A DNA stretch of 64,000 nt, taken from assembly GCF_000203975.2 (NCBI RefSeq), contig NZ_AFCF02000008.1, positions 310,001 to 374,000 on the forward strand, in the 5' to 3' direction. Shown here piece by piece: positions 1-64,000 of the stretch. Under the pieces are notes generated by a model, which was not told where the DNA came from, searched no databases, and saw only the letters and a list, made by a program, of their open reading frames with translations. The translations under genes were made by a program, and so were the position numbers. How positions within the stretch are numbered: position 1 is the first letter of the stretch; the number at the start of each line of letters is the position of its first letter. The DNA comes from Leisingera sp. ANG1 (GTDB lineage Bacteria > Pseudomonadota > Alphaproteobacteria > Rhodobacterales > Rhodobacteraceae).

Positions 1-335
1 ACTTCAACCGTGTTCCAATCAAACGCCAAAACACGCGCTTGCTCAGCTCTCAATCCGGGCCAGCTACCGTACTTTTCCAAAGCCTTCGGCGATGGTTTCA
101 CTTCCCCTGACTTCAAATTTTTTTGATCTACAACGACAGTTGCAATGTCAGGAAGGTTCTCCTTTTCACAGATCGTCCGCACCAGATCCAAGGGAGCGCC
201 CAGCAACCTATGCTCCCCCTTGCGTCCAATCACTTCTGCCAAATCTCCGTATGTAACAAAAACTTTGTCACTTGATTGCCGCAGCTTGACGTATTCATCG
301 AAAATTCGCTTTGCCCAATATTCGTTTGACGCCAT
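1..335 (-). CDS. Hypothetical protein, N-terminal part (runs off the window)
   Basis: An open frame of 111 codons reads leftward from an ATG at 335 and leaves the window without a stop. GAGG sits 5 bases upstream of the ATG. The protein begins MASNEYWAKRIFDEYVKLRQ and includes the segments VTYGDLAEVIG, LLGAPLDLVRTI and LPDIATVVVDQK. I do not recognise the family. Base composition is clearly more AT-rich than every neighbouring gene, which suggests acquisition by transfer. It lies on the same strand as rpoD and downstream of it, separated by a hairpin. No function is assigned. Confidence 0.7.
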   Translation of the reverse strand, partial: MASNEYWAKRIFDEYVKLRQSSDKVFVTYGDLAEVIGRKGEHRLLGAPLDLVRTICEKENLPDIATVVVDQKNLKSGEVKPSPKALEKYGSWPGLRAEQARVLAFDWNTVE

Positions 336-353
336 TGGTTCCTCACAATTGCA

Positions 354-375
354 AAGGCGCCCCGCAGGGCGCCTT
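354..375 (-). terminator. Hairpin after rpoD, probable terminator
   Basis: A perfect 9-bp stem (AAGGCGCCC / GGGCGCCTT) with a 4-base loop begins 6 bases beyond the rpoD stop. On the minus strand it is followed by only a short T run, so it is a moderate intrinsic terminator. It separates rpoD from the AT-rich gene. Confidence 0.6.
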
Positions 376-380
376 CCAAC

Positions 381-2366
381 TTACTGATCCAGGAAACTGC
401 GCAGCTTGCGCGAGCGGCTGGGGTGCTTCAGTTTCCTGAGCGCCTTGGCCTCGATCTGGCGGATCCGTTCGCGGGTCACGCTGAACTGCTGGCCGACTTC
501 CTCCAGCGTGTGGTCGGTGTTCATGCCGATGCCGAACCGCATCCGCAGAACCCGCTCCTCACGCGGGGTGAGCGAGGCCAGAACCCGGGTGGTGGTTTCC
601 TTGAGGTTCTCCTGAATGGCGCTGTCCAAGGGCAGCACGGCATTCTTGTCCTCGATGAAATCGCCCAGCTGGCTGTCTTCCTCGTCTCCGATCGGGGTTT
701 CGAGCGAGATCGGCTCCTTGGCGATCTTCATCACCTTGCGGACCTTCTCCAGCGGCATCTGCAGTTTGTCGGCCAGTTCTTCCGGAGTCGGCTCGCGGCC
801 GATCTCGTGCAGCATCTGGCGGCCGGTGCGGACCAGCTTGTTGATGGTCTCGATCATGTGCACCGGGATCCGGATGGTGCGGGCCTGGTCGGCGATCGAA
901 CGGGTGATGGCCTGGCGGATCCACCATGTTGCATAAGTCGAGAACTTGTAGCCGCGGCGGTATTCGAACTTGTCCACCGCCTTCATCAGGCCGATGTTAC
1001 CCTCCTGGATCAAATCCAGGAACTGCAGACCGCGGTTGGTGTATTTCTTGGCAATCGAAATCACCAGGCGCAGGTTGGCCTCGACCATTTCCTTCTTGGC
1101 CTGGCGGGCTTCTTTTTCGCCCTTCTGAACCTGCTGTACGATGCGGCGGAATTCGGAGATGTCCAGACCGACATACTGGCCCACCTGGGCCATATCAGCG
1201 CGCAGTTCCTCAACCTTTTCGGTAGAGCGTTCAATGAACATCTGCCAGCCGCGGCCCGGCTTTTCGCCCATGTCGGACAACCAGTTCGGGTCCAGTTCGC
1301 GGCCGCGGTAGGCGTCCACGAACTCGCGGCGGTTGATGCGGGCCTGGTCGGCCAGTTTCACCATCGAGCTGTCGATCTGCATGACGCGGCGGTTGATGCC
1401 ATAAAGCTGGTCGATCAGCGCCTCGATACGGTTGTTGTGCAGGTGCAGGCCGTTCACTAACTCGACGATTTCCGAGCGCAGCGACTGATAGCGTGCCTCG
1501 TCTTCGCTGCTGAAGGAGCCGTCCTCGTTCAGGGTTGCCGAAATCCGGCTGTCCTGCATTTCGCTGAGCTCAGCGAAGTCGGTGGAGATCCGCTCCAGCG
1601 TGACCAAAACCCGGTCCTTGAGCGCAGCCTCCATAGCAGCCAGCGACATGTTGGCCTGATCATCGTCGTCGTCATCGTCGTCATCCTGGGAAATCGGATT
1701 ACCGTCCGCATCCAGTTCCGGCCCTTCATCCTTGGCCGGTTTGGCGGATGCCACTGCGGACGTATCGACAACGGGCTCTTCTTCGCCGTCCTCATCCATC
1801 TGGTTGCCAAAAGTGGCCTCCAGGTCGATGACGTCGCGCAGAAGAATGTCCTCAGACAAGAGTTCGTCGTGCCAGATTGTGATTGCCTGGAAAGTCAGCG
1901 GGCTTTCGCACAGCCCCAGGATCATCGTGTTGCGGCCGGCCTCGATGCGTTTCGCAATTGCGATCTCGCCTTCACGGCTCAGCAGCTCAACCGAGCCCAT
2001 CTCGCGCAGGTACATGCGCACCGGGTCGTCGGTGCGGTCCAGCTTCTCGGTCTGGGCGCCGGCCAGCGCAACCTCGCGCGGGCCTTCGGTGGTCACAAGG
2101 TCGGTGGTGCCCTTGTTCTCTTCTTCCTCGGCCTCTTCGTCCTCGATGATGTTGATGCCCATTTCGCTGAGCATCGACATCACGTCTTCGATCTGTTCCG
2201 AGCTGACCTGATCCGGCGGCAGAACCTGATTGAGCTGATCGTAGGTGATGTAGCCTTTCTCGCGGGCCTCCGCGATCATCTTCTTGACCTGAGCCTGGCT
2301 CATATCAAGGGAGATTTCGGCGTCCTGATCGTCAGGTTTGCGGTCGTCGGTGTCTTTGGCGGCCAT
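381..2366 (-). CDS. rpoD: RNA polymerase primary sigma factor RpoD (sigma-70)
   Basis: Housekeeping sigma factor that directs RNA polymerase to most promoters. The 661 residues are normal for alphaproteobacterial RpoD. An N-terminal region 1.1 is followed by an acidic linker with nine consecutive Asp (residues 228-236), then the non-essential region. Region 2 follows with [18 protein letters not shown], the core-binding [20 protein letters not shown] and the -10-recognising [20 protein letters not shown]. Region 4 near the C-terminus has the helix-turn-helix [19 protein letters not shown]. It lies 131 bp downstream of dnaG on the same strand, the conserved dnaG-rpoD arrangement. Identification is secure. 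Confidence 0.98.
1659..1685 (-). repeat. GAY trinucleotide run encoding nine Asp in RpoD
   Basis: Nine consecutive GAC/GAT codons in rpoD form a near-perfect trinucleotide repeat within the acidic linker between regions 1.1 and 1.2. Such runs are prone to slippage, but any length change here would stay in frame. Confidence 0.85.
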
Positions 2367-2393
2367 TAAATGCTCCTACTCAGGGGCTGCGGG

Positions 2394-2414
2394 ATGATTC
2401 GCTGAGCGAATCAT
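2394..2414. repeat. 21-bp palindrome between dnaG and rpoD
   Basis: ATGATTCGCT and AGCGAATCAT flank a single G. It lies 28 bp before the rpoD start and 84 bp after the dnaG stop. There is no T run, so it is not an obvious intrinsic terminator. It could be a processing site in the dnaG-rpoD transcript or an operator. Confidence 0.6.
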
Positions 2415-2497
2415 TAGCGCGATCATCTGATTCGTCACCCCGTTTACCCAATTTTCCTGTGCTCTTCCTTAGCAAAACGCAGAATCACCCCCGCGTG

Positions 2498-4489
2498 TTA
2501 CTTCTCGGAAAAGCCGATCCGGTCCAAAAGGGCCCCGAAGGCATCGCGCTCATCCCTGTTGAGCCGCGCGCCGTTCTTGCCCACGTCATACGTTGCCTTG
2601 TCCTCGTTTTCGCTGCGCACCGCCTTGTTCTTGGCTTCTGCCGCCTGCCGCAGCCGCCAGGTCAGCGCCTCATCCGCAAGGCCATGCAAATCCTCTTCGG
2701 CTTCCGCCAGTTCCGCATCCAGCCCGCGCAGCGTTTCGAGTTTTGCGAGTTCTTCGGCCAGGGTCATGCTGGCCAGTTCGGTATCGCCGGGTTTGCGCAG
2801 GCACGGGATGATTGCAACGTGGCGAAGGGCAAAGAGGTTTTCAAGGGCATGAGGCCCCAAAGACCAGTCAATTTCCTCGCGCAGCCGCTCCGGTGCGCTG
2901 ATACCGTGGCGCAGCACCATGTCCCGCAGCGCCGCCAGATCCGGATCGGCGCATTGCAGGCGCTCGAGGCTGGTCTCAAACTCCGGGATCACTTCCGGTG
3001 TGGTGATGGCGGTTGCCAGGATCACCGCCTCGCGCATCGCGGCAAAGGATTCATCATCGGCGCCCGCCACCAGCGAGGCGCGGGTGGTGGCGCGCGGCTG
3101 CGGAATCGCGCCGAAGCCCTTGCCCGGCTTCCATGGCGCGCGGGCGCCATCACGGAAGCCGCCGCCCTTGCCAGTCCTCTGCTGATAGCTGCCGCTGTCC
3201 CGGTTGCCGCGGAACAGCTGCCAGCGCATCTCTTTGACGTCCTCGCCGTAATGCTTGCGGATCGAGGGATCGCGGATCAGCTTGATCTTTTCCCGCAAGC
3301 TCTTGTCGAGCGCCGCCTTGCGCTCCGGGCTGTCAAAGACCTTGCCCTCGGTCTCGCGTTGCCACAGCAGCTTGACCATCGGGATCGCCCGGTCCAGCAC
3401 CGCCTGCACCGCTTCCGGGCCTTCACTGCGGATCATGTCGTCGGGGTCCTTGCCCTCCGGCATGATGGCAAAGCGCAGAGATTTGCCCGCCTCCAGCAGG
3501 GGCAGCGCCAGATCGATCAGCCGCATGGCCGCACGCAGACCCGCAGTATCGCCATCCAGCGCGATGATCGGCTCATCCGACATCCGCCACAGCATCTGCA
3601 GCTGATTTTCGGTGATCGCGGTGCCCAGTGGCGCCACGGAGGACTGAAAACCGCCCTCTGCCAGCGCAATAACATCCATGTAGCCCTCGGCCACAACCAG
3701 CGTGGAACCGCGCCCGGAGGCCGCCCGTGCGGGCCCGTGATTGTAAAGGCTGCGCCCCTTGTCGAACAGCTCAGTCTCGGGCGAGTTCAGGTATTTGGCG
3801 TTGTCATTCGGGTCCATCGCCCGGCCGCCAAAAGCAATCGCCCTGCCGCGCGCATCGCGGATCGGAAACATGATCCGGTTGCGGAAGGTGTCATAAGGCT
3901 TGCCGCCCTTGTTCGAGGGTTTGGCCAGCCCGGCGCCGATGATCAGATCATCGGGCACGTTCTTGCCGCGCAAGGCATCCCACAGGTTCTGCCAGCCGTC
4001 AGGGGCAAAGCCGATCTCCCAGCGGTCCAGCGCCTGCGCTGTCATGCCCCGCCGCTGCAGATAGGCGCGGGCGTCCTGGGCGGCGCTGGTCTTGAGTTGC
4101 AGGCGGAAAAACTGCACCGCCTGTTCCATCACATCGGCCAGCAGCGTGCGGCGGTCCTGCTTTTCCTGCGCGCGCGGGTCGCGCTTGGGCATCTCCATAC
4201 CCGCTTCACCGGCCAGGATCTCCACCGCCTCCATGAAACCAACGTTCTCAGTCTCTTGGACAAACTTCAGTGCGTCGCCCTTGGCGTGGCAGCCGAAGCA
4301 GTAATAAAACCCCTTGCGGTCTTCCACGTGAAACGAGGCGGTCTTTTCATGGTGGAACGGGCACGGTCCCCAATAGTCGCCCTTGCCCGGCTGCGATTTG
4401 CGCTGGTCCCACATGACTTTGCGCCCGACAACATCAGATATGCTGATGCGGGTGCGCAGTTCATCCAGAAAGCCGGGCGGCAGGGACAT
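2498..4489 (-). CDS. dnaG: DNA primase DnaG
   Basis: Synthesises RNA primers for the replication fork. The 663 residues are typical for the family. The N-terminal CHC2 zinc finger is visible (CPFHHEKTASFHVED, then YYCFGCHAKGD). The catalytic TOPRIM domain has VVAEGYMDVIALAEGG (EGYxD glutamate) and IIALDGDTAGLRAA (DGDxAG metal-binding acids). The C-terminal part is the more variable helicase-binding region. The start is 1 bp after the stop of the upstream small secreted-protein gene, so the two are probably co-transcribed. rpoD follows. Confidence 0.97.
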   Translation of the reverse strand: MSLPPGFLDELRTRISISDVVGRKVMWDQRKSQPGKGDYWGPCPFHHEKTASFHVEDRKGFYYCFGCHAKGDALKFVQETENVGFMEAVEILAGEAGMEMPKRDPRAQEKQDRRTLLADVMEQAVQFFRLQLKTSAAQDARAYLQRRGMTAQALDRWEIGFAPDGWQNLWDALRGKNVPDDLIIGAGLAKPSNKGGKPYDTFRNRIMFPIRDARGRAIAFGGRAMDPNDNAKYLNSPETELFDKGRSLYNHGPARAASGRGSTLVVAEGYMDVIALAEGGFQSSVAPLGTAITENQLQMLWRMSDEPIIALDGDTAGLRAAMRLIDLALPLLEAGKSLRFAIMPEGKDPDDMIRSEGPEAVQAVLDRAIPMVKLLWQRETEGKVFDSPERKAALDKSLREKIKLIRDPSIRKHYGEDVKEMRWQLFRGNRDSGSYQQRTGKGGGFRDGARAPWKPGKGFGAIPQPRATTRASLVAGADDESFAAMREAVILATAITTPEVIPEFETSLERLQCADPDLAALRDMVLRHGISAPERLREEIDWSLGPHALENLFALRHVAIIPCLRKPGDTELASMTLAEELAKLETLRGLDAELAEAEEDLHGLADEALTWRLRQAAEAKNKAVRSENEDKATYDVGKNGARLNRDERDAFGALLDRIGFSEK

Positions 4490-4490
4490 A

Positions 4491-4829
4491 TCAGTTCGAC
4501 TTCAGCTGTTTCTGCATCGCCTGAATCTGATCCCAGTTCTGCAGGCACTGCTGTTCGAACAGCGCACCGAGATCGGTGCTCTTCAGGTCGCGCCGCTTCA
4601 TTGCGTACACATGCTGCGACAGCTGCGGGATCGCATTGGAATAGGCATCGGGCCATTCCGGATTGCTGTCCAGAATCACCTGTTCCACCTCTTCCTGCTT
4701 CACCCGGTCCAACCGCGCCTGCTGCACCGCGGCCATGACTTGACCTTGGTATTTGCAGCTTTCTTCTTTGCTTTCAGAAGCATAAGCCGGCGCCGCCAGC
4801 AAGGCGGCTGCAAAGGCGATGCGGATCAT
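4491..4829 (-). CDS. Small secreted protein of unknown function, upstream of dnaG
   Basis: The 112-residue product starts with a clear Sec signal peptide (MIRIAFAAALLAAPAYA, cleavage expected after AYA). The mature part is helical and charged and has two cysteines (SCKYQGQV and EQQCLQNW) that could form a periplasmic disulphide. I do not recognise a named family. It ends 1 bp before the dnaG ATG on the same strand, so it is probably in the dnaG transcript, although nothing links it to replication. Confidence 0.75.
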   Translation of the reverse strand: MIRIAFAAALLAAPAYASESKEESCKYQGQVMAAVQQARLDRVKQEEVEQVILDSNPEWPDAYSNAIPQLSQHVYAMKRRDLKSTDLGALFEQQCLQNWDQIQAMQKQLKSN

Positions 4830-4866
4830 GGATGCGCTCCGGGAATCAGTTGGTGATCCCCGCAGG

Positions 4867-5412
4867 TTACCCCCGTGCCGTGACGGCTTCCATGGCTGTT
4901 TTCAAATCATGCACAAGCGTTTTCGCCATCGAACGGAACACCATGACCTGAAACGCCTGCGGCCCAATGCGGGTGACCGAGGCCATCATGTGCTTCAACT
5001 CCGTCCGCGCGGTATGGCCGCGTTTGAAAACCTGGGGGCGCAAATCCACCGACACCAGCCGCGCCAGGACGTCCTCGGCCCCAGCCCCGTCAAGCCGGAC
5101 AACAGCCCAGGCGTCGCTCTGATCCGTCAGGGCGGCATGTTTGGCCAGCTTGGCGTCGGGTTCCCCCCCCATCAGCAGCGCCATATCCCGGCCGAACCAG
5201 ACAGCCCGGCTGCCTGCCTTGCCGGTTGCGCGGTTCGCTGCCGGGAAGGCCATTCCGTGGGCCGCTTCCAAGGCTTTGCTCAACGCCTTCTCCTGCCCTT
5301 TGAACGGTGCCAGGACCCACATGCTGCCGGGCTGCTCTTCAGTCAGACTCATGCCGCCGAGGGTTATCGGCAGCAGCCTGTCACAGGGGCTTTTTGCTAT
5401 CAGTTCAGCCAC
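4867..5412 (-). CDS. soxG: Sarcosine oxidase subunit gamma SoxG
   Basis: Smallest large-type subunit of heterotetrameric sarcosine oxidase, and last gene of soxBDAG. I place the start at a GTG (5412) rather than the longer frame because GAGGGAGGG lies just upstream and the resulting 181 residues (V/M-AELIAKSPCDRLL) suit the family. This start overlaps the soxA stop by 8 bp, indicating translational coupling. Identification rests on position after soxA, length and segments such as GGMSLTEEQPGSMWVLAPFK and DLRPQVFKRGHTARTELKHM. Confidence 0.9.
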   Translation of the reverse strand: MAELIAKSPCDRLLPITLGGMSLTEEQPGSMWVLAPFKGQEKALSKALEAAHGMAFPAANRATGKAGSRAVWFGRDMALLMGGEPDAKLAKHAALTDQSDAWAVVRLDGAGAEDVLARLVSVDLRPQVFKRGHTARTELKHMMASVTRIGPQAFQVMVFRSMAKTLVHDLKTAMEAVTARG

Positions 5413-8350
5413 GGGCACGCCCTCCCTCTGGGTCAAAGAACACAGGCGAAACAACCTCGCACAACGTATCCACACCGCGCATGTGATCGACCAGCCGCAC
5501 GGTTTCGCCGATGCGGTCCGGGCCTTCCTTGAGGAAAGCCAGCCCGATCGGGTGCCCCAGTGTCGGCGAATAGCCGGCCGAGGTCACATAGCCCTGGTCA
5601 TAGATCCGCTCCACCGGATCGCCCGGCGTGAACAGATGCGCACCGGCGGTGATTTCCTTGACCGCACCAACAGGTTTCAAGCCCACAAGGCGCATCCGGT
5701 CTTCTGCCATCAGGCCTTCGCGGGTGGACATGGCCTTGCCCAGAAAATCCTTCTTCTTGGACATCATCCCCTGCAGGCCCAGGTCAAAGGCGGTCACGGT
5801 GCCATTGATCTCAGCATGGGTGATCAGGCCCTTCTCGATCCGCAGAACGTTCAGCGCCTCCATGCCATAGGCACCGCCACCCATGGCTTCGGCCCGCTTC
5901 AGCAGTTCGCGGAACAGGGCCTCACCATAGCGCGCAGGCACCGCCACCTCATAGGCATGCTCGCCCGAGAAAGAGATCCGGAACAGCCGCCCCTTGACGC
6001 CCAGAACGGTCGCCTCGCCGCAGCCCATGAAGGGCCAGGTCTCGCCGTTCACATCCTCGTCCAGCAGACCGTTCAACAGCTCCTGCGACTTCGGTCCGGC
6101 CACGGCAAACTGCGCCCATTGCTCCGTCACTGAGGTAAAGCGCACGTCCCATTCCGGGTAAAGCGCCTGGGACACGAACTCCATATGCGCCATCACCTGA
6201 CCTGCAGCAGCGGTGGTGGTGGTCATCACGAAATGGTTCTCGCCCAGCCGCGCGGTGGTGCCGTCATCCATGACGAAGCCATCCTCGCGCAGCATCAGCC
6301 CATAGCGGACCTTGCCAACCTTCAGCGTGCTGAAGGTGTTGGTGTAGAGGAAATCGAGGAACTTGCCAGCATCCGGCCCCTGAATGTCAATCTTGCCCAG
6401 GGTGGAGACATCGCAGATGCCCACAGCCTTGCGAACCAGGGTCACCTCACGGTCGCAGGACTGGCGCCAATTGGTCTCGCCCTGTTTCGGGAAATAGGCA
6501 GCCCGGTACCACAGGCCGACCTCCAGCTGATGCGCCCCGCGGGTTTCGCTCTCGCCATGCGAGGTCAGGAAGCGCTGCGGCTTGAATCCCTCATCCGTGG
6601 CCCCTGCCCCCATCGCGCCCAGCGACACCGGCACAAACGGCGGGCGGAAGGTGGTGGTGCCGGTCTCCGGGATCGTCCGCCCGGTGGCATCCGCCAGCAC
6701 CGCCAGCGCCGCGACGTTGGAGTTCTTGCCCTGATCGGTCGCCATGCCTTGGGTGGTGTAGCGTTTCATGTGCTCGACGGAGCGGAAGTTTTCGGTGGCC
6801 GCCTGCTTCACATCCTTGACGGTCACATCGTTCTGAAAGTCGAGCCAGGCGCGCCCCTTGCCCGGCACCGCCCATAGGGCGGCGATGCGGTAAGGATCGT
6901 CCTCTGCTTGCGGAAGATCGGCGGCAGCGGGTTTCAGGCCCAGCGCCTCCAGCACCTTGGCGGCAGCCTCCGCGCCGTCGCGCAATGCGCCTGCGGTGGA
7001 GAAGGTGCCGTTGCAGGCACCCGCTGTGACCATGCCCGGCACCGCGCCTTCGGTTGGCACAAATGCCAGCGCCTCGCGCTTCCACACCGGACGGCTGTTC
7101 AAATGGCAGGTCAGATGCACCGAGGGGTTCCAGCCGCCGGACATCGCCAGACAATCGGTCTGGATTTTCTCCTCACCCTTGACCGAACGCACGGTGATGC
7201 TCTCCAGCCGCTGGCGGCCGGCACTGTCACAGACCTGTGCGCCCTTGATCACCTGATAGGGGCCGCCATCCGGTGCTTCGTGGCGGCTGTCGATCACCGC
7301 CGCGATATGCACACCCGCGTCATGCAGGTCGCGCGCGGTCCGGTGCGCCTGATCGTTGTTGGCAAAGACGGTGACCCTCTCGCCCGGCGCCACACCCCAG
7401 CGGTTCAGATAGGCCCGCACGGCGCCGGCCATCATGATGCCCGGCCGGTCGTTGTTGCGGAAGGCCACCGGGCGCTCGATGGCGCCTGCCGCCAGCACCG
7501 CATGTTTGGCCGCAATCCGCCAGAAGCATTCACGCGGCAGGTGGCTGCCCTTCAGCGAATGCCGCCGTGCCAGGTGGTGCGAGACCCGTTCCAGCGCACC
7601 GTAGGTGCCCTGGTCATAGGCACCGGTGACGGCAGTGCGGCTCATCAGCCGCACATTGTCCATCGCCTCCAGTTCGGCCAGCACCTCTGCTGCCCACGCA
7701 TGGCCCGGTTTGCCGCCGATCTCTTCGCGCTCTGCCAGCAGGCGGCCGCCCATACGGCTGTCTTCCTCCGCCAGGATCACATCCGCCCCGGCCCGGCCAG
7801 CCGTCAGCGCCGCCACCAGGCCCGCAGGACCGGAGCCGATCACCAGCACGTCGCAAAAGGCAAAGGCTTTCTCATAGCGGTCCTGATCCGCCTCGCCCGA
7901 CAGCGCACCAAGGCCTGCCGCATTGCGGATCATCGGCTCATAGATCTTTTCCCAGAACGCCGCAGGCCACATGAAGGTCTTGTAATAGAAACCCGCGCCA
8001 AAGAACGGCGCGGCCAGGTCATTCACCGCCATCACGTCGCGCTCGACCGAGGGCCAGCAGTTCTGGCTGCGCGCCTCCAGCCCCTCGAACAGCTCCTGCT
8101 GGGTGGCGCGCACGTTCGGGTCCTGCTGACCGCCTGTGCCGATGGTCACCAGCGCGTTCGGCTCCTCGCTGCCCGCGGTCAGCACTCCGCGCGGGCGGTG
8201 GTACTTGAAGGACCGCCCCACCAGATGCGTGCTGTTTGCCAGCAGCGCCGAAGCCAGCGTGTCACCCTCCAACCCCATCATGTGGCGGCCATTGAAGGCG
8301 AATGTGATCGGCTTCGCACCCTGGTTCAGGCCTTTTCCGGGAAGTCTCAT
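5405..8350 (-). CDS. soxA: Sarcosine oxidase subunit alpha SoxA
   Basis: Large subunit (981 residues, usual length about 970-1000) of the heterotetrameric enzyme that oxidises sarcosine to glycine and passes the methyl carbon to tetrahydrofolate. The N-terminal domain (FNGRHMMGLEGDTLASALLA) is followed by a dinucleotide-binding fold with VLVIGSGPAGLVAALTAGRA. The last roughly 380 residues form the aminomethyltransferase (GcvT-like) folate-binding region (GICDVSTLGKIDIQGPDAGK, MEALNVLRIEKGLI). It overlaps soxD by 4 bp (ATGA) and soxG by 8 bp, so the genes form a tight operon. Confidence 0.97.
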   Translation of the reverse strand: MRLPGKGLNQGAKPITFAFNGRHMMGLEGDTLASALLANSTHLVGRSFKYHRPRGVLTAGSEEPNALVTIGTGGQQDPNVRATQQELFEGLEARSQNCWPSVERDVMAVNDLAAPFFGAGFYYKTFMWPAAFWEKIYEPMIRNAAGLGALSGEADQDRYEKAFAFCDVLVIGSGPAGLVAALTAGRAGADVILAEEDSRMGGRLLAEREEIGGKPGHAWAAEVLAELEAMDNVRLMSRTAVTGAYDQGTYGALERVSHHLARRHSLKGSHLPRECFWRIAAKHAVLAAGAIERPVAFRNNDRPGIMMAGAVRAYLNRWGVAPGERVTVFANNDQAHRTARDLHDAGVHIAAVIDSRHEAPDGGPYQVIKGAQVCDSAGRQRLESITVRSVKGEEKIQTDCLAMSGGWNPSVHLTCHLNSRPVWKREALAFVPTEGAVPGMVTAGACNGTFSTAGALRDGAEAAAKVLEALGLKPAAADLPQAEDDPYRIAALWAVPGKGRAWLDFQNDVTVKDVKQAATENFRSVEHMKRYTTQGMATDQGKNSNVAALAVLADATGRTIPETGTTTFRPPFVPVSLGAMGAGATDEGFKPQRFLTSHGESETRGAHQLEVGLWYRAAYFPKQGETNWRQSCDREVTLVRKAVGICDVSTLGKIDIQGPDAGKFLDFLYTNTFSTLKVGKVRYGLMLREDGFVMDDGTTARLGENHFVMTTTTAAAGQVMAHMEFVSQALYPEWDVRFTSVTEQWAQFAVAGPKSQELLNGLLDEDVNGETWPFMGCGEATVLGVKGRLFRISFSGEHAYEVAVPARYGEALFRELLKRAEAMGGGAYGMEALNVLRIEKGLITHAEINGTVTAFDLGLQGMMSKKKDFLGKAMSTREGLMAEDRMRLVGLKPVGAVKEITAGAHLFTPGDPVERIYDQGYVTSAGYSPTLGHPIGLAFLKEGPDRIGETVRLVDHMRGVDTLCEVVSPVFFDPEGGRARG

Positions 8351-8616
8351 TTTTCCCCTCCCAGCCCGGCCTCGGAGGCCAATTGCACGTCCAGAATCTC
8401 ATGGGTCGCGGTATTGCGGGTGACTTTCAGCCAGGCATTACAGCCCATCTCGTGATACCACAGCTCATCCAGCGGCCCCGCCGGGTTTTCCCGCAGGTTC
8501 ACATACTCATGCCAGGCGTCCAGATCCGCGCCCTCAGCCGGGCGCACAAGTGCAGCGCCTTTGTAATAGAATTCGCGGCGGTCCCTCTCACCGCAGAGCG
8601 GACAGGTAATTCTCAT
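8347..8616 (-). CDS. soxD: Sarcosine oxidase subunit delta SoxD
   Basis: Small zinc-binding subunit of heterotetrameric sarcosine oxidase, 89 residues as is normal. The N-terminal CPLCGERDRREFYYKG provides the first cysteine pair. Further conserved segments are WHEYVNLRENPAGPLDELWY and HEMGCNAWL, the latter with another cysteine. It lies between soxB and soxA; its stop overlaps the soxA start in an ATGA. Confidence 0.95.
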   Translation of the reverse strand: MRITCPLCGERDRREFYYKGAALVRPAEGADLDAWHEYVNLRENPAGPLDELWYHEMGCNAWLKVTRNTATHEILDVQLASEAGLGGEK

Positions 8617-8682
8617 GACCGGCGCTCCTTCATCTTTGCAAAAATACTCCCGCCGGAGGCATGCCCGGCGTGCTCCAAACGC

Positions 8683-9936
8683 TTAGTGCAGGTTATGCTG
8701 CGCACCGGTCCCCTCCTCGTCCATCAGGCCAACGCCGCTGCGGAAACGGTCGAGCTTCAGTTTCGTGGCGGCCCCATGCGGGCGGTCCGTGGCGATCAAG
8801 TGCGCATAGACGCTGCCCGATCCCGGCGTTGCCTTGAAGCCGCCATAGCACCAGCCGCAGTTCAGGTAGAGGCCATCAATCGGTGAATGGTCGATGATGG
8901 GCGAGCCATCTGGCGTCATGTCCATGATGCCGCCCCAGCTGCGCAACAGCCGTGCCTTGCTGAGAGCCGGCACCATCGCCACGAAACTCTCCATCGTGTG
9001 CTCCACCATCGGCAGGTTCCCCCGTGCAGCGTAGGAGCTGTAGAAATCCAGGTAGCTGCCGAACACCATGCCGCCCTTGTCGGACTGGCTGATATAGAGA
9101 TGCCCTTCGGCAAAGGTGATCACATGGTCAACAATCGGCTTCAGCCCTTCGGAGACAAAGGCCTGCAGCACATGGCTTTCGATCGGCAGCGTCAGCCCCG
9201 CCATGGCCGCAACCTGGCCTGAGCGGCCAGCCGCGGCCAGCGCGACCTTCTTGGCGCGGATCGGGCCGCGAGCAGTCTGCACCCCCACCACTTTGCCGTT
9301 CTCGACGTCGATACCTGTGACTTCGCAATTCTGGATCAGATCCACCCCGCGCATGTCAGCACCGCGGGCATAACCCCAGGCGACAGCGTCGTGGCGTGCA
9401 GTCCCAGCCCGGCGCTGCATCAGCCCGCCCATGATCGGGAAGCGATTGCTCTCGAAATTCAGGAACGGCGCCAGCTCGCGCACCCGCTCCCGGCTCAGGA
9501 TCTCGGCATCATCGCCCTGATTGACGATCGAGTTGCCCCGGCGCACCGCCGCGTCGCGCTGGCCGTCGTTGTGGAACAGGTTGATGATGCCGCGCTGGGA
9601 CATCATCGCGTTGTAATTCAGGTCCTGCTCCATGGTTTCCCAAAGTTTCAGCGAGTGGGAATAGAACTCGGAATTGCCCGGCAAATAGTAATTCGCCCGC
9701 ACGATTGTGGTATTGCGACCAACGTTGCCGCCGCCCAGATAGCCCTTCTCCAGCACCGCAACGTTAGTGATGCCGTGTTCCTTGGCGAGGTAATAGGCCG
9801 TTGCCAGCCCGTGGCCGCCGCCGCCGATGATTACCACGTCATATTCGGATTTGGGTTCAGGATCCCGCCAATGGGGCTTCCACCCCTTGTTTCCGGTGAG
9901 CCCCTCGCGAAGCACACGCCAGCCCGAAAACCGCAT
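8683..9936 (-). CDS. soxB: Sarcosine oxidase subunit beta SoxB
   Basis: Catalytic flavoprotein subunit that oxidises sarcosine. The ATG at 9936 (MRFSGWRVLREGL) is chosen over an upstream in-frame start because GGGAGGG precedes it at good spacing and gives 417 residues, the family norm. A Rossmann motif VVIIGGGGHGLATAYYLA lies at residues 34-51. TARHDAVAWGYA around residue 182 probably holds the histidine that carries covalent FMN in characterised enzymes. First gene of soxBDAG, 66 bp before soxD. Confidence 0.96.
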   Translation of the reverse strand: MRFSGWRVLREGLTGNKGWKPHWRDPEPKSEYDVVIIGGGGHGLATAYYLAKEHGITNVAVLEKGYLGGGNVGRNTTIVRANYYLPGNSEFYSHSLKLWETMEQDLNYNAMMSQRGIINLFHNDGQRDAAVRRGNSIVNQGDDAEILSRERVRELAPFLNFESNRFPIMGGLMQRRAGTARHDAVAWGYARGADMRGVDLIQNCEVTGIDVENGKVVGVQTARGPIRAKKVALAAAGRSGQVAAMAGLTLPIESHVLQAFVSEGLKPIVDHVITFAEGHLYISQSDKGGMVFGSYLDFYSSYAARGNLPMVEHTMESFVAMVPALSKARLLRSWGGIMDMTPDGSPIIDHSPIDGLYLNCGWCYGGFKATPGSGSVYAHLIATDRPHGAATKLKLDRFRSGVGLMDEEGTGAQHNLH

Positions 9937-10142
9937 GTCGTCCCTCCCCGTCAAATCACTTCCGCCGCCCGGCAAAATCTGGCCCGGGCCTTGGCCGCAT
10001 TGCTACCCGCTTTCACGTGCTGCTCCTAGCCCCAAGGCTCAAGTTGCTGCACATCAGCATGGCTTTGCCGCAAAACACACGAACTATTCACTTGTGTCTA
10101 GTTCTATTTGCGACGGCAGGTGACGCAATGCGGGTTAGACGC

Positions 10143-10174
10143 AAAAAAGGGGCCGAGAGTTTCCTCCCCGCCCC
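10143..10174 (-). terminator. Intrinsic terminator of the glutamate dehydrogenase gene
   Basis: On the minus strand an 11-bp GC-rich stem with one mismatch and one G-T pair closes a GAAA tetraloop and is followed by TTTTTT. It begins 29 bases past the dehydrogenase stop. This should isolate that gene from soxBDAG, which then needs a promoter in 9937-10142. Confidence 0.85.
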
Positions 10175-10202
10175 GTTGTTCCTTGCCAGGCCTTGCGCGC
10201 GA

Positions 10203-11633
10203 TCAGAGACCCTTGGCGTGATAGCTCTTGGCAACCTTGTCGATCGACACCAGATAGGCGGCGGTACGCAGATCGGTCACGTCGTCGCGGCTGTGCCAGA
10301 CTTCGCGCATCGACTGGTAGGCCGCCCGCATGGTGTCATCCAGGCCGGAGCGCACCAGCTCCAGCTCGCCCGCCCCCTTCAGGTACTTGTCCTTGAAGTC
10401 CGGCGACATCGACCAGGTATTCCCCATCACGTCATCCAGACGCTGCAGCTCGTCGATCACCAGCTGGTGGCGCGCTTCTTCCTGACGGCGCTGCATCCGG
10501 CCAAAGCGGATATGGCTGAGGTTCTTGACCCATTCGAAGTAGGACACCGTCACACCACCTGCGTTGGCATACATGTCCGGAATGATCACGCAGCCCTTCT
10601 TGCGCAGAATCTCATCCGCACCGGCGGTCACTGGACCGTTTGCAGCCTCAATGATCAGCGGTGCCTTGACGCGCTCGGCGTTGGAGAGGTTGATCACCCC
10701 TTCCAGTGCCGCCGGGATCAGGATATCGCACTCTTCCTCCAGCAGCACGGCGCCGTCTTCGACATACTGCGCGTCCGGGTAACCCGACACACCGCCGTGT
10801 TTGACAATCCAGTTGCGCACCGCCTCCACGTCCAGGCCATCAGCGCTGTGCAAGCCACCGTCCCGTTCGATAATGCCGGTAATCAGCGAGCCATCCTCTT
10901 CCGACAGGAACTTGGCCGCGTGATAGCCCACGTTGCCGAGGCCCTGAACAATGACCCGCTTGCCATCCAGCTTGCCGGACAATCCTGCTGCGGCCTTGTC
11001 TTCCTCATACCGGAAGAACTCGCGCAGGGCGTATTGCACGCCGCGGCCTGTTGCCTCAACCCGGCCGGAAATGCCGCCGGCATTCAGCGGCTTGCCGGTG
11101 ACGCAAGCCTTGGCGTTGATGTCGGTGGTGTTCATCCGCGCGTACTGGTCTGCGATCCAGGCCATCTCACGCTCGCCTGTGCCCATGTCAGGCGCGGGCA
11201 CGTTTTGCGACGGGTTGATCAGGTCGCGCTTGGCCAGCTCATAGGCAAAGCGGCGGGTGATCAGCTCCAGCTCATGTTCTTCATACTCGCGCGGATCAAT
11301 GCACAAACCGCCCTTCGAGCCCCCGAACGGGGCCTCCACCAGAGCGCATTTATAGGTCATCAGCGCCGCCAGCGCCTCCACCTCGTCCTGGTTCACGCCA
11401 GTAGCATAGCGGATACCGCCCTTCACTGGCTCCATATGCTCCGAATGCACCGACCGGTAGCCAGTGAACGTATGCATGGCGCCGCGCAGGCGCACGCCGA
11501 AGCGCACCGTGTAGGTCGCGTTGCAAACCCTGATTTTCTCCTCCAGCCCCGGCGGCAGGTCCATCAGTTTCACTGCCCGGTTAAACATCAGGTCCACGCT
11601 CTCGCGGAAGCTCGGCTCTGTGCGGCTGCTCAT
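10203..11633 (-). CDS. Glutamate dehydrogenase (Glu/Leu/Phe/Val dehydrogenase family)
   Basis: Interconverts glutamate and 2-oxoglutarate plus ammonia. The ATG at 11633 (MSSRTEPSFRESVD) follows ACGGAG and gives 476 residues, a common length in this group; a start 17 codons upstream is possible but less natural. Visible are KGGIRYATGV (about 71-80), the active-site APFGGSKGGLCIDPREY (101-117), PAPDMGTGEREMAWI, and the dinucleotide-binding VIVQGLGNVGYHAAKFL. Its terminator and separate upstream region indicate a monocistronic gene. Cofactor preference cannot be read reliably. Confidence 0.93.
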   Translation of the reverse strand: MSSRTEPSFRESVDLMFNRAVKLMDLPPGLEEKIRVCNATYTVRFGVRLRGAMHTFTGYRSVHSEHMEPVKGGIRYATGVNQDEVEALAALMTYKCALVEAPFGGSKGGLCIDPREYEEHELELITRRFAYELAKRDLINPSQNVPAPDMGTGEREMAWIADQYARMNTTDINAKACVTGKPLNAGGISGRVEATGRGVQYALREFFRYEEDKAAAGLSGKLDGKRVIVQGLGNVGYHAAKFLSEEDGSLITGIIERDGGLHSADGLDVEAVRNWIVKHGGVSGYPDAQYVEDGAVLLEEECDILIPAALEGVINLSNAERVKAPLIIEAANGPVTAGADEILRKKGCVIIPDMYANAGGVTVSYFEWVKNLSHIRFGRMQRRQEEARHQLVIDELQRLDDVMGNTWSMSPDFKDKYLKGAGELELVRSGLDDTMRAAYQSMREVWHSRDDVTDLRTAAYLVSIDKVAKSYHAKGL

Positions 11634-11969
11634 GAAAAATTTCTCCGTGATCAAACATCGACTCGCTGCCGATGATGGATTCACTCTATGCAGAGTTACT
11701 TAAGGAGTGCGACCTTTTTGACCATTTGCGGCCAAAAAGAATCGCTTACCGGCATATGACGGTCGATTCGCTATTTCTGGGGAGGCGATTGTCTCTCCCT
11801 GCGCCACAACCCCGCGGAATCACGCGGGATTGGAATTCCGCACCATTACAATCGAAGGCAATTCGGCAAATTCCCGCCCCAATTCCGCCCACTTTACCAA
11901 GCATTAATTAATGGAATTCCGCTGCAGAAGCCGGGCTGGCACGTTCCCCAGCCGGAAGGGGGTATTTAG
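11634..11969. other. Intergenic region between divergent glutamate dehydrogenase and Tad genes
   Basis: This 336-bp stretch has no convincing ORF and is more AT-rich than its surroundings. It must hold the outward promoters of both flanking genes. Visible structure: the short inverted repeat CCCGCG/CGCGGG around 11812-11829, and two copies of TGGAATTCCGC (11831-11841 and 11912-11922) in direct orientation, possibly operator sites. AGGGGG near 11959 is the ribosome binding site for the Tad gene. Confidence 0.5.
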
Positions 11970-13595
11970 ATGAGTATGCACCATAAGAATTCCACTGCGC
12001 TGAGCAATCCGCTCATTTTGCGCTGTCGAGACAAGCTTAAAGGCTTCCTGCGGGAAGAGGATGGCGTTCTGGCAAAGCCGATGATCGGCACCTTGTTTCT
12101 TATGCTCGCCATCGGCGGCATCGGCGTCGACCTGATGCGGATGGAGCGCGACCGCACCAATCTGCAATACACCCTCGACCGGGCGGTGCTTGCTGCTGCC
12201 GACCTTGACCAGCAGCAGGAGCCCGCGGCTGTGGTTCAGGACTACCTCACCAAAGCCGGTCTGGCCGACTACTATCAGACGCCGGACGTGCAGCAGTCCT
12301 TGGGCTACAAGAGTGTGGAAAGCACGGTCAACGCAACATTTCCAGTGCACCTGCTGAAGTTTGCCGGTGTTGGCGACCTCCCGGTTTATGCCAACTCGCG
12401 GGCCGAAGAGACCATCGGCTCCGTTGAAATCTCCATGGTGCTCGACATTTCCGGTTCAATGTCCCGCAACAACCGCCTGACCAACCTCAAGTCGGCGGCA
12501 CATACATTTGTGGACCAGATCACCCAGAACACGGACACCAGCAACCTGTCGATTTCGATCATTCCCTACGCAACGCAGGTGAATGCGGGGCAGGCCCTGC
12601 TCAGCAAATACACCAACGTCACGCAGGAGCACGACTATTCCTACTGTGTGAACTTCATCAAGGACCAGTTCAGCAAACACACGCTGGACCGGGATGAAAA
12701 CCTGGAGCGCACCGCGCATTTCGATACGTTCACCTACTCGGAGAACATGATCTCCTCGCCGGTCTGCCCCACCCGGGAAGGCTCTGAGATCCTGCCTCTG
12801 ACCAACGATGCCGATCTGCTGCACGCGCATATCGACAAGCTGACAGCGGGAGGCAACACCTCCATCGATATCGGCATGAAATGGGGCGGCGCCCTGTTGG
12901 ATCCGACAGCACGCGACGTTGTGAACGACCTGATCGCCGACGGTGTGATCGACGCATCCTTTGTCGACCGGCCGACCGACTACGGCAGCGGCGACACGCT
13001 GAAGATCATCGTCCTGATGTCCGACGGCCAGAACACCAACCAGTATATGGTGAACCCGTCGCGCCGGGAAGGCGACTCCGACGTGTGGTACAACGCGACG
13101 GCGGATGCCTATTCCGTCTACCACTCCAACGGCGAGAAGAACTATTACTGGGAGCATATGAACCGCTGGGAAGACCACCCCTACGGCGAAGGCACCTATG
13201 AGACCTGCGACTACTACAGCTGCACAACTAATAGCGAAGAAGGGTCCTCCGTCCGCCTGACCTATCCGGAGCTGCACGCCCGTGCCTCCCTGGCCTGGAT
13301 TGCGCGCTACATCTACGAGTTCAGCAGCAGCGCCTGGGCCGACTGGTTTAACGCAGGCCGTTATTTCCACAACCGCGTCGCCAAGGACCAGCACACCAAG
13401 ACCATGTGCGACATTACCAAGGACCAGGGCGTGATCGTGTATTCGGTCGGCTTTGAGGCTCCGTCCGGCGGCATCAAGGTGCTCGAGGACTGCGCCAGCT
13501 CGCCCGCTCACTTCTTTGATGTGGAAGGCCTGGAGATCACCGACGCCTTCTCGTCAATCGCGACTTCTATCCGTCAGCTGAGGCTCACCCAATGA
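11970..13595 (+). CDS. TadG-like pilus assembly protein with von Willebrand A domain
   Basis: Membrane-anchored protein of the TadG type (541 residues). After a short cytoplasmic segment (FLREEDGVLAKP), one hydrophobic helix (MIGTLFLMLAIGGIGVDLMR, about residues 38-57) is followed by RTNLQYTLDRAVLAAADLDQ, as in pseudopilin-like Tad proteins. A VWA domain starts near residue 153 with the metal-ion site DISGSMS (159-165), continuing to IIVLMSDGQNTNQYM. First of three co-oriented Tad-like genes; its stop overlaps the next start (ATGA). Confidence 0.85.
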   Translation: MSMHHKNSTALSNPLILRCRDKLKGFLREEDGVLAKPMIGTLFLMLAIGGIGVDLMRMERDRTNLQYTLDRAVLAAADLDQQQEPAAVVQDYLTKAGLADYYQTPDVQQSLGYKSVESTVNATFPVHLLKFAGVGDLPVYANSRAEETIGSVEISMVLDISGSMSRNNRLTNLKSAAHTFVDQITQNTDTSNLSISIIPYATQVNAGQALLSKYTNVTQEHDYSYCVNFIKDQFSKHTLDRDENLERTAHFDTFTYSENMISSPVCPTREGSEILPLTNDADLLHAHIDKLTAGGNTSIDIGMKWGGALLDPTARDVVNDLIADGVIDASFVDRPTDYGSGDTLKIIVLMSDGQNTNQYMVNPSRREGDSDVWYNATADAYSVYHSNGEKNYYWEHMNRWEDHPYGEGTYETCDYYSCTTNSEEGSSVRLTYPELHARASLAWIARYIYEFSSSAWADWFNAGRYFHNRVAKDQHTKTMCDITKDQGVIVYSVGFEAPSGGIKVLEDCASSPAHFFDVEGLEITDAFSSIATSIRQLRLTQ

Positions 13596-14128
13596 AAAAC
13601 CGTATCCAAACCGCCCTGCGCCGGTTCCGGCTTCGTGAGGATGGCAATGCTTCGCTGGAGTTTGCCCTCGTCATCCCCGGCTTCCTTCTGATCCTGATGT
13701 CCACCATCGAACTGGGCATGATCAATCTGCGCCACTCACAGCTGGAACGCGCGCTGGACCAGACCGTCCGCGACATCCGTCTCAGCACCGGCGCTGACAT
13801 GCAGCACGACGCGCTGCGCAATGCGATCTGCGACCGCTCCGGCTTTATTCAGGAATGTTCGACGTCCCTGCGCCTGGAAATGATCCGCCTCGACCCGTTC
13901 AATATGGCTTCGATCGACCAGACGCCGGATTGCACGAACCTTGTCGAAGAGGTCCAGCCGGTCCGCACCTTCGAAAACGGCCAGTCCAATGAGCTGATGT
14001 TCGTCCGGGCTTGCATGAAGTTTGATCCGCTGTTCCCGACCTGGGGACTTGGGAAAAACCTTCACAAAGATGCAGACGGCCGCGTCCAGCTGATCGCATC
14101 TTCCGCATTTGTCCAGGAACCGAGGTAA
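13592..14128 (+). CDS. TadE-like pilus assembly protein
   Basis: A 178-residue protein with the TadE pattern: a basic N-terminus, then EDGNASLEFALVIPGFLLIL with a Glu at the start of a single transmembrane helix, then an extracytoplasmic domain with several cysteines (ICDRSGFIQECSTS, TPDCTNLV, RACMKFD). It overlaps the VWA gene by 4 bp and is followed 4 bp later by a third Tad-like gene. The three probably act together at the inner membrane in tight-adherence pilus assembly. Confidence 0.8.
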   Translation: MKNRIQTALRRFRLREDGNASLEFALVIPGFLLILMSTIELGMINLRHSQLERALDQTVRDIRLSTGADMQHDALRNAICDRSGFIQECSTSLRLEMIRLDPFNMASIDQTPDCTNLVEEVQPVRTFENGQSNELMFVRACMKFDPLFPTWGLGKNLHKDADGRVQLIASSAFVQEPR

Positions 14129-14132
14129 CGCC

Positions 14133-14765
14133 ATGCTGACCTTTCTGTCCCGCCGCCTGCCCGGCCGCACACCCCGGCCGCTGCGCAAATTCGCCGAAGA
14201 CACCCAAGGCAACGTCGCTCTTGAATTCGCCGTCTACGCACCATTGCTGCTGGGTCTGTTTGCCGCCGTTTATACTTTCTTTGACGCTTTCCGGCAGGAG
14301 AGCATCAACCTGAAGGCGGCCTACACGATCTCGGACCTCATCTCGCGTGAGACCAACTATGTGAACGAGACCTACATCGACAGCATGCACATGCTTGCCG
14401 GCGAACTGGTCCGTGCCGACTCGCAGTTCTCGACACGGATTTCGGTGGTCCGTTGGGATGAAGATGACCAGCGCTACTACGTCGACTGGTCCAAGGTCCG
14501 CGGGTCCGCCTTTTCGGAATGGGACGACGGGTCGATCAGCAATGTCGAGGCACACCTGCCGACCATGCCAGATCAGGAACGCGTGATCCTGGTGGAGACC
14601 TGGAACGAGGTCGACCCGGTCTTCAACGTCGGCCTGCCCAAACTGGACGTGCAGAACTTCGTCTTCACCCGTCCGCGCTTTGCACCGCAAGTGGTCTTTG
14701 TCGAGGACAAGGGCAATGGCAACAACCACAACGACGACGCCGAAAAGGTTTCGCCGCCCGCCTGA
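14133..14765 (+). CDS. TadE-like pilus assembly protein
   Basis: The ATG at 14133 (MLTFLSRRLPGR) is chosen because GAGG lies at good spacing; an in-frame start 8 codons upstream would overlap the previous gene. The 210 residues have the TadE signature EDTQGNVALEFAVYAPLLL leading into a transmembrane helix, then a periplasmic domain. Last of the three-gene set; it ends 20 bp from the convergent membrane-protein gene. No other tad genes (ATPase, secretin, prepilin) are within the window. Confidence 0.8.
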   Translation: MLTFLSRRLPGRTPRPLRKFAEDTQGNVALEFAVYAPLLLGLFAAVYTFFDAFRQESINLKAAYTISDLISRETNYVNETYIDSMHMLAGELVRADSQFSTRISVVRWDEDDQRYYVDWSKVRGSAFSEWDDGSISNVEAHLPTMPDQERVILVETWNEVDPVFNVGLPKLDVQNFVFTRPRFAPQVVFVEDKGNGNNHNDDAEKVSPPA

Positions 14766-14785
14766 TCAGCCATCTGAGCGAACAA

Positions 14786-15262
14786 TCACCCCTGGCCGCG
14801 CTGCACCAGCATCGCGGCCAGAATTTCCGACATCGCCTTGCCCTGCGAGCCGGGCGTTACCCCGCCGATGCCAATCCGGCGGCCGGACCGCCACCACAAC
14901 CCGGGCATCCAGGCCCTGCTTCCTTGGGTGCCGGTGCGGATCAGGAACCCGTTGGACGGTTTGAAGGCAAAAAAGCCGCGGTCGATGGTTTCGATATCCG
15001 CCACCCGCGCAATCACCTGGCCGTCAGAACAGCGCAGTTCCTCTGCCGTCAGCTCGATCCGGTGCACCGTGGCCTGCCACATCCGCACAGCCAGCCACAG
15101 CGCAGCGGCGCCGACCACCACCAGGAACACCAGCCAGGCCGGCGACGGCGGGGCCGCAAAGGCGACATAGACCAGCAGGCAGCCGGTCAAACCCAGCATC
15201 ACCGTTCCCATCACACGTCGGCTGGCCGAGGCCTCGATTGTGGCCAGAACTTCCTTGCTCAT
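14786..15262 (-). CDS. Two-helix membrane protein of unknown function
   Basis: The ATG at 15262 (MSKEVLATIEASASRRVMG) follows GGGGAG and gives 158 residues; a longer in-frame start lacks support. Two hydrophobic helices (about residues 17-36 and 42-60) are followed by a soluble part with HRIELTAEELRCSDGQVIAR and FKPSNGFLIRTGTQGSRAW. The soluble part resembles a small beta-rich, PH-like fold, but I cannot name the family. It is convergent with the Tad genes. Confidence 0.7.
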   Translation of the reverse strand: MSKEVLATIEASASRRVMGTVMLGLTGCLLVYVAFAAPPSPAWLVFLVVVGAAALWLAVRMWQATVHRIELTAEELRCSDGQVIARVADIETIDRGFFAFKPSNGFLIRTGTQGSRAWMPGLWWRSGRRIGIGGVTPGSQGKAMSEILAAMLVQRGQG

Positions 15263-15309
15263 CCGCTGCTCCCCTATGCTGCTCAGCCGGGCATAGACCG
15301 GATCGGCAA

Positions 15310-15340
15310 AAGAAAACAGCCCCCGGCGCACCGGGGGCTG
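15310..15340 (-). terminator. Intrinsic terminator
   Basis: A perfect 10-bp stem (CAGCCCCCGG / CCGGGGGCTG) with a 4-base loop is followed on the minus strand by TTTTCTTTT. It lies 27 bp beyond the stop of the 3-hydroxyisobutyrate dehydrogenase-like gene and overlaps only the upstream flank of the two-helix membrane-protein gene. Confidence 0.9.
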
Positions 15341-15366
15341 ACTGCAGCCGTGCCGTTTGGGGAAAC

Positions 15367-16335
15367 TTATTCCGCAGCAGCGCGGCGCACGACCACCTCG
15401 TAGCCCGGTTCTTCCGGCTCATCGTCGATCAGCTCCTGCGGGAAGCCCGGCGCAGTAATGGACAGGCCGGTGGCTTCCTCCAGCCGCTCAATCATCCGGT
15501 CGGACTGCGCCCGCTCGCCATAGCGGCGCTGGCCGTCCTTCATCATCTCGATCATCAGGGGCGACAGCTCCAGTGGCACGTTGTGGCGGTCGGCCAGGGT
15601 CTGGAACAACCCGATATCCTTCATCACCAGATCCATGGTAAAATTCACATCGCGCGAGCCGGACAGGATCAGCTGGCTTTCGGTCTCATGCGCAAAGGAG
15701 GTTCCGGAAGACATCGAGATCGCCTCGAACGTCATGCCCAGATCCATGCCGCAGGCCTTCATCACCGTCAGCGCTTCCATAACCGCCAGCAAGTTCAGAT
15801 TGGCCAGGTAGTTGGTCATCACTTTCAGGGTCGAGGAATTGCCGATCTCCCCCACATGCAGAATCCGGCGGCCCATGGTGGTCAGGATCGGCAGGATGCG
15901 GTCGAAGGTGGCACGCTCGCAGCCCGCATAGATCGAGATATTGCCGGTATCGGCCCGGTGGCAGCCGCCGGAGACCGGGCAGTCAACAGCCTCGCCGCCG
16001 CGCTCGACGATCAGGGCTCCGAGGCGCTTCACCTCTGCCACATCGGTGGTCGACATTTCCATCCAGATCTTACCGGGGGTCACATGCGGCAGCATTTCGG
16101 AGACCACCGCATCCGAGGCCGCCGGGCTGGGCAGACAGGTGATCACCGCATCACAGTCCTGCATCATCTGCGCCGGGCTGCCGCCTGCCTTGGCGCCGCG
16201 CGCCACGAATGTTTCAACCAGCGCCGCATCCAGGTCATGCACTGCCACATCCAGCCCGTTGCGCACCAGGCTGCCTGCCAGTTTGCCGCCAACATTGCCG
16301 AGGCCGATGAAGCCGATCTTCATATCCGTTTTCAT
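15367..16335 (-). CDS. 3-hydroxyisobutyrate dehydrogenase-family NAD(P)-dependent oxidoreductase
   Basis: Beta-hydroxyacid dehydrogenase of 322 residues. The N-terminal Rossmann fold has IGFIGLGNVGGKLAGSLV with GxGxxG at residues 11-16. The substrate loop DCPVSGGCHRADTGNISIYA and the catalytic Lys/Asn segment STLKVMTNYLANL are intact. The family reduces or oxidises small 3-hydroxy acids; the substrate here is not evident. GGGAGGAG precedes the ATG. It is divergent from a LysR regulator 109 bp away, a usual regulator-target arrangement, and ends in a strong terminator. Confidence 0.88.
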   Translation of the reverse strand: MKTDMKIGFIGLGNVGGKLAGSLVRNGLDVAVHDLDAALVETFVARGAKAGGSPAQMMQDCDAVITCLPSPAASDAVVSEMLPHVTPGKIWMEMSTTDVAEVKRLGALIVERGGEAVDCPVSGGCHRADTGNISIYAGCERATFDRILPILTTMGRRILHVGEIGNSSTLKVMTNYLANLNLLAVMEALTVMKACGMDLGMTFEAISMSSGTSFAHETESQLILSGSRDVNFTMDLVMKDIGLFQTLADRHNVPLELSPLMIEMMKDGQRRYGERAQSDRMIERLEEATGLSITAPGFPQELIDDEPEEPGYEVVVRRAAAE

Positions 16336-16379
16336 GTCCCGTATCTCCTCCCGGGGTAATCGCTTGCAAAAGGGCTAGC

Positions 16380-16409
16380 TTGACCTGAGCCAAAACAAAA
16401 ACGAATAAT
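16380..16409 (+). promoter_or_regulatory. Candidate sigma-70 promoter for the LysR gene
   Basis: TTGACC (16380-16385) and AATAAT (16404-16409) are separated by 18 bp and each match the -35 and -10 consensus at five of six positions. The -10 lies 35 bp before the regulator ATG. The divergent oxidoreductase start is 45 bp to the left, so bound regulator could affect both genes. Confidence 0.45.
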
Positions 16410-16444
16410 AACGCGACCTGACCCCAAGAATTTTTGCAACGCTA

Positions 16445-17320
16445 ATGTCTGATCTGCCCAATCTGGTCTGGTTGCGCGCCTTTGAGGCCGCCGCCCGCCT
16501 GCAAAGCTTCACTGCCGCGGCGGAAGAACTGGGTCTCACCCAGGCCGCTGTCAGCCACCAGGTGCGCAGCCTGGAGAAAAGCTTTGGCATCACCCTGTTC
16601 CTCCGCCGCGCCCGGCATCTGGAGCTGACGCAGCTGGGCCATGCCTATTATCCTTCGGTGGCGCAGGCGCTGACCGATATCGCCTATTCCACCCGCGGGC
16701 TGCTGGGGCATGCGCAGACACGGACAGTGACCCTTCGGGCACCGGTTTCCACCGCGGTCCTGTGGGTGGCCCCGCGGCTGGGAGCCTTCCATGCCGCCCA
16801 CCCGCATATCCGCATCCGGCTGATCTCTGCAGTCTGGGCAGACAGCACCCAGGATGAGGATGTGGATATCGACCTGCGGCTGGGGCCGTCGGGCTGGTTC
16901 GACCGCCGCGCGCATTTGCTCTCCGCCGAAAGCGTCATTCCGGTCGCCCTGCCTCAGCTGGCGGCTGAACTGCACTCGGTTGACCAGCTGTTCGGCCAGA
17001 CACTGATTCACATCCACGGCTACCAGGATCACTGGCTGCGCCTGTCCGAACAGACGGGTGTTCCGCTCAAGAACCGCTCCGCACCTCTCTATGTCGATAC
17101 TTCATTGGCGGCGATTGAGATGGCCGCCTCTGGCGCCGGTGTAGCCATGCTGATGCGCCGCTACGCCGAACTGCCGCTTTCGCTGGGCCGGCTGGCGCCA
17201 GTTGCCGGCGCGGAGATCCCGATGGGCCAGGGCCACTACCTGATGCCCGCCGCAGGCGAAGCCCCCAACAGCGCTGAGGCCGCCATGGTGCGCGATTGGG
17301 TTGTCTCCTTGTTCAGTTGA
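16445..17320 (+). CDS. LysR-family transcriptional regulator (GcvA-like)
   Basis: The 291 residues have an N-terminal winged helix-turn-helix (LPNLVWLRAFEAAARLQSFT, AAAEELGLTQAAVSHQVRSL) and the LysR effector-binding domain. The LPxLxxLRAFEAAAR opening is typical of GcvA-like members. It is divergent from the 3-hydroxyisobutyrate dehydrogenase-like gene and probably controls it together with itself. The effector is unknown. Confidence 0.92.
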   Translation: MSDLPNLVWLRAFEAAARLQSFTAAAEELGLTQAAVSHQVRSLEKSFGITLFLRRARHLELTQLGHAYYPSVAQALTDIAYSTRGLLGHAQTRTVTLRAPVSTAVLWVAPRLGAFHAAHPHIRIRLISAVWADSTQDEDVDIDLRLGPSGWFDRRAHLLSAESVIPVALPQLAAELHSVDQLFGQTLIHIHGYQDHWLRLSEQTGVPLKNRSAPLYVDTSLAAIEMAASGAGVAMLMRRYAELPLSLGRLAPVAGAEIPMGQGHYLMPAAGEAPNSAEAAMVRDWVVSLFS

Positions 17321-17373
17321 TCGCCTGCGCCGCGGCCCTTGCCGGAAAGCGGACAGCCCGTTAGCGTCCGCCC

Positions 17374-18546
17374 ATGCCTTGGCCCCAGAACACCCCACCC
17401 CAGCGCGATGGCGACGCAGCCGCAGGAATCGACGTCACCGATGATTTCGAACGGTTCACGCAGCGCAACGACATCTTCACCCGTGCGTTCTGGGATGACC
17501 GCGTGAAATCCAAGCACACGGCGAAATTCTTCTCCTCCTACCGGATGGAAGCGGCGCCCCGGCGCGGCGACGGGTTCACACAGCGCGACTTCGCCCTGCG
17601 CAACGCGGCGTGGCTGATTTCCGACGTGGTCTCCTCCCGCCGGGCGCATGAGGGCATCCGCGAAGGGTTCCAGGCCGCCATCCGCCCGGACACTCCGGTG
17701 GCCAAGGACGCCCTGGAGATCGACGACCCGGCAAAGATGTCCGCCGAGGTGAAGCGCATCGCCAAATTCTTCGGTGCCAACCTCTGCGGTATCACCGATC
17801 TGGATGAACGCTGGCTTTACACCACCCGCGTCGATGCCCGCGACATGTCCGAAGCGCCGCATGATCTGCCAGACGGGCTGACCAGCGTGATCGTGCTGGG
17901 CCATGAGATGGACAAGGAGCTGGTTGCCACCTACCCCTCGGCGCTGGCAGGCGCTGCGACGGGGCGGGAATACAGCCACGAGGCGTCCATCGTGATGCAG
18001 CTTGCCGCCTATATCCGCAACCTGGGCTATGAGGCGGTGCCGTCGATGAACGATACCGGCCTGGTGATCCCCTACGCCGTGAAGGCGGGGCTGGGCGAAT
18101 ACGCCCGCAACCAGATGGTGATCACCCCGGAGTTCGGGCCGCGCCTCAGGTTTTCAAAAATCTTTACCAGCCTGCCGCTGGCGCACGACGCTCCGCAGCC
18201 GCTAGGGGTGAGGGCGTTCTGCGATATCTGCACCAAATGCGCCGACGCCTGCCCGGTGAAGGCGCTACCCTACGGTCCGCCCTCAACGGAAACTGTCAAT
18301 GTCTCGGCGATTAAGGGGGTCCGGAAATGGACCTCGGATGCCGAGAAATGCTTTTCCTTCTGGGCCAAGATGGCTTCTGACTGCGCCATCTGCATGCGGG
18401 TCTGCCCGTTCAACCGCGACTATTCCAAACGGCGCAACCGGCTGTGGCTGAAACTGGCGCTTGGCCCGCTGCGCAAGCTCGCACTGCGGCTGGCAGGGAA
18501 ACACGGGCAGCGGCGCAAACCGGCGGAGTGGTGGAACGAAGCCTGA
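17374..18546 (+). CDS. Reductive-dehalogenase-like 4Fe-4S protein
   Basis: A 390-residue soluble protein. The central part (AKFFGANLCGITDLDERWLY, SVIVLGHEMDKEL, GLGEYARNQMVITPEFGPRL) resembles the cobalamin-binding region of reductive dehalogenases and epoxyqueuosine reductases. Two 4Fe-4S clusters follow: CDICTKCADACP (about 282-293), then CFSFWAK with CAICMRVCPF (about 336-345). There is no Tat signal or membrane helix, unlike respiratory RdhA, so it is presumably cytoplasmic. No RdhB anchor gene is adjacent. The substrate is unknown; queuosine-related or catabolic dehalogenation roles are alternatives. Confidence 0.75.
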   Translation: MPWPQNTPPQRDGDAAAGIDVTDDFERFTQRNDIFTRAFWDDRVKSKHTAKFFSSYRMEAAPRRGDGFTQRDFALRNAAWLISDVVSSRRAHEGIREGFQAAIRPDTPVAKDALEIDDPAKMSAEVKRIAKFFGANLCGITDLDERWLYTTRVDARDMSEAPHDLPDGLTSVIVLGHEMDKELVATYPSALAGAATGREYSHEASIVMQLAAYIRNLGYEAVPSMNDTGLVIPYAVKAGLGEYARNQMVITPEFGPRLRFSKIFTSLPLAHDAPQPLGVRAFCDICTKCADACPVKALPYGPPSTETVNVSAIKGVRKWTSDAEKCFSFWAKMASDCAICMRVCPFNRDYSKRRNRLWLKLALGPLRKLALRLAGKHGQRRKPAEWWNEA

Positions 18547-18617
18547 AATCATTGCACGGGCCGCGCTGGCCTGCCCGCCCGACAGGCAACGCCCTTTGAC
18601 GAACTCCCAGACCGCGC

Positions 18618-19805
18618 TCACTCCAGCGCAACCGCAAACACCTCCTCCGGTGCCTGCAGCCCCTTCAGCCGCTGTTCTCCCAGCGACCGCCCCTCAAGTC
18701 CCGCCCGCTCCCGGAACTCGGACGACACCAGCAAACGCTCATCCTTTGCTCCGCACAGCTCAGCCACCCGCGCAGCCAGGTTCACGTCGCGGCCGATCAC
18801 TGTGTAATCCAGCCGCATCCCCGATCCCACGTTGCCAAATGCCACCTCGCCGAAGTGCAGTGCGGCGCCAACCTCGAACTGCGGCGGGTCAGAACGGGCG
18901 GCGACCCGCGCAAGGCCTTCCCGGGCGGCGGCAAGCGCCTGAATACAGGTCTGCGCCCCGTCCTCCCCGGCGCGAAACACCGCCAGGATGCCATCGCCGA
19001 TCAATTTCAGCACCTCTCCGCCCGCCGCCTCCACCGGCGGCACGATGCAGTCGTAATAGGCATTGAGCAGCCCGGTGGCTTCCTCGGCGCTCATGCTTGC
19101 AGTCAGTTCCGTGAACCGGCGCATGTCGGCAAACAGGATGGCAGAGCGAATCCGCATCACCTCGCCCCGGTGCACATCGCCGGACAAGATCCGCCGCTGC
19201 GGCTCCTCGCCGACGTAAATCCGCAGCACCTCCTGCATGGCGCGGGCAGTGGCCAGGACTTCCTGGCAAGCTGCCAGCGCCGGAAACACAGCGCGCAGGA
19301 ACAGCAGGTCATCCTCCGAAAACCCCTGAAGGGATTGGGTCGCAAAGCTGAAAATGCCGGCAGTGCCAATCGCCATGAACACCGGCGCCATGATGTAATG
19401 GGTATACCCCTCCGCCTTCAGATCCGGAACGATCCCGTACCTTTCGTCCGGTGTGTCCGGCAGCCAGAGCACAACCCACTCCCCGGTTCTATGCACGTCT
19501 GCGGCAGGGGAGCGCGCATAGCCATCGCCGCTGTCCTCATTAAAGGGAAACAGCTCGCTGCGGGTGCCTTTGCCATGCTCCCAGAACCGCGCGCTTGCCA
19601 CCGCCTCGGCATGCAGCAGCTGGACGATGGAGGCCGCCCGCTGCAGCGGAAGGCCTGCGGCACGGATCAGGCTGCACATCTGTGCCAGCACCTGATCGGG
19701 GTCCGCAGCAGACCGTCCCTCGCCCAGCATGTAATTGATCAGGCGCAGCGCAGCGTCGCGCCGTTCCGGCCGCAGGCCCAGAATGAGATCCGTGGCATCT
19801 GTCAT
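18618..19805 (-). CDS. Class III adenylate/guanylate cyclase
   Basis: The 395-residue protein has an N-terminal domain of about 200 residues resembling a GAF-like sensor, then a class III nucleotide cyclase domain. Catalytic features visible: metal-binding aspartates in SAILFADMRRFTELTASM and KLIGDGILAVFRAGEDGAQT, and the transition-state Asn/Arg in YTVIGRDVNLAARVAEL. The Lys before IGDG and the Asp in LDYTVIG are compatible with ATP specificity, so cAMP is the likelier product (inference). Convergent with the Fe-S protein gene and divergent from pirin. Confidence 0.88.
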   Translation of the reverse strand: MTDATDLILGLRPERRDAALRLINYMLGEGRSAADPDQVLAQMCSLIRAAGLPLQRAASIVQLLHAEAVASARFWEHGKGTRSELFPFNEDSGDGYARSPAADVHRTGEWVVLWLPDTPDERYGIVPDLKAEGYTHYIMAPVFMAIGTAGIFSFATQSLQGFSEDDLLFLRAVFPALAACQEVLATARAMQEVLRIYVGEEPQRRILSGDVHRGEVMRIRSAILFADMRRFTELTASMSAEEATGLLNAYYDCIVPPVEAAGGEVLKLIGDGILAVFRAGEDGAQTCIQALAAAREGLARVAARSDPPQFEVGAALHFGEVAFGNVGSGMRLDYTVIGRDVNLAARVAELCGAKDERLLVSSEFRERAGLEGRSLGEQRLKGLQAPEEVFAVALE

Positions 19806-20021
19806 GCCGCAAGGCTATCTTGCCGGCCCGGCACCCGGCAACAGGGAAGCTCCCGCCCGTCCTTGGCGCCTGCGGCACCTGCGTCCCGTTGGGCCGGGCA
19901 GCCCTGCGGGCTGCTGACCGCTCTGTTCACCTGCGCACAAAGCGCGTGAGTTGCGGCCCGTTTCCGCAGGGCTGCACACACCCTATCTTAGCGGCACACA
20001 CCGTTCACAGGAGGCATTGAA

Positions 20022-20933
20022 ATGTCCCTCAGACCCATTCTCGAAACCCGCGCCGCCCAGCCCCATACCGAGGGCGCGGGCGTCAAACTGCACCGCGCCT
20101 TCGGCTTTCAGGACCCGTCGGAACTGGACCCGTTTCTGCTGTTTGACGATTTCCGCAATGAAAACCCGGAGGACTATCTGCGCGGCTTCCCCTGGCATCC
20201 GCACCGCGGCATCGAGACCATCACCTATGTGCTGGCAGGCACGGTGGATCACGGCGACTCTCTGGGCAACGAGGGCACCCTGGGCGCCGGCGACGTGCAA
20301 TGGATGACCGCAGGCTCGGGCATCCTGCATCAGGAGATGCCCGCGGGCAATGCCAAGGGCCAGATGCACGGCTTCCAGCTGTGGGGCAACCTGCCCGCCA
20401 GCCAGAAGATGACCGCGCCGCGCTACCAGGACATCAAGGGCACTGAAATCCCCGAGATCACCGACGATGACGGCACCCGGGTGAAAGTGATTGCCGGCGA
20501 CTTCTGGGGCAAGCGCGGGCTGGTCGATGGAATCGCCGCCGACCCGCAGTATCTGGACGTCTTCATCCCGGCAGGCGTGAAAAAGACCCTCCCGATCGAC
20601 ACCTACCGCCGGGCCTTTGCCTATGTCTTCGAAGGTGAAGCTGCCTTTGCAGATGCCTCCGCACCCCAGGGCGTGCTGCTGGAGAAGGAAGTCGCAGGCC
20701 AGGAGGTCAACATTCGCGACCTGTCCGGCGACCGCACCCTGATCCGTTTCGGCACCGGCGATGAAATCACCGTGCAGGCAGGCCCCGAAGGCGTGCGCTT
20801 CCTGCTGATCTCCGGCGCGCCGATCAATGAGCCGGTGGCCTGGCACGGACCGATCGTGATGAACACCCAGGCCGAACTGCACCAGGCCTTCCGTGACCTG
20901 CGCAACGGCACATTCATCAAGCCCGCGCACTGA
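20022..20933 (+). CDS. Pirin family protein
   Basis: Bicupin of 303 residues. The N-terminal cupin has the metal-binding HPHRGIETITYVLAG and AGSGILHQEMP segments (two His, then His and Glu), and the C-terminal region DEITVQAGPEGVRFLLISG with PINEPVAWHGPIVMNT is typical. Bacterial pirins are iron-binding proteins, some with quercetinase activity; the specific role is unknown. AGGAGG precedes the ATG. Confidence 0.93.
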   Translation: MSLRPILETRAAQPHTEGAGVKLHRAFGFQDPSELDPFLLFDDFRNENPEDYLRGFPWHPHRGIETITYVLAGTVDHGDSLGNEGTLGAGDVQWMTAGSGILHQEMPAGNAKGQMHGFQLWGNLPASQKMTAPRYQDIKGTEIPEITDDDGTRVKVIAGDFWGKRGLVDGIAADPQYLDVFIPAGVKKTLPIDTYRRAFAYVFEGEAAFADASAPQGVLLEKEVAGQEVNIRDLSGDRTLIRFGTGDEITVQAGPEGVRFLLISGAPINEPVAWHGPIVMNTQAELHQAFRDLRNGTFIKPAH

Positions 20934-21060
20934 ACGGGAAAACCGGTGCCCACTTTTCCCTGTGCACGGCGCAACATGCCCGCGCACTGAGCGCATCGGC
21001 ACGCCAAACGATCTCCTGATGTGCTATACTCCCCCCGTCCAAAGACCGATGGGGGGAGTG

Positions 21061-21363
21061 ATGATTATCCGGGTGTTCCGTGCCACCGTCCGCGACGACA
21101 AGATCCAGGACTTCAAGGCCTTTCTGACCGATACGGCTGTGCCGCATGTGCGGCGCCAGCCTGGTCTTGTGTCGGTCACCGCAGGGCTGCCGCGGCCCGA
21201 ATCCCCCGCTACATTCTGCGTGGTGATGGTTTGGGAAAGCGTCGAGGCGCTGCAGGCCTTTGCGGGTGAGGACTGGGAACAGCCGCATGTGCTGCCCGAA
21301 GAGGACCCGATGGTGCTCAGCCGCCAGATTGACCACTACGACATGATCGGGCTGCTGAGCTGA
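21061..21363 (+). CDS. Antibiotic biosynthesis monooxygenase (ABM) domain protein
   Basis: A 100-residue single-domain protein with the ferredoxin-like ABM fold pattern (MIIRVFRATVRDDKIQDF, then FCVVMVWESVEALQAFAGED). The ATG at 21061 follows a strong GGGGGGAG; longer in-frame starts are not supported. The family includes heme-degrading and cofactor-free monooxygenases, but the heme-ligand pattern of IsdG/HmuQ is not evident. It ends 7 bp from the convergent acetyltransferase gene. Confidence 0.78.
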   Translation: MIIRVFRATVRDDKIQDFKAFLTDTAVPHVRRQPGLVSVTAGLPRPESPATFCVVMVWESVEALQAFAGEDWEQPHVLPEEDPMVLSRQIDHYDMIGLLS

Positions 21364-21370
21364 CCGGCCG

Positions 21371-21850
21371 TCAGGCCCCGGAATACCAGCTGTAGACGGT
21401 TTCTTCACCCGCAGGTGCCGGCGTGAAACCGGCTTTCTGCAGCACCCGGGCCGAGGCCGCGTTTTCCTGCATGACCCCACCCGACAAGGTGACGCCGCTG
21501 CCGCGAAAATGCGCTTGCAGGCCTGCAATCAGCTCGCTCGCCAGCCCTTGCCCCCAAACGGCTTCGGCAAAGAGGTAGCCTAGGTTCCTTGTACTGCTGC
21601 TGTCTTCGGTCAAGGATAAGATGATCAGCCCGACTCCCTCACCTGACACAGTGCGAATGGCAACCACCTCTGCCTGCTGCGACACCGCGGCCAGGAAATC
21701 GCGGCGGCTCTGATCGCCGCCTTGTGCCTGGAAACCGGCCGGCAGCCATTGCACCACCTTGGGGGCAAACAGACCTTCCAGCTCTGCTGCGGTCAGGTCT
21801 TGCCACGCCCCTGCCCGCAGGCGGCGTGTCTTCAAATCCAGCAGGCTCAT
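21371..21850 (-). CDS. GNAT family N-acetyltransferase
   Basis: The start at 21850 (MSLLDLKTRRLRAG) overlaps the TetR stop in an ATGA, giving 159 residues. Fold pattern: VGLIILSLTE, GYLFAEAVWGQGLASELIAG (acetyl-CoA-binding loop) and ENAASARVLQKAGF, as in RimJ/RimL-type enzymes. Translational coupling to the TetR regulator suggests co-regulation through the palindrome upstream of that gene. The substrate is unknown. Confidence 0.87.
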   Translation of the reverse strand: MSLLDLKTRRLRAGAWQDLTAAELEGLFAPKVVQWLPAGFQAQGGDQSRRDFLAAVSQQAEVVAIRTVSGEGVGLIILSLTEDSSSTRNLGYLFAEAVWGQGLASELIAGLQAHFRGSGVTLSGGVMQENAASARVLQKAGFTPAPAGEETVYSWYSGA

Positions 21851-22434
21851 GTGCTGACCGCCTTCTGCACCATGCCCCAATAGACCCGCTCCACCTCATC
21901 CAGCGACAACCGACCCTCGGAGCGGTACCAGGTGTTGACCCCGTTCAGCATCGCAATCACCGCCAGCGTCGCGATCTTGGTGTCGGGAATGGTGAACACC
22001 CCCTGCTCCACCCCTTGCTTCAGGATCCCCTCCACACCGTTTTCATAGTCACGGCGCAGCGATTCGATGACGGTGAAGTTCTCCTCCGTCAGGTTGCGCA
22101 GCTCCATATAGGCGATGAACACCGCATCCGGGCGCTCCAAGTGAAAGCGGATGTGAAAGCCGGTGAAGGCGCGCAGCCGCTCCAGCGCGCTGCCCGCCTG
22201 CGGCACCGCGTCCCATGCCGCCTGCAAATCTGCCATATGGCCCGCCATAAGGTTGAACAGCAGGCTCTGCTTGTCCGGCGTGTAGTTATATAAGGCCCCC
22301 GCCTGCACGCCGACCTCCTTGGCGATCTGGCGCATCGAAACCGCGGCATAGCCATGCTGCGCAAACAGCCGCAAAGCCGCCTCGCGGATGCGGGGGCCGG
22401 TGATGTCGGAATGGGAACCTTGGGTGCGTGCCAT
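21847..22434 (-). CDS. TetR-family transcriptional regulator
   Basis: A 195-residue repressor with the TetR N-terminal DNA-binding domain (IREAALRLFAQHGYAAVSMR, QIAKEVGVQAGALYNYTPDK) and a C-terminal ligand-binding domain. It precedes and overlaps the acetyltransferase gene. A 16-bp inverted repeat 13 bp before its start is the probable autoregulatory operator. Confidence 0.92.
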   Translation of the reverse strand: MARTQGSHSDITGPRIREAALRLFAQHGYAAVSMRQIAKEVGVQAGALYNYTPDKQSLLFNLMAGHMADLQAAWDAVPQAGSALERLRAFTGFHIRFHLERPDAVFIAYMELRNLTEENFTVIESLRRDYENGVEGILKQGVEQGVFTIPDTKIATLAVIAMLNGVNTWYRSEGRLSLDEVERVYWGMVQKAVST

Positions 22435-22447
22435 GGCACGACAATAA

Positions 22448-22463
22448 CTGAACAGTTGTTCAG
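22448..22463. promoter_or_regulatory. Probable TetR operator
   Basis: CTGAACA-GT-TGTTCAG is a perfect 7-bp inverted repeat with a 2-bp centre, the usual size for a TetR-family site. It lies 13 bp upstream of the TetR gene. Confidence 0.6.
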
Positions 22464-22601
22464 AAAAAAGGGCGAATGCCGCCCTTTCGCTTCCCCGCCA
22501 AGACCCTGCAGCAGGATCATCACGTAACAGCTGCGGGAAATCAATTGTGCCACCCCGCCGCAGCCCTTAGAACCGGTCTGGCAAAGCATGAGGTTTGGGC
22601 A

Positions 22602-22856
22602 ATGCAGCTGTGGACACGGATCGCACTTTTTCTGGCGTTGACGGCAGCCGCCGCCTGCACCCGCGTGCCTGAGCTGGAGGACCGGCTGACACCGGACCTG
22701 CGCGGCGCGGATTATCCCCGCCTGCTGCCGCTCGATGACGCGCTGGAACCGCTGGACCCGCCGCAGCAGGCCAGCGAGGAGCTCCAGGACGAACTGGATG
22801 CTCGCAGCGACCGCCTGAAACGCCGCGCCGAAGCCGTCAAAAACGCCGAACTCTGA
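22602..22856 (+). CDS. Small putative lipoprotein
   Basis: An 84-residue protein starting MQLWTRIALFLALTAAAACT: a short hydrophobic signal ending at a lipobox-like AAAC, so probably lipidated. The mature part is short, charged and helical (ASEELQDELDARSDRLKRRA). Longer in-frame starts would remove the signal from the N-terminus. No named family is recognised. It precedes hom by 115 bp on the same strand. Confidence 0.65.
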   Translation: MQLWTRIALFLALTAAAACTRVPELEDRLTPDLRGADYPRLLPLDDALEPLDPPQQASEELQDELDARSDRLKRRAEAVKNAEL

Positions 22857-22971
22857 CCGCTCCGCGGCATTCCTGCCCGCATCCTTCAGCCTTGTTCCGC
22901 AGCGGCGTTGCACGCTTGCGCCGAACCCGCTAAGGCGGGGCGGACAAGTTTCGGACAAAGGACCCGCAGCC

Positions 22972-24258
22972 ATGACAGAACCGCTTCGCCTTGGGATTGC
23001 AGGCTTGGGCACCGTCGGCATCGGCGTGGTGAAAATCATCCGCCGCCACGCGGCGATGCTGGAGGCGCGGACCGGACGCCAGGTTGTGATCTCCGCAGTC
23101 TCAGCGCGCAATCCGAACAAGAACCGCGGTGTTTCGCTCAAGGACTATGCTTGGGAAAACGATCCGGTGGCGCTGGCCGTGCGCGATGATGTCGATGTGT
23201 TCGTCGAGCTGATGGGCGGCCATAACGGTGCCGCCAAGGCCGCAACTGAGGCCGCGCTGGCCGCAGGCAAGGACGTGGTCACCGCCAACAAGGCGCTGCT
23301 GGCCATCCACGGCCAGGAACTGGCGGAACAGGCGGAGGCCGCAGGCAGGGTGATCCGCTTTGAGGCTGCCGTGGCCGGCGGCATCCCGGTGATCAAGTCC
23401 CTGACCGAAGGCCTGGCCGGCAATGAAATCACCCGCGTCATGGGGGTGATGAACGGCACCTGTAACTACATCCTGACCCAGATGGAGGCCACTGGCCAGG
23501 GCTACAACGCCCTGTTCGAGGAATGCGGCCGCCTGGGCTATCTGGAAGCCGACCCGAACCTGGACGTTGGCGGCATCGACGCGGGCCACAAGCTGGCGCT
23601 GCTGGCGTCCATCGCCTTCGGCACCAAACCGGCCTTTGAAAAAGTGGAACTGGAAGGCATCCAGCGCATCCAGCTGGAAGATATCCGCGACGCCGCCGAC
23701 ATGGGCTACCGCATCAAGCTCCTGGGCGTGGCACAGCGCTCGCCCCGCGGGCTGGAACAGCGCATGTCGCCCTGCCTGGTGCCGGCCGACTCGCCGCTGG
23801 GCCAGCTGGAAGGCGGCACCAACATGGTGGTGATCGAAGGCGACTCGATTGAGCAGGTCGTGCTGCGCGGCCCCGGCGCCGGCGAAGGCCCCACTGCAAG
23901 TGCCGTGATGGGCGACATCCTCGACCTCGCCCGCGGGTTGCGCATTGCCACCTTCGGCCAGCCTGCCAGCACCCTGCAGGACGTGCCTGCCGCCCAAACC
24001 GGCCTGCCTGCGCCGTTCTACCTGCGCATGGGGCTGCTGGACAAACCCGGCGCGCTCGCCAAGGTCGCGGCCATTCTGGGCGAGGCCGGCGTGTCAATCG
24101 ACCGGATGCGCCAGTACAGCCATAAGGCGCCGGTGGCGCCCGTGCTGTTCGTGACGCACAAATGCACCCGCGCCACCCTGGACACCGCGCTTGAGGGCCT
24201 CTCTGCCACCGACGTGGTCGACGGCACCCCCGTCGCCCTGCGCATCGAAGAGGTCTGA
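22972..24258 (+). CDS. hom: Homoserine dehydrogenase
   Basis: NAD(P)-dependent reduction of aspartate semialdehyde to homoserine, on the pathway to threonine and methionine. The 428 residues include the N-terminal Rossmann motif LGIAGLGTVGIGVVKIIRRH, the catalytic stretch AAVAGGIPVIKSLTEGLAGN and MGVMNGTCNYILTQME, and a C-terminal ACT domain (YLRMGLLDKPGALAKVAAIL) expected to bind threonine for feedback control. Followed by glpX and recJ on the same strand. Confidence 0.97.
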   Translation: MTEPLRLGIAGLGTVGIGVVKIIRRHAAMLEARTGRQVVISAVSARNPNKNRGVSLKDYAWENDPVALAVRDDVDVFVELMGGHNGAAKAATEAALAAGKDVVTANKALLAIHGQELAEQAEAAGRVIRFEAAVAGGIPVIKSLTEGLAGNEITRVMGVMNGTCNYILTQMEATGQGYNALFEECGRLGYLEADPNLDVGGIDAGHKLALLASIAFGTKPAFEKVELEGIQRIQLEDIRDAADMGYRIKLLGVAQRSPRGLEQRMSPCLVPADSPLGQLEGGTNMVVIEGDSIEQVVLRGPGAGEGPTASAVMGDILDLARGLRIATFGQPASTLQDVPAAQTGLPAPFYLRMGLLDKPGALAKVAAILGEAGVSIDRMRQYSHKAPVAPVLFVTHKCTRATLDTALEGLSATDVVDGTPVALRIEEV

Positions 24259-24297
24259 TCCGCGCCAAAGGGGCAAAATTGAGCTGATTTAGGCGCC

Positions 24298-24318
24298 GCG
24301 GCAGGGATTTCCTGCCGC
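24298..24318 (+). terminator. Hairpin after hom
   Basis: A perfect 8-bp stem (GCGGCAGG / CCTGCCGC) with a 5-base loop lies 39 bp past the hom stop. There is no T run, so termination, if any, would be weak or Rho-assisted. Confidence 0.4.
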
Positions 24319-24414
24319 CGCAGCCCCTATCGCCCCTTGCGAGCCTGCCCCGCCCCGCGCTATTCGGCTTGGAACGCCCATTCACATCTTTTCCGTTGAG
24401 ACAGGATTTCCGGT

Positions 24415-25401
24415 ATGACATCGAACACCTCTGACGCGCCCTTTCATGACCGCATGCTGTCGCTGGGCCTCGCCCGCGTTGCCGAGCAGGCTGCGCTGGC
24501 CTCTGCCTCGCTGATCGGCCGCGGCGACGAGAAGGCCGCCGACCAGGCCGCCGTCAACGCCATGCGCGAGCAGCTGAACCTGCTCGATATCGCCGGCGTG
24601 GTGGTGATCGGCGAAGGCGAGCGTGACGAGGCGCCGATGCTGTATATCGGCGAGGAAGTCGGCACCGGCAACGGCCCCGGCGTTGACATCGCGCTGGACC
24701 CGCTGGAAGGCACCACCCTGACCGCCAAGGACATGCCGAATGCGCTGACCGTGATTGCCATGGGCCCGCGCGGCTCCATGCTGCACGCGCCGGACACCTA
24801 CATGGACAAGCTGGCGGTTGGTCCGGGCTACCCCGAAAACGTGGTCTCGCTCGACATGTCCCCGCGCGAGCGTGTCGAAGCGCTGGCCAAGGCCAAGGGC
24901 TGCGCGCCCTCCGACATCACCGTCTGCATCCTGGAGCGCCCGCGCCACGAGGCGATGATTGCCGAAGTGCGTGAAACCGGCGCCGCCATCCGCCTGATCA
25001 CCGACGGCGACGTGGCCGGCGTCATGCATTGCGCCGACAGCGATGTGACCGGCATCGACATGTATATGGGCCAGGGCGGCGCGCCTGAGGGCGTGCTGGC
25101 AGCCGCGGCGCTGAAATGCATGGGCGGCCAGATCTTCGGCCGTCTGCTGTTCCGCAACGATGACGAGAAGTCCCGCGCCGCCAAGGCCGGCATCACCGAT
25201 CTGGACCGCATCTATTCCCGTGACGAGATGGTCACCCAGGACGTGATCTTTGCCGCCACCGGCGTCACCGGCGGCTCGTTGCTGCCGTCGATCAAGCGCA
25301 CCCCGGGCTGGGTCGAGACCACCACCCTGCTGATGCGTTCGAAAACCGGTTCCGTACGCCGCATGTCCTACCGCACACCGCTGGAACCGCACCAGCAGTA
25401 A
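24415..25401 (+). CDS. glpX: Class II fructose-1,6-bisphosphatase GlpX
   Basis: Hydrolyses fructose 1,6-bisphosphate in gluconeogenesis. The 328 residues match the GlpX family with VVVIGEGERDEAPMLYIGEE, GVDIALDPLEGTTLTAKDMP (metal-binding acids) and the C-terminal VIFAATGVTGGSLLPSIKRT. It follows hom by 156 bp and precedes recJ, a common order in Rhodobacteraceae. Gluconeogenic FBPase fits growth on amino acids and osmolytes such as those degraded elsewhere in this window. Confidence 0.96.
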   Translation: MTSNTSDAPFHDRMLSLGLARVAEQAALASASLIGRGDEKAADQAAVNAMREQLNLLDIAGVVVIGEGERDEAPMLYIGEEVGTGNGPGVDIALDPLEGTTLTAKDMPNALTVIAMGPRGSMLHAPDTYMDKLAVGPGYPENVVSLDMSPRERVEALAKAKGCAPSDITVCILERPRHEAMIAEVRETGAAIRLITDGDVAGVMHCADSDVTGIDMYMGQGGAPEGVLAAAALKCMGGQIFGRLLFRNDDEKSRAAKAGITDLDRIYSRDEMVTQDVIFAATGVTGGSLLPSIKRTPGWVETTTLLMRSKTGSVRRMSYRTPLEPHQQ

Positions 25402-25464
25402 ACTGGCCCCTGGCCTCGAAGCGGCTTGCGCCGCTGCCTCCGGCGGGGATATTCAGAGCAGAAG

Positions 25465-25495
25465 AAGGGCCGGGTCCGTTTTGGGTCCGGCCTTT
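25465..25495 (+). terminator. Probable terminator after glpX
   Basis: A 9-bp stem with one G-T pair (AAGGGCCGG / CCGGCCTTT) and a 13-base loop ends in TTT. It lies between the glpX stop and the recJ start; read-through is possible. Confidence 0.6.
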
Positions 25496-25513
25496 GCATA
25501 TGAGGGCAGACGC

Positions 25514-27253
25514 ATGAGCTTTTTGGGTGTTGAGCAGTCCCTGACCGGCCGCCGCTGGGTTGGTCCCGGGGTCGAAGTGGACCGCGCGTCCGAGATGATG
25601 GCGCAGCAGACCGGCCTGCCCCGCTCTGTCTGCCAGGTGCTGGCCCGGCGCGGCGTGCCCGCGATGGAGGCCAAGGGGTTTCTTGAACCGAAGCTGAAGG
25701 AACTGCTGCCCGACCCGCGCGAGATGAAGGACACGGAAGCCGCCGCTGCCCGGTTCCTGGAAGCGGTGCGGCGCAAGCAGCGGATTGCGGTCTTTGCCGA
25801 CTATGACGTCGATGGCGGCAGCTCTGCCGCACTGCTTCTGGTCTGGCTGCGGCAAATGGGCTTGCAGGCAACACTCTATATCCCCGACCGCATCGACGAG
25901 GGCTATGGCCCCAACGTGCCGGCGATGCAGGAATTGTCCGCTGCCCATGACCTGATCATCTGCGTCGACTGCGGCACGCTGAGCCACGAGCCGATTGCCG
26001 CCGCCAAAGGCGCCGATGTGATCGTGCTGGACCACCACCTGGGCGGCGAGACGCTGCCGGACTGCGTGGCGGTGGTGAACCCGAACCGGCAGGACGAAAG
26101 CGGCGACCTGGGCTATTTCTGTGCCGCGGGCGTGGTGTTCCTGATGCTGGTCGAAGCCGGCCGCCAACTGCGCGAATCCGGCGCCAAGGGTCCGGACCTG
26201 ATGGCGCTACTGGATTTGGTGGCACTTGCCACCGTGGCCGATGTGGCGCCGCTGATCGGCGCCAACCGGGCGCTGGTGCGCCAGGGGCTCAAGGTGATGG
26301 GCGCCCGCAACCGCCCGGGGCTGGTGGCGCTCTCTGATGTCTCCCGCATGGATTCGGCTCCCTCCACCTATCACCTCGGCTTTCTGCTGGGACCGCGGGT
26401 CAATGCCGGCGGCCGCATCGGCAAGGCCGATCTTGGCGCACGCCTGTTGTCGACGGACAACCCGCATGAGGCGGCTGCGCTGGCGGAACGGCTGGATGAG
26501 CTGAACACAGAGCGCCGCGACATCGAAAACGCGGTGCGCGCTGCCGCGCTGGAGCAGGCAGAGGAACGCGGCCTGGACGCCCCGCTGGTCTGGGCTGCGG
26601 GCGAGGGCTGGCACCCGGGCGTGGTTGGCATTGTCGCCTCCCGCCTCAAGGAAGCCGCGAACCGTCCCGCCGTTGTGATCGGCTTTGACGGCGAAGAGGG
26701 CAAAGGCTCCGGCCGCTCGGTCTCCGGCGTCGACCTCGGTGCCTCGATCCAGCGGCTGGCCGCCGAGGGCCTGCTGGTCAAGGGCGGCGGCCACAAGATG
26801 GCCGCGGGCCTCACCGTGATGCGCGACAAGCTGGAACCGGCCATGGCGCGGCTCTCCGAACTCCTTGCAAAACAGGGCGCAGGAGAGGGCGGCCCCGCAG
26901 ATCTGAAACTGGACGGCGCCCTGATGCCGGGGGCTGCCAAGGTGGATCTGATCGAGCAGATCGAACAGGCTGGCCCCTTTGGCGCCGGTGCCCCTGCCCC
27001 GCGTTATGCACTGCCGGACCTGCAGGTGCGGTTCGCCAAGAAGGTAGGCGAAAGCCACCTGAAACTCTCCCTCAGCGACGGCATGGGCGGCGGTGTCGAC
27101 GCAATCTGCTTTGGCGCCTTCGATACCGCACTGGGACCGCGGCTGCTGGAGCATGGCGGCGCGCGCTTCCATTTTGCCGGCCGGCTGGAAATCAACACCT
27201 GGGGCGGCCGCCAAAGTGCGCAGCTACGCCTGGAAGACGCCGCCGAAGCCTGA
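25514..27253 (+). CDS. recJ: Single-stranded-DNA-specific exonuclease RecJ
   Basis: 5'-3' single-strand exonuclease of recombination and mismatch repair. The ATG at 25514 follows GAGGG and gives 579 residues, normal for RecJ. The DHH-family motifs are intact: VFADYDVDGGSSA (DYDVDG at 96-101), CVDCGT, VLDHHLGGETLPD and the DHHA1 segment GGGHKMAAGLTVM. A C-terminal OB-like domain follows. Confidence 0.96.
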   Translation: MSFLGVEQSLTGRRWVGPGVEVDRASEMMAQQTGLPRSVCQVLARRGVPAMEAKGFLEPKLKELLPDPREMKDTEAAAARFLEAVRRKQRIAVFADYDVDGGSSAALLLVWLRQMGLQATLYIPDRIDEGYGPNVPAMQELSAAHDLIICVDCGTLSHEPIAAAKGADVIVLDHHLGGETLPDCVAVVNPNRQDESGDLGYFCAAGVVFLMLVEAGRQLRESGAKGPDLMALLDLVALATVADVAPLIGANRALVRQGLKVMGARNRPGLVALSDVSRMDSAPSTYHLGFLLGPRVNAGGRIGKADLGARLLSTDNPHEAAALAERLDELNTERRDIENAVRAAALEQAEERGLDAPLVWAAGEGWHPGVVGIVASRLKEAANRPAVVIGFDGEEGKGSGRSVSGVDLGASIQRLAAEGLLVKGGGHKMAAGLTVMRDKLEPAMARLSELLAKQGAGEGGPADLKLDGALMPGAAKVDLIEQIEQAGPFGAGAPAPRYALPDLQVRFAKKVGESHLKLSLSDGMGGGVDAICFGAFDTALGPRLLEHGGARFHFAGRLEINTWGGRQSAQLRLEDAAEA

Positions 27254-27357
27254 CTTTTCAAAGACTTGCCCCCTGTGGATAAGAAATTTCACAAAGGCGT
27301 ATTTTTTCTCTTGCGGGTTCCGGCGCTTACAACTAAATACCCGCTCACGCACAGAGT

Positions 27358-27432
27358 GGCCCGTTCGTCTATCGGTTAGGACGCCAGGTTTTCAACCTGG
27401 AAAGAGGGGTTCGATTCCCCTACGGGCTGCCA
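27358..27432 (+). tRNA. tRNA-Glu (anticodon UUC)
   Basis: The 75 nt fold as a cloverleaf: acceptor GGCCCGT pairing with ACGGGCT (one G-U), anticodon stem CCAGG/CCTGG with loop TTTTCAA giving anticodon TTC, T-arm GAGGGGTTCGATTCCCCT. The CCA end is encoded. First of two identical copies. Confidence 0.97.
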
Positions 27433-27602
27433 CTTTTCTCAGCATCGCAGATATCGGAAACACGCTGCACTGGCGATGGTTTTTCGTTCAATATCAGCTG
27501 ATTAATGGTCACCGGCCCATCGCAGAAAAACTTTGGATTTCTGCAAAAATCCCTCTTGCGCCCGCACGGCGCAATCAGTAAACAGCGCCTCACAGACAGC
27601 GT

Positions 27603-27677
27603 GGCCCGTTCGTCTATCGGTTAGGACGCCAGGTTTTCAACCTGGAAAGAGGGGTTCGATTCCCCTACGGGCTGCCA
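27603..27677 (+). tRNA. tRNA-Glu (anticodon UUC), second copy
   Basis: Identical over all 75 nt to the copy 170 bp upstream, with encoded CCA. Identity extends only a few bases into the flanks, so only the gene itself is conserved between the copies. Confidence 0.97.
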
Positions 27678-27785
27678 CTTCTCCTGAAAAACGAACTCCA
27701 AGCGGACTTGCGCAAGATACCGCGCAGCAGCACGTGCTTGCCTGCAGGCGCCAGCCGGCTCGCGGAAGAAATTTCCCCGGAAGTG

Positions 27786-27810
27786 AATGCCTGCCGGTGC
27801 GGCAGGCATT
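27786..27810. terminator. Hairpin between tRNA-Glu and the GGDEF gene
   Basis: An 11-bp perfect stem (AATGCCTGCCG / CGGCAGGCATT) with a GTG loop. It starts 2 bp past the GGDEF stop on the minus strand and can also act on rightward tRNA transcription. T runs are short on both sides. Confidence 0.6.
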
Positions 27811-27812
27811 TG

Positions 27813-28865
27813 TCAGGTGGCCGGGCCTTGCGCCGCTGCCGGATGGGAAGACGCAGCCCCCCCATCACAGGCTCCGCCCGCCTTCTCCATCCCTTCCCGG
27901 TAGAAGCAATGCTGGGCCCGTCCGGCGCGTTTGGCCGCATAAAGCGCCAAGTCCGCCTGGTTCAGCAGTTCCTGGGCATCCGGCACTTTCTGCCAGGTCG
28001 ACAGAGTGGTGCCGGCGCTGGCAGAAATCCGGCAGGTCTGGCCGCCGAAGGGAATCGGTTCTTCCAGCCGCTGGATCAGGCGTTTTGCAATCGCTGCCAG
28101 CCTGCCCGTGTCCAGAACCCCCTCAAGGATCATCACGAATTCATCGCCGCCGACACGGGCAACCGTGTCCGACTGGCGGGTGCATTCCACCATCAGCCGG
28201 GCCGCCTGCTGCAGCACCGCATCACCTGCCGCATGGCCCAGCGTGTCATTGACCTGCTTGAAGAAATCCAGATCCAGGTGCATCAGCGCAAATTCCCGGC
28301 CGCTGCTGATCAGCCGCGCCAGCACATGATCCATCGCCCGGCGGTTCTTCAGGCCCGTCAGCGTATCGGTAAAGGCCTGTTCTTCCGCGGCGATCTTGGC
28401 CCCCTGCAGACGCAGGTTCAGCTGACGGGAGGCTTCCATCGCGGCAGATTTCGCTTCCACAAGGTACAGCATTTCGATCGTCAGATCGGTCGGGGAAAAG
28501 TCGGCGCTGGTCAGATCGTAGTCACGCACTGCCTCCAGCACGGAAATGCCGAATGACAGATTTACAAACGCCCCCTGCCCGTCGGGCAGCGGCGTGCTCA
28601 CACCTTTGAGTCCGGTCTGCGGCGTGTCACGGAACTGCAGGTGAAGCTTGCTGCCGGCAGAGGCCACCAGATCCTCCACCGAACGCACCGAGCGCGGCCG
28701 TGAAAGATCAAAGATGCGGAAAAACCGGCGCCCCTCCCATTTCAGATTGGGGCGCAGCTTCTTCAGCGTCGGACCCGCCGAAACGATCCGGCCCTTGTTG
28801 TCGACAATCACAAACATGGGGCAGACGACATCTGCCATTCCGGTCAGCTGCTGGAGTGTCATCAT
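27813..28865 (-). CDS. Diguanylate cyclase with HNOBA-like N-terminal domain
   Basis: Makes the second messenger c-di-GMP. Residues 1-130 (MMTLQQLTGMADVVCPMFVI, FFRIFDLSRPRSV, TPLPDGQGAFVNLSFGISVL) look like the PAS-like HNOBA domain that pairs with H-NOX sensors. A short coiled-coil linker leads into the GGDEF domain: LTGLKNRRAMDH, DLDFFKQVNDTLGHAAGD and an intact GGDEF at 239-243, with RQSD (230-233) as a product-inhibition I-site. The start overlaps the H-NOX-like gene in an ATGA, so the two are co-translated partners. Confidence 0.92.
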   Translation of the reverse strand: MMTLQQLTGMADVVCPMFVIVDNKGRIVSAGPTLKKLRPNLKWEGRRFFRIFDLSRPRSVRSVEDLVASAGSKLHLQFRDTPQTGLKGVSTPLPDGQGAFVNLSFGISVLEAVRDYDLTSADFSPTDLTIEMLYLVEAKSAAMEASRQLNLRLQGAKIAAEEQAFTDTLTGLKNRRAMDHVLARLISSGREFALMHLDLDFFKQVNDTLGHAAGDAVLQQAARLMVECTRQSDTVARVGGDEFVMILEGVLDTGRLAAIAKRLIQRLEEPIPFGGQTCRISASAGTTLSTWQKVPDAQELLNQADLALYAAKRAGRAQHCFYREGMEKAGGACDGGAASSHPAAAQGPAT

Positions 28866-29449
28866 AATGAATGCGCCCCCAGGTCAAATTCACGGCCGGC
28901 AGCAAATTTGGTTTCCACCAGGGTGATTGAAATCACTTCCGAACCGCCAAGTGTCCCGCTGTGGTCCAGAAACACCAGATCGCCGTAATCGTCCGCCATG
29001 GCCCGCAGAACCCCCATCAGAACATGTGCATAGCCGGGCAGCCCTGGCTGGCAGACAAGTTCGAACTGGTCGGGTGCCTGTTCCAGCAATTCAAGCCCGG
29101 GAAGGTGCAGATCCGATACCGCAAGCCGCGCGCGGTCCGGCAGATCATCCAGGGAATGCAGAAATTCAACATAGTTCACACCGCCAAAGCGCAGCAGCCG
29201 GCGCAACGCCTCTACCTGCGGATTGGACACCAGAAAAGTGCCCATGTCCTCCAGCATTTCCGGCAGCGGGCGGGCCAGGACTCTCTCCATCGCGGCCAGC
29301 ATCTGGCCCGATTGCTCTTCGGTATAATACAGCATTGCCTCGAACTCGGTAAAACCGAGTCCGGCCTCTTCCATGACCTCTTCCCAGCGGTCAGCCCCGT
29401 AGGTACTCGTCACAAAAGCCTGAATCGCCCTGTTGATCAGACCGTGCAT
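28862..29449 (-). CDS. H-NOX (HNOB)-like sensor protein with degenerate heme site
   Basis: The ATG at 29449 follows GAGGGG and gives 195 residues. The N-terminus MHGLINRAIQAFV and overall length fit the heme-NO-binding family, and it is coupled to an HNOBA-GGDEF gene as expected. Manual alignment to a Shewanella-type H-NOX recalled from memory puts Pro104 (HSLDDLPDRARL) at the proximal heme histidine, and VCQPG (132-136) in place of YxSxR. Both heme determinants therefore seem lost, so NO binding through heme is doubtful. Confidence 0.8.
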   Translation of the reverse strand: MHGLINRAIQAFVTSTYGADRWEEVMEEAGLGFTEFEAMLYYTEEQSGQMLAAMERVLARPLPEMLEDMGTFLVSNPQVEALRRLLRFGGVNYVEFLHSLDDLPDRARLAVSDLHLPGLELLEQAPDQFELVCQPGLPGYAHVLMGVLRAMADDYGDLVFLDHSGTLGGSEVISITLVETKFAAGREFDLGAHSL

Positions 29450-29845
29450 GCAGTGGCCCCTCTTTGCCCATGGCACAGTCTTGACGCCAGCTGGTTAATA
29501 AAGGCCCAACAAAGCACGCGCGCCGGGTAAATAGCGCGCATTATTCCCGCTTTTTCTTCCCCTAGCACGAAACCTGCACCCTCAGCGTCAGCCAACACAA
29601 TTGCATACCGCCCGGTCATTATATGCCAACCGGCCCGCTGGCCAATCACTTCTGGCACGGACCGGCCAGGTTCGCATCAACGCGCTTGCAGCTGTAAGGA
29701 GGGTTCTGGTTGCCCAGCTGCATGGGCCGCCCCGCAGAGACCCACCCGCAGCATACGCCGCTGCGCCGGTCCGGCGGTTTCCCTTTGGCGGCCTGCGGGC
29801 ACGAACAGCAGAGGCTCCGCTCCGCTGTTCATGTTTTTCCGTTAA
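29450..29845. other. Intergenic region upstream of the H-NOX-like gene
   Basis: These 396 bp hold no convincing gene. They should contain the promoter of the H-NOX/GGDEF pair on the minus strand. Near the right end an imperfect hairpin (GAACAGC ... GCTGTTC, about 29803-29830) lies 16 bp past the methyltransferase stop, without a T run on the correct side. Nothing else is recognised. Confidence 0.5.
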
Positions 29846-31405
29846 TCAGAAATCGGTAGGCGCCCCGCCCTCAGCTTTCCGGCGGGCTACGAAATCTGCC
29901 AACTCATCGCGAATGCCCGCATCCATCGGCGGTTCTTCGAAACTGCCGATGATCTTCTTGAACATCTTGTGCGCACGCTCCGCGGTCCAGGTGGCGCCAG
30001 CCTGCTCCCAGGCCTCATAGTTGCGCCAGTCGCTCAGGAACGGCTGATAGAACGCCGTGGCATAGCGGTCCTGGGTATGCTGGATGCCAAAGAAATGGCC
30101 GTCATTGCCGACCTCCTTGATCGCATCCAGCGCGATCTCCTCCGGTCCGGTGGCCGAGATCTGCGGCTGCATGTAGCGTTCGATCTGCTGCAGGATCTCG
30201 CAGTCCATGATGAACTTCTCGGGGCTAGCGATCAGCCCGCCCTCCAGCCAGCCGGCCGCGTGATAAACCATGTTGGTGCCCGACTGCACCGCCGCCCACA
30301 GCGAGTTCGAGGTCTCCCAGACCGCCTGCCCGTCCGGCACGTTGGCCGCGCAAACCCCGGAGGAGCGCATCGGCAGCCCGTAGAACCGTGCCATCTGCCC
30401 GGTCATCTGTGTCGAACGCATGTATTCCGGCGTGCCAAAGGCCGGCGCTCCCGACTTCATATCCACGTTCGAGGTAAAGGTACCGATCACGCAGGGCGTA
30501 CCGGGGCGTACATACTGGAACAGCGCAATTGCACAGAGGCTCTCGGCAATCGACTGTGCCACCGCGCCCGCCATGGTCACCGGCGCCATTGCACCGGCCA
30601 GTGTGAAGGGCGACACCACAATCGCCTGCCCGCGCCGCGCCAGCCGCAGGCAGCCGTCGATCATCGGGAAGTCATGCTTCAAGGGCGAGGTGGAGTTGAT
30701 GTTGGTATACATATGCGGCTTGGCCTCGAACTCCTCATGGCTGAGGCCGCCGGCAATCCGTACCATCTCCATCACATCCTCGACCCGCTCCTTGCCCAGG
30801 GAGTAGGCGTGCATCGCCTTGTCGGTGAGCGTCAGCTTGTCATAGAGCACGTCCAGATGGCGGACCGAGGCATGGATGTCCACCGGCTCCACCGGGTAAC
30901 CGCCGGCAAAGTGGATGCAGTTGAAATACTGCGTCAGCTTCAACAGGTTCCGGCATTGCTCCCGGTTGCCCGCCACCTTCTTGTTCAGCTCCATGTCCCA
31001 ATAATTCGGCGGCGAGGACACGTTGCCGAACAGGATGTGGTTGCCGCCGAGCGGAATGGTGCGGTCCGGGTTGCGCGGGGTGATCGAGAATTCGCGCGGC
31101 GCCTTACCCACCATTTCCATCACGAAATCGCGGTCCATTTTGACCAGTTCGCCCTCGACCTTGACCCCGGCCTGCTTGAAGATCTCCAGCGCTTCGGGGT
31201 TCAGGAACACCACGCCGATCTCTTCCAGGATCCGCATGGCGCCTTCGTGGATCGCCTGAATGCCCTCCTCGCTCAAGGGTTCGGTCGGGCGGTCGATGTT
31301 TCTGGGCGGATTCCAGGGCATCTGCTCCAGGACTTCACTGCCGCGCCGGGCCGCTGCGCCAGCCCTGCCCCCGCCTCTCCGCTTGCGTGCGCCTGTCTCT
31401 GCCAT
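29846..31405 (-). CDS. MttB-family (trimethylamine methyltransferase-like) protein, non-pyrrolysine
   Basis: The 519 residues match the MttB superfamily (EEIGVVFLNPEALEIFKQAG, HILFGNVSSPPNYWDM, GLPMRSSGVCAANVPDGQAV, AAGWLEGGLIASPEKFIMDC). True trimethylamine methyltransferases need an in-frame amber pyrrolysine codon; this frame is uninterrupted, so it belongs to the non-pyrrolysine branch, whose known members demethylate quaternary amines such as glycine betaine onto a corrinoid protein. No corrinoid protein gene is adjacent. The N-terminus is Arg/Gly-rich (KRRGGGRAGAAARR). GGGGAGG precedes the ATG. Substrate unknown. Confidence 0.88.
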   Translation of the reverse strand: MAETGARKRRGGGRAGAAARRGSEVLEQMPWNPPRNIDRPTEPLSEEGIQAIHEGAMRILEEIGVVFLNPEALEIFKQAGVKVEGELVKMDRDFVMEMVGKAPREFSITPRNPDRTIPLGGNHILFGNVSSPPNYWDMELNKKVAGNREQCRNLLKLTQYFNCIHFAGGYPVEPVDIHASVRHLDVLYDKLTLTDKAMHAYSLGKERVEDVMEMVRIAGGLSHEEFEAKPHMYTNINSTSPLKHDFPMIDGCLRLARRGQAIVVSPFTLAGAMAPVTMAGAVAQSIAESLCAIALFQYVRPGTPCVIGTFTSNVDMKSGAPAFGTPEYMRSTQMTGQMARFYGLPMRSSGVCAANVPDGQAVWETSNSLWAAVQSGTNMVYHAAGWLEGGLIASPEKFIMDCEILQQIERYMQPQISATGPEEIALDAIKEVGNDGHFFGIQHTQDRYATAFYQPFLSDWRNYEAWEQAGATWTAERAHKMFKKIIGSFEEPPMDAGIRDELADFVARRKAEGGAPTDF

Positions 31406-31651
31406 TCCGGCCTCCCCTGAATCCGATTTTGCAACGTGCTGCTAGCCGCCAACTGTGCCAGTCCCAGCCGCCTGAACCTGTCCGTTCCCGACCCCGGCTG
31501 TCGTTTTCCCTCTATTATCCGCCGTGGCAGGCCATTTCTGTACACATGTGCCCAGTCTGACACAAAGAAAAGCCGGCGCACAAGGCCAGTGCACCGGCAA
31601 CCTCTCATGCAGCTGGGTGTCCGCGGGAATCAGCCGCGGAAAACGGGAGGC

Positions 31652-32341
31652 TCAGCGATCCAGCCAGCCGGGGATATGGCCAATGTCCGGCAGCACGATA
31701 TCCGCATGCGGCAGCAGCTCCTCGCGGAGCGCCATGCCGGTCAGAACTGCAATCCGCTGCATCCCGGCCGCGGCGCCTGCCTCCATGTCGTGACGGCTGT
31801 CGCCAACCATGGCAGTCCGGTCCGGAGACACCCCCGCCGCCTTGCAGAACGCCAGCAGCGGATCCGGGTCGGGTTTGGCGCCATGGCCGCTGTCGCAACC
31901 CGCAACAAAGGCAAACCGGTCCAGCACCCCGGCCCGCTGCAGCTGGCTCTTGGCAGAGACCTCGGCGTCATTGGTCATCACCCCCAGCACCTTGCCGCGC
32001 GCCAGCAGCCCGTCAAGAAACGCCGCCAGCGGCACCGCAGGCGCCAGCTCTGCCTTTGCCGCGCTCTGCGCCAGGAAAACCGCAAGCTCCTCAACCTCCA
32101 TATCCGGCACGAATGGCGCCAGCACTTCCGCCACTTCGTCATTTGACCCGGCAATCACCAGGCTGTCCGGATTGAACGCCTCGCGCTCCAGATCATAGCT
32201 GATGACCGCGGCCATCGCCTGCTTTACCGCAAGGTCGCCTCTGGAGAGGGTCTCCAGCACCCCGGCCGCCCAGCCATCCCAGGTGGCGGCAAAGTCAAAC
32301 AGGGTTCCGTCCTTGTCGAACAGGAAAGCATCAACCGTCAT
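31652..32341 (-). CDS. HAD-superfamily hydrolase (phosphoglycolate-phosphatase-like)
   Basis: A 229-residue HAD phosphatase. Motif I is FLFDKDGTLFDF (nucleophile Asp, acid/base Asp two residues on), motif II lies around VLGVMTNDAE, motif III GAKPDPDPLLAFC, and motif IV AMVGDSRHDMEAGAAAG. The cap domain between motifs I and II puts it in subfamily IA. The substrate is not evident. AAGGA precedes the ATG; DUF3572 lies upstream on the same strand. Confidence 0.88.
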   Translation of the reverse strand: MTVDAFLFDKDGTLFDFAATWDGWAAGVLETLSRGDLAVKQAMAAVISYDLEREAFNPDSLVIAGSNDEVAEVLAPFVPDMEVEELAVFLAQSAAKAELAPAVPLAAFLDGLLARGKVLGVMTNDAEVSAKSQLQRAGVLDRFAFVAGCDSGHGAKPDPDPLLAFCKAAGVSPDRTAMVGDSRHDMEAGAAAGMQRIAVLTGMALREELLPHADIVLPDIGHIPGWLDR

Positions 32342-32398
32342 GTGGCAGGTCCTTTTATTCAGGGTCCAGCCGGACCCTAGGGACGCCCCGCGCCATTC

Positions 32399-32683
32399 TC
32401 AAGTCCAGTTCACCTGTTCCCCGCCCGGAAGCGACATCCGCGCCTGCATCGGCAGCTCATAGGCCAGCCCCTCGGAATCGCAGAACTGCATCACCCAGGC
32501 ATCATCCATCGTTAAGAAATCGAGCACCGAGCCCAGAAACGCCGGTTCCGCCGCCTGCGCCCGCAAATCCGCCTCACTGGCGCCAGTCGCACCCAGAAAC
32601 ACCGGTAAAAGCTCATCATTTCCAGCCAGCCAGGCCAAAGCCTTCAGCGCCAGGGTCTCTGCTCCGTCAGCGGAAATCCGCAT
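32399..32683 (-). CDS. DUF3572 family protein
   Basis: A small acidic protein of 94 residues (MRISADGAETLALKALAWLA, FLGATGASEADLRAQAAEPA, SVLDFLTMDDAWVMQFC). This pattern fits DUF3572, found in alphaproteobacteria and often near pleD-type genes; the pleD-like gene is divergent here, 115 bp away. An upstream in-frame GTG (32692) is a less likely start because AGGAG would abut it. No function is known. Confidence 0.75.
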   Translation of the reverse strand: MRISADGAETLALKALAWLAGNDELLPVFLGATGASEADLRAQAAEPAFLGSVLDFLTMDDAWVMQFCDSEGLAYELPMQARMSLPGGEQVNWT

Positions 32684-32798
32684 GTTCTCCACACTCCTGC
32701 CGTTTTGCGGCCAATTTAGTAAAAATCCGAAAGGGTTTCTTAACCAGTCTCAGCAAAATTGGAAGTCATAGGATTTGCAAGGGGCGAAAGGATACCGC

Positions 32799-34193
32799 GT
32801 GCAAGGCACTATCCTGGTCATCGACGGCGTCTCCACCAACCGCATCATGCTGAAGGTGCAGCTGGCGGCAGCCTACTACGATGCCGTCCAGGCCGGCAGC
32901 GTGGCGGAGGTGCTGCAGACCGCGCGGCAATGCCGCCCCGATCTGGTGCTGACCGCCATGTCGCTGCCCGATGGCACCGCCGCCGATGTCAAACAGGCTC
33001 TGGCAGCGGATGAGGCGCTGGCCGACCTGCCTGTGATCGCGGTTTCCGACTGGGAGGGCCATCAGGCCCGGCTGCAGGCGCTGGCCGCAGGCATTGATGA
33101 CGTTCTGCAGCAGCCAGTGGACGACGTGATCCTGCAGGCCCGTATCCGCAGCCTGCTGCGCGCCCGCAGCGCCAATGAGGAATTGAACCTTCAGCGCGAC
33201 GCCTCGCACGGGTTCATCCTGCCGCTCTGCGACCGCACCTGCGCCGAGGACCTGCGCAATGCAACCGTCGCCCTGGTGGCCGACGATCCGCGCACCGCAA
33301 AGGCCTGGCACGACCGCCTGGCCGGGCGCCTGCCCTACGCCCTGCGCACCCATGCGATCAGCGACATCCAGGGGCTGATGCAGGCGCCGGCGGCGGATGC
33401 CATCATCATTGAGCTGAACGAGGCCTCGGCCGGTCCCGGCCTGCGCCTGCTGGCCGATCTGCGCGCCCGCGCCGCCACCCGCAAATCTGTGGTGATCGCG
33501 GTGCCCAACCCGGCGGATCCCATGATTGCCGCAGAGGCGCTGGACCGCGGTGCCCATGACGTTCTGCAGACCGGTTTCGATGTGGAAGAACTGGAGCTGC
33601 GCCTCACCGCCCAGCTGCAGCACAAGATCCGCAAGGACCGGCTGCGCGACAGCGTCCGCAACGGCCTGCGCGCCGCGGTTCTGGATCCGATGACCGGTCT
33701 CTATAACCGCCGCTACGCCAAGCCTTTCCTGGACCGTGTGGCGCATTCCGCCTCTGAAACCGGCGAAAAATTCGCCGTCATGCTGGCCGATCTCGATCAT
33801 TTCAAGCGCATCAACGATGTTTACGGCCACCCGGCCGGGGACGCCGTGCTGGTTGAGGCCGCCCGCCGTATGCAGGCCGTGCTCCGGCCCTCGGACCTCC
33901 TGGCCCGCGTTGGCGGCGAGGAGTTCATGGCTGTCCTGCCCGGCGCCACCGAGGCAGAAGCAGGCCTGGCGGCCATTGCCCTGTGCAACGCGATCAACAG
34001 CACCCCGTTCCAGGTGCCTGGCGCTGCCGAACCGGTCAAGGTCACCATCAGCATCGGTGCGGTCATGGGCGGCGCCGGCCATGTCAGCAGCACCGCTGCG
34101 CTGGTCGAAAAGGCTGACCAGGCCCTCTATGATGCCAAGAACGCCGGCCGCAATCAGGTGACCCTGACGCCGGAATGCACTGAGGCCGCCTGA
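32799..34193 (+). CDS. PleD-like diguanylate cyclase with two receiver domains
   Basis: Start is the GTG at 32799, with AAGGA upstream; it gives MQGTILVIDGVSTNR, the usual PleD opening, and 464 residues. Order: receiver 1 (1-120), receiver 2 (about 155-270), GGDEF domain with LTDP-like DPMTGLYNRRY, DLDHFKRINDVYGHPAGD and GGEEF (372-376). The I-site RPSD is at 363-366. The phosphoacceptor Asp53 of receiver 1 is Ala (LVLTAMSLPDG), and receiver 2 has Glu205 (AIIIELNEA). Activation by phosphorylation at these sites is thus unlikely. Confidence 0.9.
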   Translation: MQGTILVIDGVSTNRIMLKVQLAAAYYDAVQAGSVAEVLQTARQCRPDLVLTAMSLPDGTAADVKQALAADEALADLPVIAVSDWEGHQARLQALAAGIDDVLQQPVDDVILQARIRSLLRARSANEELNLQRDASHGFILPLCDRTCAEDLRNATVALVADDPRTAKAWHDRLAGRLPYALRTHAISDIQGLMQAPAADAIIIELNEASAGPGLRLLADLRARAATRKSVVIAVPNPADPMIAAEALDRGAHDVLQTGFDVEELELRLTAQLQHKIRKDRLRDSVRNGLRAAVLDPMTGLYNRRYAKPFLDRVAHSASETGEKFAVMLADLDHFKRINDVYGHPAGDAVLVEAARRMQAVLRPSDLLARVGGEEFMAVLPGATEAEAGLAAIALCNAINSTPFQVPGAAEPVKVTISIGAVMGGAGHVSSTAALVEKADQALYDAKNAGRNQVTLTPECTEAA

Positions 34194-34672
34194 CCGGCGG
34201 CAACCAGTTCCCTGCCGACCGCCGCGCTCAGTGCTGCCATCGTGTCCAGATCAGCGCCCTGAAACGGCTCCCGCGCTTCAACGGCAGTGAAATTCAAGGT
34301 CCCCCAGGCCGAACCGCCGAAACGGATCGGCGCTCCGATGTAAGTTTCCAAGCGGAACATATTGTAGCAGGGGTGCCCCGCAATCTCTGACTCGCTTGCC
34401 TTGTGAAACGCCAGTGGCCCGTCAGACTGCAAAGTGTGGATGCAATAGGTGTCATCCAGCTCGAAAGCGGTGCCGGGATCAACTTCCGCCTCCTCAGAGA
34501 CGCAGTAAACGATAACGTACTTGCTGCCTTGGACATTGCTTACCAGCGCCGACGAGGTACTGAAAAGTTCGTTCCCGTATGCCAGCAATTGCCTGATTTT
34601 TTCACGCGGCTCCAAATCCTGGCGGTCCGTGATCGACTGCACCGCCGCCGCGGTCCCTGCAAGATCCTTCAT
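34154..34672 (-). CDS. GAF domain protein
   Basis: The ATG at 34672 follows AGGAG and gives 172 residues forming one GAF domain (FSTSSALVSNVQGSKYVIVY, DDTYCIHTLQSDGPLAFHKA, ETYIGAPIRFGGSAWGTLNF). Such stand-alone domains bind small ligands or relay signals. Its 3' end overlaps the convergent pleD-like gene by 40 bp. No output domain is present; a partner is unknown. Confidence 0.82.
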   Translation of the reverse strand: MKDLAGTAAAVQSITDRQDLEPREKIRQLLAYGNELFSTSSALVSNVQGSKYVIVYCVSEEAEVDPGTAFELDDTYCIHTLQSDGPLAFHKASESEIAGHPCYNMFRLETYIGAPIRFGGSAWGTLNFTAVEAREPFQGADLDTMAALSAAVGRELVAAGQAASVHSGVRVT

Positions 34673-34935
34673 TCTGACTGCTCCTCTTGCCAATCAGCCG
34701 CCTAGCGCCGGTCTTCTAAGGCAAATCTCCCGAGAGGGAGCCGTTACGCCAGCGGCCGTCCCGAAGTGAAACACAGCCCGGAATTTCACGCAACTTTTAT
34801 GGAAGCCCTCACTGCTGCCAGCATTGGCCAAGGCACCAGCCGTCCGTTGCAACCCATTTCTCCTGGGAAATGCATGAACCGGCCAGCGGCGGAAACCCGC
34901 CGCCGCCACAGGTGCTACAGGCAAGCCCTGCCTGC

Positions 34936-35427
34936 CTATTCCCCCTCGCGCCAGCCGTGCCGCTTGCCCTTGCCGCGGCGCTGCATCCGCTCTTCCATGC
35001 GGTCCGCGAAATCCATCCGCTCCTGCGGCGCCATCTCTTCCAGTTTGCGCACCCAGGCCTCTTGCACCTTGGTGTGAAACGCATGGCGCGTCTCAGCCTG
35101 CGCCCGCAACAGGGCCAGCAAGGCCGCGCCGTCAAAGGCCTCGCTGCGCAGTGCTGCAATCACCGCCGCCCCCTCCGCTTGGCGGCGCTGCAAAAAGCTG
35201 CCGTGGCCTCCGCCGGCTTCCTGCCGCAGCGCCTTGCGCGTGTCGTGGTCCAGCTCGCGGAAAATCATTGCCCCCACCGACGGCGGCCGCTGCCAGTGCC
35301 TGTCCTTGCCGCTGAACCGCCAGGCCGCTCCGGCCGCGATGCCGATCACCGCCAGGTTCAGCGCCAGCGATCCCGCCAGCAGCAGTTTCAGCCACAGCTT
35401 CATCTTGGGCTTTCCCTCCGCAGTCAT
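34936..35427 (-). CDS. Periplasmic metal-sensor-like protein (CpxP/Spy-like), membrane-anchored
   Basis: A 163-residue protein with one N-terminal hydrophobic helix (LWLKLLLAGSLALNLAVIGI) and a helical, charged periplasmic part rich in Arg and His (ALLRAQAETRHAFHTKVQEA, RMDFADRMEERMQRRGKGK), as in the heavy-metal-sensor/CpxP-like families. Last gene of the ECF operon; it overlaps the anti-sigma-type gene by 4 bp. A sensing or chaperone role upstream of the sigma factor is inference. Confidence 0.75.
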   Translation of the reverse strand: MTAEGKPKMKLWLKLLLAGSLALNLAVIGIAAGAAWRFSGKDRHWQRPPSVGAMIFRELDHDTRKALRQEAGGGHGSFLQRRQAEGAAVIAALRSEAFDGAALLALLRAQAETRHAFHTKVQEAWVRKLEEMAPQERMDFADRMEERMQRRGKGKRHGWREGE

Positions 35428-35789
35428 TGCAGATCCTCGCTCAGCATCAGCGCCATGTCATAACTCCCGTCCGCAAACGCAGTGCTGTTGTCCTCATACC
35501 CCGCCAAGGCCGCCGGGTCCGGCACAAAGGAGGGCGGCGCAACACCGATCCACAGCCCCGCCGCGCTGGCCGCTGCCAGCCCGCCCAAAGTCGGCCAGCC
35601 GCCCAGCGCCTCCGTCAATTGCCGCCACAGCGGCTGCCGCGGCGGCTCCGCAGGCTGGAAACCCGGCTGCACCCGCGCCGCATCCGCCAGGATGGCTGTG
35701 CTCAGATGATCCGGCAGTGCCGGCGGCGCACTGCGTGCAGCAGCAAACAGGTCCTCCAGCTCCTGCAATGATTTATCCGTGTCAGCCAT
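35424..35789 (-). CDS. Probable anti-sigma factor, small membrane protein
   Basis: A 121-residue protein: an N-terminal cytoplasmic segment (SLQELEDLFAAARSAPPALP), one transmembrane helix (LGGLAAASAAGLWIGVAPP), and a short periplasmic tail. It overlaps the sigma gene by 8 bp and the metal-sensor-like gene by 4 bp. The topology and placement fit a dedicated anti-sigma factor, though no zinc-binding HxxxCxxC motif is seen. Confidence 0.72.
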   Translation of the reverse strand: MADTDKSLQELEDLFAAARSAPPALPDHLSTAILADAARVQPGFQPAEPPRQPLWRQLTEALGGWPTLGGLAAASAAGLWIGVAPPSFVPDPAALAGYEDNSTAFADGSYDMALMLSEDLQ

Positions 35790-36363
35790 CGCTATACCCC
35801 AACTCTTCGCGCCGCCCGGCCAAGGCCGCGGCCAGCGCCCGTTTGCCCCGGGCCGTCAGACTTTCGACCGCCTCGGTGCTGATGTCCATGATCCCGGCAA
35901 TCTCCGGGTTCGAAAGCTCTTCCAGGTGGCGCAGCACCACCGCCTGCCGCTGCCGCTCCGGCAATTGCATCAGCGCCGCCTGCAGCGCATCGTGACGTGC
36001 GCCCTCCTGCAGCTGTTCCGCGGCTGAGCGGCCCGGATCCGGCGGCTCCGGCACCGCATCCAGATCCACATACCCGCCGCGGGCGCGCCGCTTGCGGTCG
36101 ATGCACAGGTTCATCGCCACCCGGTAGAGCCAAGTCGACACCTGCGCCTCCCCCGGCCGCCAGTCCGGCGCCATCTTCCACAGGCGCAGCATCGCCTCCT
36201 GGGTCACGTCCTCGGCCTCGGCGCGGATCCCCATCACCCGCATCGCCACGCCAAAGACCCGCGGTCCCAGCCGCGCAGTCAGCTCTGCCGCTGCCCGGCT
36301 GTCGCCATTGGCATAAAGCACCAGAAGCGCATCGTCGGAGACCTCCCCCGCCGTGACGCTCAT
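35782..36363 (-). CDS. ECF-type RNA polymerase sigma factor
   Basis: The 193-residue product has sigma region 2 (LGPRVFGVAMRVMGIRAEAE, DVTQEAMLRLWKMAPDW, STWLYRVAMNLCIDRKRR) and region 4 (MQLPERQRQAVVLRHLEELS, NPEIAGIMDISTEAVESLTA). The ATG at 36363 (MSVTAGEVSDD) has a weak ribosome site; a GTG at 36420 is an alternative. Operon order EF-hand, sigma, anti-sigma, metal-sensor-like suggests response to a periplasmic metal or calcium signal (inference). Confidence 0.9.
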   Translation of the reverse strand: MSVTAGEVSDDALLVLYANGDSRAAAELTARLGPRVFGVAMRVMGIRAEAEDVTQEAMLRLWKMAPDWRPGEAQVSTWLYRVAMNLCIDRKRRARGGYVDLDAVPEPPDPGRSAAEQLQEGARHDALQAALMQLPERQRQAVVLRHLEELSNPEIAGIMDISTEAVESLTARGKRALAAALAGRREELGYSDG

Positions 36364-36430
36364 GGCTGCCGGACCCGCATCAGGGGCCCGGCGCCGTGGT
36401 ATGTCCGCCTGTTGCAGCACGCGTCAGCGA

Positions 36431-36901
36431 TCAGTTCTGCTCCGCTTCATCCCCCTGGCCATGCCAGCGCTTGCCGCCGTGCCGGGCCCGGGCCTCCTCA
36501 AACTCTTCCTTGGAGATGCCGCCGCTGCCATCGGCATCCATCCGGTCGAACATTCTTCCTGCCCGGCGCGGCTGCGGCATCTCGTCCTTACTCAACGCGC
36601 CATCGCCGTCTTTGTCAAAGCGTTCCAGCATCTGCGCGGCCCGTTCACCAGCCCGCTCCTGCGCCCGCGCCTGCATTTCCTCCAGCGACAGCTTGCCGTC
36701 GCCATTGGCGTCTGCCTTGGCGAAATGCGCATCCTTCATCGCCTGGATCTCCGCCTTGGTCACTTCGCCGCTGCCATCGGTGTCGATCTCCTCAAAGGAC
36801 ATCTTCGGCCCATGATGCCCGAACCCCTTGGCCAATGCCGCGCTGCCTGCCGTCATGCCTGCTGCGGCCACGATCAGGGCGATGAACTTGACGTGTTTCA
36901 T
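36431..36901 (-). CDS. Secreted EF-hand calcium-binding protein
   Basis: The ATG at 36901 (MKHVKFIALIVAAAGMTAGS) follows AAGGA and begins a signal peptide ending in ALA. Four EF-hand loops follow: DTDGSGEVTKAE, DANGDGKLSLEE, DKDGDGALSKDE and DADGSGGISKEE, each with acidic residues at the calcium positions. The 156-residue protein is therefore a periplasmic or exported calcium-binder. First gene of the sigma operon, 67 bp before the sigma ATG. Confidence 0.9.
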   Translation of the reverse strand: MKHVKFIALIVAAAGMTAGSAALAKGFGHHGPKMSFEEIDTDGSGEVTKAEIQAMKDAHFAKADANGDGKLSLEEMQARAQERAGERAAQMLERFDKDGDGALSKDEMPQPRRAGRMFDRMDADGSGGISKEEFEEARARHGGKRWHGQGDEAEQN

Positions 36902-37101
36902 ATCGTCTTTCCTTTGTTCAGCGGCAGCCTCTTGCTGCCCGATGCACAGGAAAAACGCGCGAGGTTCGCGCTTCCGTCGCAGATTTCCGGAAAAACTTTC
37001 AGCCGCCCTCCTGTTGCGGCAAACCGGCGCAGAAATTGGCGTTTCCCCTTTCGCCCCCACCTGAAGCGCGCAAAGATACCTGCAGCACACAGGATAAAAC
37101 C

Positions 37102-37527
37102 ATGACCCAGTCCCCCGCTGTCCCGGCCTCGGAAGACGAACGCCCCACCATGCCCGCCCTGGCCAAGGGCTGGCGCTGCCGCTGCCCGGAGTGCGGCAAG
37201 GGCAAGCTGCTGCATTCCTATCTCAAGGTGAACGAGACCTGCAGCAACTGCGGCCTCGACCTGACCCATGCCCGTGCCGATGACGGGCCGGCCTACCTCA
37301 CCATCCTGATCGTCGGCCACATCATGGCGCCCATGATGCATGTGGTCTATTTCTCCTGGCGGCCGGAGCCATTGGTGATGTTCGCGGTATTCTCGATTGG
37401 CTGCCTCGCCTCTTCCCTCTATCTTCTGCCGCGGATGAAGGGGATCGTCATCGCCTACCAATGGGCGCGGCGGATGCATGGCTTTGGCAAGGACACCCCG
37501 GCAGCACCGGCAGAACAAGGGCAGTAA
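37102..37527 (+). CDS. DUF983 family membrane protein
   Basis: A 141-residue protein starting at the ATG at 37102. A rubredoxin-like zinc knuckle (CRCPECGKGKLL and ETCSNCGLDL, two CxxC pairs) precedes the family signature RADDGPAYLTILIVGHIMAP and two transmembrane helices. Function unknown; members often neighbour cytochrome oxidase assembly or NUDIX genes. It ends 4 bp before the NUDIX gene, so the two share an operon. Confidence 0.9.
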   Translation: MTQSPAVPASEDERPTMPALAKGWRCRCPECGKGKLLHSYLKVNETCSNCGLDLTHARADDGPAYLTILIVGHIMAPMMHVVYFSWRPEPLVMFAVFSIGCLASSLYLLPRMKGIVIAYQWARRMHGFGKDTPAAPAEQGQ

Positions 37528-37531
37528 CACC

Positions 37532-38263
37532 ATGAGCGAGACATATCTCAGCGGCGAGACCACTACCGACAAGACCGCAATCCGCAACGCGGCAACGGTG
37601 ATCGCCATGCGCGGCCGGTTGTCCGATGACCCGCAGGTGCTGATGGGCCAGCGCGGTGCCAAGGCTGCTTTCATGCCGAACAAATTTGTCTTCCCCGGCG
37701 GCGCGGTGGATATGGCGGACGCGGATGTCCCGCTGGCCTCGCCGATCTCCCTGGTCTGCCAAGACCGTTTGGCAGACAAGGCACCCGCGGACGTGCACCA
37801 CGCCCTCGCCGTCGCCGCAGTGCGGGAGCTGTGGGAGGAAACCGGTCTGATCCTGGGTGAGAAAGGCGACTGGCAGGGCGACATCCCCGAAGACTGGCAG
37901 GAGTTTGCGGCTACCGGCCATATCCCCTCTGCCAAGGATATGCAGTTTGTGTTCCGCGCCCTGACCCCGCCGGGCCGCCCGCGCCGCTTTGACGCGCGTT
38001 TCTTCCTGGTCGATGCGGACCAGATCACCGGCGACTTGGACGATTTCTCCCGCGCGGCGGATGAGCTGTCGCACCTGCAATGGATCCCGCTCAGCCAGGT
38101 GCGGGAGTTTGACCTGCCGTTCATCACTGAGGTGGTGCTGGCCGAAGTTACTGCCCGCGTCCGCGACGCGGAGCCGCCGCAAAGCGTGCCCTATTTCCAC
38201 AACAACGACGAGGCCAGCCTCTTCCTGCGCCTCAAGGGCTACCCGATGCCCGCAGACGGGTAA
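37532..38263 (+). CDS. NUDIX hydrolase
   Basis: A 243-residue protein; the start at 37532 (MSETYLSGETTTDK) is 4 bp after the DUF983 stop. The NUDIX box is present but spread: FPGGAVDMADADVPL, then AAVRELWEETGLILG containing REXXEEXG. A longer insert between the glycines and the box fits the NUDT19-like/CoA-type subgroup, but the substrate cannot be read. It ends where the first copy of the triple-hairpin element begins. Confidence 0.9.
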   Translation: MSETYLSGETTTDKTAIRNAATVIAMRGRLSDDPQVLMGQRGAKAAFMPNKFVFPGGAVDMADADVPLASPISLVCQDRLADKAPADVHHALAVAAVRELWEETGLILGEKGDWQGDIPEDWQEFAATGHIPSAKDMQFVFRALTPPGRPRRFDARFFLVDADQITGDLDDFSRAADELSHLQWIPLSQVREFDLPFITEVVLAEVTARVRDAEPPQSVPYFHNNDEASLFLRLKGYPMPADG

Positions 38264-38333
38264 CGTTTCCCAGGCTGGAAACGTCCCGGAAAACACGTGT
38301 TTTCCGAGCCGGAATTATCGCATAATTCCGGCT
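38263..38333. repeat. Triple-hairpin intergenic element, copy 1
   Basis: Three consecutive inverted repeats in 71 bp: ACGTTTCC/GGAAACGT (38263-38284), the perfect 20-bp palindrome CGGAAAACACGTGTTTTCCG (38287-38306), and a 12-bp stem containing GCCGGAATTAT/ATAATTCCGGC (38307-38333). It fills the gap between the NUDIX stop and the convergent EamA stop. A second copy in opposite orientation is at 41368-41438. There are no T runs, so simple intrinsic termination is not the obvious role. Confidence 0.85.
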
Positions 38334-38343
38334 GCCTTGCGCC

Positions 38344-39246
38344 TCAAAGGGCCAGAACCAGCACCAGGATAGACACCACCAAAAGCCCCATGCCCGCCAG
38401 TTCGCGGCCTGTGACATTTTCCTTGAAGAACAGCACAGAGGCCAGCAGCGACAAGAGCAGCTCCACCTGCCCCACTGCCTTCACATAGGCGGCGTTTTGC
38501 AGCGTAAAGGCCCAGAACCAGCAGAACGATCCACCCATGCTGGTCAGCCCGACCCAGACCGCCACTTTGCGCGCCTGCCAAACCCGGGCGATCTCACCCT
38601 TTTCGCGCAGTCCCAGCCAGACAAGCATGAACAGCGTCTGCAGGCTGACCACTGCGGCCAGCGTCACGCCCGCGCGGAACATCGGCTCCAGTTCACCCAG
38701 CTGCAGCGACGCCCCGCGGTAGCTGACCGCGGAAAATGCAAACAGCACACCCGACCCCAGCCCCAGCTGCGAGGCGCGGTTGGTTAGGTGCCGCCACCAG
38801 GGGCCAGCCGTGTCCGGCGTCTTGGACAGCACCAGCACCGCCGTCAGGCCGATCAGGATCGCCGCCCAGCCGCCAAGGCTGACAGGATCGCCCAGCACTG
38901 CCAGCCCGACGATGGCGGTCTGGATCACTTCGGTCTTCTTGAAGGTGATGCCAACTGCGAAATTGCGCTGCTTGAACAAGGCCACCACGCAGACGGTGGC
39001 CAGGATCTGTGCGGTGCCGCCGATTGCGGCAAACATCCAGAATTTCGCGCCCAGTTCCGGCAGGCTCCGCCCCGACACCATCAGATAGGCGGCCAGCCCG
39101 GCCAGGATGAACGGTGCTGAATAGACAAACCGGGCGAAGGTGGCTCCGCCCGGCGACAGCGTCACGCTGCTCAGGACCTTCTGCAGCATGAAGCGCACGG
39201 TCTGAAAGCTGGCGGCGGCTATGGAAACGGGGATCCAGGCAAACAT
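38344..39246 (-). CDS. EamA/DMT-family transporter
   Basis: A 300-residue integral membrane protein with about ten hydrophobic helices and two EamA repeats (VALFKQRNFAVGITFKKTEV, VGQVELLLSLLASVLFFKEN). Drug/metabolite transporters export or import small metabolites; the substrate cannot be inferred. Its stop abuts the triple-hairpin element. Confidence 0.9.
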   Translation of the reverse strand: MFAWIPVSIAAASFQTVRFMLQKVLSSVTLSPGGATFARFVYSAPFILAGLAAYLMVSGRSLPELGAKFWMFAAIGGTAQILATVCVVALFKQRNFAVGITFKKTEVIQTAIVGLAVLGDPVSLGGWAAILIGLTAVLVLSKTPDTAGPWWRHLTNRASQLGLGSGVLFAFSAVSYRGASLQLGELEPMFRAGVTLAAVVSLQTLFMLVWLGLREKGEIARVWQARKVAVWVGLTSMGGSFCWFWAFTLQNAAYVKAVGQVELLLSLLASVLFFKENVTGRELAGMGLLVVSILVLVLAL

Positions 39247-39263
39247 GCCCCGCTTATGCGCCG

Positions 39264-40178
39264 TTATTCCCCCTGCTGCCAGAGCGGATGCGGCACCGGG
39301 TCCTTGGCCCGCAGCAGGTAGTTGCGGAAAATCTGCAGGTAGTTGCGGTAAATGTACCCGTCATTGGCCGCCAGGAACTCCGCCCGGCGCGCCTGGTAGA
39401 GCCGCGGCAGCGCATGCCAGGGCACGCCCGGGTGCATGTGGTGCACGATGTGCAGGTTGTTGTTCAGGAACAGCAGGGCCAGCGGCCCCTTGTCCTCGAT
39501 CACCACGGTGCGGCCGCGGGCAGTCTCATGCGCACGGTGCTCCAGGAAGGTGCGGATCTTCAGCAGCGCCAGCCCCAGATAGGCACCGGCCACCGCCGCC
39601 CACAGCGGCGCAGGCGACTGCACCACGACCCAGACCACCACTGCCAGACCGAGGCCATGCAGCGCCCAGTCGCGGGCAATCCCCGGCTGCCCCTTGCGCA
39701 TCAGCCGCCAGTCGCCCGCCATGAAACAGAGTTGCCCGATCAGCGGCCCCAGCACCACCCGGCCCAGCAGCGTGTTGTTCACCCGCAACAGCGCCTTGCG
39801 CCAGCCCGGCAGCCGGGCCCAGACGCCCGGATCCTGGAAATTGCTCTCCGGATCATCATAGGGATCCGTCAGCGCTTCATCCTCATGATGCGCCAGATGG
39901 GTGTCGCGGAACCGGCCGTAAGGAATTGCCAGGCTCAGCGGAAAGAACATCAGCGCCTCGTTCAGCCAGCGGCTGCGGAACGGATGCCCGTGCAGCGCCT
40001 CATGGGTCAGCGAGGAATGCAGCGCTGCCATCACCCCCAGCGCCAGTACCGTCAGCCCCAGGCTCACCTGCGGCAGCAGCCACAGCGCCGCCAGCCAGCC
40101 GCCATGGCAGGCAAGGATCAGCGCCAGGGTGCCCCATTCCACGCCCCGCGGCATGTATTCGCTGCACCGCTCAGACAT
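39264..40178 (-). CDS. Membrane fatty acid desaturase
   Basis: The start at 40178 (MSERCSEYMPRGVEW) overlaps the DUF2061 stop by 8 bp and gives 304 residues. Three histidine boxes for the di-iron site are visible: HEALHGHPF, DTHLAHHEDE and NLHIVHHMHPG, among four or more membrane helices. It should introduce a double bond into, or hydroxylate, an acyl or carotenoid-like substrate; position specificity is not readable. A divergent XRE regulator lies just upstream. Confidence 0.9.
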   Translation of the reverse strand: MSERCSEYMPRGVEWGTLALILACHGGWLAALWLLPQVSLGLTVLALGVMAALHSSLTHEALHGHPFRSRWLNEALMFFPLSLAIPYGRFRDTHLAHHEDEALTDPYDDPESNFQDPGVWARLPGWRKALLRVNNTLLGRVVLGPLIGQLCFMAGDWRLMRKGQPGIARDWALHGLGLAVVVWVVVQSPAPLWAAVAGAYLGLALLKIRTFLEHRAHETARGRTVVIEDKGPLALLFLNNNLHIVHHMHPGVPWHALPRLYQARRAEFLAANDGYIYRNYLQIFRNYLLRAKDPVPHPLWQQGE

Positions 40179-40377
40179 GGCTGCGCCCCCAGCTGATCTT
40201 GGCCCAGGCGCGCTCATAGAAAAGATAGACCGTGAACCCGATGCCGGTGTTGACCAGCGCCATCATCCCGCCCGCCTTGACCGAGCCGGTGGCAACCAGC
40301 CCCACCAGCGTCATCGTCGCCAGCCCGAGGACGTTCCAGATCACTGCTTTGACAATGGAGCGCCTGCGCGTTTCCAT
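40171..40377 (-). CDS. DUF2061 family small membrane protein
   Basis: A 68-residue protein with two transmembrane helices (AVIWNVLGLATMTLVGLVAT, GGMMALVNTGIGFTVYLFYE) ending YERAWAKISWGR, the DUF2061 signature. AGGAGG precedes the ATG. It is translationally coupled to the fatty acid desaturase and may assist it, though this is only inferred. Confidence 0.88.
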   Translation of the reverse strand: METRRRSIVKAVIWNVLGLATMTLVGLVATGSVKAGGMMALVNTGIGFTVYLFYERAWAKISWGRSHV

Positions 40378-40490
40378 CTTGCCTCCTGAAATTCTTGCTA
40401 AGGTCTTGTTTCCAAACTACCGCAGCCGCAGACTGTGCAGAATTCCGAATGCAGTTAACAAAATCCACCACTCGTGATATTTCAAAACAC

Positions 40491-41351
40491 ATGATAGAAA
40501 ATATCGACAAACGGGTGCGGGCTGAGCAGTTCCGGCAAAGATTGAACAAGGCCCTGCGCGACAGCGGCCTCAGCCAAAGCGCCCTGGCCCGCGCTGTCGG
40601 GGTGGACCGCTCCACCATCTCGCAGCTGCTGACGGATGAGGGCGCGCGGCTGCCGAACGCCCATGTGGTCGGCGCCTGCGCCGGCGCGCTTGGGGTCTCC
40701 GCCGACTGGCTGCTCAGCCTCTCGGACCGCCCTGAAAGCGCCGCCGAGCTGCTGGCCTCCAGCCTCACCCTCTCCGAGGCCCCGCGCGCGCTGGTCGATG
40801 AAAAGATCTTCGACTGGCACCAGGAGGCCGAAGGCTACAAGATCCGCCACGTCCCCGCCGCGCTCCCCGACATGCTGAAAACCCGGGCGCTGCTGGAATG
40901 GGAATACGCCCCGCACCTGGGCCGCACCGCAGGCCAGGCCATCGGCGCCTCCGAGGACCGCCTCACCTGGATGCGCCAGTCGCCGTCAGATTATGAAATC
41001 GCCCTGCCGCTTTATGAGCTCGACAGCTTTGCCCACGCCGTCGGCTACTACGAGGGCCTGCCACTGGAGATCCGGCTGGAGCAGCTGGACCAGTTCGAAC
41101 GCCTCTGCGAGCAGCTCTACCCCCGCCTGCGCATCTACCTGTTTGATGCCAAGCGGCTTTACTCTTCACCGATCACGATCTTCGGGCCGCTCCTGTGCGT
41201 TTTTTACGCCGGCACCCATTATCTCGCCTTCCGCGACAAGGAGAGGATCGCCACCTTCACCAGCCATTTCGACAACCTGGTGCGCGAGGCCGATATCACC
41301 GCACGGCAATTGCCCGGACGGCTGCGCGCGCTCAGGGCGGCGATTTCCTGA
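40491..41351 (+). CDS. XRE-family transcriptional regulator
   Basis: A 286-residue protein with an N-terminal HTH_3 domain (LRDSGLSQSALARAVGVDRS, TISQLLTDEGARLPNAHVVG) and a long C-terminal domain of unknown fold (LEWEYAPHLGRTAGQAIGAS, ELDSFAHAVGYYEGLPLEIR). The start is uncertain: ATG 40491 gives the best N-terminus, an ATG at 40449 is possible, and neither has a strong ribosome site. It is divergent from the DUF2061-desaturase pair, which it probably regulates. Its 3' side holds the second triple-hairpin element. Confidence 0.82.
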   Translation: MIENIDKRVRAEQFRQRLNKALRDSGLSQSALARAVGVDRSTISQLLTDEGARLPNAHVVGACAGALGVSADWLLSLSDRPESAAELLASSLTLSEAPRALVDEKIFDWHQEAEGYKIRHVPAALPDMLKTRALLEWEYAPHLGRTAGQAIGASEDRLTWMRQSPSDYEIALPLYELDSFAHAVGYYEGLPLEIRLEQLDQFERLCEQLYPRLRIYLFDAKRLYSSPITIFGPLLCVFYAGTHYLAFRDKERIATFTSHFDNLVREADITARQLPGRLRALRAAIS

Positions 41352-41367
41352 AAATAGCAGCAGGGCC

Positions 41368-41438
41368 GCCGGAATTCGGCGCGAATTCCGGCTCGGAAAA
41401 CACGTGTTTTCCGGGACGTTTCCCGCGCCGGGAAACGT
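41368..41438. repeat. Triple-hairpin intergenic element, copy 2 (inverted)
   Basis: The reverse complement of this 71-bp segment matches 38263-38333: same order of hairpins, same 71-bp length. Stem 3 has 11-bp arms (41368-41392), stem 2 is the identical 20-bp palindrome (41394-41413), and stem 1 is ACGTTTCCCG/CGGGAAACGT (41416-41438). In stem 3, two base pairs differ from copy 1 on both arms at once (AT/AT becomes CG/CG), keeping the pairing. It lies between the convergent XRE and SDR genes. Confidence 0.85.
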
Positions 41439-41459
41439 GACCCGCCCGTTCAGCCCTGC

Positions 41460-42233
41460 TTACACCTTCGGATCCGGGTTCTCCGTGTGGCCGTCGACGG
41501 CAATCACCTGCCCCGAAACCAGCCGCGCCGCGTCCGAGCCGAGGAACACCGCCATATTGGCAATGTCGCTGGCATCGACAAACCGCCCCATCGACGTGCC
41601 GGACGCATAGCCCGCATAGACCTCATCCCGGGTCATGCCTTTGGCCGCGGCCTCGCGTTCCAGCACGCCTTCCATCCGCGGGCCTTCCACCGCGCCGGGG
41701 CAGATCACATTGGCGCGGATGCCAAACGGCCCAAGCTCCATCGCCAGCGTCTTCATCAGGCCGATGACCGCCCATTTGGCGGAACAATAAGGCGCCCGGT
41801 TCGGATAGCCGTACTGCCCGGCAGTCGAGGAAGTCACGATGATCGATCCCGCCTTGGCGGCCTTCATCAAAGGTGCTGCGTATTTGGCGGCCAGAAAGCA
41901 GCCCTCCAGGTTGACGCTCACGCATTTGCGCCAGTCCTCCAGCGCAATGTCCTCGATCAGCGCGGTCGGCCCGGCGATGCCTGCATTGGCACAGAGCACA
42001 TCGAGCCCGCCCCAAACGCCAGCGATCTCCGCAAACAGCTCCCTGACACCCGCCTCATCGGTGGCATCCACAGCCGTTGTCCGCCAGCCCTCCGGAACGT
42101 CTGCCAGCGCAACAGCGCTGACATCCGTGACCCAGACCTGAAACCCGGCGCCGGCAAAGCTCTCAGCCATGGCCCGGCCAATTCCAGACCCGCCGGCGGT
42201 GATCAGAACCCGGCGCATCCCTTCAGCGCTCAC
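41460..42233 (-). CDS. Short-chain dehydrogenase/reductase
   Basis: Classical SDR of 257 residues: cofactor motif RRVLITAGGSGIGRAMAESF, structural NAG in DVLCANAGIAG, and the catalytic Ser/Tyr/Lys in IIVTSSTAGQYGYPNRAPYCSAKWA split as SSTAGQYG and YCSAK. Its ATG overlaps the stop of the carnitine dehydrogenase gene by 4 bp, so it is in the carnitine operon. The substrate is not established; a role with a carnitine or hydroxy-acid intermediate is inference. Confidence 0.9.
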   Translation of the reverse strand: MSAEGMRRVLITAGGSGIGRAMAESFAGAGFQVWVTDVSAVALADVPEGWRTTAVDATDEAGVRELFAEIAGVWGGLDVLCANAGIAGPTALIEDIALEDWRKCVSVNLEGCFLAAKYAAPLMKAAKAGSIIVTSSTAGQYGYPNRAPYCSAKWAVIGLMKTLAMELGPFGIRANVICPGAVEGPRMEGVLEREAAAKGMTRDEVYAGYASGTSMGRFVDASDIANMAVFLGSDAARLVSGQVIAVDGHTENPDPKV

Positions 42234-43705
42234 CGCGGCGCCCCGATGGCACGACCCAGCCCCTCAGGCGCCGGCAGCGCCGCATGGGCCTCTGCCAGCT
42301 TCACCAGATTGGCCTCGATATGCGGCGCAGGCGGGGCGGAGCGGCGGGTCGCAAGGTCCACATGCAGCAGCATATGCTCCCCTGTCGCCAGCAGCCGCTC
42401 GCCCGAATACATTTCATGCCACAGGTGCATCTTCTTGCCCGCGCCCATGATCACCCGGGTCCGCACCTGGATCGGATCGCCCGCGCGCACTTCGTCGATA
42501 TGGCGGATATGAGTTTCAGCGGTGAAGTAGCTGCCGCCGTTGGCGATATACTCCGCATCGCAGCCGATGATCATCATCAGCCGGTCGGTGGATTGCGCGA
42601 ACGCGTCCAGATAGCGGCTCTCGGTCATATGGCCGTTGTAATCGGTCCAATCCAGCGGCACCACGCGGCTCTGGGTCAGCACCGGCTGGCTCAGATCGTC
42701 CAGACCGTCCATCGCGCGCACCAGCCCGGCCTCACCCTCGCGGTTCAGGTCATGGGCGTTCTGCAGCGCACCGGCGCCCCAGTTGTTGTTGCCCAGCGCC
42801 CGCATCATGCCCACCAGGTTGTCGTCCCGGTGCCGCTCCAGCTCGCGGATCGAATACTGGCCGGACTGCTCATCCGACTGGCCTGCAATCAAGTCGACCA
42901 GCTGATCTGTGAATTCCGGCACATCCATAAGCTTGGTCCAGGGCCAGCTGAGACAGGGGCCGAACTGCGCCATGAAGTGCTTCATGCCCGCCTCGCCGCC
43001 GGCCACCCGGTAGGTCTCGAACAGGCCCATCTGCGCCCAGCGGATGCCAAAGCCATAGCGGATCGCGTTGTCGATCTCTTCGGTGGTGGCGATGCCGTCC
43101 TTGACCAGCCACAGCGCCTCGCGCCAGACCGCCTCCAGGAAACGGTCTGCCACATGGGCGTCGATCTCTTTCTTGAGGTGCAGGGGATACATGCCGATGG
43201 CAGTGATGATCTCCTTGGCCCGGTCGATAACGCCCGCCGGGTTCGCCTCTGTCGTGACCAGCTCTGCCAAGGGCAGCAAGTAGACCGGGTTGAACGGATG
43301 CGCGACCACGATCTGGCCGGGGTTCTCGCGCCCGTCCTGCAGCTGCGAGGGCTTGAAGCCGGAGGTGGACGAGCCGATCACCGCATCCGGCGCGCAATGC
43401 GCCTGCAGCTCAGCATAGACCTTCTGTTTCAGGTCCAGCCGCTCCGGCACGCTCTCCTGCACCCACTCGGCACCCTCAACGGCCTCCGCGATGGTTTCAT
43501 GGAAGGTCAGGCTGCCCTCCGCAGGCAGCGCCACATTGCCCAGACCGGGCAAGCTCCGGCGGGCATTCCCCAGCACTTCGCCGATCTTGCGCTCCGCTTC
43601 CGGGTCCGGGTCAAACACCCGCACGTTCCAGCCGTTCAAAAGGAACCGCGCGGCCCAGCCGCCGCCGATAACCCCGCCGCCGATGATTGCTGCTGTCTTT
43701 GTCAT
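42230..43705 (-). CDS. cdhA: L-carnitine 3-dehydrogenase fused to betainyl-CoA thioesterase
   Basis: A 491-residue fusion. Residues 1-320 are a 3-hydroxyacyl-CoA-dehydrogenase-type NAD enzyme: AAIIGGGVIGGGWAARFLLN, SSTSGFKPSQLQDG, AHPFNPVYLLPL, KKEIDAHVADRFLEAVWREA. Residues from about 345 form a hotdog thioesterase (VPLDWTDYNGHMTESRYLDA). This fusion is known for carnitine dehydrogenases that make 3-dehydrocarnitine and then hydrolyse betainyl-CoA to glycine betaine. The BKACE and GlxA-type regulator genes nearby support it. Equivalent to separate cdhA and cdhB in Pseudomonas. Confidence 0.93.
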   Translation of the reverse strand: MTKTAAIIGGGVIGGGWAARFLLNGWNVRVFDPDPEAERKIGEVLGNARRSLPGLGNVALPAEGSLTFHETIAEAVEGAEWVQESVPERLDLKQKVYAELQAHCAPDAVIGSSTSGFKPSQLQDGRENPGQIVVAHPFNPVYLLPLAELVTTEANPAGVIDRAKEIITAIGMYPLHLKKEIDAHVADRFLEAVWREALWLVKDGIATTEEIDNAIRYGFGIRWAQMGLFETYRVAGGEAGMKHFMAQFGPCLSWPWTKLMDVPEFTDQLVDLIAGQSDEQSGQYSIRELERHRDDNLVGMMRALGNNNWGAGALQNAHDLNREGEAGLVRAMDGLDDLSQPVLTQSRVVPLDWTDYNGHMTESRYLDAFAQSTDRLMMIIGCDAEYIANGGSYFTAETHIRHIDEVRAGDPIQVRTRVIMGAGKKMHLWHEMYSGERLLATGEHMLLHVDLATRRSAPPAPHIEANLVKLAEAHAALPAPEGLGRAIGAPR

Positions 43706-43714
43706 CTGAGTACC

Positions 43715-44038
43715 CTAGTATCCTTCAACCGTGATGACGTTCCCTTGGTCATCCAGTTCTTGCCAAATTCCAAACAGCTGATTCCGCGCCGAACACGTTT
43801 TGGTCTCAGCCATGCATTGCCCGCGGCAGTCCGAAGCCTTTGTGCAGGATCTTCCCGCATCGGCAAACGACAGGATGCATTCGTAGGAAACATGCGGATG
43901 CTGCAACAGGTAGCTCCCGCCTTGCTCCTCGCACATCTTTTCCTCGCGCACATCCCGCACCGGCCCCGCAGGCTCCGCCTCAGGCAAACAGGCCTGAAGC
44001 ACCAAACAGAAGGAGAGACTAATCGGGAGGAGACGCAT
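43715..44038 (-). CDS. Cysteine-rich putative lipoprotein inside the carnitine cluster
   Basis: The start at 44038 (MRLLPISLSFCLVLQACLPE) gives 107 residues with a lipobox LQAC, so the mature N-terminal Cys is probably lipidated. Six further cysteines follow in EKMCEEQGG, SYECILSF, RSCTKASDCRGQCM and KTCSARN, suggesting a disulphide-rich periplasmic fold. No family recognised. It sits between the cleavage-enzyme gene and cdhA, 9 bp before the latter, on the same strand. Confidence 0.7.
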   Translation of the reverse strand: MRLLPISLSFCLVLQACLPEAEPAGPVRDVREEKMCEEQGGSYLLQHPHVSYECILSFADAGRSCTKASDCRGQCMAETKTCSARNQLFGIWQELDDQGNVITVEGY

Positions 44039-44112
44039 CGCCGTATTGGTGCCTAACCGGTGCACAGGGGGTGTACGGGGGGTGCACGCGTGGCACCCCC
44101 TCGAAAATCCGC

Positions 44113-45030
44113 TTACTTCGCCACCGGCGCGCGCTTGGTCAGCCCCAGCTTCTCGCGCACCTCCTGCGGCCCGATCACCCGCGCGCCCATGTTCGACACA
44201 ATGGTATTCGCCCGCTCAACCAGCTGCCAGTTTTCCGCCAGCACCCCCTTGTCGAGCCACAGGTTGTCCTCCAGCCCGACCCGCACATTGCCGCCCGCCA
44301 GCACCGAGGCCGAGGCATAGGCCATCTGGTTGCGGCCCAGCGCAAAGGCCGAGAATGTCCAATCGGAGGGCACGTTGTTGACCATCGCCATGAAAGTATT
44401 CAGATCATCCGGCGCGCCCCACGGAACACCCATGCACAGTTGCACCAGCGCGTTCGGCTCCAGAATCCCCTCTTTTACCAGCTGCTTGGCAAACCACAGG
44501 TGGCCTGTGTCAAAGGCCTCGATCTCCGGCTTCACCCCTAGGTCTGTCATCATCTGGCCCATCGCCCGCAGCATGCCGGGGGTGTTGGTCATGACGTAAT
44601 CAGCCTCGGCAAAGTTCATGGTGCCGCAGTCCAGCGTGCAGATCTCCGGCAGGCATTCCGCCACATGGGCCACGCGCTCCGTTGCCCCGACCATGTCGGT
44701 GCCGGCGTCTTTCAGCGGCAGCGGGTTTTCGGTATCGCCAAACACCATGTCACCGCCCATGCCCGCGGTCAGGTTCAGCACCACATCCACTTCGGCATCG
44801 CGGATCCGGTCCGTCACTTCGCGGTAGAGATCCAGCCGGCGCGACGGCACCCCGGTCTCCGGATCGCGCACATGGCAGTGCACAACGGCGGCGCCAGCCT
44901 TGGCCGCGGCGATGGCGCTGTCGGCAATTTGCTTGGGCGAGCGCGGCACATGCGGGCTGCGGTCCTGGGTGCCGCCGGAGCCGGTCACGGCACAGGTGAT
45001 GAAGACTTCGCGGTTCATTTCCAGAGGCAT
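44113..45030 (-). CDS. cdhC: 3-dehydrocarnitine cleavage enzyme (BKACE family)
   Basis: Beta-keto-acid cleavage enzyme (formerly DUF849) of 305 residues. The ATG at 45030 (MPLEMNREVFITCAVTGSG) follows AAGGG; longer frames run into the divergent regulator region. AAVVHCHVRDPETGVPSRRL holds the HxHxR zinc site, and VVLNLTAGMGGDM, EIEAFDTGHLWFAKQL and GVPWGAPDD are typical. With cdhA and a divergent GlxA-type regulator, the expected reaction is 3-dehydrocarnitine plus acetyl-CoA to betainyl-CoA plus acetoacetate. Confidence 0.9.
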   Translation of the reverse strand: MPLEMNREVFITCAVTGSGGTQDRSPHVPRSPKQIADSAIAAAKAGAAVVHCHVRDPETGVPSRRLDLYREVTDRIRDAEVDVVLNLTAGMGGDMVFGDTENPLPLKDAGTDMVGATERVAHVAECLPEICTLDCGTMNFAEADYVMTNTPGMLRAMGQMMTDLGVKPEIEAFDTGHLWFAKQLVKEGILEPNALVQLCMGVPWGAPDDLNTFMAMVNNVPSDWTFSAFALGRNQMAYASASVLAGGNVRVGLEDNLWLDKGVLAENWQLVERANTIVSNMGARVIGPQEVREKLGLTKRAPVAK

Positions 45031-45163
45031 TTCGCTTTTCCCTTCGATGTACAGGGTTTTGCCACGGGTTATCCCCAGGCTCCTCCCCAGATTCCGATTT
45101 GCGCTGACAGCGACTCTGCCGCAGCCTTTTACGGCACAGTTTACACCAGGCGAATCGAAGTTG

Positions 45164-46147
45164 ATGAAATCCGCAAAAAACATCCTGCAGCCCGAGAACC
45201 GGCCGCTCAAAACAGCGGTGCTGGTTCTGGATGAATGCAACACGCTGTCCTTTGCCGCTGCAGTGGACCCGATGCGCGCCGCCAACCGGCTGGCCGGGCG
45301 GGCCGCCTTTGACTGGGATTACGTCAGCGCCACCGCAGAGCCGCCGATGCTGACCAGCGGCCTCACCGTGCCCAGCTTCCCGCTGGCCCGGCTGCAGGGC
45401 TGCGAGCTGCTGATCATTGTTGCGGGCTTCCAGCTGGCGCGCCATGCCACCCCCAGCCTGCTGGCCGGCCTGCGCCGCATCGCCGCCACCGGCGCCACTA
45501 TCGCGGGCATCGACGGCGGCCCTTGGATGATGGCCGAAGCCGGGCTGCTGGACGGCCACCCCGCCACAACCCACTGGGAAGACATGGAAAATTTCTCCGC
45601 CCGGTTCCCGGAGGTGGACGCCCGCAACGACCGCTTCACCGTCTCGGATGCCCGCCTGACCTCCGGCGGCGCCACCCCTGCGATCGAGATGATGCTGCAC
45701 ATCATCAGCGCCCGCCATGGCGCAGGCTTTGCCTCCCGCGTCGCCGGGCTGTTCCTGTTCGACGGCCCCGCTGCCCTGCCGCGGCCGCAAAGCCGCCTGG
45801 GCAACCGCGGCCACAGTGCGCTCACCGCCAAGGCCAACGCGCTGATGGAGGCTTCGCTGGATGAGCCGCTGCCGCTGGCCCAGATCGCCGAGACCCTGGG
45901 CACCAGCCCGCGCAGCCTGCAGCAGCAGTTCCGGCTCAAGCTCAACACCACGCCGCAGGACCACTACCTGCAGCTGCGCCTGGCCGAGGCCCGCCGCCTG
46001 GTGACCGACACCGCGATGCCGCTGATGGAGGTGGCGATGGCCACCGGCTTCACCTCGCAGTCGAGCTTTGCCCGCGCCTTCCGCACTGCGCATGGCACCT
46101 CTGCCCGCGACCTGCGTCAGGAACAGGCCCGCCCGACGGCGCACTAA
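45164..46147 (+). CDS. cdhR: GlxA-family AraC-type regulator, probable CdhR
   Basis: A 327-residue regulator with an N-terminal DJ-1/PfpI-like domain (KTAVLVLDECNTLSFAAAVD, TIAGIDGGPWMMAEAGLLDG, THWEDMENFSARFPEVDARN) and a C-terminal AraC helix-turn-helix (LPLAQIAETLGTSPRSLQQQ, GFTSQSSFARAFRTAHGTSA). The ATG at 45164 is used. It is divergent from cdhC with 133 bp between, the arrangement of carnitine-responsive CdhR. Activation of the operon by carnitine is inferred from the family. Confidence 0.9.
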   Translation: MKSAKNILQPENRPLKTAVLVLDECNTLSFAAAVDPMRAANRLAGRAAFDWDYVSATAEPPMLTSGLTVPSFPLARLQGCELLIIVAGFQLARHATPSLLAGLRRIAATGATIAGIDGGPWMMAEAGLLDGHPATTHWEDMENFSARFPEVDARNDRFTVSDARLTSGGATPAIEMMLHIISARHGAGFASRVAGLFLFDGPAALPRPQSRLGNRGHSALTAKANALMEASLDEPLPLAQIAETLGTSPRSLQQQFRLKLNTTPQDHYLQLRLAEARRLVTDTAMPLMEVAMATGFTSQSSFARAFRTAHGTSARDLRQEQARPTAH

Positions 46148-46234
46148 CACCACGCGGGTCAAGGGCCGCGCAGCGGCGGTGCGCAGCACCGTACACCCTT
46201 GACGCGCAATCCTTGAACACACTTGCAAACGCGC

Positions 46235-46258
46235 TTCAGGGGCAGACCTGCCCCTGAA
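46235..46258. terminator. Hairpin between convergent cdhR and aldo/keto reductase genes
   Basis: A perfect 11-bp inverted repeat (TTCAGGGGCAG / CTGCCCCTGAA) around AC. It lies 87 bp past cdhR and 105 bp past the reductase on the other strand. No T run. Confidence 0.5.
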
Positions 46259-46363
46259 CGCCTCTCAGCAAAACCTTCCGCGCTGCGCCAGCAGCGCCCG
46301 GCCCAACCGGCCCAGGGCATGCCCATGCCCGCAGGCCGGGCGGGAGCATCTCCGCCCCTTGGA

Positions 46364-47407
46364 TCAATACGGCATCGGATGCATGCGGTGCGCCGCGTTG
46401 ATCTCCTCCAGCACGTCCTGGCTCAATTCCAGCTCCACCGATTGCAGCAGATGCTCCAGCTGCGCCAGACGGGTGGCACCAAAGATCGCCGAGGCCATGA
46501 AGGGCCGCGTCCGGCACCAGGCCAGCGCCATATGCACCGGATCCAGCCCGTGGCGACCCGCAATCTCCAGATAGGCCGCCACCGCATCATAGACCCGCGG
46601 GCTGTGGCGTCCGCCCAGTTCCGGGTTGATCGATTTGCGCGAGCCTTCCGGTACCGCCCCGTCCTGGTATTTCCCGGTCAGCAATCCGGTGCCCAGCGGC
46701 GAAAATGCCATCAGGCCCACGTCCTCATTCACGCTTAGCTCTGCCAGGTCGGTGTCATACATCCGGCAGACCAGCGAATACTCGTTCTGGATCGAGGCCA
46801 CCCGCGGCCAGCCTTTCTCCTCCGCCAGCCGCAGCCACTGTGCGGTGCCCCAGGCGCTCTCATTGGACAGGCCAAAGGCCCGGATGGTGCCGCGGTCCAC
46901 CTCACGCTGCAGCGCTTCCAGGCAGTCCTCCATATTGGCCAGAGTCTCCCCGCGGTTCTGGCCGGAGGGGTCATAGCTCCAGTTCTGCCGGAACATGTAG
47001 CTGCCCCGGTTCGGCCAGTGAAACTGGTAGAGGTCGATATAATCGGTCTTCAGCCGCTTCAGCGAGGCTTCCACGGTGGGCGCGATGGTCTTGGAGGAAA
47101 TCGGCGCCCCGCCGCGCACATGTTTCATCCCCTCGCCAGAGTGCTTGGTCGCCAGGATGTATTCGCCGCGCCGTCCGGTCTTTTCGTTCCAGTTGCCGAT
47201 GATGCGCTCGCTGTTGCCCAATGTCTCTGCGCTGACCGGGTTCACCGGATACATCTCGGCGGTGTCGACAAAGTTCACACCGTTTGCCAGCGCCATATCA
47301 ATCTGCGCGTGCGCCTCGTCTTCCGGCGTCTGGGTGCCGAATGTCATCGTGCCCAGGCACAGTTCGGACACCTTCATGCCGGTGCGGCCCAACGGGTTCA
47401 TTTTCAT
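46364..47407 (-). CDS. Aldo/keto reductase (Tas-like)
   Basis: A 347-residue NADP-dependent aldo/keto reductase. Catalytic tetrad residues are visible as Asp and Tyr in NFVDTAEMYPVNPVSAETLG, Lys in YILATKHSG and His in DLYQFHWPNRGSYMF. IRAFGLSNESAWGTAQWLRL and AFSPLGTGLLTGKY are family segments. The VNPV(S)AET loop and length resemble E. coli Tas. The substrate is unknown. GGGGAG precedes the ATG. Confidence 0.93.
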   Translation of the reverse strand: MKMNPLGRTGMKVSELCLGTMTFGTQTPEDEAHAQIDMALANGVNFVDTAEMYPVNPVSAETLGNSERIIGNWNEKTGRRGEYILATKHSGEGMKHVRGGAPISSKTIAPTVEASLKRLKTDYIDLYQFHWPNRGSYMFRQNWSYDPSGQNRGETLANMEDCLEALQREVDRGTIRAFGLSNESAWGTAQWLRLAEEKGWPRVASIQNEYSLVCRMYDTDLAELSVNEDVGLMAFSPLGTGLLTGKYQDGAVPEGSRKSINPELGGRHSPRVYDAVAAYLEIAGRHGLDPVHMALAWCRTRPFMASAIFGATRLAQLEHLLQSVELELSQDVLEEINAAHRMHPMPY

Positions 47408-47529
47408 CTTGCGCGCTCCCCTGCTGCGGATCTGCCCGCGACCCTAACCGGCAGGACGGCAAGTGCAAGCGGCTTGCACCCGCGGCGCAAACCCGCCAGC
47501 CTGCGGGCAAACCGAGGAAGGGAGATGAG

Positions 47530-47931
47530 ATGCCGCAACAGATCACCAAGGGCGTCAAGGCGCTGCTGGCGGAGGCCAACAGCCTTGTCGAGACCATGAG
47601 TGTCGAAGACGCCAAGCAGAAGGTGCTGGACGAGGATTACGTTTTCATCGACCTGCGCGACATTCGCGAACTGCAGCGCAGCGGCATGATCCCCGGCGCG
47701 TTCTCCTGCCCGCGCGGCATGCTGGAATTCTGGATCGATCCGGACAGCCCCTACCACAAGCCGGTGTTCAACCAGGACAAAACTTATGTGTTCTACTGCG
47801 CCAGCGCCTGGCGCTCTGCCCTGAGCGCCAGGGCGGCGATGGAGATGGGGCTGAAACCGGTGGTGCATCTGGAAGGCGGCTTCACCGAATGGGCCAAGCA
47901 GGGCGGCCCGGTGGTCCCGCGCGAGGGCTGA
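47530..47931 (+). CDS. Rhodanese-domain sulfurtransferase
   Basis: A single-domain rhodanese of 133 residues. The ATG at 47530 follows GAAGGGAG. DYVFIDLRDIRELQRSGMIP opens the domain and the active-site loop is VFYCASAWRSALSARAA, with the catalytic Cys at the start of CASAWRS. Single-domain rhodaneses move sulfane sulfur to acceptors such as cyanide or thiol proteins; the partner is unknown. Confidence 0.92.
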   Translation: MPQQITKGVKALLAEANSLVETMSVEDAKQKVLDEDYVFIDLRDIRELQRSGMIPGAFSCPRGMLEFWIDPDSPYHKPVFNQDKTYVFYCASAWRSALSARAAMEMGLKPVVHLEGGFTEWAKQGGPVVPREG

Positions 47932-47994
47932 GGCGCGCCGCGCAGCCAGGCTCAAGGCGCGGCACCCGGCGGCACTGGCCGTTTGGACGATTGA

Positions 47995-48009
47995 GAACAA
48001 AAGTGGAAC
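47995..48009. promoter_or_regulatory. LexA (SOS) box
   Basis: GAAC-N7-GAAC, which reads GTTC-CACTTTT-GTTC on the other strand, is an exact match to the alphaproteobacterial LexA site GTTC-N7-GTTC. It ends 16 bp before the imuA ATG, a normal place for repression. Confidence 0.8.
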
Positions 48010-48025
48010 ACGTTAATCTGGCGGC

Positions 48026-48784
48026 ATGCCGACTCACCTGCTTTCCCGCCGCAGCCACAAACCCCGCCCGGCGCTGACCCTGACAGAGGGGATCGCGCTG
48101 GACCTGGCCCGCGTGCATGAGGCCTGCGGCCCCGCCCGCCACAGTTTTGCGCTGTGGCTGGCAGCAGCGGCCCAGGGGCCTGTGCTGTGGCTGTCCCAGC
48201 CCCAGGCCGGCAGGCCGCTGAACCCGGCCCAGGCCGCGAGGCCGCTGAACCCGGACGGGATCGCGGAGTATGCCAGCCCTTCCCGGTTCCTGTTCGTGCA
48301 AACCGCCCGGGCAGAGGATCTGCTCTGGGCAATGGAAGACGCCCTGCGCGGCGGCGCCGCGCCGCTGGTGGTGGCAGAGCTGGCAGAGCCGCCCGCCATG
48401 ACCCCGGTGCGGCGGCTGCATCTGGCGGCAGAGGCCGGCGGCCGCTTCGGCCCGGCCCCGCTGGGCCTGCTGCTGACCCCGGGCCAGGGCGGCGCCCAGG
48501 GCATCGAAAGCCGCTGGCACCTGGCCCCGGCCCACGGCCTGCCGGCCCATGCGCCCTGCCCCGCCAGCGGCCCGGCGGGCAGCCGCATGTGCTGGGCATT
48601 GCAGCGCCTGCGCGCCCGCACCCTGCCGCCGCGCAGCTGGCAGATCACCCGGGCCCGCGCAGGCGGCCCGCTGCAGGCCGCCCCGCTGCCGCCCGGCGCG
48701 GCCAGCCTGCAATCCACCCGCTCCGCACACTCCGGAGCACTCCCGCAACCGCAGTCACCGCTGGCTGTGCCAGCGCTGCCCTAG
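48026..48784 (+). CDS. imuA: ImuA-like SOS mutagenesis protein (orphan)
   Basis: The 252-residue protein matches the ImuA type, a RecA/SulA-like accessory of translesion synthesis: ALTLTEGIALDLARVHEACG, PVLWLSQPQAGRPLNP, DGIAEYASPSRFLFVQTARA, LLWAMEDALRGGAAPLVVAE, and MTPVRRLHLAAEAG. A perfect alphaproteobacterial LexA box precedes it. Normally imuA is followed by imuB and dnaE2; here a long hairpin and then a yceI-like gene follow, so the gene is alone. A 9-residue tandem duplication (QAGRPLNPA, QAARPLNPD) lies near residues 60-77. Very GC-rich C-terminus. Confidence 0.82.
   Translation: MPTHLLSRRSHKPRPALTLTEGIALDLARVHEACGPARHSFALWLAAAAQGPVLWLSQPQAGRPLNPAQAARPLNPDGIAEYASPSRFLFVQTARAEDLLWAMEDALRGGAAPLVVAELAEPPAMTPVRRLHLAAEAGGRFGPAPLGLLLTPGQGGAQGIESRWHLAPAHGLPAHAPCPASGPAGSRMCWALQRLRARTLPPRSWQITRARAGGPLQAAPLPPGAASLQSTRSAHSGALPQPQSPLAVPALP
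48203..48256 (+). repeat. 27-bp tandem duplication inside imuA
   Basis: Two adjacent 27-bp units differ at three positions and encode QAGRPLNPA and QAARPLNPD. The duplication keeps the frame. ImuA proteins normally have one copy of this segment, from memory of the family. Confidence 0.75.
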
Positions 48785-48789
48785 CGGCA

Positions 48790-48828
48790 TTGGGCCCGGC
48801 ACCGGGCGTTGCCCGGTGCCGGGCCCAA
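48790..48828. terminator. Long perfect hairpin after imuA
   Basis: Two 18-base arms (TTGGGCCCGGCACCGGGC and its exact complement) enclose GTT. It starts 6 bp past the imuA stop. The very stable stem suggests a terminator or transcript stabiliser even without a T run. Confidence 0.7.
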
Positions 48829-48976
48829 CAGGCAAAGGCTTTGCCAAAAGCCGCTGCCTGGCGGGAGAGCCTCCCCGTTCCGCGCCTCACAACGGCACGC
48901 GCGAAAGTGAGCAGCCCGCCCCGGCAGATCCGGCTACACTCTGCCTGCAGCTCAAGGCCTGCAAAGGAAACCCGGC

Positions 48977-49582
48977 TTGGACACATACGGAATGAAGCGG
49001 CGCAAACTGCTTGCCTGCCTCAGCGCTGCGATGCTGGCACCGCAGGGGCTGGGTGCAGCGCCCCTGGCATACCAGCTGGTGCCAGAGGCCACCGATGTGC
49101 GGTTCACTTTCCTGCTCAGCGGCCAGCCGCAGCACGGGCGCATTCCGGTTGCCGCCGCCCGCATCCTGATTGATCCGGCAGACCTGGCCCGCAGCCAGGC
49201 CGATATCACCCTGGACGCCCGCCGCGCCAGCACCGGGCTGATCTTTGCCACCGAGGCGCTGAAAGGCCCCGGTATCCTCGACACCGCACGCCACCCGCAT
49301 ATCCGCTTCCGCTCCACCCGCGTCCGGCTGGGGCCAGAGGGGCGGCTGTCGGGCGGCTCCGTGATCAAGGGCGATCTCACCCTGCGCGGAACCACCCGCC
49401 CAATCACCCTGCAGGCAGCGCTTTACCGCCGGCCCGGCAGCGCCCCGGATGATCTGCGGGAGCTGGACGTGCGGCTGTCGGGCCAGCTCAGCCGCGCGGC
49501 TTTCGGCGCCACCGGCTATGCGGATCTGGTTGCCGACCGCGTCCGCCTCGCCATCAAGGCGCGCATCCGCCGCGCGGGCTGA
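48977..49582 (+). CDS. YceI-like periplasmic protein
   Basis: About 201 residues with a signal peptide (MKRRKLLACLSAAMLAPQGL, cleavage near LGAAP) and a YceI-type lipocalin-like barrel (YQLVPEATDVRFTFLLSGQP, ILDTARHPHIRFRSTRV, SVIKGDLTLRGTTRPITLQA). YceI proteins bind isoprenoid-type lipids. Start: TTG at 48977 has AAGGAA upstream; ATG at 48992 fits the signal peptide better but lacks a ribosome site. The barrel is somewhat divergent from classic YceI. Confidence 0.83.
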   Translation: MDTYGMKRRKLLACLSAAMLAPQGLGAAPLAYQLVPEATDVRFTFLLSGQPQHGRIPVAAARILIDPADLARSQADITLDARRASTGLIFATEALKGPGILDTARHPHIRFRSTRVRLGPEGRLSGGSVIKGDLTLRGTTRPITLQAALYRRPGSAPDDLRELDVRLSGQLSRAAFGATGYADLVADRVRLAIKARIRRAG

Positions 49583-49685
49583 AACCGCCGTCCGGTGCGG
49601 AAAAGCACCGCCGCGCAAAAATACGACATGGCTTTGGCGGAAACCGGCTGGCAATGAAGCGCCAGCCTGTCATGGTCGCAGCGTT

Positions 49686-50912
49686 ATGCGCCTGATCGTC
49701 TCCTTTGCCGCCCTGTTCCTGTCCGTCATCCTGCTGCAGCTGTCCACCGGAGGCGTCGGCCCGCTCGATGCCATCTCGGGCCTGACGCTCAACTTCACCA
49801 AGGAACAAATCGGCCTCCTCGGCTCGGCCCATTTCTTCGGCTTCTTCATTGGCTGCTGGTGGGCGCCGCGGCTGATGGGCAATGTCGGCCATTCCCGCGC
49901 CTTTGCAGTCTGCACCGCGCTTGGGGCGATGGGCCTTTTGGGCCACACGCTGACCGAAAATCCCTATGCCTGGGCGGTGATGCGGATCGCCTCCGGCCTC
50001 TGCGTGGCCGGAGCCTATACAGTGATTGAGGCCTGGCTGAACGCCAAAGTCACCAATGAAAACCGCGGCCGGGCCATGGGCACCTATCGGATTGCCGACA
50101 TGAGCGCCTCGCTGGCGGCGCAGCTGATCATCGCGGTGCTGCCGCCTGCGGTTTACATCTCCTATAATCTGCTGGCTGTGGTGTGCTGTGCGGCCCTGCT
50201 GCCGCTCACGCTGACCAAGGCCAGCCAGCCGGAAACCCCCGACGCTCCACGGCTGCGGCCCAAGCTGGCATGGCGCTGCTCGCCGCTGGCGGTGGCCGGC
50301 GTGATCGTGTCGGCGCTCAGCTCCGCCTCCTTCCGGATGGTCGGCCCGGTCTATGGCCAGGAGGTTGGGCTGGAGATCGGCCAGATCGCCTTCTTCCTTG
50401 CCTCTTTCGTCCTGGGCGGCGCGCTGGCGCAGTATCCAATGGGCTGGCTCGCCGACAAATACGACCGCCGCTGGGTGCTGATCTGGCTGTCCAGCATCGC
50501 CATCCTCAGCTGCGGCATTACCATGGCTGCCAGCGGCACAGGCACCCTGGGTGTGATGCTGGCAGCCGGCTTCTTCGGCTTCACCACCTTCCCGATCTTC
50601 TCGGTCTCCGCCGCCCACGCCAACGACTTTGCAACCTCCGCCGAACGGGTTGAGCTGTCGGCGGCGCTGATGTTCTGGTACGCGCTTGGCGCCATCGCCT
50701 CGCCCTATGTGTCCTCCGCGCTGATCGACAGCTTCGGCCCGGCGGCCCTGTTTGCCTATGTCGCCTGCGGCCACGTGGCTCTGATCGCTTTTGGCCTCAG
50801 CCGGATGAAAGTCCGCGCCAGCCCCGCAGAGCGCACCAATTATGTCTATGCGCCGCGGACATCTTTCACCATCGGGCGCCTGCTGAAACGCTCGCGCGAG
50901 GGGCGTGAATAA
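49686..50912 (+). CDS. MFS transporter
   Basis: A 408-residue protein with about twelve hydrophobic helices. The ATG at 49686 begins MRLIVSFAALFLSVILLQLS. The region after helix 2 has GCWWAPRLMGNVGHSRAFAV, and the second half repeats the pattern as YPMGWLADKYDRRWVLIW, the MFS signature loop. The pattern of YcaD/UMF2-type transporters fits. Substrate unknown. A perfect 36-bp palindrome begins 12 bp past its stop. Confidence 0.9.
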   Translation: MRLIVSFAALFLSVILLQLSTGGVGPLDAISGLTLNFTKEQIGLLGSAHFFGFFIGCWWAPRLMGNVGHSRAFAVCTALGAMGLLGHTLTENPYAWAVMRIASGLCVAGAYTVIEAWLNAKVTNENRGRAMGTYRIADMSASLAAQLIIAVLPPAVYISYNLLAVVCCAALLPLTLTKASQPETPDAPRLRPKLAWRCSPLAVAGVIVSALSSASFRMVGPVYGQEVGLEIGQIAFFLASFVLGGALAQYPMGWLADKYDRRWVLIWLSSIAILSCGITMAASGTGTLGVMLAAGFFGFTTFPIFSVSAAHANDFATSAERVELSAALMFWYALGAIASPYVSSALIDSFGPAALFAYVACGHVALIAFGLSRMKVRASPAERTNYVYAPRTSFTIGRLLKRSREGRE

Positions 50913-50924
50913 AGGTCAGCTTTA

Positions 50925-50960
50925 CTGTCCGAATGTTTCGCGCGCGAAACATTCGGACAG
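50925..50960. repeat. Perfect 36-bp palindrome after the MFS gene
   Basis: CTGTCCGAATGTTTCGCG is followed directly by its own 18-base reverse complement, with no loop. It lies between the MFS stop and metG (210 bp further). As RNA it would form a long hairpin; as DNA it could bind a dimer or extrude a cruciform. No T run follows, so it is not a classic intrinsic terminator. Confidence 0.85.
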
Positions 50961-51170
50961 AACCATTGACCCTTTAAAGGTTTGTTTACGAACAGCTTTC
51001 AAAGCCAAGAACTGCAGCGGCGGCAGTGGCGTGCACATTGCCTGGCCCGCAGAGGGCGGAGAAATTGCCCGCCCGCCCTGCCGCTGCGCCCGGCCCGTCG
51101 CACAGCAGGGGTTTCCGCCGCCCGCGCCATGCGCTAGACGGGCCTTTGACGCATTACCTGGATGGATGGC

Positions 51171-52889
51171 ATGGCACGTATTCTGATCACTTCGGCGCTT
51201 CCCTACATCAACGGGATCAAGCATCTGGGCAACCTGGTGGGCAGCCAGTTGCCGGCAGATCTTTACGCCCGTTACAACCGGGGCCGCGGGAATGAGGTGA
51301 TGTTCCTCTGCGCCACCGACGAACACGGAACGCCGGCAGAACTGGCTGCCGCCAAGGCAGGTAAGCCGGTTGCGGACTACTGCGCCGAAATGCACGAAGT
51401 GCAGACGGATATCGCGCAGCGCTTCGGCCTGTCCTTCGACCATTACGGCCGCTCCTCCAGCCCGCAGAACCATGCGCTGACCCAGCATTTTGCAGGCAAG
51501 CTGGCGGACGCCGGGCTGATCTCCGAAGTCAGTGAAAAGCAGGTCTACTCCAATGCCGATGGCCGCTTCCTGCCCGACCGCTATATCGAGGGCACTTGCC
51601 CCAACTGCGGCTACGAGAAGGCGCGCGGCGACCAGTGCGAGGAATGCACCAAGCAGCTGGACCCCACCGACCTGATCAACCCGCGCTCCGCGATCTCCGG
51701 CTCCACAGACCTGGAAGTGCGTGAGACCAAGCACCTGTTCCTGCGCCAGTCGGCGATGCGCGATCAGCTGGATGCCTGGATCGATACCAAGAAGGACTGG
51801 CCGGTCCTGACCACCTCCATCGCCAAGAAGTGGCTGCATGACGGCGACGGCCTGCAGGACCGCGGCATCACCCGCGATCTGGACTGGGGTGTGCCGGTCA
51901 AGAAGGGCGGCGCCGACTGGCCGGGCATGGAGGGCAAGGTCTTCTATGTCTGGTTCGATGCGCCGATCGAATATATTGCCGCTGCTGGTGAATGGGCCGA
52001 AAAGCATGGGCTTGCAGACGCCGACTGGCAGCGCTGGTGGCGCACCGACAAGGGCGCCGAGGACGTCAAATACGTCCAGTTCATGGGCAAGGACAACGTG
52101 CCCTTCCACACCCTGTCGTTCCCGGCCACCATTCTGGGCTCGGGCGAGCCGTGGAAGATGGTCGATCACCTGAAGAGCTTCAACTACCTGAACTATGATG
52201 GCGGCCAGTTCTCCACCTCGCAGGGCCGCGGCGTGTTCATGGATCAGGCGCTGGAGATCCTGCCCGCCGACTACTGGCGCTGGTGGCTGCTGAGCCATGC
52301 ACCCGAAAGCTCCGACTCCGAATTCACCTGGGAGAACTTCCAGCAGTCGGTGAACAAGGATCTGGCGGACGTTCTGGGCAACTTCGTCAGCCGCATCACC
52401 AAGTTCTGCCGCTCCAAGTTCGGTGAGGAAGTCCCGGAAGGCGGCGAATACGGCGCGCAGGAGCAGGCGCTGATCGACGAGCTGAGCACCCGCATCCGCG
52501 CCTATGAAGGCCACATGGAAGCGATGGAAGTGCGTAAATCGGCGCAGGAGCTGCGCGCGATCTGGGTTGCCGGCAATGAATACCTGCAATCCGCCGCCCC
52601 CTGGTCGGTGTTCAAGGAAGACCCCGAACGCGCCGCCGCGCAGGTGCGTCTGGGCCTCAATCTGATCCGGCTTTATGCGGTGCTGTCGGCACCGTTCATC
52701 CCGCACGCCTCGGACACGCTGATGGCAGCGCTGAACTCGGACGACCGCAGCTGGCCGGAAGACGTGGCGGTGGCGCTTTCCGCCCTGCCCGCAGGCCATG
52801 GCTTCACCGTGCCGGAAGTGCTGTTTGCCAAGATCACCGACGAGCAGAGCGAGGAATGGCAGGAGCGTTTCTCCGGCACTCGTGCCTGA
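51171..52889 (+). CDS. metG: Methionyl-tRNA synthetase
   Basis: Charges tRNA-Met. The start at 51171 ([21 protein letters not shown] region) follows family convention; an ATG 9 bp earlier is possible. The class I HIGH motif appears as IKHLGN. Zinc-knuckle cysteines are in [20 protein letters not shown], and the KMSKS loop is [11 protein letters not shown]. The 572 residues lack the C-terminal dimerisation domain of longer MetG proteins, as in many alphaproteobacteria. A strong terminator follows. Confidence 0.97.
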
Positions 52890-52912
52890 CGCACCGGACA
52901 TTGACTGACACG

Positions 52913-52939
52913 AAGGCCGCCCCGTGGGCGGCCTTTTTT
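52913..52939 (+). terminator. Intrinsic terminator of metG
   Basis: A perfect 10-bp stem (AAGGCCGCCC / GGGCGGCCTT) with a CGT loop runs into TTTTTT. It begins 24 bp past the metG stop. Confidence 0.93.
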
Positions 52940-53003
52940 GTTTGCCATCCCATTGCCACTGCGCAGAATTTATTTCCGACTAAAAAACTCGGATTGACAT
53001 AGG

Positions 53004-53018
53004 TGAGTAAATAAATCA
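53004..53018. promoter_or_regulatory. Iron-rhodo-box-like site upstream of hemP
   Basis: TGA-GTAAATAAA-TCA fits the TGA-N9-TCA pattern of RirA-type iron boxes in Rhizobiales and Rhodobacterales. A -35-like TTGACA lies just before it (52994-52999), so binding here would block initiation. The -10 position is uncertain. Iron repression of the hemP operon is the expected outcome. Confidence 0.5.
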
Positions 53019-53093
53019 GGTATACGGCATTCCAGCCAGCCTGACTCGGATCGGGCGAGCCCGAGTGACATTCAATCAACCGAGATCGCCCCC

Positions 53094-53261
53094 ATGCCGA
53101 CCAGTGCGCGCCGCCCTAGCGGCCCTGATATCAAGGAACCGGAGTCCGAGGACATGCGCCAGTTGTGGCCGCAGGTCTTTGCTCCCTCTCGTGCATTGTC
53201 TGGCTTTTGTCTGGAATGGCTTCTGGACAGGGCGGAATTCAGCGATGGGCGCACGTCATGA
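53094..53261 (+). CDS. Small ORF translationally coupled to hemP
   Basis: An ATG at 53094 opens a 55-codon frame (MPTSARRPSGPDIKEPESED, MRQLWPQVFAPSRALSGFCL, EWLLDRAEFSDGRTS). Its stop overlaps the hemP ATG in an ATGA, and hemP itself has only a poor ribosome site, which argues that translation of this frame feeds hemP. It may be a real small protein or a leader. No homolog is recognised. Confidence 0.4.
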   Translation: MPTSARRPSGPDIKEPESEDMRQLWPQVFAPSRALSGFCLEWLLDRAEFSDGRTS

Positions 53262-53428
53262 ACCAGATTACTTCCAAACCTGTCCCCACTGAGGCCACCG
53301 CCGAGGTGTTCCCGACCTATCACGCCGAGGACCTGACCCGCGGCGGCACCCAGGCCCGTATCCTGTTGAACGGCCAGATCTATTCGCTGCGCATCACCCG
53401 CGCAGGCAAGCTGATCCTGACCAAATGA
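53258..53428 (+). CDS. hemP: Hemin uptake protein HemP
   Basis: A 56-residue HemP/HmuP-type protein ending GGTQARILLNGQIYSLRITR followed by AGKLILTK, the conserved core. It is linked to heme or iron uptake gene expression in proteobacteria. The ATG at 53258 overlaps the stop of the preceding small ORF, and the TGA overlaps the ATG of the next gene, so three frames are chained by ATGA junctions. An iron-box-like site lies upstream. Confidence 0.88.
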   Translation: MNQITSKPVPTEATAEVFPTYHAEDLTRGGTQARILLNGQIYSLRITRAGKLILTK

Positions 53429-53901
53429 GCGCCGCCTCCCATCCCCGCGGCGGTGTGACCGTCGGCACCCTGTCGGAACTGCCGCCGCTGGAGGCCGGTG
53501 CGGTGATCTATCTGCGCCACTGGTTCTCCGGTTCCGAAACCCGCGCGCAGATGCGCCGTGATTTTGAGGTGAACTTCGGCCCGGAAATGGCGGAATCCGC
53601 CTTTGAGGCCTTTGGTTACTTGTGCAATTTCTGCGCCGCCCATGGCCGCCGCCCGCTGGTGCGCCACGGCATGACCTGCAACTGCCTGGGCGCTGATGAA
53701 AACTGCTTTGCCAACCTGCTCGCCTCAGCCGCGGAGGGCCAGAAGGACGACGCCCATGTTCTCGCCTCGCTGATCGTCACACCGCGTAAGGCGCCGGAAC
53801 TGGCGAAACTTGCCTCTGACTGCGGGCTGCTGATGCAGCAGATCATGGGGCTGCAGCTGCCTGTGCAGACGGACCGCCCCGCCTCTGCCACCCTTCATTG
53901 A
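53425..53901 (+). CDS. Cysteine-containing protein of unknown function, hemP operon
   Basis: A 158-residue cytoplasmic-looking protein with IYLRHWFSGSETRAQMRRDF, YLCNFCAAHGRRPLVRHGMT, and CNCLGADENCFANLL. The grouped cysteines (CNFC, CNCxxxxxxC) could bind metal or an Fe-S cluster. I do not recognise the family. It overlaps hemP by 4 bp and precedes an imelysin by 28 bp, so a role in iron handling is likely from context only. Confidence 0.78.
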   Translation: MSAASHPRGGVTVGTLSELPPLEAGAVIYLRHWFSGSETRAQMRRDFEVNFGPEMAESAFEAFGYLCNFCAAHGRRPLVRHGMTCNCLGADENCFANLLASAAEGQKDDAHVLASLIVTPRKAPELAKLASDCGLLMQQIMGLQLPVQTDRPASATLH

Positions 53902-53929
53902 ACACAGAACAAACCCAAGGACTTAGCTG

Positions 53930-55198
53930 ATGAAATCTGTCTTTCTCGCGGGCACTGCCCTCGCCGGTCTCACCCTTGGCACCACCGCTGCCCTTGCTGC
54001 TGACAAAGCCGCGGTGCTGACCAACTACGCCAACATCGCCGAGGCGAAATACCAGGACAGCCTGGCAACAGCGCAGGTGCTGAAGGCCGCCGTTGAGGCG
54101 CTGGTGGCGCAACCGTCGGCTGAGAACCTGGAAACCGCCCGCGCCGCCTGGATCGCGGCGCGCGTGCCCTATCAGCAGTCCGAAGTGTTCCGGTTCGGCA
54201 ATGCCATTGTCGACGACTGGGAAGGCAAAGTGAACGCCTGGCCGCTGGACGAAGGGCTGATCGACTATGTCGACGCTTCCTACGGCGGCCCAACTGACGA
54301 AAACACCCTAGCGGCGCTGAATGTGATCGCCAACCCCAGCTTCGAGCTGTCGGGCCAGGCCATCGACGCCACCAAAATCACCCCGGGCCTGCTGGAAGGT
54401 GCCCTGCATGAAGCCGACGGGGTCGAGGCAAACGTGGCCACCGGCTACCACGCCATCGAATTCCTGCTTTGGGGCCAGGACCTGAAGGGGACAGAACACG
54501 GCGCAGGCGACCGGCCCTGGACCGACTATGCCACGGGCGACACCTGCACCGGCGGCAATTGCGACCGCCGCGGCGAATACCTGCAGGCCGCCACCGACCT
54601 GCTGATCTCCGACCTTGAGTGGATCACCGCACAATGGAGCGAGGCCGGCGAGGCCCGCACCGCGCTGCTGGCGGATGAGGACGCAGGCATTACCGCAATG
54701 CTGACCGGCATGGGCTCGCTGTCTTATGGCGAGCAGGCGGGCGAGCGGATGCGCCTGGGCCTGATGCTGAACGACCCGGAGGAAGAGCACGACTGCTTCT
54801 CCGACAACACCCACAACAGCCACTACTATGACGGGCTGGGCGTGCAGAACGTCTATCTGGGTGAATACGTGCGGGTGAACGGCGAACTGGTGTCCGGCCC
54901 CTCCCTGTCTGATCTGGTGACCGCCAAGGACGCGGATCTGGACGCTGAGATGCGCGGCAAGCTGTCCACCACCATGCTGGCGCTCGGCCGCATCAAGACC
55001 GCAGCTGAGGCAGGCCTCTCCTATGACCAGATGCTGGCGCAGGGCAATGCGGCCGGCGAAGCGCTGGTGATGGGCGGCGTCAACGGGCTGATCGACCAGA
55101 CCCGCTCCATTGAGCGTGTGGTTTCCACCCTCAAACTGGACGGTGTTGCCATCGAAGGCTCCGACAGCCTGGACAACCCCGCCGCCGTCTTCAACTGA
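53930..55198 (+). CDS. Imelysin-family iron-regulated protein
   Basis: A secreted 422-residue protein: signal peptide MKSVFLAGTALAGLTLGTTA ending ALA, then two four-helix imelysin repeats. The metal-site motif GxHxxE is intact as GYHAIEFLLWG (residues 172-182). Imelysins of the IrpA/ICMP type are periplasmic or outer-membrane iron-uptake proteins. It lies in an operon-like block with hemP, a diheme oxidoreductase, a second imelysin and DUF1513. Confidence 0.92.
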   Translation: MKSVFLAGTALAGLTLGTTAALAADKAAVLTNYANIAEAKYQDSLATAQVLKAAVEALVAQPSAENLETARAAWIAARVPYQQSEVFRFGNAIVDDWEGKVNAWPLDEGLIDYVDASYGGPTDENTLAALNVIANPSFELSGQAIDATKITPGLLEGALHEADGVEANVATGYHAIEFLLWGQDLKGTEHGAGDRPWTDYATGDTCTGGNCDRRGEYLQAATDLLISDLEWITAQWSEAGEARTALLADEDAGITAMLTGMGSLSYGEQAGERMRLGLMLNDPEEEHDCFSDNTHNSHYYDGLGVQNVYLGEYVRVNGELVSGPSLSDLVTAKDADLDAEMRGKLSTTMLALGRIKTAAEAGLSYDQMLAQGNAAGEALVMGGVNGLIDQTRSIERVVSTLKLDGVAIEGSDSLDNPAAVFN

Positions 55199-55226
55199 TC
55201 GCTTTCAAGCCACAGAAGCACCCCCG

Positions 55227-55255
55227 TGAAGGGCCGCATTTTCCGCGGCCCTTCA
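55227..55255 (+). terminator. Hairpin after the first imelysin gene
   Basis: A perfect 11-bp stem (TGAAGGGCCGC / GCGGCCCTTCA) with a 7-base loop lies 28 bp past the stop. No T run; a transcription boundary before bfd is plausible. Confidence 0.6.
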
Positions 55256-55391
55256 TGCGCAGCCAGCAAACACCCGCCAATTCCCTAGTGTTTCACTCTG
55301 GATAACCCTTGAATCCCCAGTAATTTTATCAGATATATTTTCCCAACGGAATCACTTGGCCTTTTGCGCCACGGGCAAGGACGCGAGCAGC

Positions 55392-55685
55392 ATGATCGTT
55401 TGCCACTGCACACAGATCTCGGATCACGACATCCGCGCCGCCATCGACTGGATGCGAAGCGCCGACCCTGAAACGATTATCACCCCCGGAAAAATCTATC
55501 ACGCGCTGGGAAAATCCGCCGATTGCGGCGGTTGCATGCCCCTTTTCCTCGACACCATGCGTGCGAGCAGTAAGCTGGAAGTACCTGCGCAGCTTGCGAA
55601 TTTACGCGCTGGATCAATTCGGGAGAAGAATAATGAAGGGCGACGCCAAGGTTATCGACTATCTGAACAAGGCTCTGCGGCATGA
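55392..55685 (+). CDS. bfd: Bacterioferritin-associated ferredoxin (Bfd-like)
   Basis: A 97-residue protein starting [21 protein letters not shown] and DCGGC supply the four cysteines of the BFD-type 2Fe-2S cluster. It donates electrons to bacterioferritin to release stored iron. It is longer than usual (about 65-85 residues) because its 3' end runs 53 bp into bfr, in another frame. The tail [20 protein letters not shown] is probably accessory. Confidence 0.87.
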
Positions 55686-56121
55686 GCTGACGGCGGTCAG
55701 CCAGTACTGGCTGCATTACCGGCTGCAGGACGATTGGGGCCTGGGCAGCATGGCCAAGAAAAGCCGCGAGGAAAGCATCGAAGAGATGCAGCACGCGGAC
55801 AAATTGATTGAAAGGATATTGTTCCTGGGCGGCCACCCGAACCTGCAAAAGCTTGACCCGCTGCGGATCGGCCAGACGCCCAAAGAAACCCTCGAATGCG
55901 ACCTTGCCGCCGAAGTGGACGCCCGTGCGCTCTACAAGGAAGCCCGCGACGCCTGCAACACCGCAGGCGACTATGTATCCCAGAAGCTGTTTGAAGAGCT
56001 GATGGCGGACGAAGAAGGCCATATCGATTTCCTCGAAACGCAGCTTGAACTGCACGACCGGATCGGTGCCGAAAACTATGCCCAGCTCAACGCCACCAAG
56101 ATGGCAGAGGTTGAAGACTAA
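55633..56121 (+). CDS. bfr: Bacterioferritin
   Basis: A 162-residue iron-storage subunit. The ATG at 55633 follows GGGAG. Ferroxidase ligands are in place: Glu18 ([20 protein letters not shown]), Glu51 and His54 ([19 protein letters not shown]), and later Glu and His in [15 protein letters not shown]. Met52 is the heme ligand between subunits. It overlaps bfd by 53 bp, so storage and release proteins are made together. Confidence 0.96.
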
Positions 56122-57640
56122 TTTCACGCTGGCTGCCGCACTTGCGGCGGCCACGCCCCTTGCGGCGCTGGACCTGGCCAGCCGGTACCAGGCAGAGCCG
56201 CACCTCTCCCCCCTTCCCCGCACCGATGCCGAACGCGCCCGGATTGCCGCTGCAGTTGCGCCCGCCACGGATTTTTCGGCGTCTGAGCCGTTCGAGGACC
56301 TGCCCGCAGGTGCAGCCACGGTGGGCGCCCGTTCGGATGATGAGGCGTTTTCCCAGCATTCCGCCAACCTCAGCTTTGAACAGGAGCTGGAATTCAAGCT
56401 CGGCAACGGGCTATTCAAGAAGATCTGGGTGTTCTCGCCCGCCTCCACCAAGGCGTCTGACGGGCTCGGGCCGCTTTATAACGCGCGGTCCTGCCAGCGC
56501 TGCCACCTGAAGGACGGGCGCGGCCATGTGCCGGAGCAGCCGGATTATGCCTCCACTTCGATGTTCCTGCGAGTCTCCATCCCAGGCCCTGTGCCGCCGG
56601 AGCTGCAGGAGATTACGGACTACATCGGCACCGCCCCGGACCCGCAGTATGGCCGCCAGCTGCAGGATTTTTCCGCCCCCGGCGTCGCGCCGGAATACAG
56701 GCTGCGGGTGGAGTATGAGGAATTTGAGGTCGCGCTGTCCGGCGGTGAGACCACCACCCTACGGCGTCCCAGCTACACCGCCGCAAGCCTCGGCTATGGC
56801 CCGCTTGCGGAGGGCGCCATGCTGTCGCCCCGCGTAGCGCCGCCAATGATTGGGCTCGGCCTATTGGAGGCGATCCCTGCCACCGACATCCTCGCCCACG
56901 CGGATGAAAATGATGCGGATGGCGACGGCATCTCCGGCCGCGCCAATCTGGTCTGGTCGCGGGAGTTCCGCCAGATCATGCTGGGCCGCTTCGGGCTGAA
57001 GGCCGGCTCGCCAACCGTTCATGAGCAATCCGCAGGCGCGTTTTCCGGTGACATCGGCATCTCCACCCCGCTGTTCCCGGCCCACGCGGGGGAATGCACG
57101 GAGCGGCAGACCGCATGCCAATCCGCCCCGCACGGCGGCGGTGATTCCCGTGAAACCGAGATTGACCAGCCCAATATGGATCTGGTCACTTTCTACAGCC
57201 GCAACCTGGGCGTGCCCGCCCGCCGCAACTCCGATGACCCGCAAGTGCTGCGCGGCAAGCAGGTATTCTACAACAGCGGCTGCGCCTCCTGCCATGTGCC
57301 GAAATACGTGACCCACCGGCTGGAAGACCGGCCCGAGCAGAGCTTTCAGCTGATTTGGCCGTACTCCGACCTCTTGCTGCACGACATGGGTGAAGGCCTG
57401 GCCGACAACCGCCCCGAAGCCCGCGCCACAGGCCGTGAATGGCGCACCGCGCCGCTCTGGGGCGTTGGTCTGACGCAGCAGGTGTCACCCCGTGCCACTT
57501 ACCTGCACGACGGCCGCGCCCGCACCTTGCTGGAGGCCGTCCTGTGGCATGGCGGCGAGGCGGAAGCCGCGAAGACCCGCGTTGTGGAGCTGCCGCCGCA
57601 GGACCGCGCCGCCCTGATTTCTTTCCTGGAGAGCCTCTGA
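56078..57640 (+). CDS. Di-heme oxidoreductase-family protein (DUF1111)
   Basis: A periplasmic c-type cytochrome of about 520 residues with heme sites CQRCH and CASCH, and the family segments [39 protein letters not shown] and [17 protein letters not shown]. Its partners next door are imelysins and DUF1513, a conserved iron-related set. The start is uncertain: ATG 56078 (inside bfr) or TTG 56111, which gives [20 protein letters not shown] as signal peptide. Either overlaps bfr. It overlaps the second imelysin by 1 bp (TGATG). Confidence 0.88.
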
Positions 57641-58635
57641 TGCGCGTCCTTGCCATTGCCCTGACCCTGGCTGCCGCTCCCGCTGCGGCCTCCGACTTGT
57701 CCAGCAGCATCACCGATCAGCTGATCCTCCCGGCGTTTGAGGAGCTGGCAATGGACACGGCAGCGCTGGCGGACGCAGCCAAGGCCGACTGCAACCCGCA
57801 ATCCGAAGCCCTGCGCGCGGCCTACAGTGAGGCCTTCGACGCCTGGATCGCCGCCAGCCACTACCGTTTTGGGCCGACGGAAACGGACAGCCGCGCCTTT
57901 GCGCAGGCCTACTGGCCCGACAGCCGCAGTAAGACGCCCAAAGCGCTGGCCGGTCTGATCCGCAGCGAGGACCCCGGCATCACCGACCCCGCCGCATTTT
58001 CCAGCTATTCCATCGCCGCCCGCGGTTTCTATGCGCTGGAATACCTCCTGTATGACCCGGACCTCTCCACCGCCGGCAGCGCGGACTACCGCTGTACCCT
58101 GACCCGCGCCATCAGCACGGACATTGCCGCCACTGCGCAGGCCATCAGCCGAGACTGGGCAGAAAACTACGCAGGCGAAATGCGCGCACCGGCCAGCCGC
58201 TACCGCAGCGAGGATGAAATCACCCAGGAGCTGCTGAAGGCGCTGACAACCGGTTTGCAGGTGCTGGACGACATGCGGCTGGGCCGCCCGCTGGGCAGCT
58301 TTGACAAGCCCCGCCCCAACCGCGCCGAGGCCCGCCGCTCCGGGCGCAGCCTGCGCCATGTTCTGGTGTCGCTGAACGCGATGGAGCCGCTGGCGCTGGC
58401 TCTGGCACGGGATGAGGCCGGGTTGAAGGCGGACCTCGCAAAGGGTTTCGGCAAGGTCCGCAGCCGCGCCGAAGCGCTGGATGATCCGGTCTTTGCCGGA
58501 GTTGCCGACCCAACCGCCCGCATCCGGATCGAGGCGCTGCGCCAGCAAGTGAAAGACCTCCGCGCGATTGTTTCAGAACGCCTTGGCCCCTCTCTCGGCG
58601 TGGCGGCAGGATTCAACGCGCTCGACGGCGACTGA
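57640..58635 (+). CDS. Imelysin-like protein, degenerate metal motif
   Basis: A 331-residue secreted protein (signal [17 protein letters not shown]). It belongs to the imelysin clan by helical pattern and operon position, but GxHxxE reads GFYALEYLLYD (129-139): Tyr131 replaces the His. Two cysteines (DCNPQ, YRCTLT) could form a disulphide. A role alongside the diheme protein in periplasmic iron handling is inferred. It starts within the stop of the diheme gene. Confidence 0.87.
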   Translation: MRVLAIALTLAAAPAAASDLSSSITDQLILPAFEELAMDTAALADAAKADCNPQSEALRAAYSEAFDAWIAASHYRFGPTETDSRAFAQAYWPDSRSKTPKALAGLIRSEDPGITDPAAFSSYSIAARGFYALEYLLYDPDLSTAGSADYRCTLTRAISTDIAATAQAISRDWAENYAGEMRAPASRYRSEDEITQELLKALTTGLQVLDDMRLGRPLGSFDKPRPNRAEARRSGRSLRHVLVSLNAMEPLALALARDEAGLKADLAKGFGKVRSRAEALDDPVFAGVADPTARIRIEALRQQVKDLRAIVSERLGPSLGVAAGFNALDGD

Positions 58636-58650
58636 CGGAAAGGACCCCGC

Positions 58651-59730
58651 ATGACCTCCCGCCGCGGATTTCTGGCAGGCCTGATGGCCGCCACCCTCGC
58701 ACCGCAGGCCAGCTGGGCCAGCGCCGGCAGCCCCACCTTCCTGTCGGCGGGCAAGGACGCCAGCGGCGCCTTCCTGCTGGCGGGCCTTACCGGGACAGGA
58801 CAGATCCTGTTCCGCCACCCACTGCCGGACCGCGGCCATGCAGCTGCCGCGCATCCCGTGCGGCCGGAAGCCGTTGCCTTCGCCCGCCGCCCGGGCCGCT
58901 TTGCCGATGTGATCGACTGCCGAACCGGTGCTGCGCTGGCCCGGCTGGAACCGCCCGCCGGGCATCATTTCTACGGCCATGGGGTGTTTTCGCCGGACGG
59001 CAGCAGCCTGTTCACCACGGAAAACGACTATGAGAACGCCCGCGGCGTGATCGGTGCCTGGGATGCTGCGGATGGCTACCGCCGCATTGCCGCGTTCTCC
59101 TCCGGCGGCATTGGCCCGCATGACATGGCTTTGCGCCGCGATGCGCCCGGGCTGGTGGTGGCAAACGGTGGCATCGAGACCCACCCCGACAGCGGCCGCG
59201 CCAAGCTGAACCTGCCTGACATGCGCCCCAACCTCAGCTGCCTGAGCCTGGACGGCGAAGTGCAGGAACAGATGGAACTGCCGCCAGAGCTGCGTCTCAA
59301 TTCAATCCGCCATCTGTCAGTGCGGGCGGACGGCACCGTTGGTTTCGCCATGCAATGGCAGGGCGATCTGGGTGAACAAGTCCCCACTGCCGGCCTGCAC
59401 ACCCCCGGCGGCGTGCCGCGACTGCTGGCGGAGGACGACGCGCGGGTGCTGAACATGCGGGGCTACGGCGGCTCCATCGCCTTCTGCGCCGACGGCAGCC
59501 GGATCGGCGTCACCTCACCGCGGGGCGGGGTGCTGCAAGTGATGGACACAGTGAGCGGCGCGCTGCTGGCAGAACACAGAATGGCAGATGTCTGCGGTCT
59601 GGCCGCCTCCGCCGAAGGCTTTACGGCCAGCACCGGCACTGGCCAGTTCTATGCGGTTTCGGATAGCGGCCGGGATGAGGTGCACCACGCGGAATTGGCC
59701 TGGGACAACCACCTGATCCCGCTGATCTGA
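58651..59730 (+). CDS. DUF1513 beta-propeller protein, Tat-exported
   Basis: A 359-residue protein with a twin-arginine signal (MTSRRGFLAGLMAATLAPQA). Repeated propeller-like blades follow: FARRPGRFADVIDCRTGAAL, HFYGHGVFSPDGSSLFTTEN, GPHDMALRRDAPGLVVANGG, TEN-Y-rich and GIGPHDM segments. DUF1513 regularly ends imelysin/diheme operons. Tat export suggests a folded, cofactor-bearing protein in the periplasm. It begins 15 bp after the second imelysin, and a terminator follows. Confidence 0.88.
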   Translation: MTSRRGFLAGLMAATLAPQASWASAGSPTFLSAGKDASGAFLLAGLTGTGQILFRHPLPDRGHAAAAHPVRPEAVAFARRPGRFADVIDCRTGAALARLEPPAGHHFYGHGVFSPDGSSLFTTENDYENARGVIGAWDAADGYRRIAAFSSGGIGPHDMALRRDAPGLVVANGGIETHPDSGRAKLNLPDMRPNLSCLSLDGEVQEQMELPPELRLNSIRHLSVRADGTVGFAMQWQGDLGEQVPTAGLHTPGGVPRLLAEDDARVLNMRGYGGSIAFCADGSRIGVTSPRGGVLQVMDTVSGALLAEHRMADVCGLAASAEGFTASTGTGQFYAVSDSGRDEVHHAELAWDNHLIPLI

Positions 59731-59753
59731 AGCAAAGTTTCCCGGTGCTTCAC

Positions 59754-59786
59754 AGGCGCGCCCGCCACGGCGCGCCTTTTCGTTTT
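59754..59786 (+). terminator. Intrinsic terminator of the imelysin operon
   Basis: A perfect 9-bp stem (AGGCGCGCC / GGCGCGCCT) with a 6-base loop ends in TTTTCGTTTT. It lies 23 bp past the DUF1513 stop. Confidence 0.85.
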
Positions 59787-59868
59787 CAAATCCTCCGAAA
59801 GTAATACGAAAACGGATGATGACTCTTCGCGCGTGATACGCTACAGAATCGCAGCGAAAGGAAAGCAA

Positions 59869-60654
59869 ATGGATGCCGCAAGCCGTCAGACCGAAATCAT
59901 CTCTCTGCTGAACCGTCAGGACCGGGTCGAGGTTGAGGATCTCTCGCAACGCTTTGGCGTGTCCTTGCAGACCGTGCGCGCCGATCTGCGCGACCTGTCG
60001 GCGCGCGGCGCGCTGTCCCGCGTGCACGGCGGTGCCGTCCGCGTCAGCTCCGCCGCCAGCCAAGGGTACGAGGACCGGCGCAAGCTGAACGCCGGCAACA
60101 AGCTGGCGATGGCCGCCCTGGCGGCAGAGCTGATCCCCGACAACTGCTCGCTTTCGCTCAACATCGGCACCTCCACAGAACAGGTGGCCCGCGCCCTGTC
60201 CGGCCACAGCGGCCTGACGGTCATGTCCAACAATATAAACATTATCAACATGATGATGGGTGGTCAGGCCAAAGAGCTGATCCTGGCCGGCGGCACCGTG
60301 CGGCAAAGTGACGGTGCCATCGTGGGCCAAGATGCTGTGGACTTTTTCTCCCGCTACAAGGTGGATTTCGCGGTTATCGGCGCCTCAGCTTTGGATGCCG
60401 ACGGCGCGGTGATGGATCACGATGCCCGCGAGGTATCTGTCGCCCGCGCAATCCTGAAAAACGCACGGCAGAAGGTGCTGGTCTGCGACGGCAGCAAGTT
60501 CGACCGCTCCGCCCCGGTGCGGATCTGCGACCTCTCCGATCTCGACGTGGTGATCACCGACCGCCCGGTTCCCGCAGAATTTGCCGAGGCCGCGCAGGCC
60601 TCCGGCACCCGCATCCTGACCGCAGGACAAAACGAAAGCAGCGAAAATGACTGA
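59869..60654 (+). CDS. glpR: DeoR-family regulator GlpR
   Basis: A 261-residue DeoR/GlpR repressor: N-terminal helix-turn-helix (QTEIISLLNRQDRVEVEDLS, QRFGVSLQTVRADLRDLSAR, GALSRVHGGAV) and sugar-phosphate-binding C-terminal domain (LNIGTSTEQVARALSG, VGQDAVDFFSRYKVDFAVIG). The ATG at 59869 follows AAAGGAAA. It overlaps glpD by 8 bp, so it is probably the glycerol-3-phosphate-responsive repressor of its own operon. Confidence 0.93.
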   Translation: MDAASRQTEIISLLNRQDRVEVEDLSQRFGVSLQTVRADLRDLSARGALSRVHGGAVRVSSAASQGYEDRRKLNAGNKLAMAALAAELIPDNCSLSLNIGTSTEQVARALSGHSGLTVMSNNINIINMMMGGQAKELILAGGTVRQSDGAIVGQDAVDFFSRYKVDFAVIGASALDADGAVMDHDAREVSVARAILKNARQKVLVCDGSKFDRSAPVRICDLSDLDVVITDRPVPAEFAEAAQASGTRILTAGQNESSEND

Positions 60655-62224
60655 CACGCCTGTAACAGACCTTTTCATCATCGGCGGCGGCATCAACGGC
60701 TGCGGCATCGCCCGCGACGCCGCCGGCCGCGGCTTGTCGGTGACGCTGGCAGAGATGAACGACCTGGCCTCGGCCACCTCCTCTGCCTCAACCAAGCTGT
60801 TCCACGGCGGTTTGCGGTACCTCGAATATTTCGAGTTCCGCCTGGTACGCGAGGCGCTGATCGAGCGCGAAGTGCTGTTGAAAGCGATGCCGCATATCTC
60901 CTGGCCGATGCGGTTCGTGCTGCCGTTCCACAAGGACATGCGGTTCGACAGCGAGACGCCGACGTCCAAGCTGCTCACCACTTTCATGCCCTGGATGAAG
61001 GGCCGCCGCCCGGCCTGGCTGATCCGGCTGGGGCTGTTCCTCTACGACTCGCTTGGCAAGCGCGGCATCCTGCCCGGCACCGCGAAGCTGGATCTGGAGG
61101 CCGACCCGGCGGGCAGACCGCTCAGGGACAAGTTCAAGACCGCCTTTGAATATTCCGACTGCTGGATCGAGGACGCCCGCCTGGTCGTCCTGAACGCCCG
61201 CGACGCCCAGGCCCGCGGCGCCGAGATCCTGACCCGGACCAAGGTGCTGGCCGCTGAACGCCATGCGGACCACTGGGTGATCACCCTGCAGGATCAGGCC
61301 AGCGGCGAAACCCATCAGCGCCGCGCGAAAATGCTGATCAACGCGGGCGGGCCCTGGGTCGCCGATGTGCTGCATCAGAAGCTGGGCCAGAACAGCCGCG
61401 AGAACATCCGCCTGGTGCGCGGCAGCCATATCGTGGTGCCGAAGCTGTTTGACCACGGGCGCTGCTACTTCTTCCAGGGAACCGACGGGCGGATCATCTT
61501 TGCCATTCCCTATGAGGAAGACTTCACCCTCATCGGCACAACGGACAGCGACCACTCCGATCCGGACACCGCGCCGGAATACACCACAGAGGAGCAGGAC
61601 TATCTGATTGATTTTGCATCAGGATATTTCAATCAGCCGCTCAAGCGCGAGGATATTGTCTGGACCTATTCCGGCGTGCGCCCGCTTTATGACGACGGCG
61701 CCAGCTCTGCCACCGCGGCGACCCGCGAATATGTGCTGACACTGGATCAGGCACAGGCGCCCCTCTTGAATGTCTTCGGCGGCAAAATCACTACCTACCG
61801 CAAACTGGCGGAGGCGGCGCTAGCCAAGATCGGCAAAGTGTTCCCGCAACTGCCCGCGGACTGGACCGCAGGCGTGGCCCTGCCCGGCGGCGATTTCGCG
61901 GTGGCGGATGTGGAAAAGCTGCGCACCAAACTGGCGGCGGATTACCCGTTCCTGACGCCCTATTGGACCCGCCGCCTGATCCGCGCCTATGGCACCGAGG
62001 CCTGGGCGGTTCTGGGCGAGGCCAAATCCGCCGCTGATATGGGGCAGGACTTCGGGGCGACGATCACCGCGCGGGAACTGGACTGGGCAATTGCCCGCGA
62101 ATGGGTACGGACCGGAGACGACTACCTGTGGCGGCGCACCAAGCTGGGACTGCGGCTGGATGAAGCCCAGCGCGCCGCGGTGGATGCCTATATTCAAGGC
62201 AAAGCGGCGCAGTTGGCGGCATAA
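60647..62224 (+). CDS. glpD: Aerobic glycerol-3-phosphate dehydrogenase
   Basis: Membrane-associated FAD enzyme oxidising glycerol 3-phosphate to dihydroxyacetone phosphate and feeding quinones. The 525 residues show LFIIGGGINGCGIARDAAGR, the FAD-contact SATSSASTKLFHGGLRYLEY, EARLVVLNARDAQARG-like loop and the C-terminal DUF-type helical domain (LPADWTAGVALPGGD). It is downstream of and overlapping glpR. No glpF, glpK or transporter gene is in the window. Confidence 0.96.
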   Translation: MTDTPVTDLFIIGGGINGCGIARDAAGRGLSVTLAEMNDLASATSSASTKLFHGGLRYLEYFEFRLVREALIEREVLLKAMPHISWPMRFVLPFHKDMRFDSETPTSKLLTTFMPWMKGRRPAWLIRLGLFLYDSLGKRGILPGTAKLDLEADPAGRPLRDKFKTAFEYSDCWIEDARLVVLNARDAQARGAEILTRTKVLAAERHADHWVITLQDQASGETHQRRAKMLINAGGPWVADVLHQKLGQNSRENIRLVRGSHIVVPKLFDHGRCYFFQGTDGRIIFAIPYEEDFTLIGTTDSDHSDPDTAPEYTTEEQDYLIDFASGYFNQPLKREDIVWTYSGVRPLYDDGASSATAATREYVLTLDQAQAPLLNVFGGKITTYRKLAEAALAKIGKVFPQLPADWTAGVALPGGDFAVADVEKLRTKLAADYPFLTPYWTRRLIRAYGTEAWAVLGEAKSAADMGQDFGATITARELDWAIAREWVRTGDDYLWRRTKLGLRLDEAQRAAVDAYIQGKAAQLAA

Positions 62225-62262
62225 CTCAAAGGGCGGCGCCCGGCCCGGCGGGGTGGAAGCGA

Positions 62263-62315
62263 AGCGCCCGCCCCGTGGGGGCGGGACGGGCGCTGCCCGG
62301 CGTGCCGCCGGGCAG
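62263..62315. terminator. Two adjacent GC-rich hairpins between convergent glpD and cobO
   Basis: The first stem (AGCGCCC GCCCC with GGGGC and GGGCGCT) spans about 62263-62294; the second (CTGCCCGGCG / CGCCGGGCAG, TGC loop) spans 62293-62315. They share a few bases, so they may be alternative folds. No T run. They could act as a bidirectional transcription boundary. Confidence 0.5.
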
Positions 62316-62332
62316 GACATTCTGAAAGGGTC

Positions 62333-62968
62333 TTAAAACTCTACGCCCTTCTGCGCCTTCACGCCGGCGCGGAACGGGTGTTTGATCTGGCCCATCTCGG
62401 TCACCAGATCGGCGATCTCGATCAGCTCTTCCTTAGCGTTGCGGCCGGTCAGCACCACATGGGTCATCGGCGGCTTCTGCTCGACCAGGAACTCCAGCAC
62501 CTCCTCCAGATCCAGGTACTCATAGCGCAGCGCGATGTTGATCTCATCCAAGAGCACCATGGTAATGCGCTCGTCCAGGATCATCTCCTTGGCCTTCTCC
62601 CAGCCCTTCTGCGCGGCGGCAATGTCGCGCGCCTTGTCCTGGGTTTCCCAGGTAAAGCCCTCGCCCATCGCATAGAACTGGCAGAGATCGCTGAAGTTCT
62701 CCTCGATCAGGGTGCGCTCGCCGGTCTGCCAGGCGCCCTTGATAAACTGCACCACCGCAGACGGCATCCCATGCGCAATGCAGCGCATGATCATACCAAA
62801 GCCCGAGGAAGATTTGCCCTTGCCCGGCCCGGTGTGAACGATGATCAGGCCCTTCTCGCCCTCCTTGGTCTTCATCATCCGGTCGCGCGCCGCCTTCTTC
62901 TTGGCCATTTTGGACGCGTGACGGGCGGCTTCTTCTTCTGAAATGCCGGTTTCGGACTTTTCGCTCAT
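62333..62968 (-). CDS. cobO: Cob(I)yrinic acid a,c-diamide adenosyltransferase
   Basis: Attaches the adenosyl group to the corrin ring in cobalamin synthesis. The ATG at 62968 (MSEKSETGISEEEAARHAS) follows GGAG and gives 211 residues. The P-loop is LIIVHTGPGKGKSSSGFGM; AVVQFIKGAWQTGERTLI, MVLLDEINIALRYEYLDLEE and HVVLTGRNAKEELIEIADLV are CobA/CobO signatures. It is divergent from the riboswitch-controlled DUF1636-cobW genes; the riboswitch does not lie on its strand. Confidence 0.95.
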   Translation of the reverse strand: MSEKSETGISEEEAARHASKMAKKKAARDRMMKTKEGEKGLIIVHTGPGKGKSSSGFGMIMRCIAHGMPSAVVQFIKGAWQTGERTLIEENFSDLCQFYAMGEGFTWETQDKARDIAAAQKGWEKAKEMILDERITMVLLDEINIALRYEYLDLEEVLEFLVEQKPPMTHVVLTGRNAKEELIEIADLVTEMGQIKHPFRAGVKAQKGVEF

Positions 62969-63033
62969 GGGGGCTCTCCAGCTGTTTGACCCCATGTCTT
63001 GACAAAGAAGCCCGCCATAGCGCAAGGGGGTTC

Positions 63034-63216
63034 AGCTGGTTCCTGTGAAAACAGGCGAAGAGGGAATGTGAAGGCCTTGCCAAGGCTCAAGCACAGCCGC
63101 CCCCGCGACCGTGACCGGATGAGGCCGCCATGCCACTGGGAATACGTCCCGGGAAGGCAGGATGGCCGGCAAGGCCTGAGCGCCTTGGCATCCGCAAGCC
63201 GGGAGACCTGCCAGCT
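63034..63216 (+). ncRNA. Cobalamin riboswitch
   Basis: The terminal helix pairs AGCTGG (63034-63039) with CCAGCT (63211-63216). Inside are the conserved GGGAATGTGAAG-like 5' core, GCCGCCCCCGCGACCGTGA, GGATGAGGCCGCCATGCCAC, and the B12 box AGCCGGGAGACCTGCC (about 63197-63212). It reads toward DUF1636-cobW, 110 bp upstream of DUF1636. Expected to switch those genes off when adenosylcobalamin is plentiful. Confidence 0.93.
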
Positions 63217-63259
63217 AGAGAGAGATCAACGGGCAGACGGGGTGTTCTGCGACCGGGTG

Positions 63260-63287
63260 AGGGGCTGGCACGATACAGCTCCTTTCT
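63260..63287 (+). terminator. Candidate attenuator downstream of the cobalamin riboswitch
   Basis: AGGGGCTG and CAGCTCCT pair over 8 bp (one G-T) around an 8-base loop, followed by TTTCT. It lies between the riboswitch and the DUF1636 ribosome site, so it could be the OFF-state terminator. Confidence 0.4.
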
Positions 63288-63326
63288 GGCCATCCCGCAC
63301 GCCCTGCCGCGACAGGAGACGCGCTG

Positions 63327-63737
63327 ATGGCTGACGATATGGCAGGCAAGACTGCCAGCACCCAGGGACCGGTCACGCTGACCGTTTGCCTCACCTGCCG
63401 CCGCGAGGGCGCCGACCCGGAGGCCGCCCGCCCCGGCGCCATCCTGCACGCAGCCCTGGAAGAAGCCGGAATGCCCGAAGGCGTTCGCCTGCGCGGCGTC
63501 GAATGCCTGTCCTCCTGCAAGCGCGGCTGCGCCGTGGCCTTGGTCGGCGGCGAAGAACGCTGGACCTATGTCTACGGCGACCTCGACCCGGACCAGCATG
63601 TCCCTGAAATTCTGGAAGGCGCCGCAGCCTATGCCGCCACTACCGATGGCGTCGTTCCATGGCGCGAGCGCCCGCAGACCTTCCGCAAGCAATCTGTTGC
63701 CCGCATCCCGCCGGCCAAGTTCTTCTCCGAGGAGTAA
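63327..63737 (+). CDS. DUF1636 metal-binding protein
   Basis: A 136-residue protein with TVCLTCRREGADPEAARPGA, VRLRGVECLSSCKRGCAVAL and a hydrophobic C-terminal helix region. The CLTC and CLSSCKRGC cysteines suggest a thioredoxin-like ferredoxin fold that binds a metal or Fe-S cluster. DUF1636 is usually next to cobW and cobaltochelatase genes, as here. The riboswitch ties it to cobalamin or cobalt status. GGAG precedes the ATG, 2 bp before cobW. Confidence 0.9.
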   Translation: MADDMAGKTASTQGPVTLTVCLTCRREGADPEAARPGAILHAALEEAGMPEGVRLRGVECLSSCKRGCAVALVGGEERWTYVYGDLDPDQHVPEILEGAAAYAATTDGVVPWRERPQTFRKQSVARIPPAKFFSEE

Positions 63738-63739
63738 TC

Positions 63740-64000
63740 ATGAGCGACCTCAACAAGATCCCCGTCACCGTCATCACCGGCTTCCTCGGTGCGGGCAAGA
63801 CCACGCTGATCCGCCACCTGATGCAGAACCCGCAGGGCAAGCGCCTGGCGGTTGTGGTCAATGAATTCGGCACCGCCGGTGTGGATGGCGACATCCTGAA
63901 ATCCTGCGCCGATGAAAATTGCCCGGCGGAGAACATCATGGAGCTGGCCAACGGCTGCATCTGCTGCACCGTGGCGGATGACTTCATCCCCACCATCGAA
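63740..64000 (+). CDS. cobW: CobW family GTPase (partial, runs off the window)
   Basis: The first 87 residues are present. VTVITGFLGAGKTTLIRHLM is the P-loop, VVNEFGTAGVDGDILKSC follows, and NGCICCTVADDF is the CxCC metal site of COG0523 GTPases. The ATG at 63740 follows GAGGAG. In cobalamin pathways CobW is thought to deliver cobalt to CobNST. cobN probably follows beyond the edge (inference). Confidence 0.95.
   Translation, partial: MSDLNKIPVTVITGFLGAGKTTLIRHLMQNPQGKRLAVVVNEFGTAGVDGDILKSCADENCPAENIMELANGCICCTVADDFIPTIE

Follow-up and report, generated by a model that had tools for sequence, protein, structure and literature searches.

The window analysed here, a 64,000-nucleotide stretch of Leisingera sp. 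ANG1 DNA, contains two compact arrays of three inverted repeats, each lying between the 3' ends of convergent genes (Table 1). The initial annotation had described copy 1 as three packed inverted repeats in an 80-base gap between NUDIX and EamA genes, and these particulars hold: the hairpins are spaced by 2 and 0 bases, and the array takes up 71 of the 80 bases between the NUDIX stop codon (TAA, 38261-38263) and the EamA 3' end (38344). The second, oppositely oriented three-hairpin element that it reported is also present (41368-41438, against 38263-38333 for copy 1), inverted in the 108-base gap between the helix-turn-helix and short-chain dehydrogenase genes, and the middle palindrome, CGGAAAACACGTGTTTTCCG, is the same in both copies. 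Their reported identity in total length applies to the outer bounds (71 and 71 bases) but not to the aligned core, which is one base shorter in copy 1 (69 bases) than in copy 2 (70 bases), the missing base belonging to the first (H1) loop. Aligned head to tail, the two copies differ chiefly in the H1 loop and the inner part of H3, and neither is followed by a T run, as had been observed.

Table 1. Hairpins of the two arrays and the genes next to them, in window coordinates
Feature	Position	Strand	Description
Copy 1 hairpin 1 (H1)	38263..38284	+	ACGTTTCC arms, 6-base loop; begins on the third base of the NUDIX stop codon
Copy 1 hairpin 2 (H2)	38287..38306	+	20-base perfect palindrome, centre CACGTG
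Copy 1 hairpin 3 (H3)	38307..38333	+	CCGGAATTAT-CGC-ATAATTCCGG; 1-2 extra outer pairs
Copy 2 H3	41368..41392	-	
Copy 2 H2	41394..41413	-	Same sequence as copy 1 H2
Copy 2 H1	41416..41438	-	
NUDIX-domain gene	37532..38263	+	PF00293; stops at copy 1
EamA-family transporter gene	38344..39246	-	PF00892; convergent to copy 1; 3' end 10 bases from H3
Helix-turn-helix gene	40491..41351	+	PF01381; ends 17 bases before copy 2
Short-chain dehydrogenase gene	41460..42218	-	PF13561; convergent to copy 2; 3' end 21 bases from the array

Whichever strand is folded, each copy forms three hairpins (-37.3 to -44.7 kcal/mol, z -4.35 to -6.60), a stability reached by none of 200 shuffles. In 100 dinucleotide shuffles of the window the middle palindrome was never found, even when 3 mismatches were allowed, and on contig C1 (1.1 Mb) we found three arrays of at least 3 adjacent perfect hairpins, against none in each of three order-3 Markov sequences. 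With stems of at least 8 bp and neighbouring hairpins no more than 6 bases apart, the window contains no array beyond copies 1 and 2; a pair of hairpins with a spacing of 7 lies at 62267-62315. The two copies had no Rfam match at the gathering score, and six array loci had none at E 1 or better; a known structured RNA was rejected on this basis.

Elsewhere in the window we located a cobalamin riboswitch (RF00174, 94 bits; 63020-63229, plus strand), two tRNA genes that are separated by 173 bases and score equally in Rfam, at 59.7 bits (27358-27429 and 27603-27674), and two very long perfect hairpins, with stems of 18 bp (48790-48828) and 16 bp (50925-50960), that do not belong to the triple-hairpin family.

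A dispersed family of hairpin arrays

The suggestion of a dispersed REP-like family was borne out. A covariance model built on 13 copies yielded 51 strand-wise matches at E<=1 in the 4.59-Mb genome, which collapse to 28 places: 16 full copies (69-70 bases), 5 longer arrays (106-119 bases) and 7 partial, weak or odd cases (C16:165390, C16:117011, C6:13691, C17:392700, C1:771323, C20:244238, which contains Ns, and C1:545786). These seven are retained in the gene-position counts for this genome (n=28), while the genus-wide site counts are restricted to those 89 of 110 items that are exact copies of 70 bases. A search with an 18-base core, allowing as many as 3 mismatches, gave 16 places in the genome against 0 for the reversed control; multi-hairpin arrays were present in 14 of the 15 core loci fetched, and the sixteenth place was recovered later by the covariance model.

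Within the unit, left loops are chiefly GCG (H1 of 51 of the 89 short copies) and right loops chiefly CGC (H3 of 59 of 89), giving it dyad symmetry; in the longer arrays, judged by eye, hairpins flank a longer centre on both sides. The ends of the unit are sharp. The 16 bases flanking the 28 copies are no more similar to each other than expected by chance or than bases farther out, and no flank pair out of 378 reached 12 of 16 matching bases on either side. One locus (L074, ~2000-2150; C19:193533) carries a five-part array with a partly tandem-repeated last arm. Two pairs of adjacent AT-rich palindromes on contig C1 (84859-84905 and 109943-109987; cores TTCGAA and similar) were missed by model R1 and are perhaps additional members of a wider class.

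At E<=0.01 the family was detected in 20 of 21 genus genomes (this one included), in 4 of 16 other genomes of the family Rhodobacteraceae and in none of 24 outside it. Sampling the family more widely at E<=1e-4 gave matches in 18 of 197 other genera, and a class-wide draw at the same threshold gave none in 384 other genomes, a weak test of absence with ~13 candidates scored per genome. A 29-base pattern, searched in one genome per GTDB species, retrieved ten stretches, seven from Leisingera and three from a single Rhodobacteraceae MAG. Matches were also found on plasmids of L. thetidis and Leisingera sp. S132, with a shorter one in Ruegeria pomeroyi; L. aquaemixtae and L. aquimarina have arrays too. 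In the DSS-3 megaplasmid of R. pomeroyi, a helix-turn-helix gene and a GlxA-family regulator gene converge on a gap that is filled by a two-hairpin relative (L306, 1999-2055).

Arrays in other genera are built from different stem sequences. Genome G031 has triples with CTGCAG centres, G022 and G025 have doubles, and G029 has four flanking hairpins and a centre; triples also occur in G126, G181, G235, G064, G148 and others, and by eye a GGAA/TTCC-like motif is common to many arms. We thus read the Leisingera element as a discrete, dispersed unit in which three palindromes adjoin over ~70 bases, and as one member of a broader class of hairpin arrays in the Rhodobacteraceae that differ in stem sequence from genus to genus.

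Placement behind stop codons

Gene positions were taken from a home-made caller trained on Leisingera. All 28 places in the genome lie between called genes, and in 16 of them a stop codon is at most 12 bases away, compared with 6.5% at random placement (p 1e-12); random positions within the same gaps gave a mean of 9.0 and a maximum of 15 such cases in 2000 trials. The copies are convergent in 11 of 28 cases (14% expected), tandem in 16 (57%) and divergent in one (28%). Collapsing orthologs leaves 28 independent genus sites, of which 13 are convergent, 14 tandem and one divergent, and all three annotated plasmid matches lie between convergent genes. The emphasis initially placed on convergent 3' ends therefore needs adjusting: further copies exist and their orientation is non-random, so that neither of the refuting outcomes named in the initial annotation occurred, and 3'-end placement is far from random, but closeness to a stop codon is the commonest trait and half of the sites (14/28) are tandem. 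Certain tandem copies lie more than 50 bases from the stop codon. Across 33 loci from 14 other genera, 18 were tandem, 10 convergent and one divergent, and 17 had a stop codon within 12 bases; the remaining four fell within called genes, which may be caller errors given the training on Leisingera.

Such placement raises the question of an intrinsic terminator proper, in which the middle stem followed by the T-rich H1 arm would release RNA polymerase in the H3-to-H1 direction. A crude terminator scan picked out several copies in which CGTTTTCC comes after H2, and some copies have TTTT after H2 within the array, in one direction only. The H3-to-H1 orientation is found at 9 of 14 independent tandem sites, but a 9 to 5 split does not reach significance (p 0.42), TTT is all that many copies show at that position, and no T run follows the array. 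We regard this explanation as very unlikely. An ordinary terminator was rejected on the lack of a U tract and on the behaviour of the raw tandem bias (32 opposite, 14 same), which lost significance once orthologs were collapsed.

Orthologous sites and their history

To a large extent the copies are inherited in place. Among relatives' copies, 39 of 45 share one flank with a copy in this genome and 35 of 45 share both, in a fetched set that is largely high-scoring and so biased toward conserved copies. The copy 1 site was compared in 22 rows that represent 21 genomes. Nine rows keep the complete set of hairpins, in some cases with single changes, two are altered (G016 and G006), four retain H3 only, two have a deletion that runs from the H1 loop to the final H3 arm, and five show remnants or nothing. 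The H3-only state fits a deletion between GTTTYCC in H1 and GTTTTCC in H2. At the copy 2 site the array is present in five rows, interrupted in one (G010) and missing in 16. In G019, which its plasmid identifies as L. thetidis, the copy 2 array retains ~16 bases of the NUDIX 3' end, indicating that copy 2 descends from copy 1. In G010 the array is split within H2 by an insertion of ~1.2 kb (C1 3907793-3908955; L228, L239), and arrays can therefore serve as insertion targets.

Rows that lack the array often have another hairpin in its place. At the copy 2 site, 13 of the 16 element-free rows contain a different perfect stem of at least 8 bp against a background of 127/444, a loose comparison of gaps of 44-210 bases with a fixed 90. 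At a third site (C19:284512; eight relatives' rows, G001 excluded as ambiguous), a decayed array persists in G007 and G017 and such a stem occurs in three of the five rows taken as element-free. A clean empty site with a target duplication was found at none of the three sites compared across the genus, which hold remnants, other sequences or other hairpins instead. Orthologs of the gap at 41352-41459 (for example L218/G018, L224/G013, L225/G001, L227/G015 and L230/G009) often carry other GC-rich hairpins, some of which, GGTGGGCGGAAYCGCCCACC-like, recur in different genomes, and these hairpins of gaps without copy 2 may form a separate repeat family.

A search for the Y1_Tnp domain (PF01797), whose matches do not distinguish RAYT from IS200 transposases, gave no hit in this genome and hits in 6 of the 21 genus genomes (G003, G004, G006, G009, G010 and G015). 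The domain is present in the array-rich G010 and G004 and absent from the array-rich G007, G012, G014, G017 and G019. The unit thus occupies 28 places in a genome with no Y1 transposase; a transposase since lost, or one from the six relatives, may have spread it. A REP of the RAYT type was rejected for this genome, which has no such transposase and whose element is untagged.

Pairing is maintained on both strands

To follow the stems through divergence, we compared orthologous copies against a null of random substitution (37 mapped loci, of which 10 were dropped for other length or truncation and 27 used; one was skipped and 26 pairs counted). Compensated pairs numbered 16 (null mean 2.5, largest 7) and broken pairs 26 (null mean 73, smallest 61), and 24 base pairs unpaired in the copy of this genome are paired in the relative. 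Divergence was 7.1% in stems, 13.7% in unpaired bases and 10.1% in flanks. In the 13-copy alignment, pairing is seen in 94.5% of cells against 89.0% in shuffles, and changes on both sides in 17 cells against 5.3.

All 28 base pairs are Watson-Crick in 41 of 89 copies. Departures from it were G-U in 32 and A-C in 44 instances overall, and 24 and 17, respectively, at tandem sites read in the mRNA-sense frame. Because G-U is not favoured over A-C, pairing is equally good on both strands, and RNA selection on the mRNA-sense strand alone is unsupported. The palindromes are maintained as double-strand palindromes. Equal pairing of the strands would result from a role read from both sides, from a role at the DNA level, or from template-switch repair of the palindrome.

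The last of these belongs to a reading of the arrays as a selfish or formerly mobile REP-like element with no useful role, which we consider a serious rival though less likely than not. The element would have spread as a precise unit of 70 bases, copies in genes and promoters would have been purged to leave survivors behind genes, and pairing would be upheld by template switching within the palindrome and gene conversion between copies instead of selection. Template switching of this kind, known as quasipalindrome correction, would preserve near-perfect pairing. The sharp ends of the unit and the equal frequency of G-U and A-C departures agree with such a history, as does the NUDIX sequence carried from the first site into the second in G019. 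An orthologous middle hairpin can also switch to a type found elsewhere in the family (L205 compared with C19:723996 of this genome). Against this, most fetched copies are orthologously placed and seemingly old, a Y1/RAYT transposase is lacking in this genome, and avoidance of promoters alone would not require copies to lie so near to stop codons.

A site acting at the DNA level, through cruciforms, single-stranded hairpins or double-stranded sites that a protein of the nucleoid or of DNA topology (gyrase, IHF-like) uses between transcription units, would likewise account for equal pairing of the strands, for the 41 of 89 fully Watson-Crick copies and for the enrichment in convergent gaps; REPs elsewhere bind gyrase and IHF, according to PMC5082802. 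A sequence-specific protein is, however, unlikely to recognise stems that vary among copies and genera while the structure stays constant, and such a site would not explain why the copies lie so near to stop codons. We rate this explanation as improbable.

A putative bidirectional block at transcript ends

The reading that we tentatively prefer, giving it nearly an even chance, is that the element is a hairpin block that works in both directions at 3' ends, much as REPs do. Transcripts running beyond the stop codon on either side would form stable stem-loops, which would halt 3'-to-5' exonucleases and might retard RNA polymerase, so that both convergent mRNAs would gain a defined and protected end although no U tract is present. 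The DNA directly shows the family, the sharp ends of its copies, their stop-codon placement, their inheritance in place and the upkeep of pairing on both strands; from these we infer transcription across the element, exonuclease blocking and any aid to termination.

We favour a 3'-end block because of the position of the arrays, their inheritance in place and the upkeep of their pairing, and because unrelated hairpins occupy slots that lack an array. This preference is tempered because RNA selection on one strand should give an excess of G-U over A-C, which the departures do not show. Functionless repeats, too, are expected to persist best behind genes, and at the copy 1 site the array has been lost or broken in many relatives. 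An ordinary terminator furthermore shares the gap with some copies (e.g. C1:600494, C1:181190 and C16:165390). The crude scan that showed this, with a background of 149/587 3' ends, also addressed whether ordinary terminators are scarcer in gaps that contain the element, on very few cases.

A more general proposal, which is speculative and rather doubtful, is that modular dyad-symmetric arrays of two, three or more units, with genus-specific stems but a constant architecture, serve as interchangeable two-way transcript-end cassettes directly behind Rhodobacteraceae stop codons, spread by a mechanism other than the known REP transposase and kept perfectly palindromic by the reading of both strands. 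In high-GC alphaproteobacteria it is often unclear what ends a transcript when no U tract is present, and a two-way cassette bears on this matter. The natural series of full, shortened and absent arrays at one site in 21 genomes makes it testable whether the element is a part of the host or a parasite.

Comparison with known systems

Intrinsic terminators share with the arrays a stable stem-loop behind the stop codon but end in a U tract, which the Leisingera array lacks; some sites have both. A model of action is provided by stem-loops that protect operon segments in E. coli (PMC5927463) and are likewise stable structures at transcript ends without a U tract. These are unique structures, whereas the Leisingera element is a dispersed repeat known here from DNA alone.

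REP/BIME sequences and REPINs with their RAYTs in E. coli and Pseudomonas (PMC3733652) are also short intergenic palindromes in many copies, often at 3' ends and forming RNA stem-loops, and carry GTAG or CGTC tags. The trait of many dispersed intergenic palindromes is shared by the Leisingera element, with its 28 places all between called genes. Unlike them, it has three fixed hairpins instead of one, no unpaired GTAG or CGTC end tag and no Y1_Tnp in its own genome. Inspection of the 13-copy alignment by eye found CGTC in 3 of 13 copies, overlapping the paired 3' arm of H1, and GTAG in one of 13, inside H3.

The closest counterpart is Br-REP1 of Bradyrhizobium, described in PMC5082802 as three palindromes in overlapping 3'-UTRs of convergent genes, intergenic and dispersed, with strongly species-dependent abundance. 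Sequencing reads at its loci suggest complementary small RNAs, and the same paper states that REPs in 3'-UTRs block 3'-5' decay. The Leisingera element resembles Br-REP1, as there presented, in its three adjacent palindromes, its position at 3' ends and its association with convergent genes, and by eye the Br-REP1 central unit CCGGAATCTCGAGATTCCGG resembles Leisingera H3. Br-REP1 belongs to a different order and family, and its central palindrome stands alone at ~200 sites in that account, whereas the three-part unit is usual in Leisingera. At up to 2 mismatches, the central palindrome quoted there has no site in the genome studied here and one site each in 3 of 142 class genomes, and a literature search for the name Br-REP1 returned no paper besides PMC5082802. 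The original designation of the element as undescribed thus survives for the sequence, our searches of open-licence papers having returned none that names the Leisingera element, but not for the architecture, which PMC5082802 already reports. We accordingly place the Leisingera element among the dispersed REP-like palindromes, as a new composite form.
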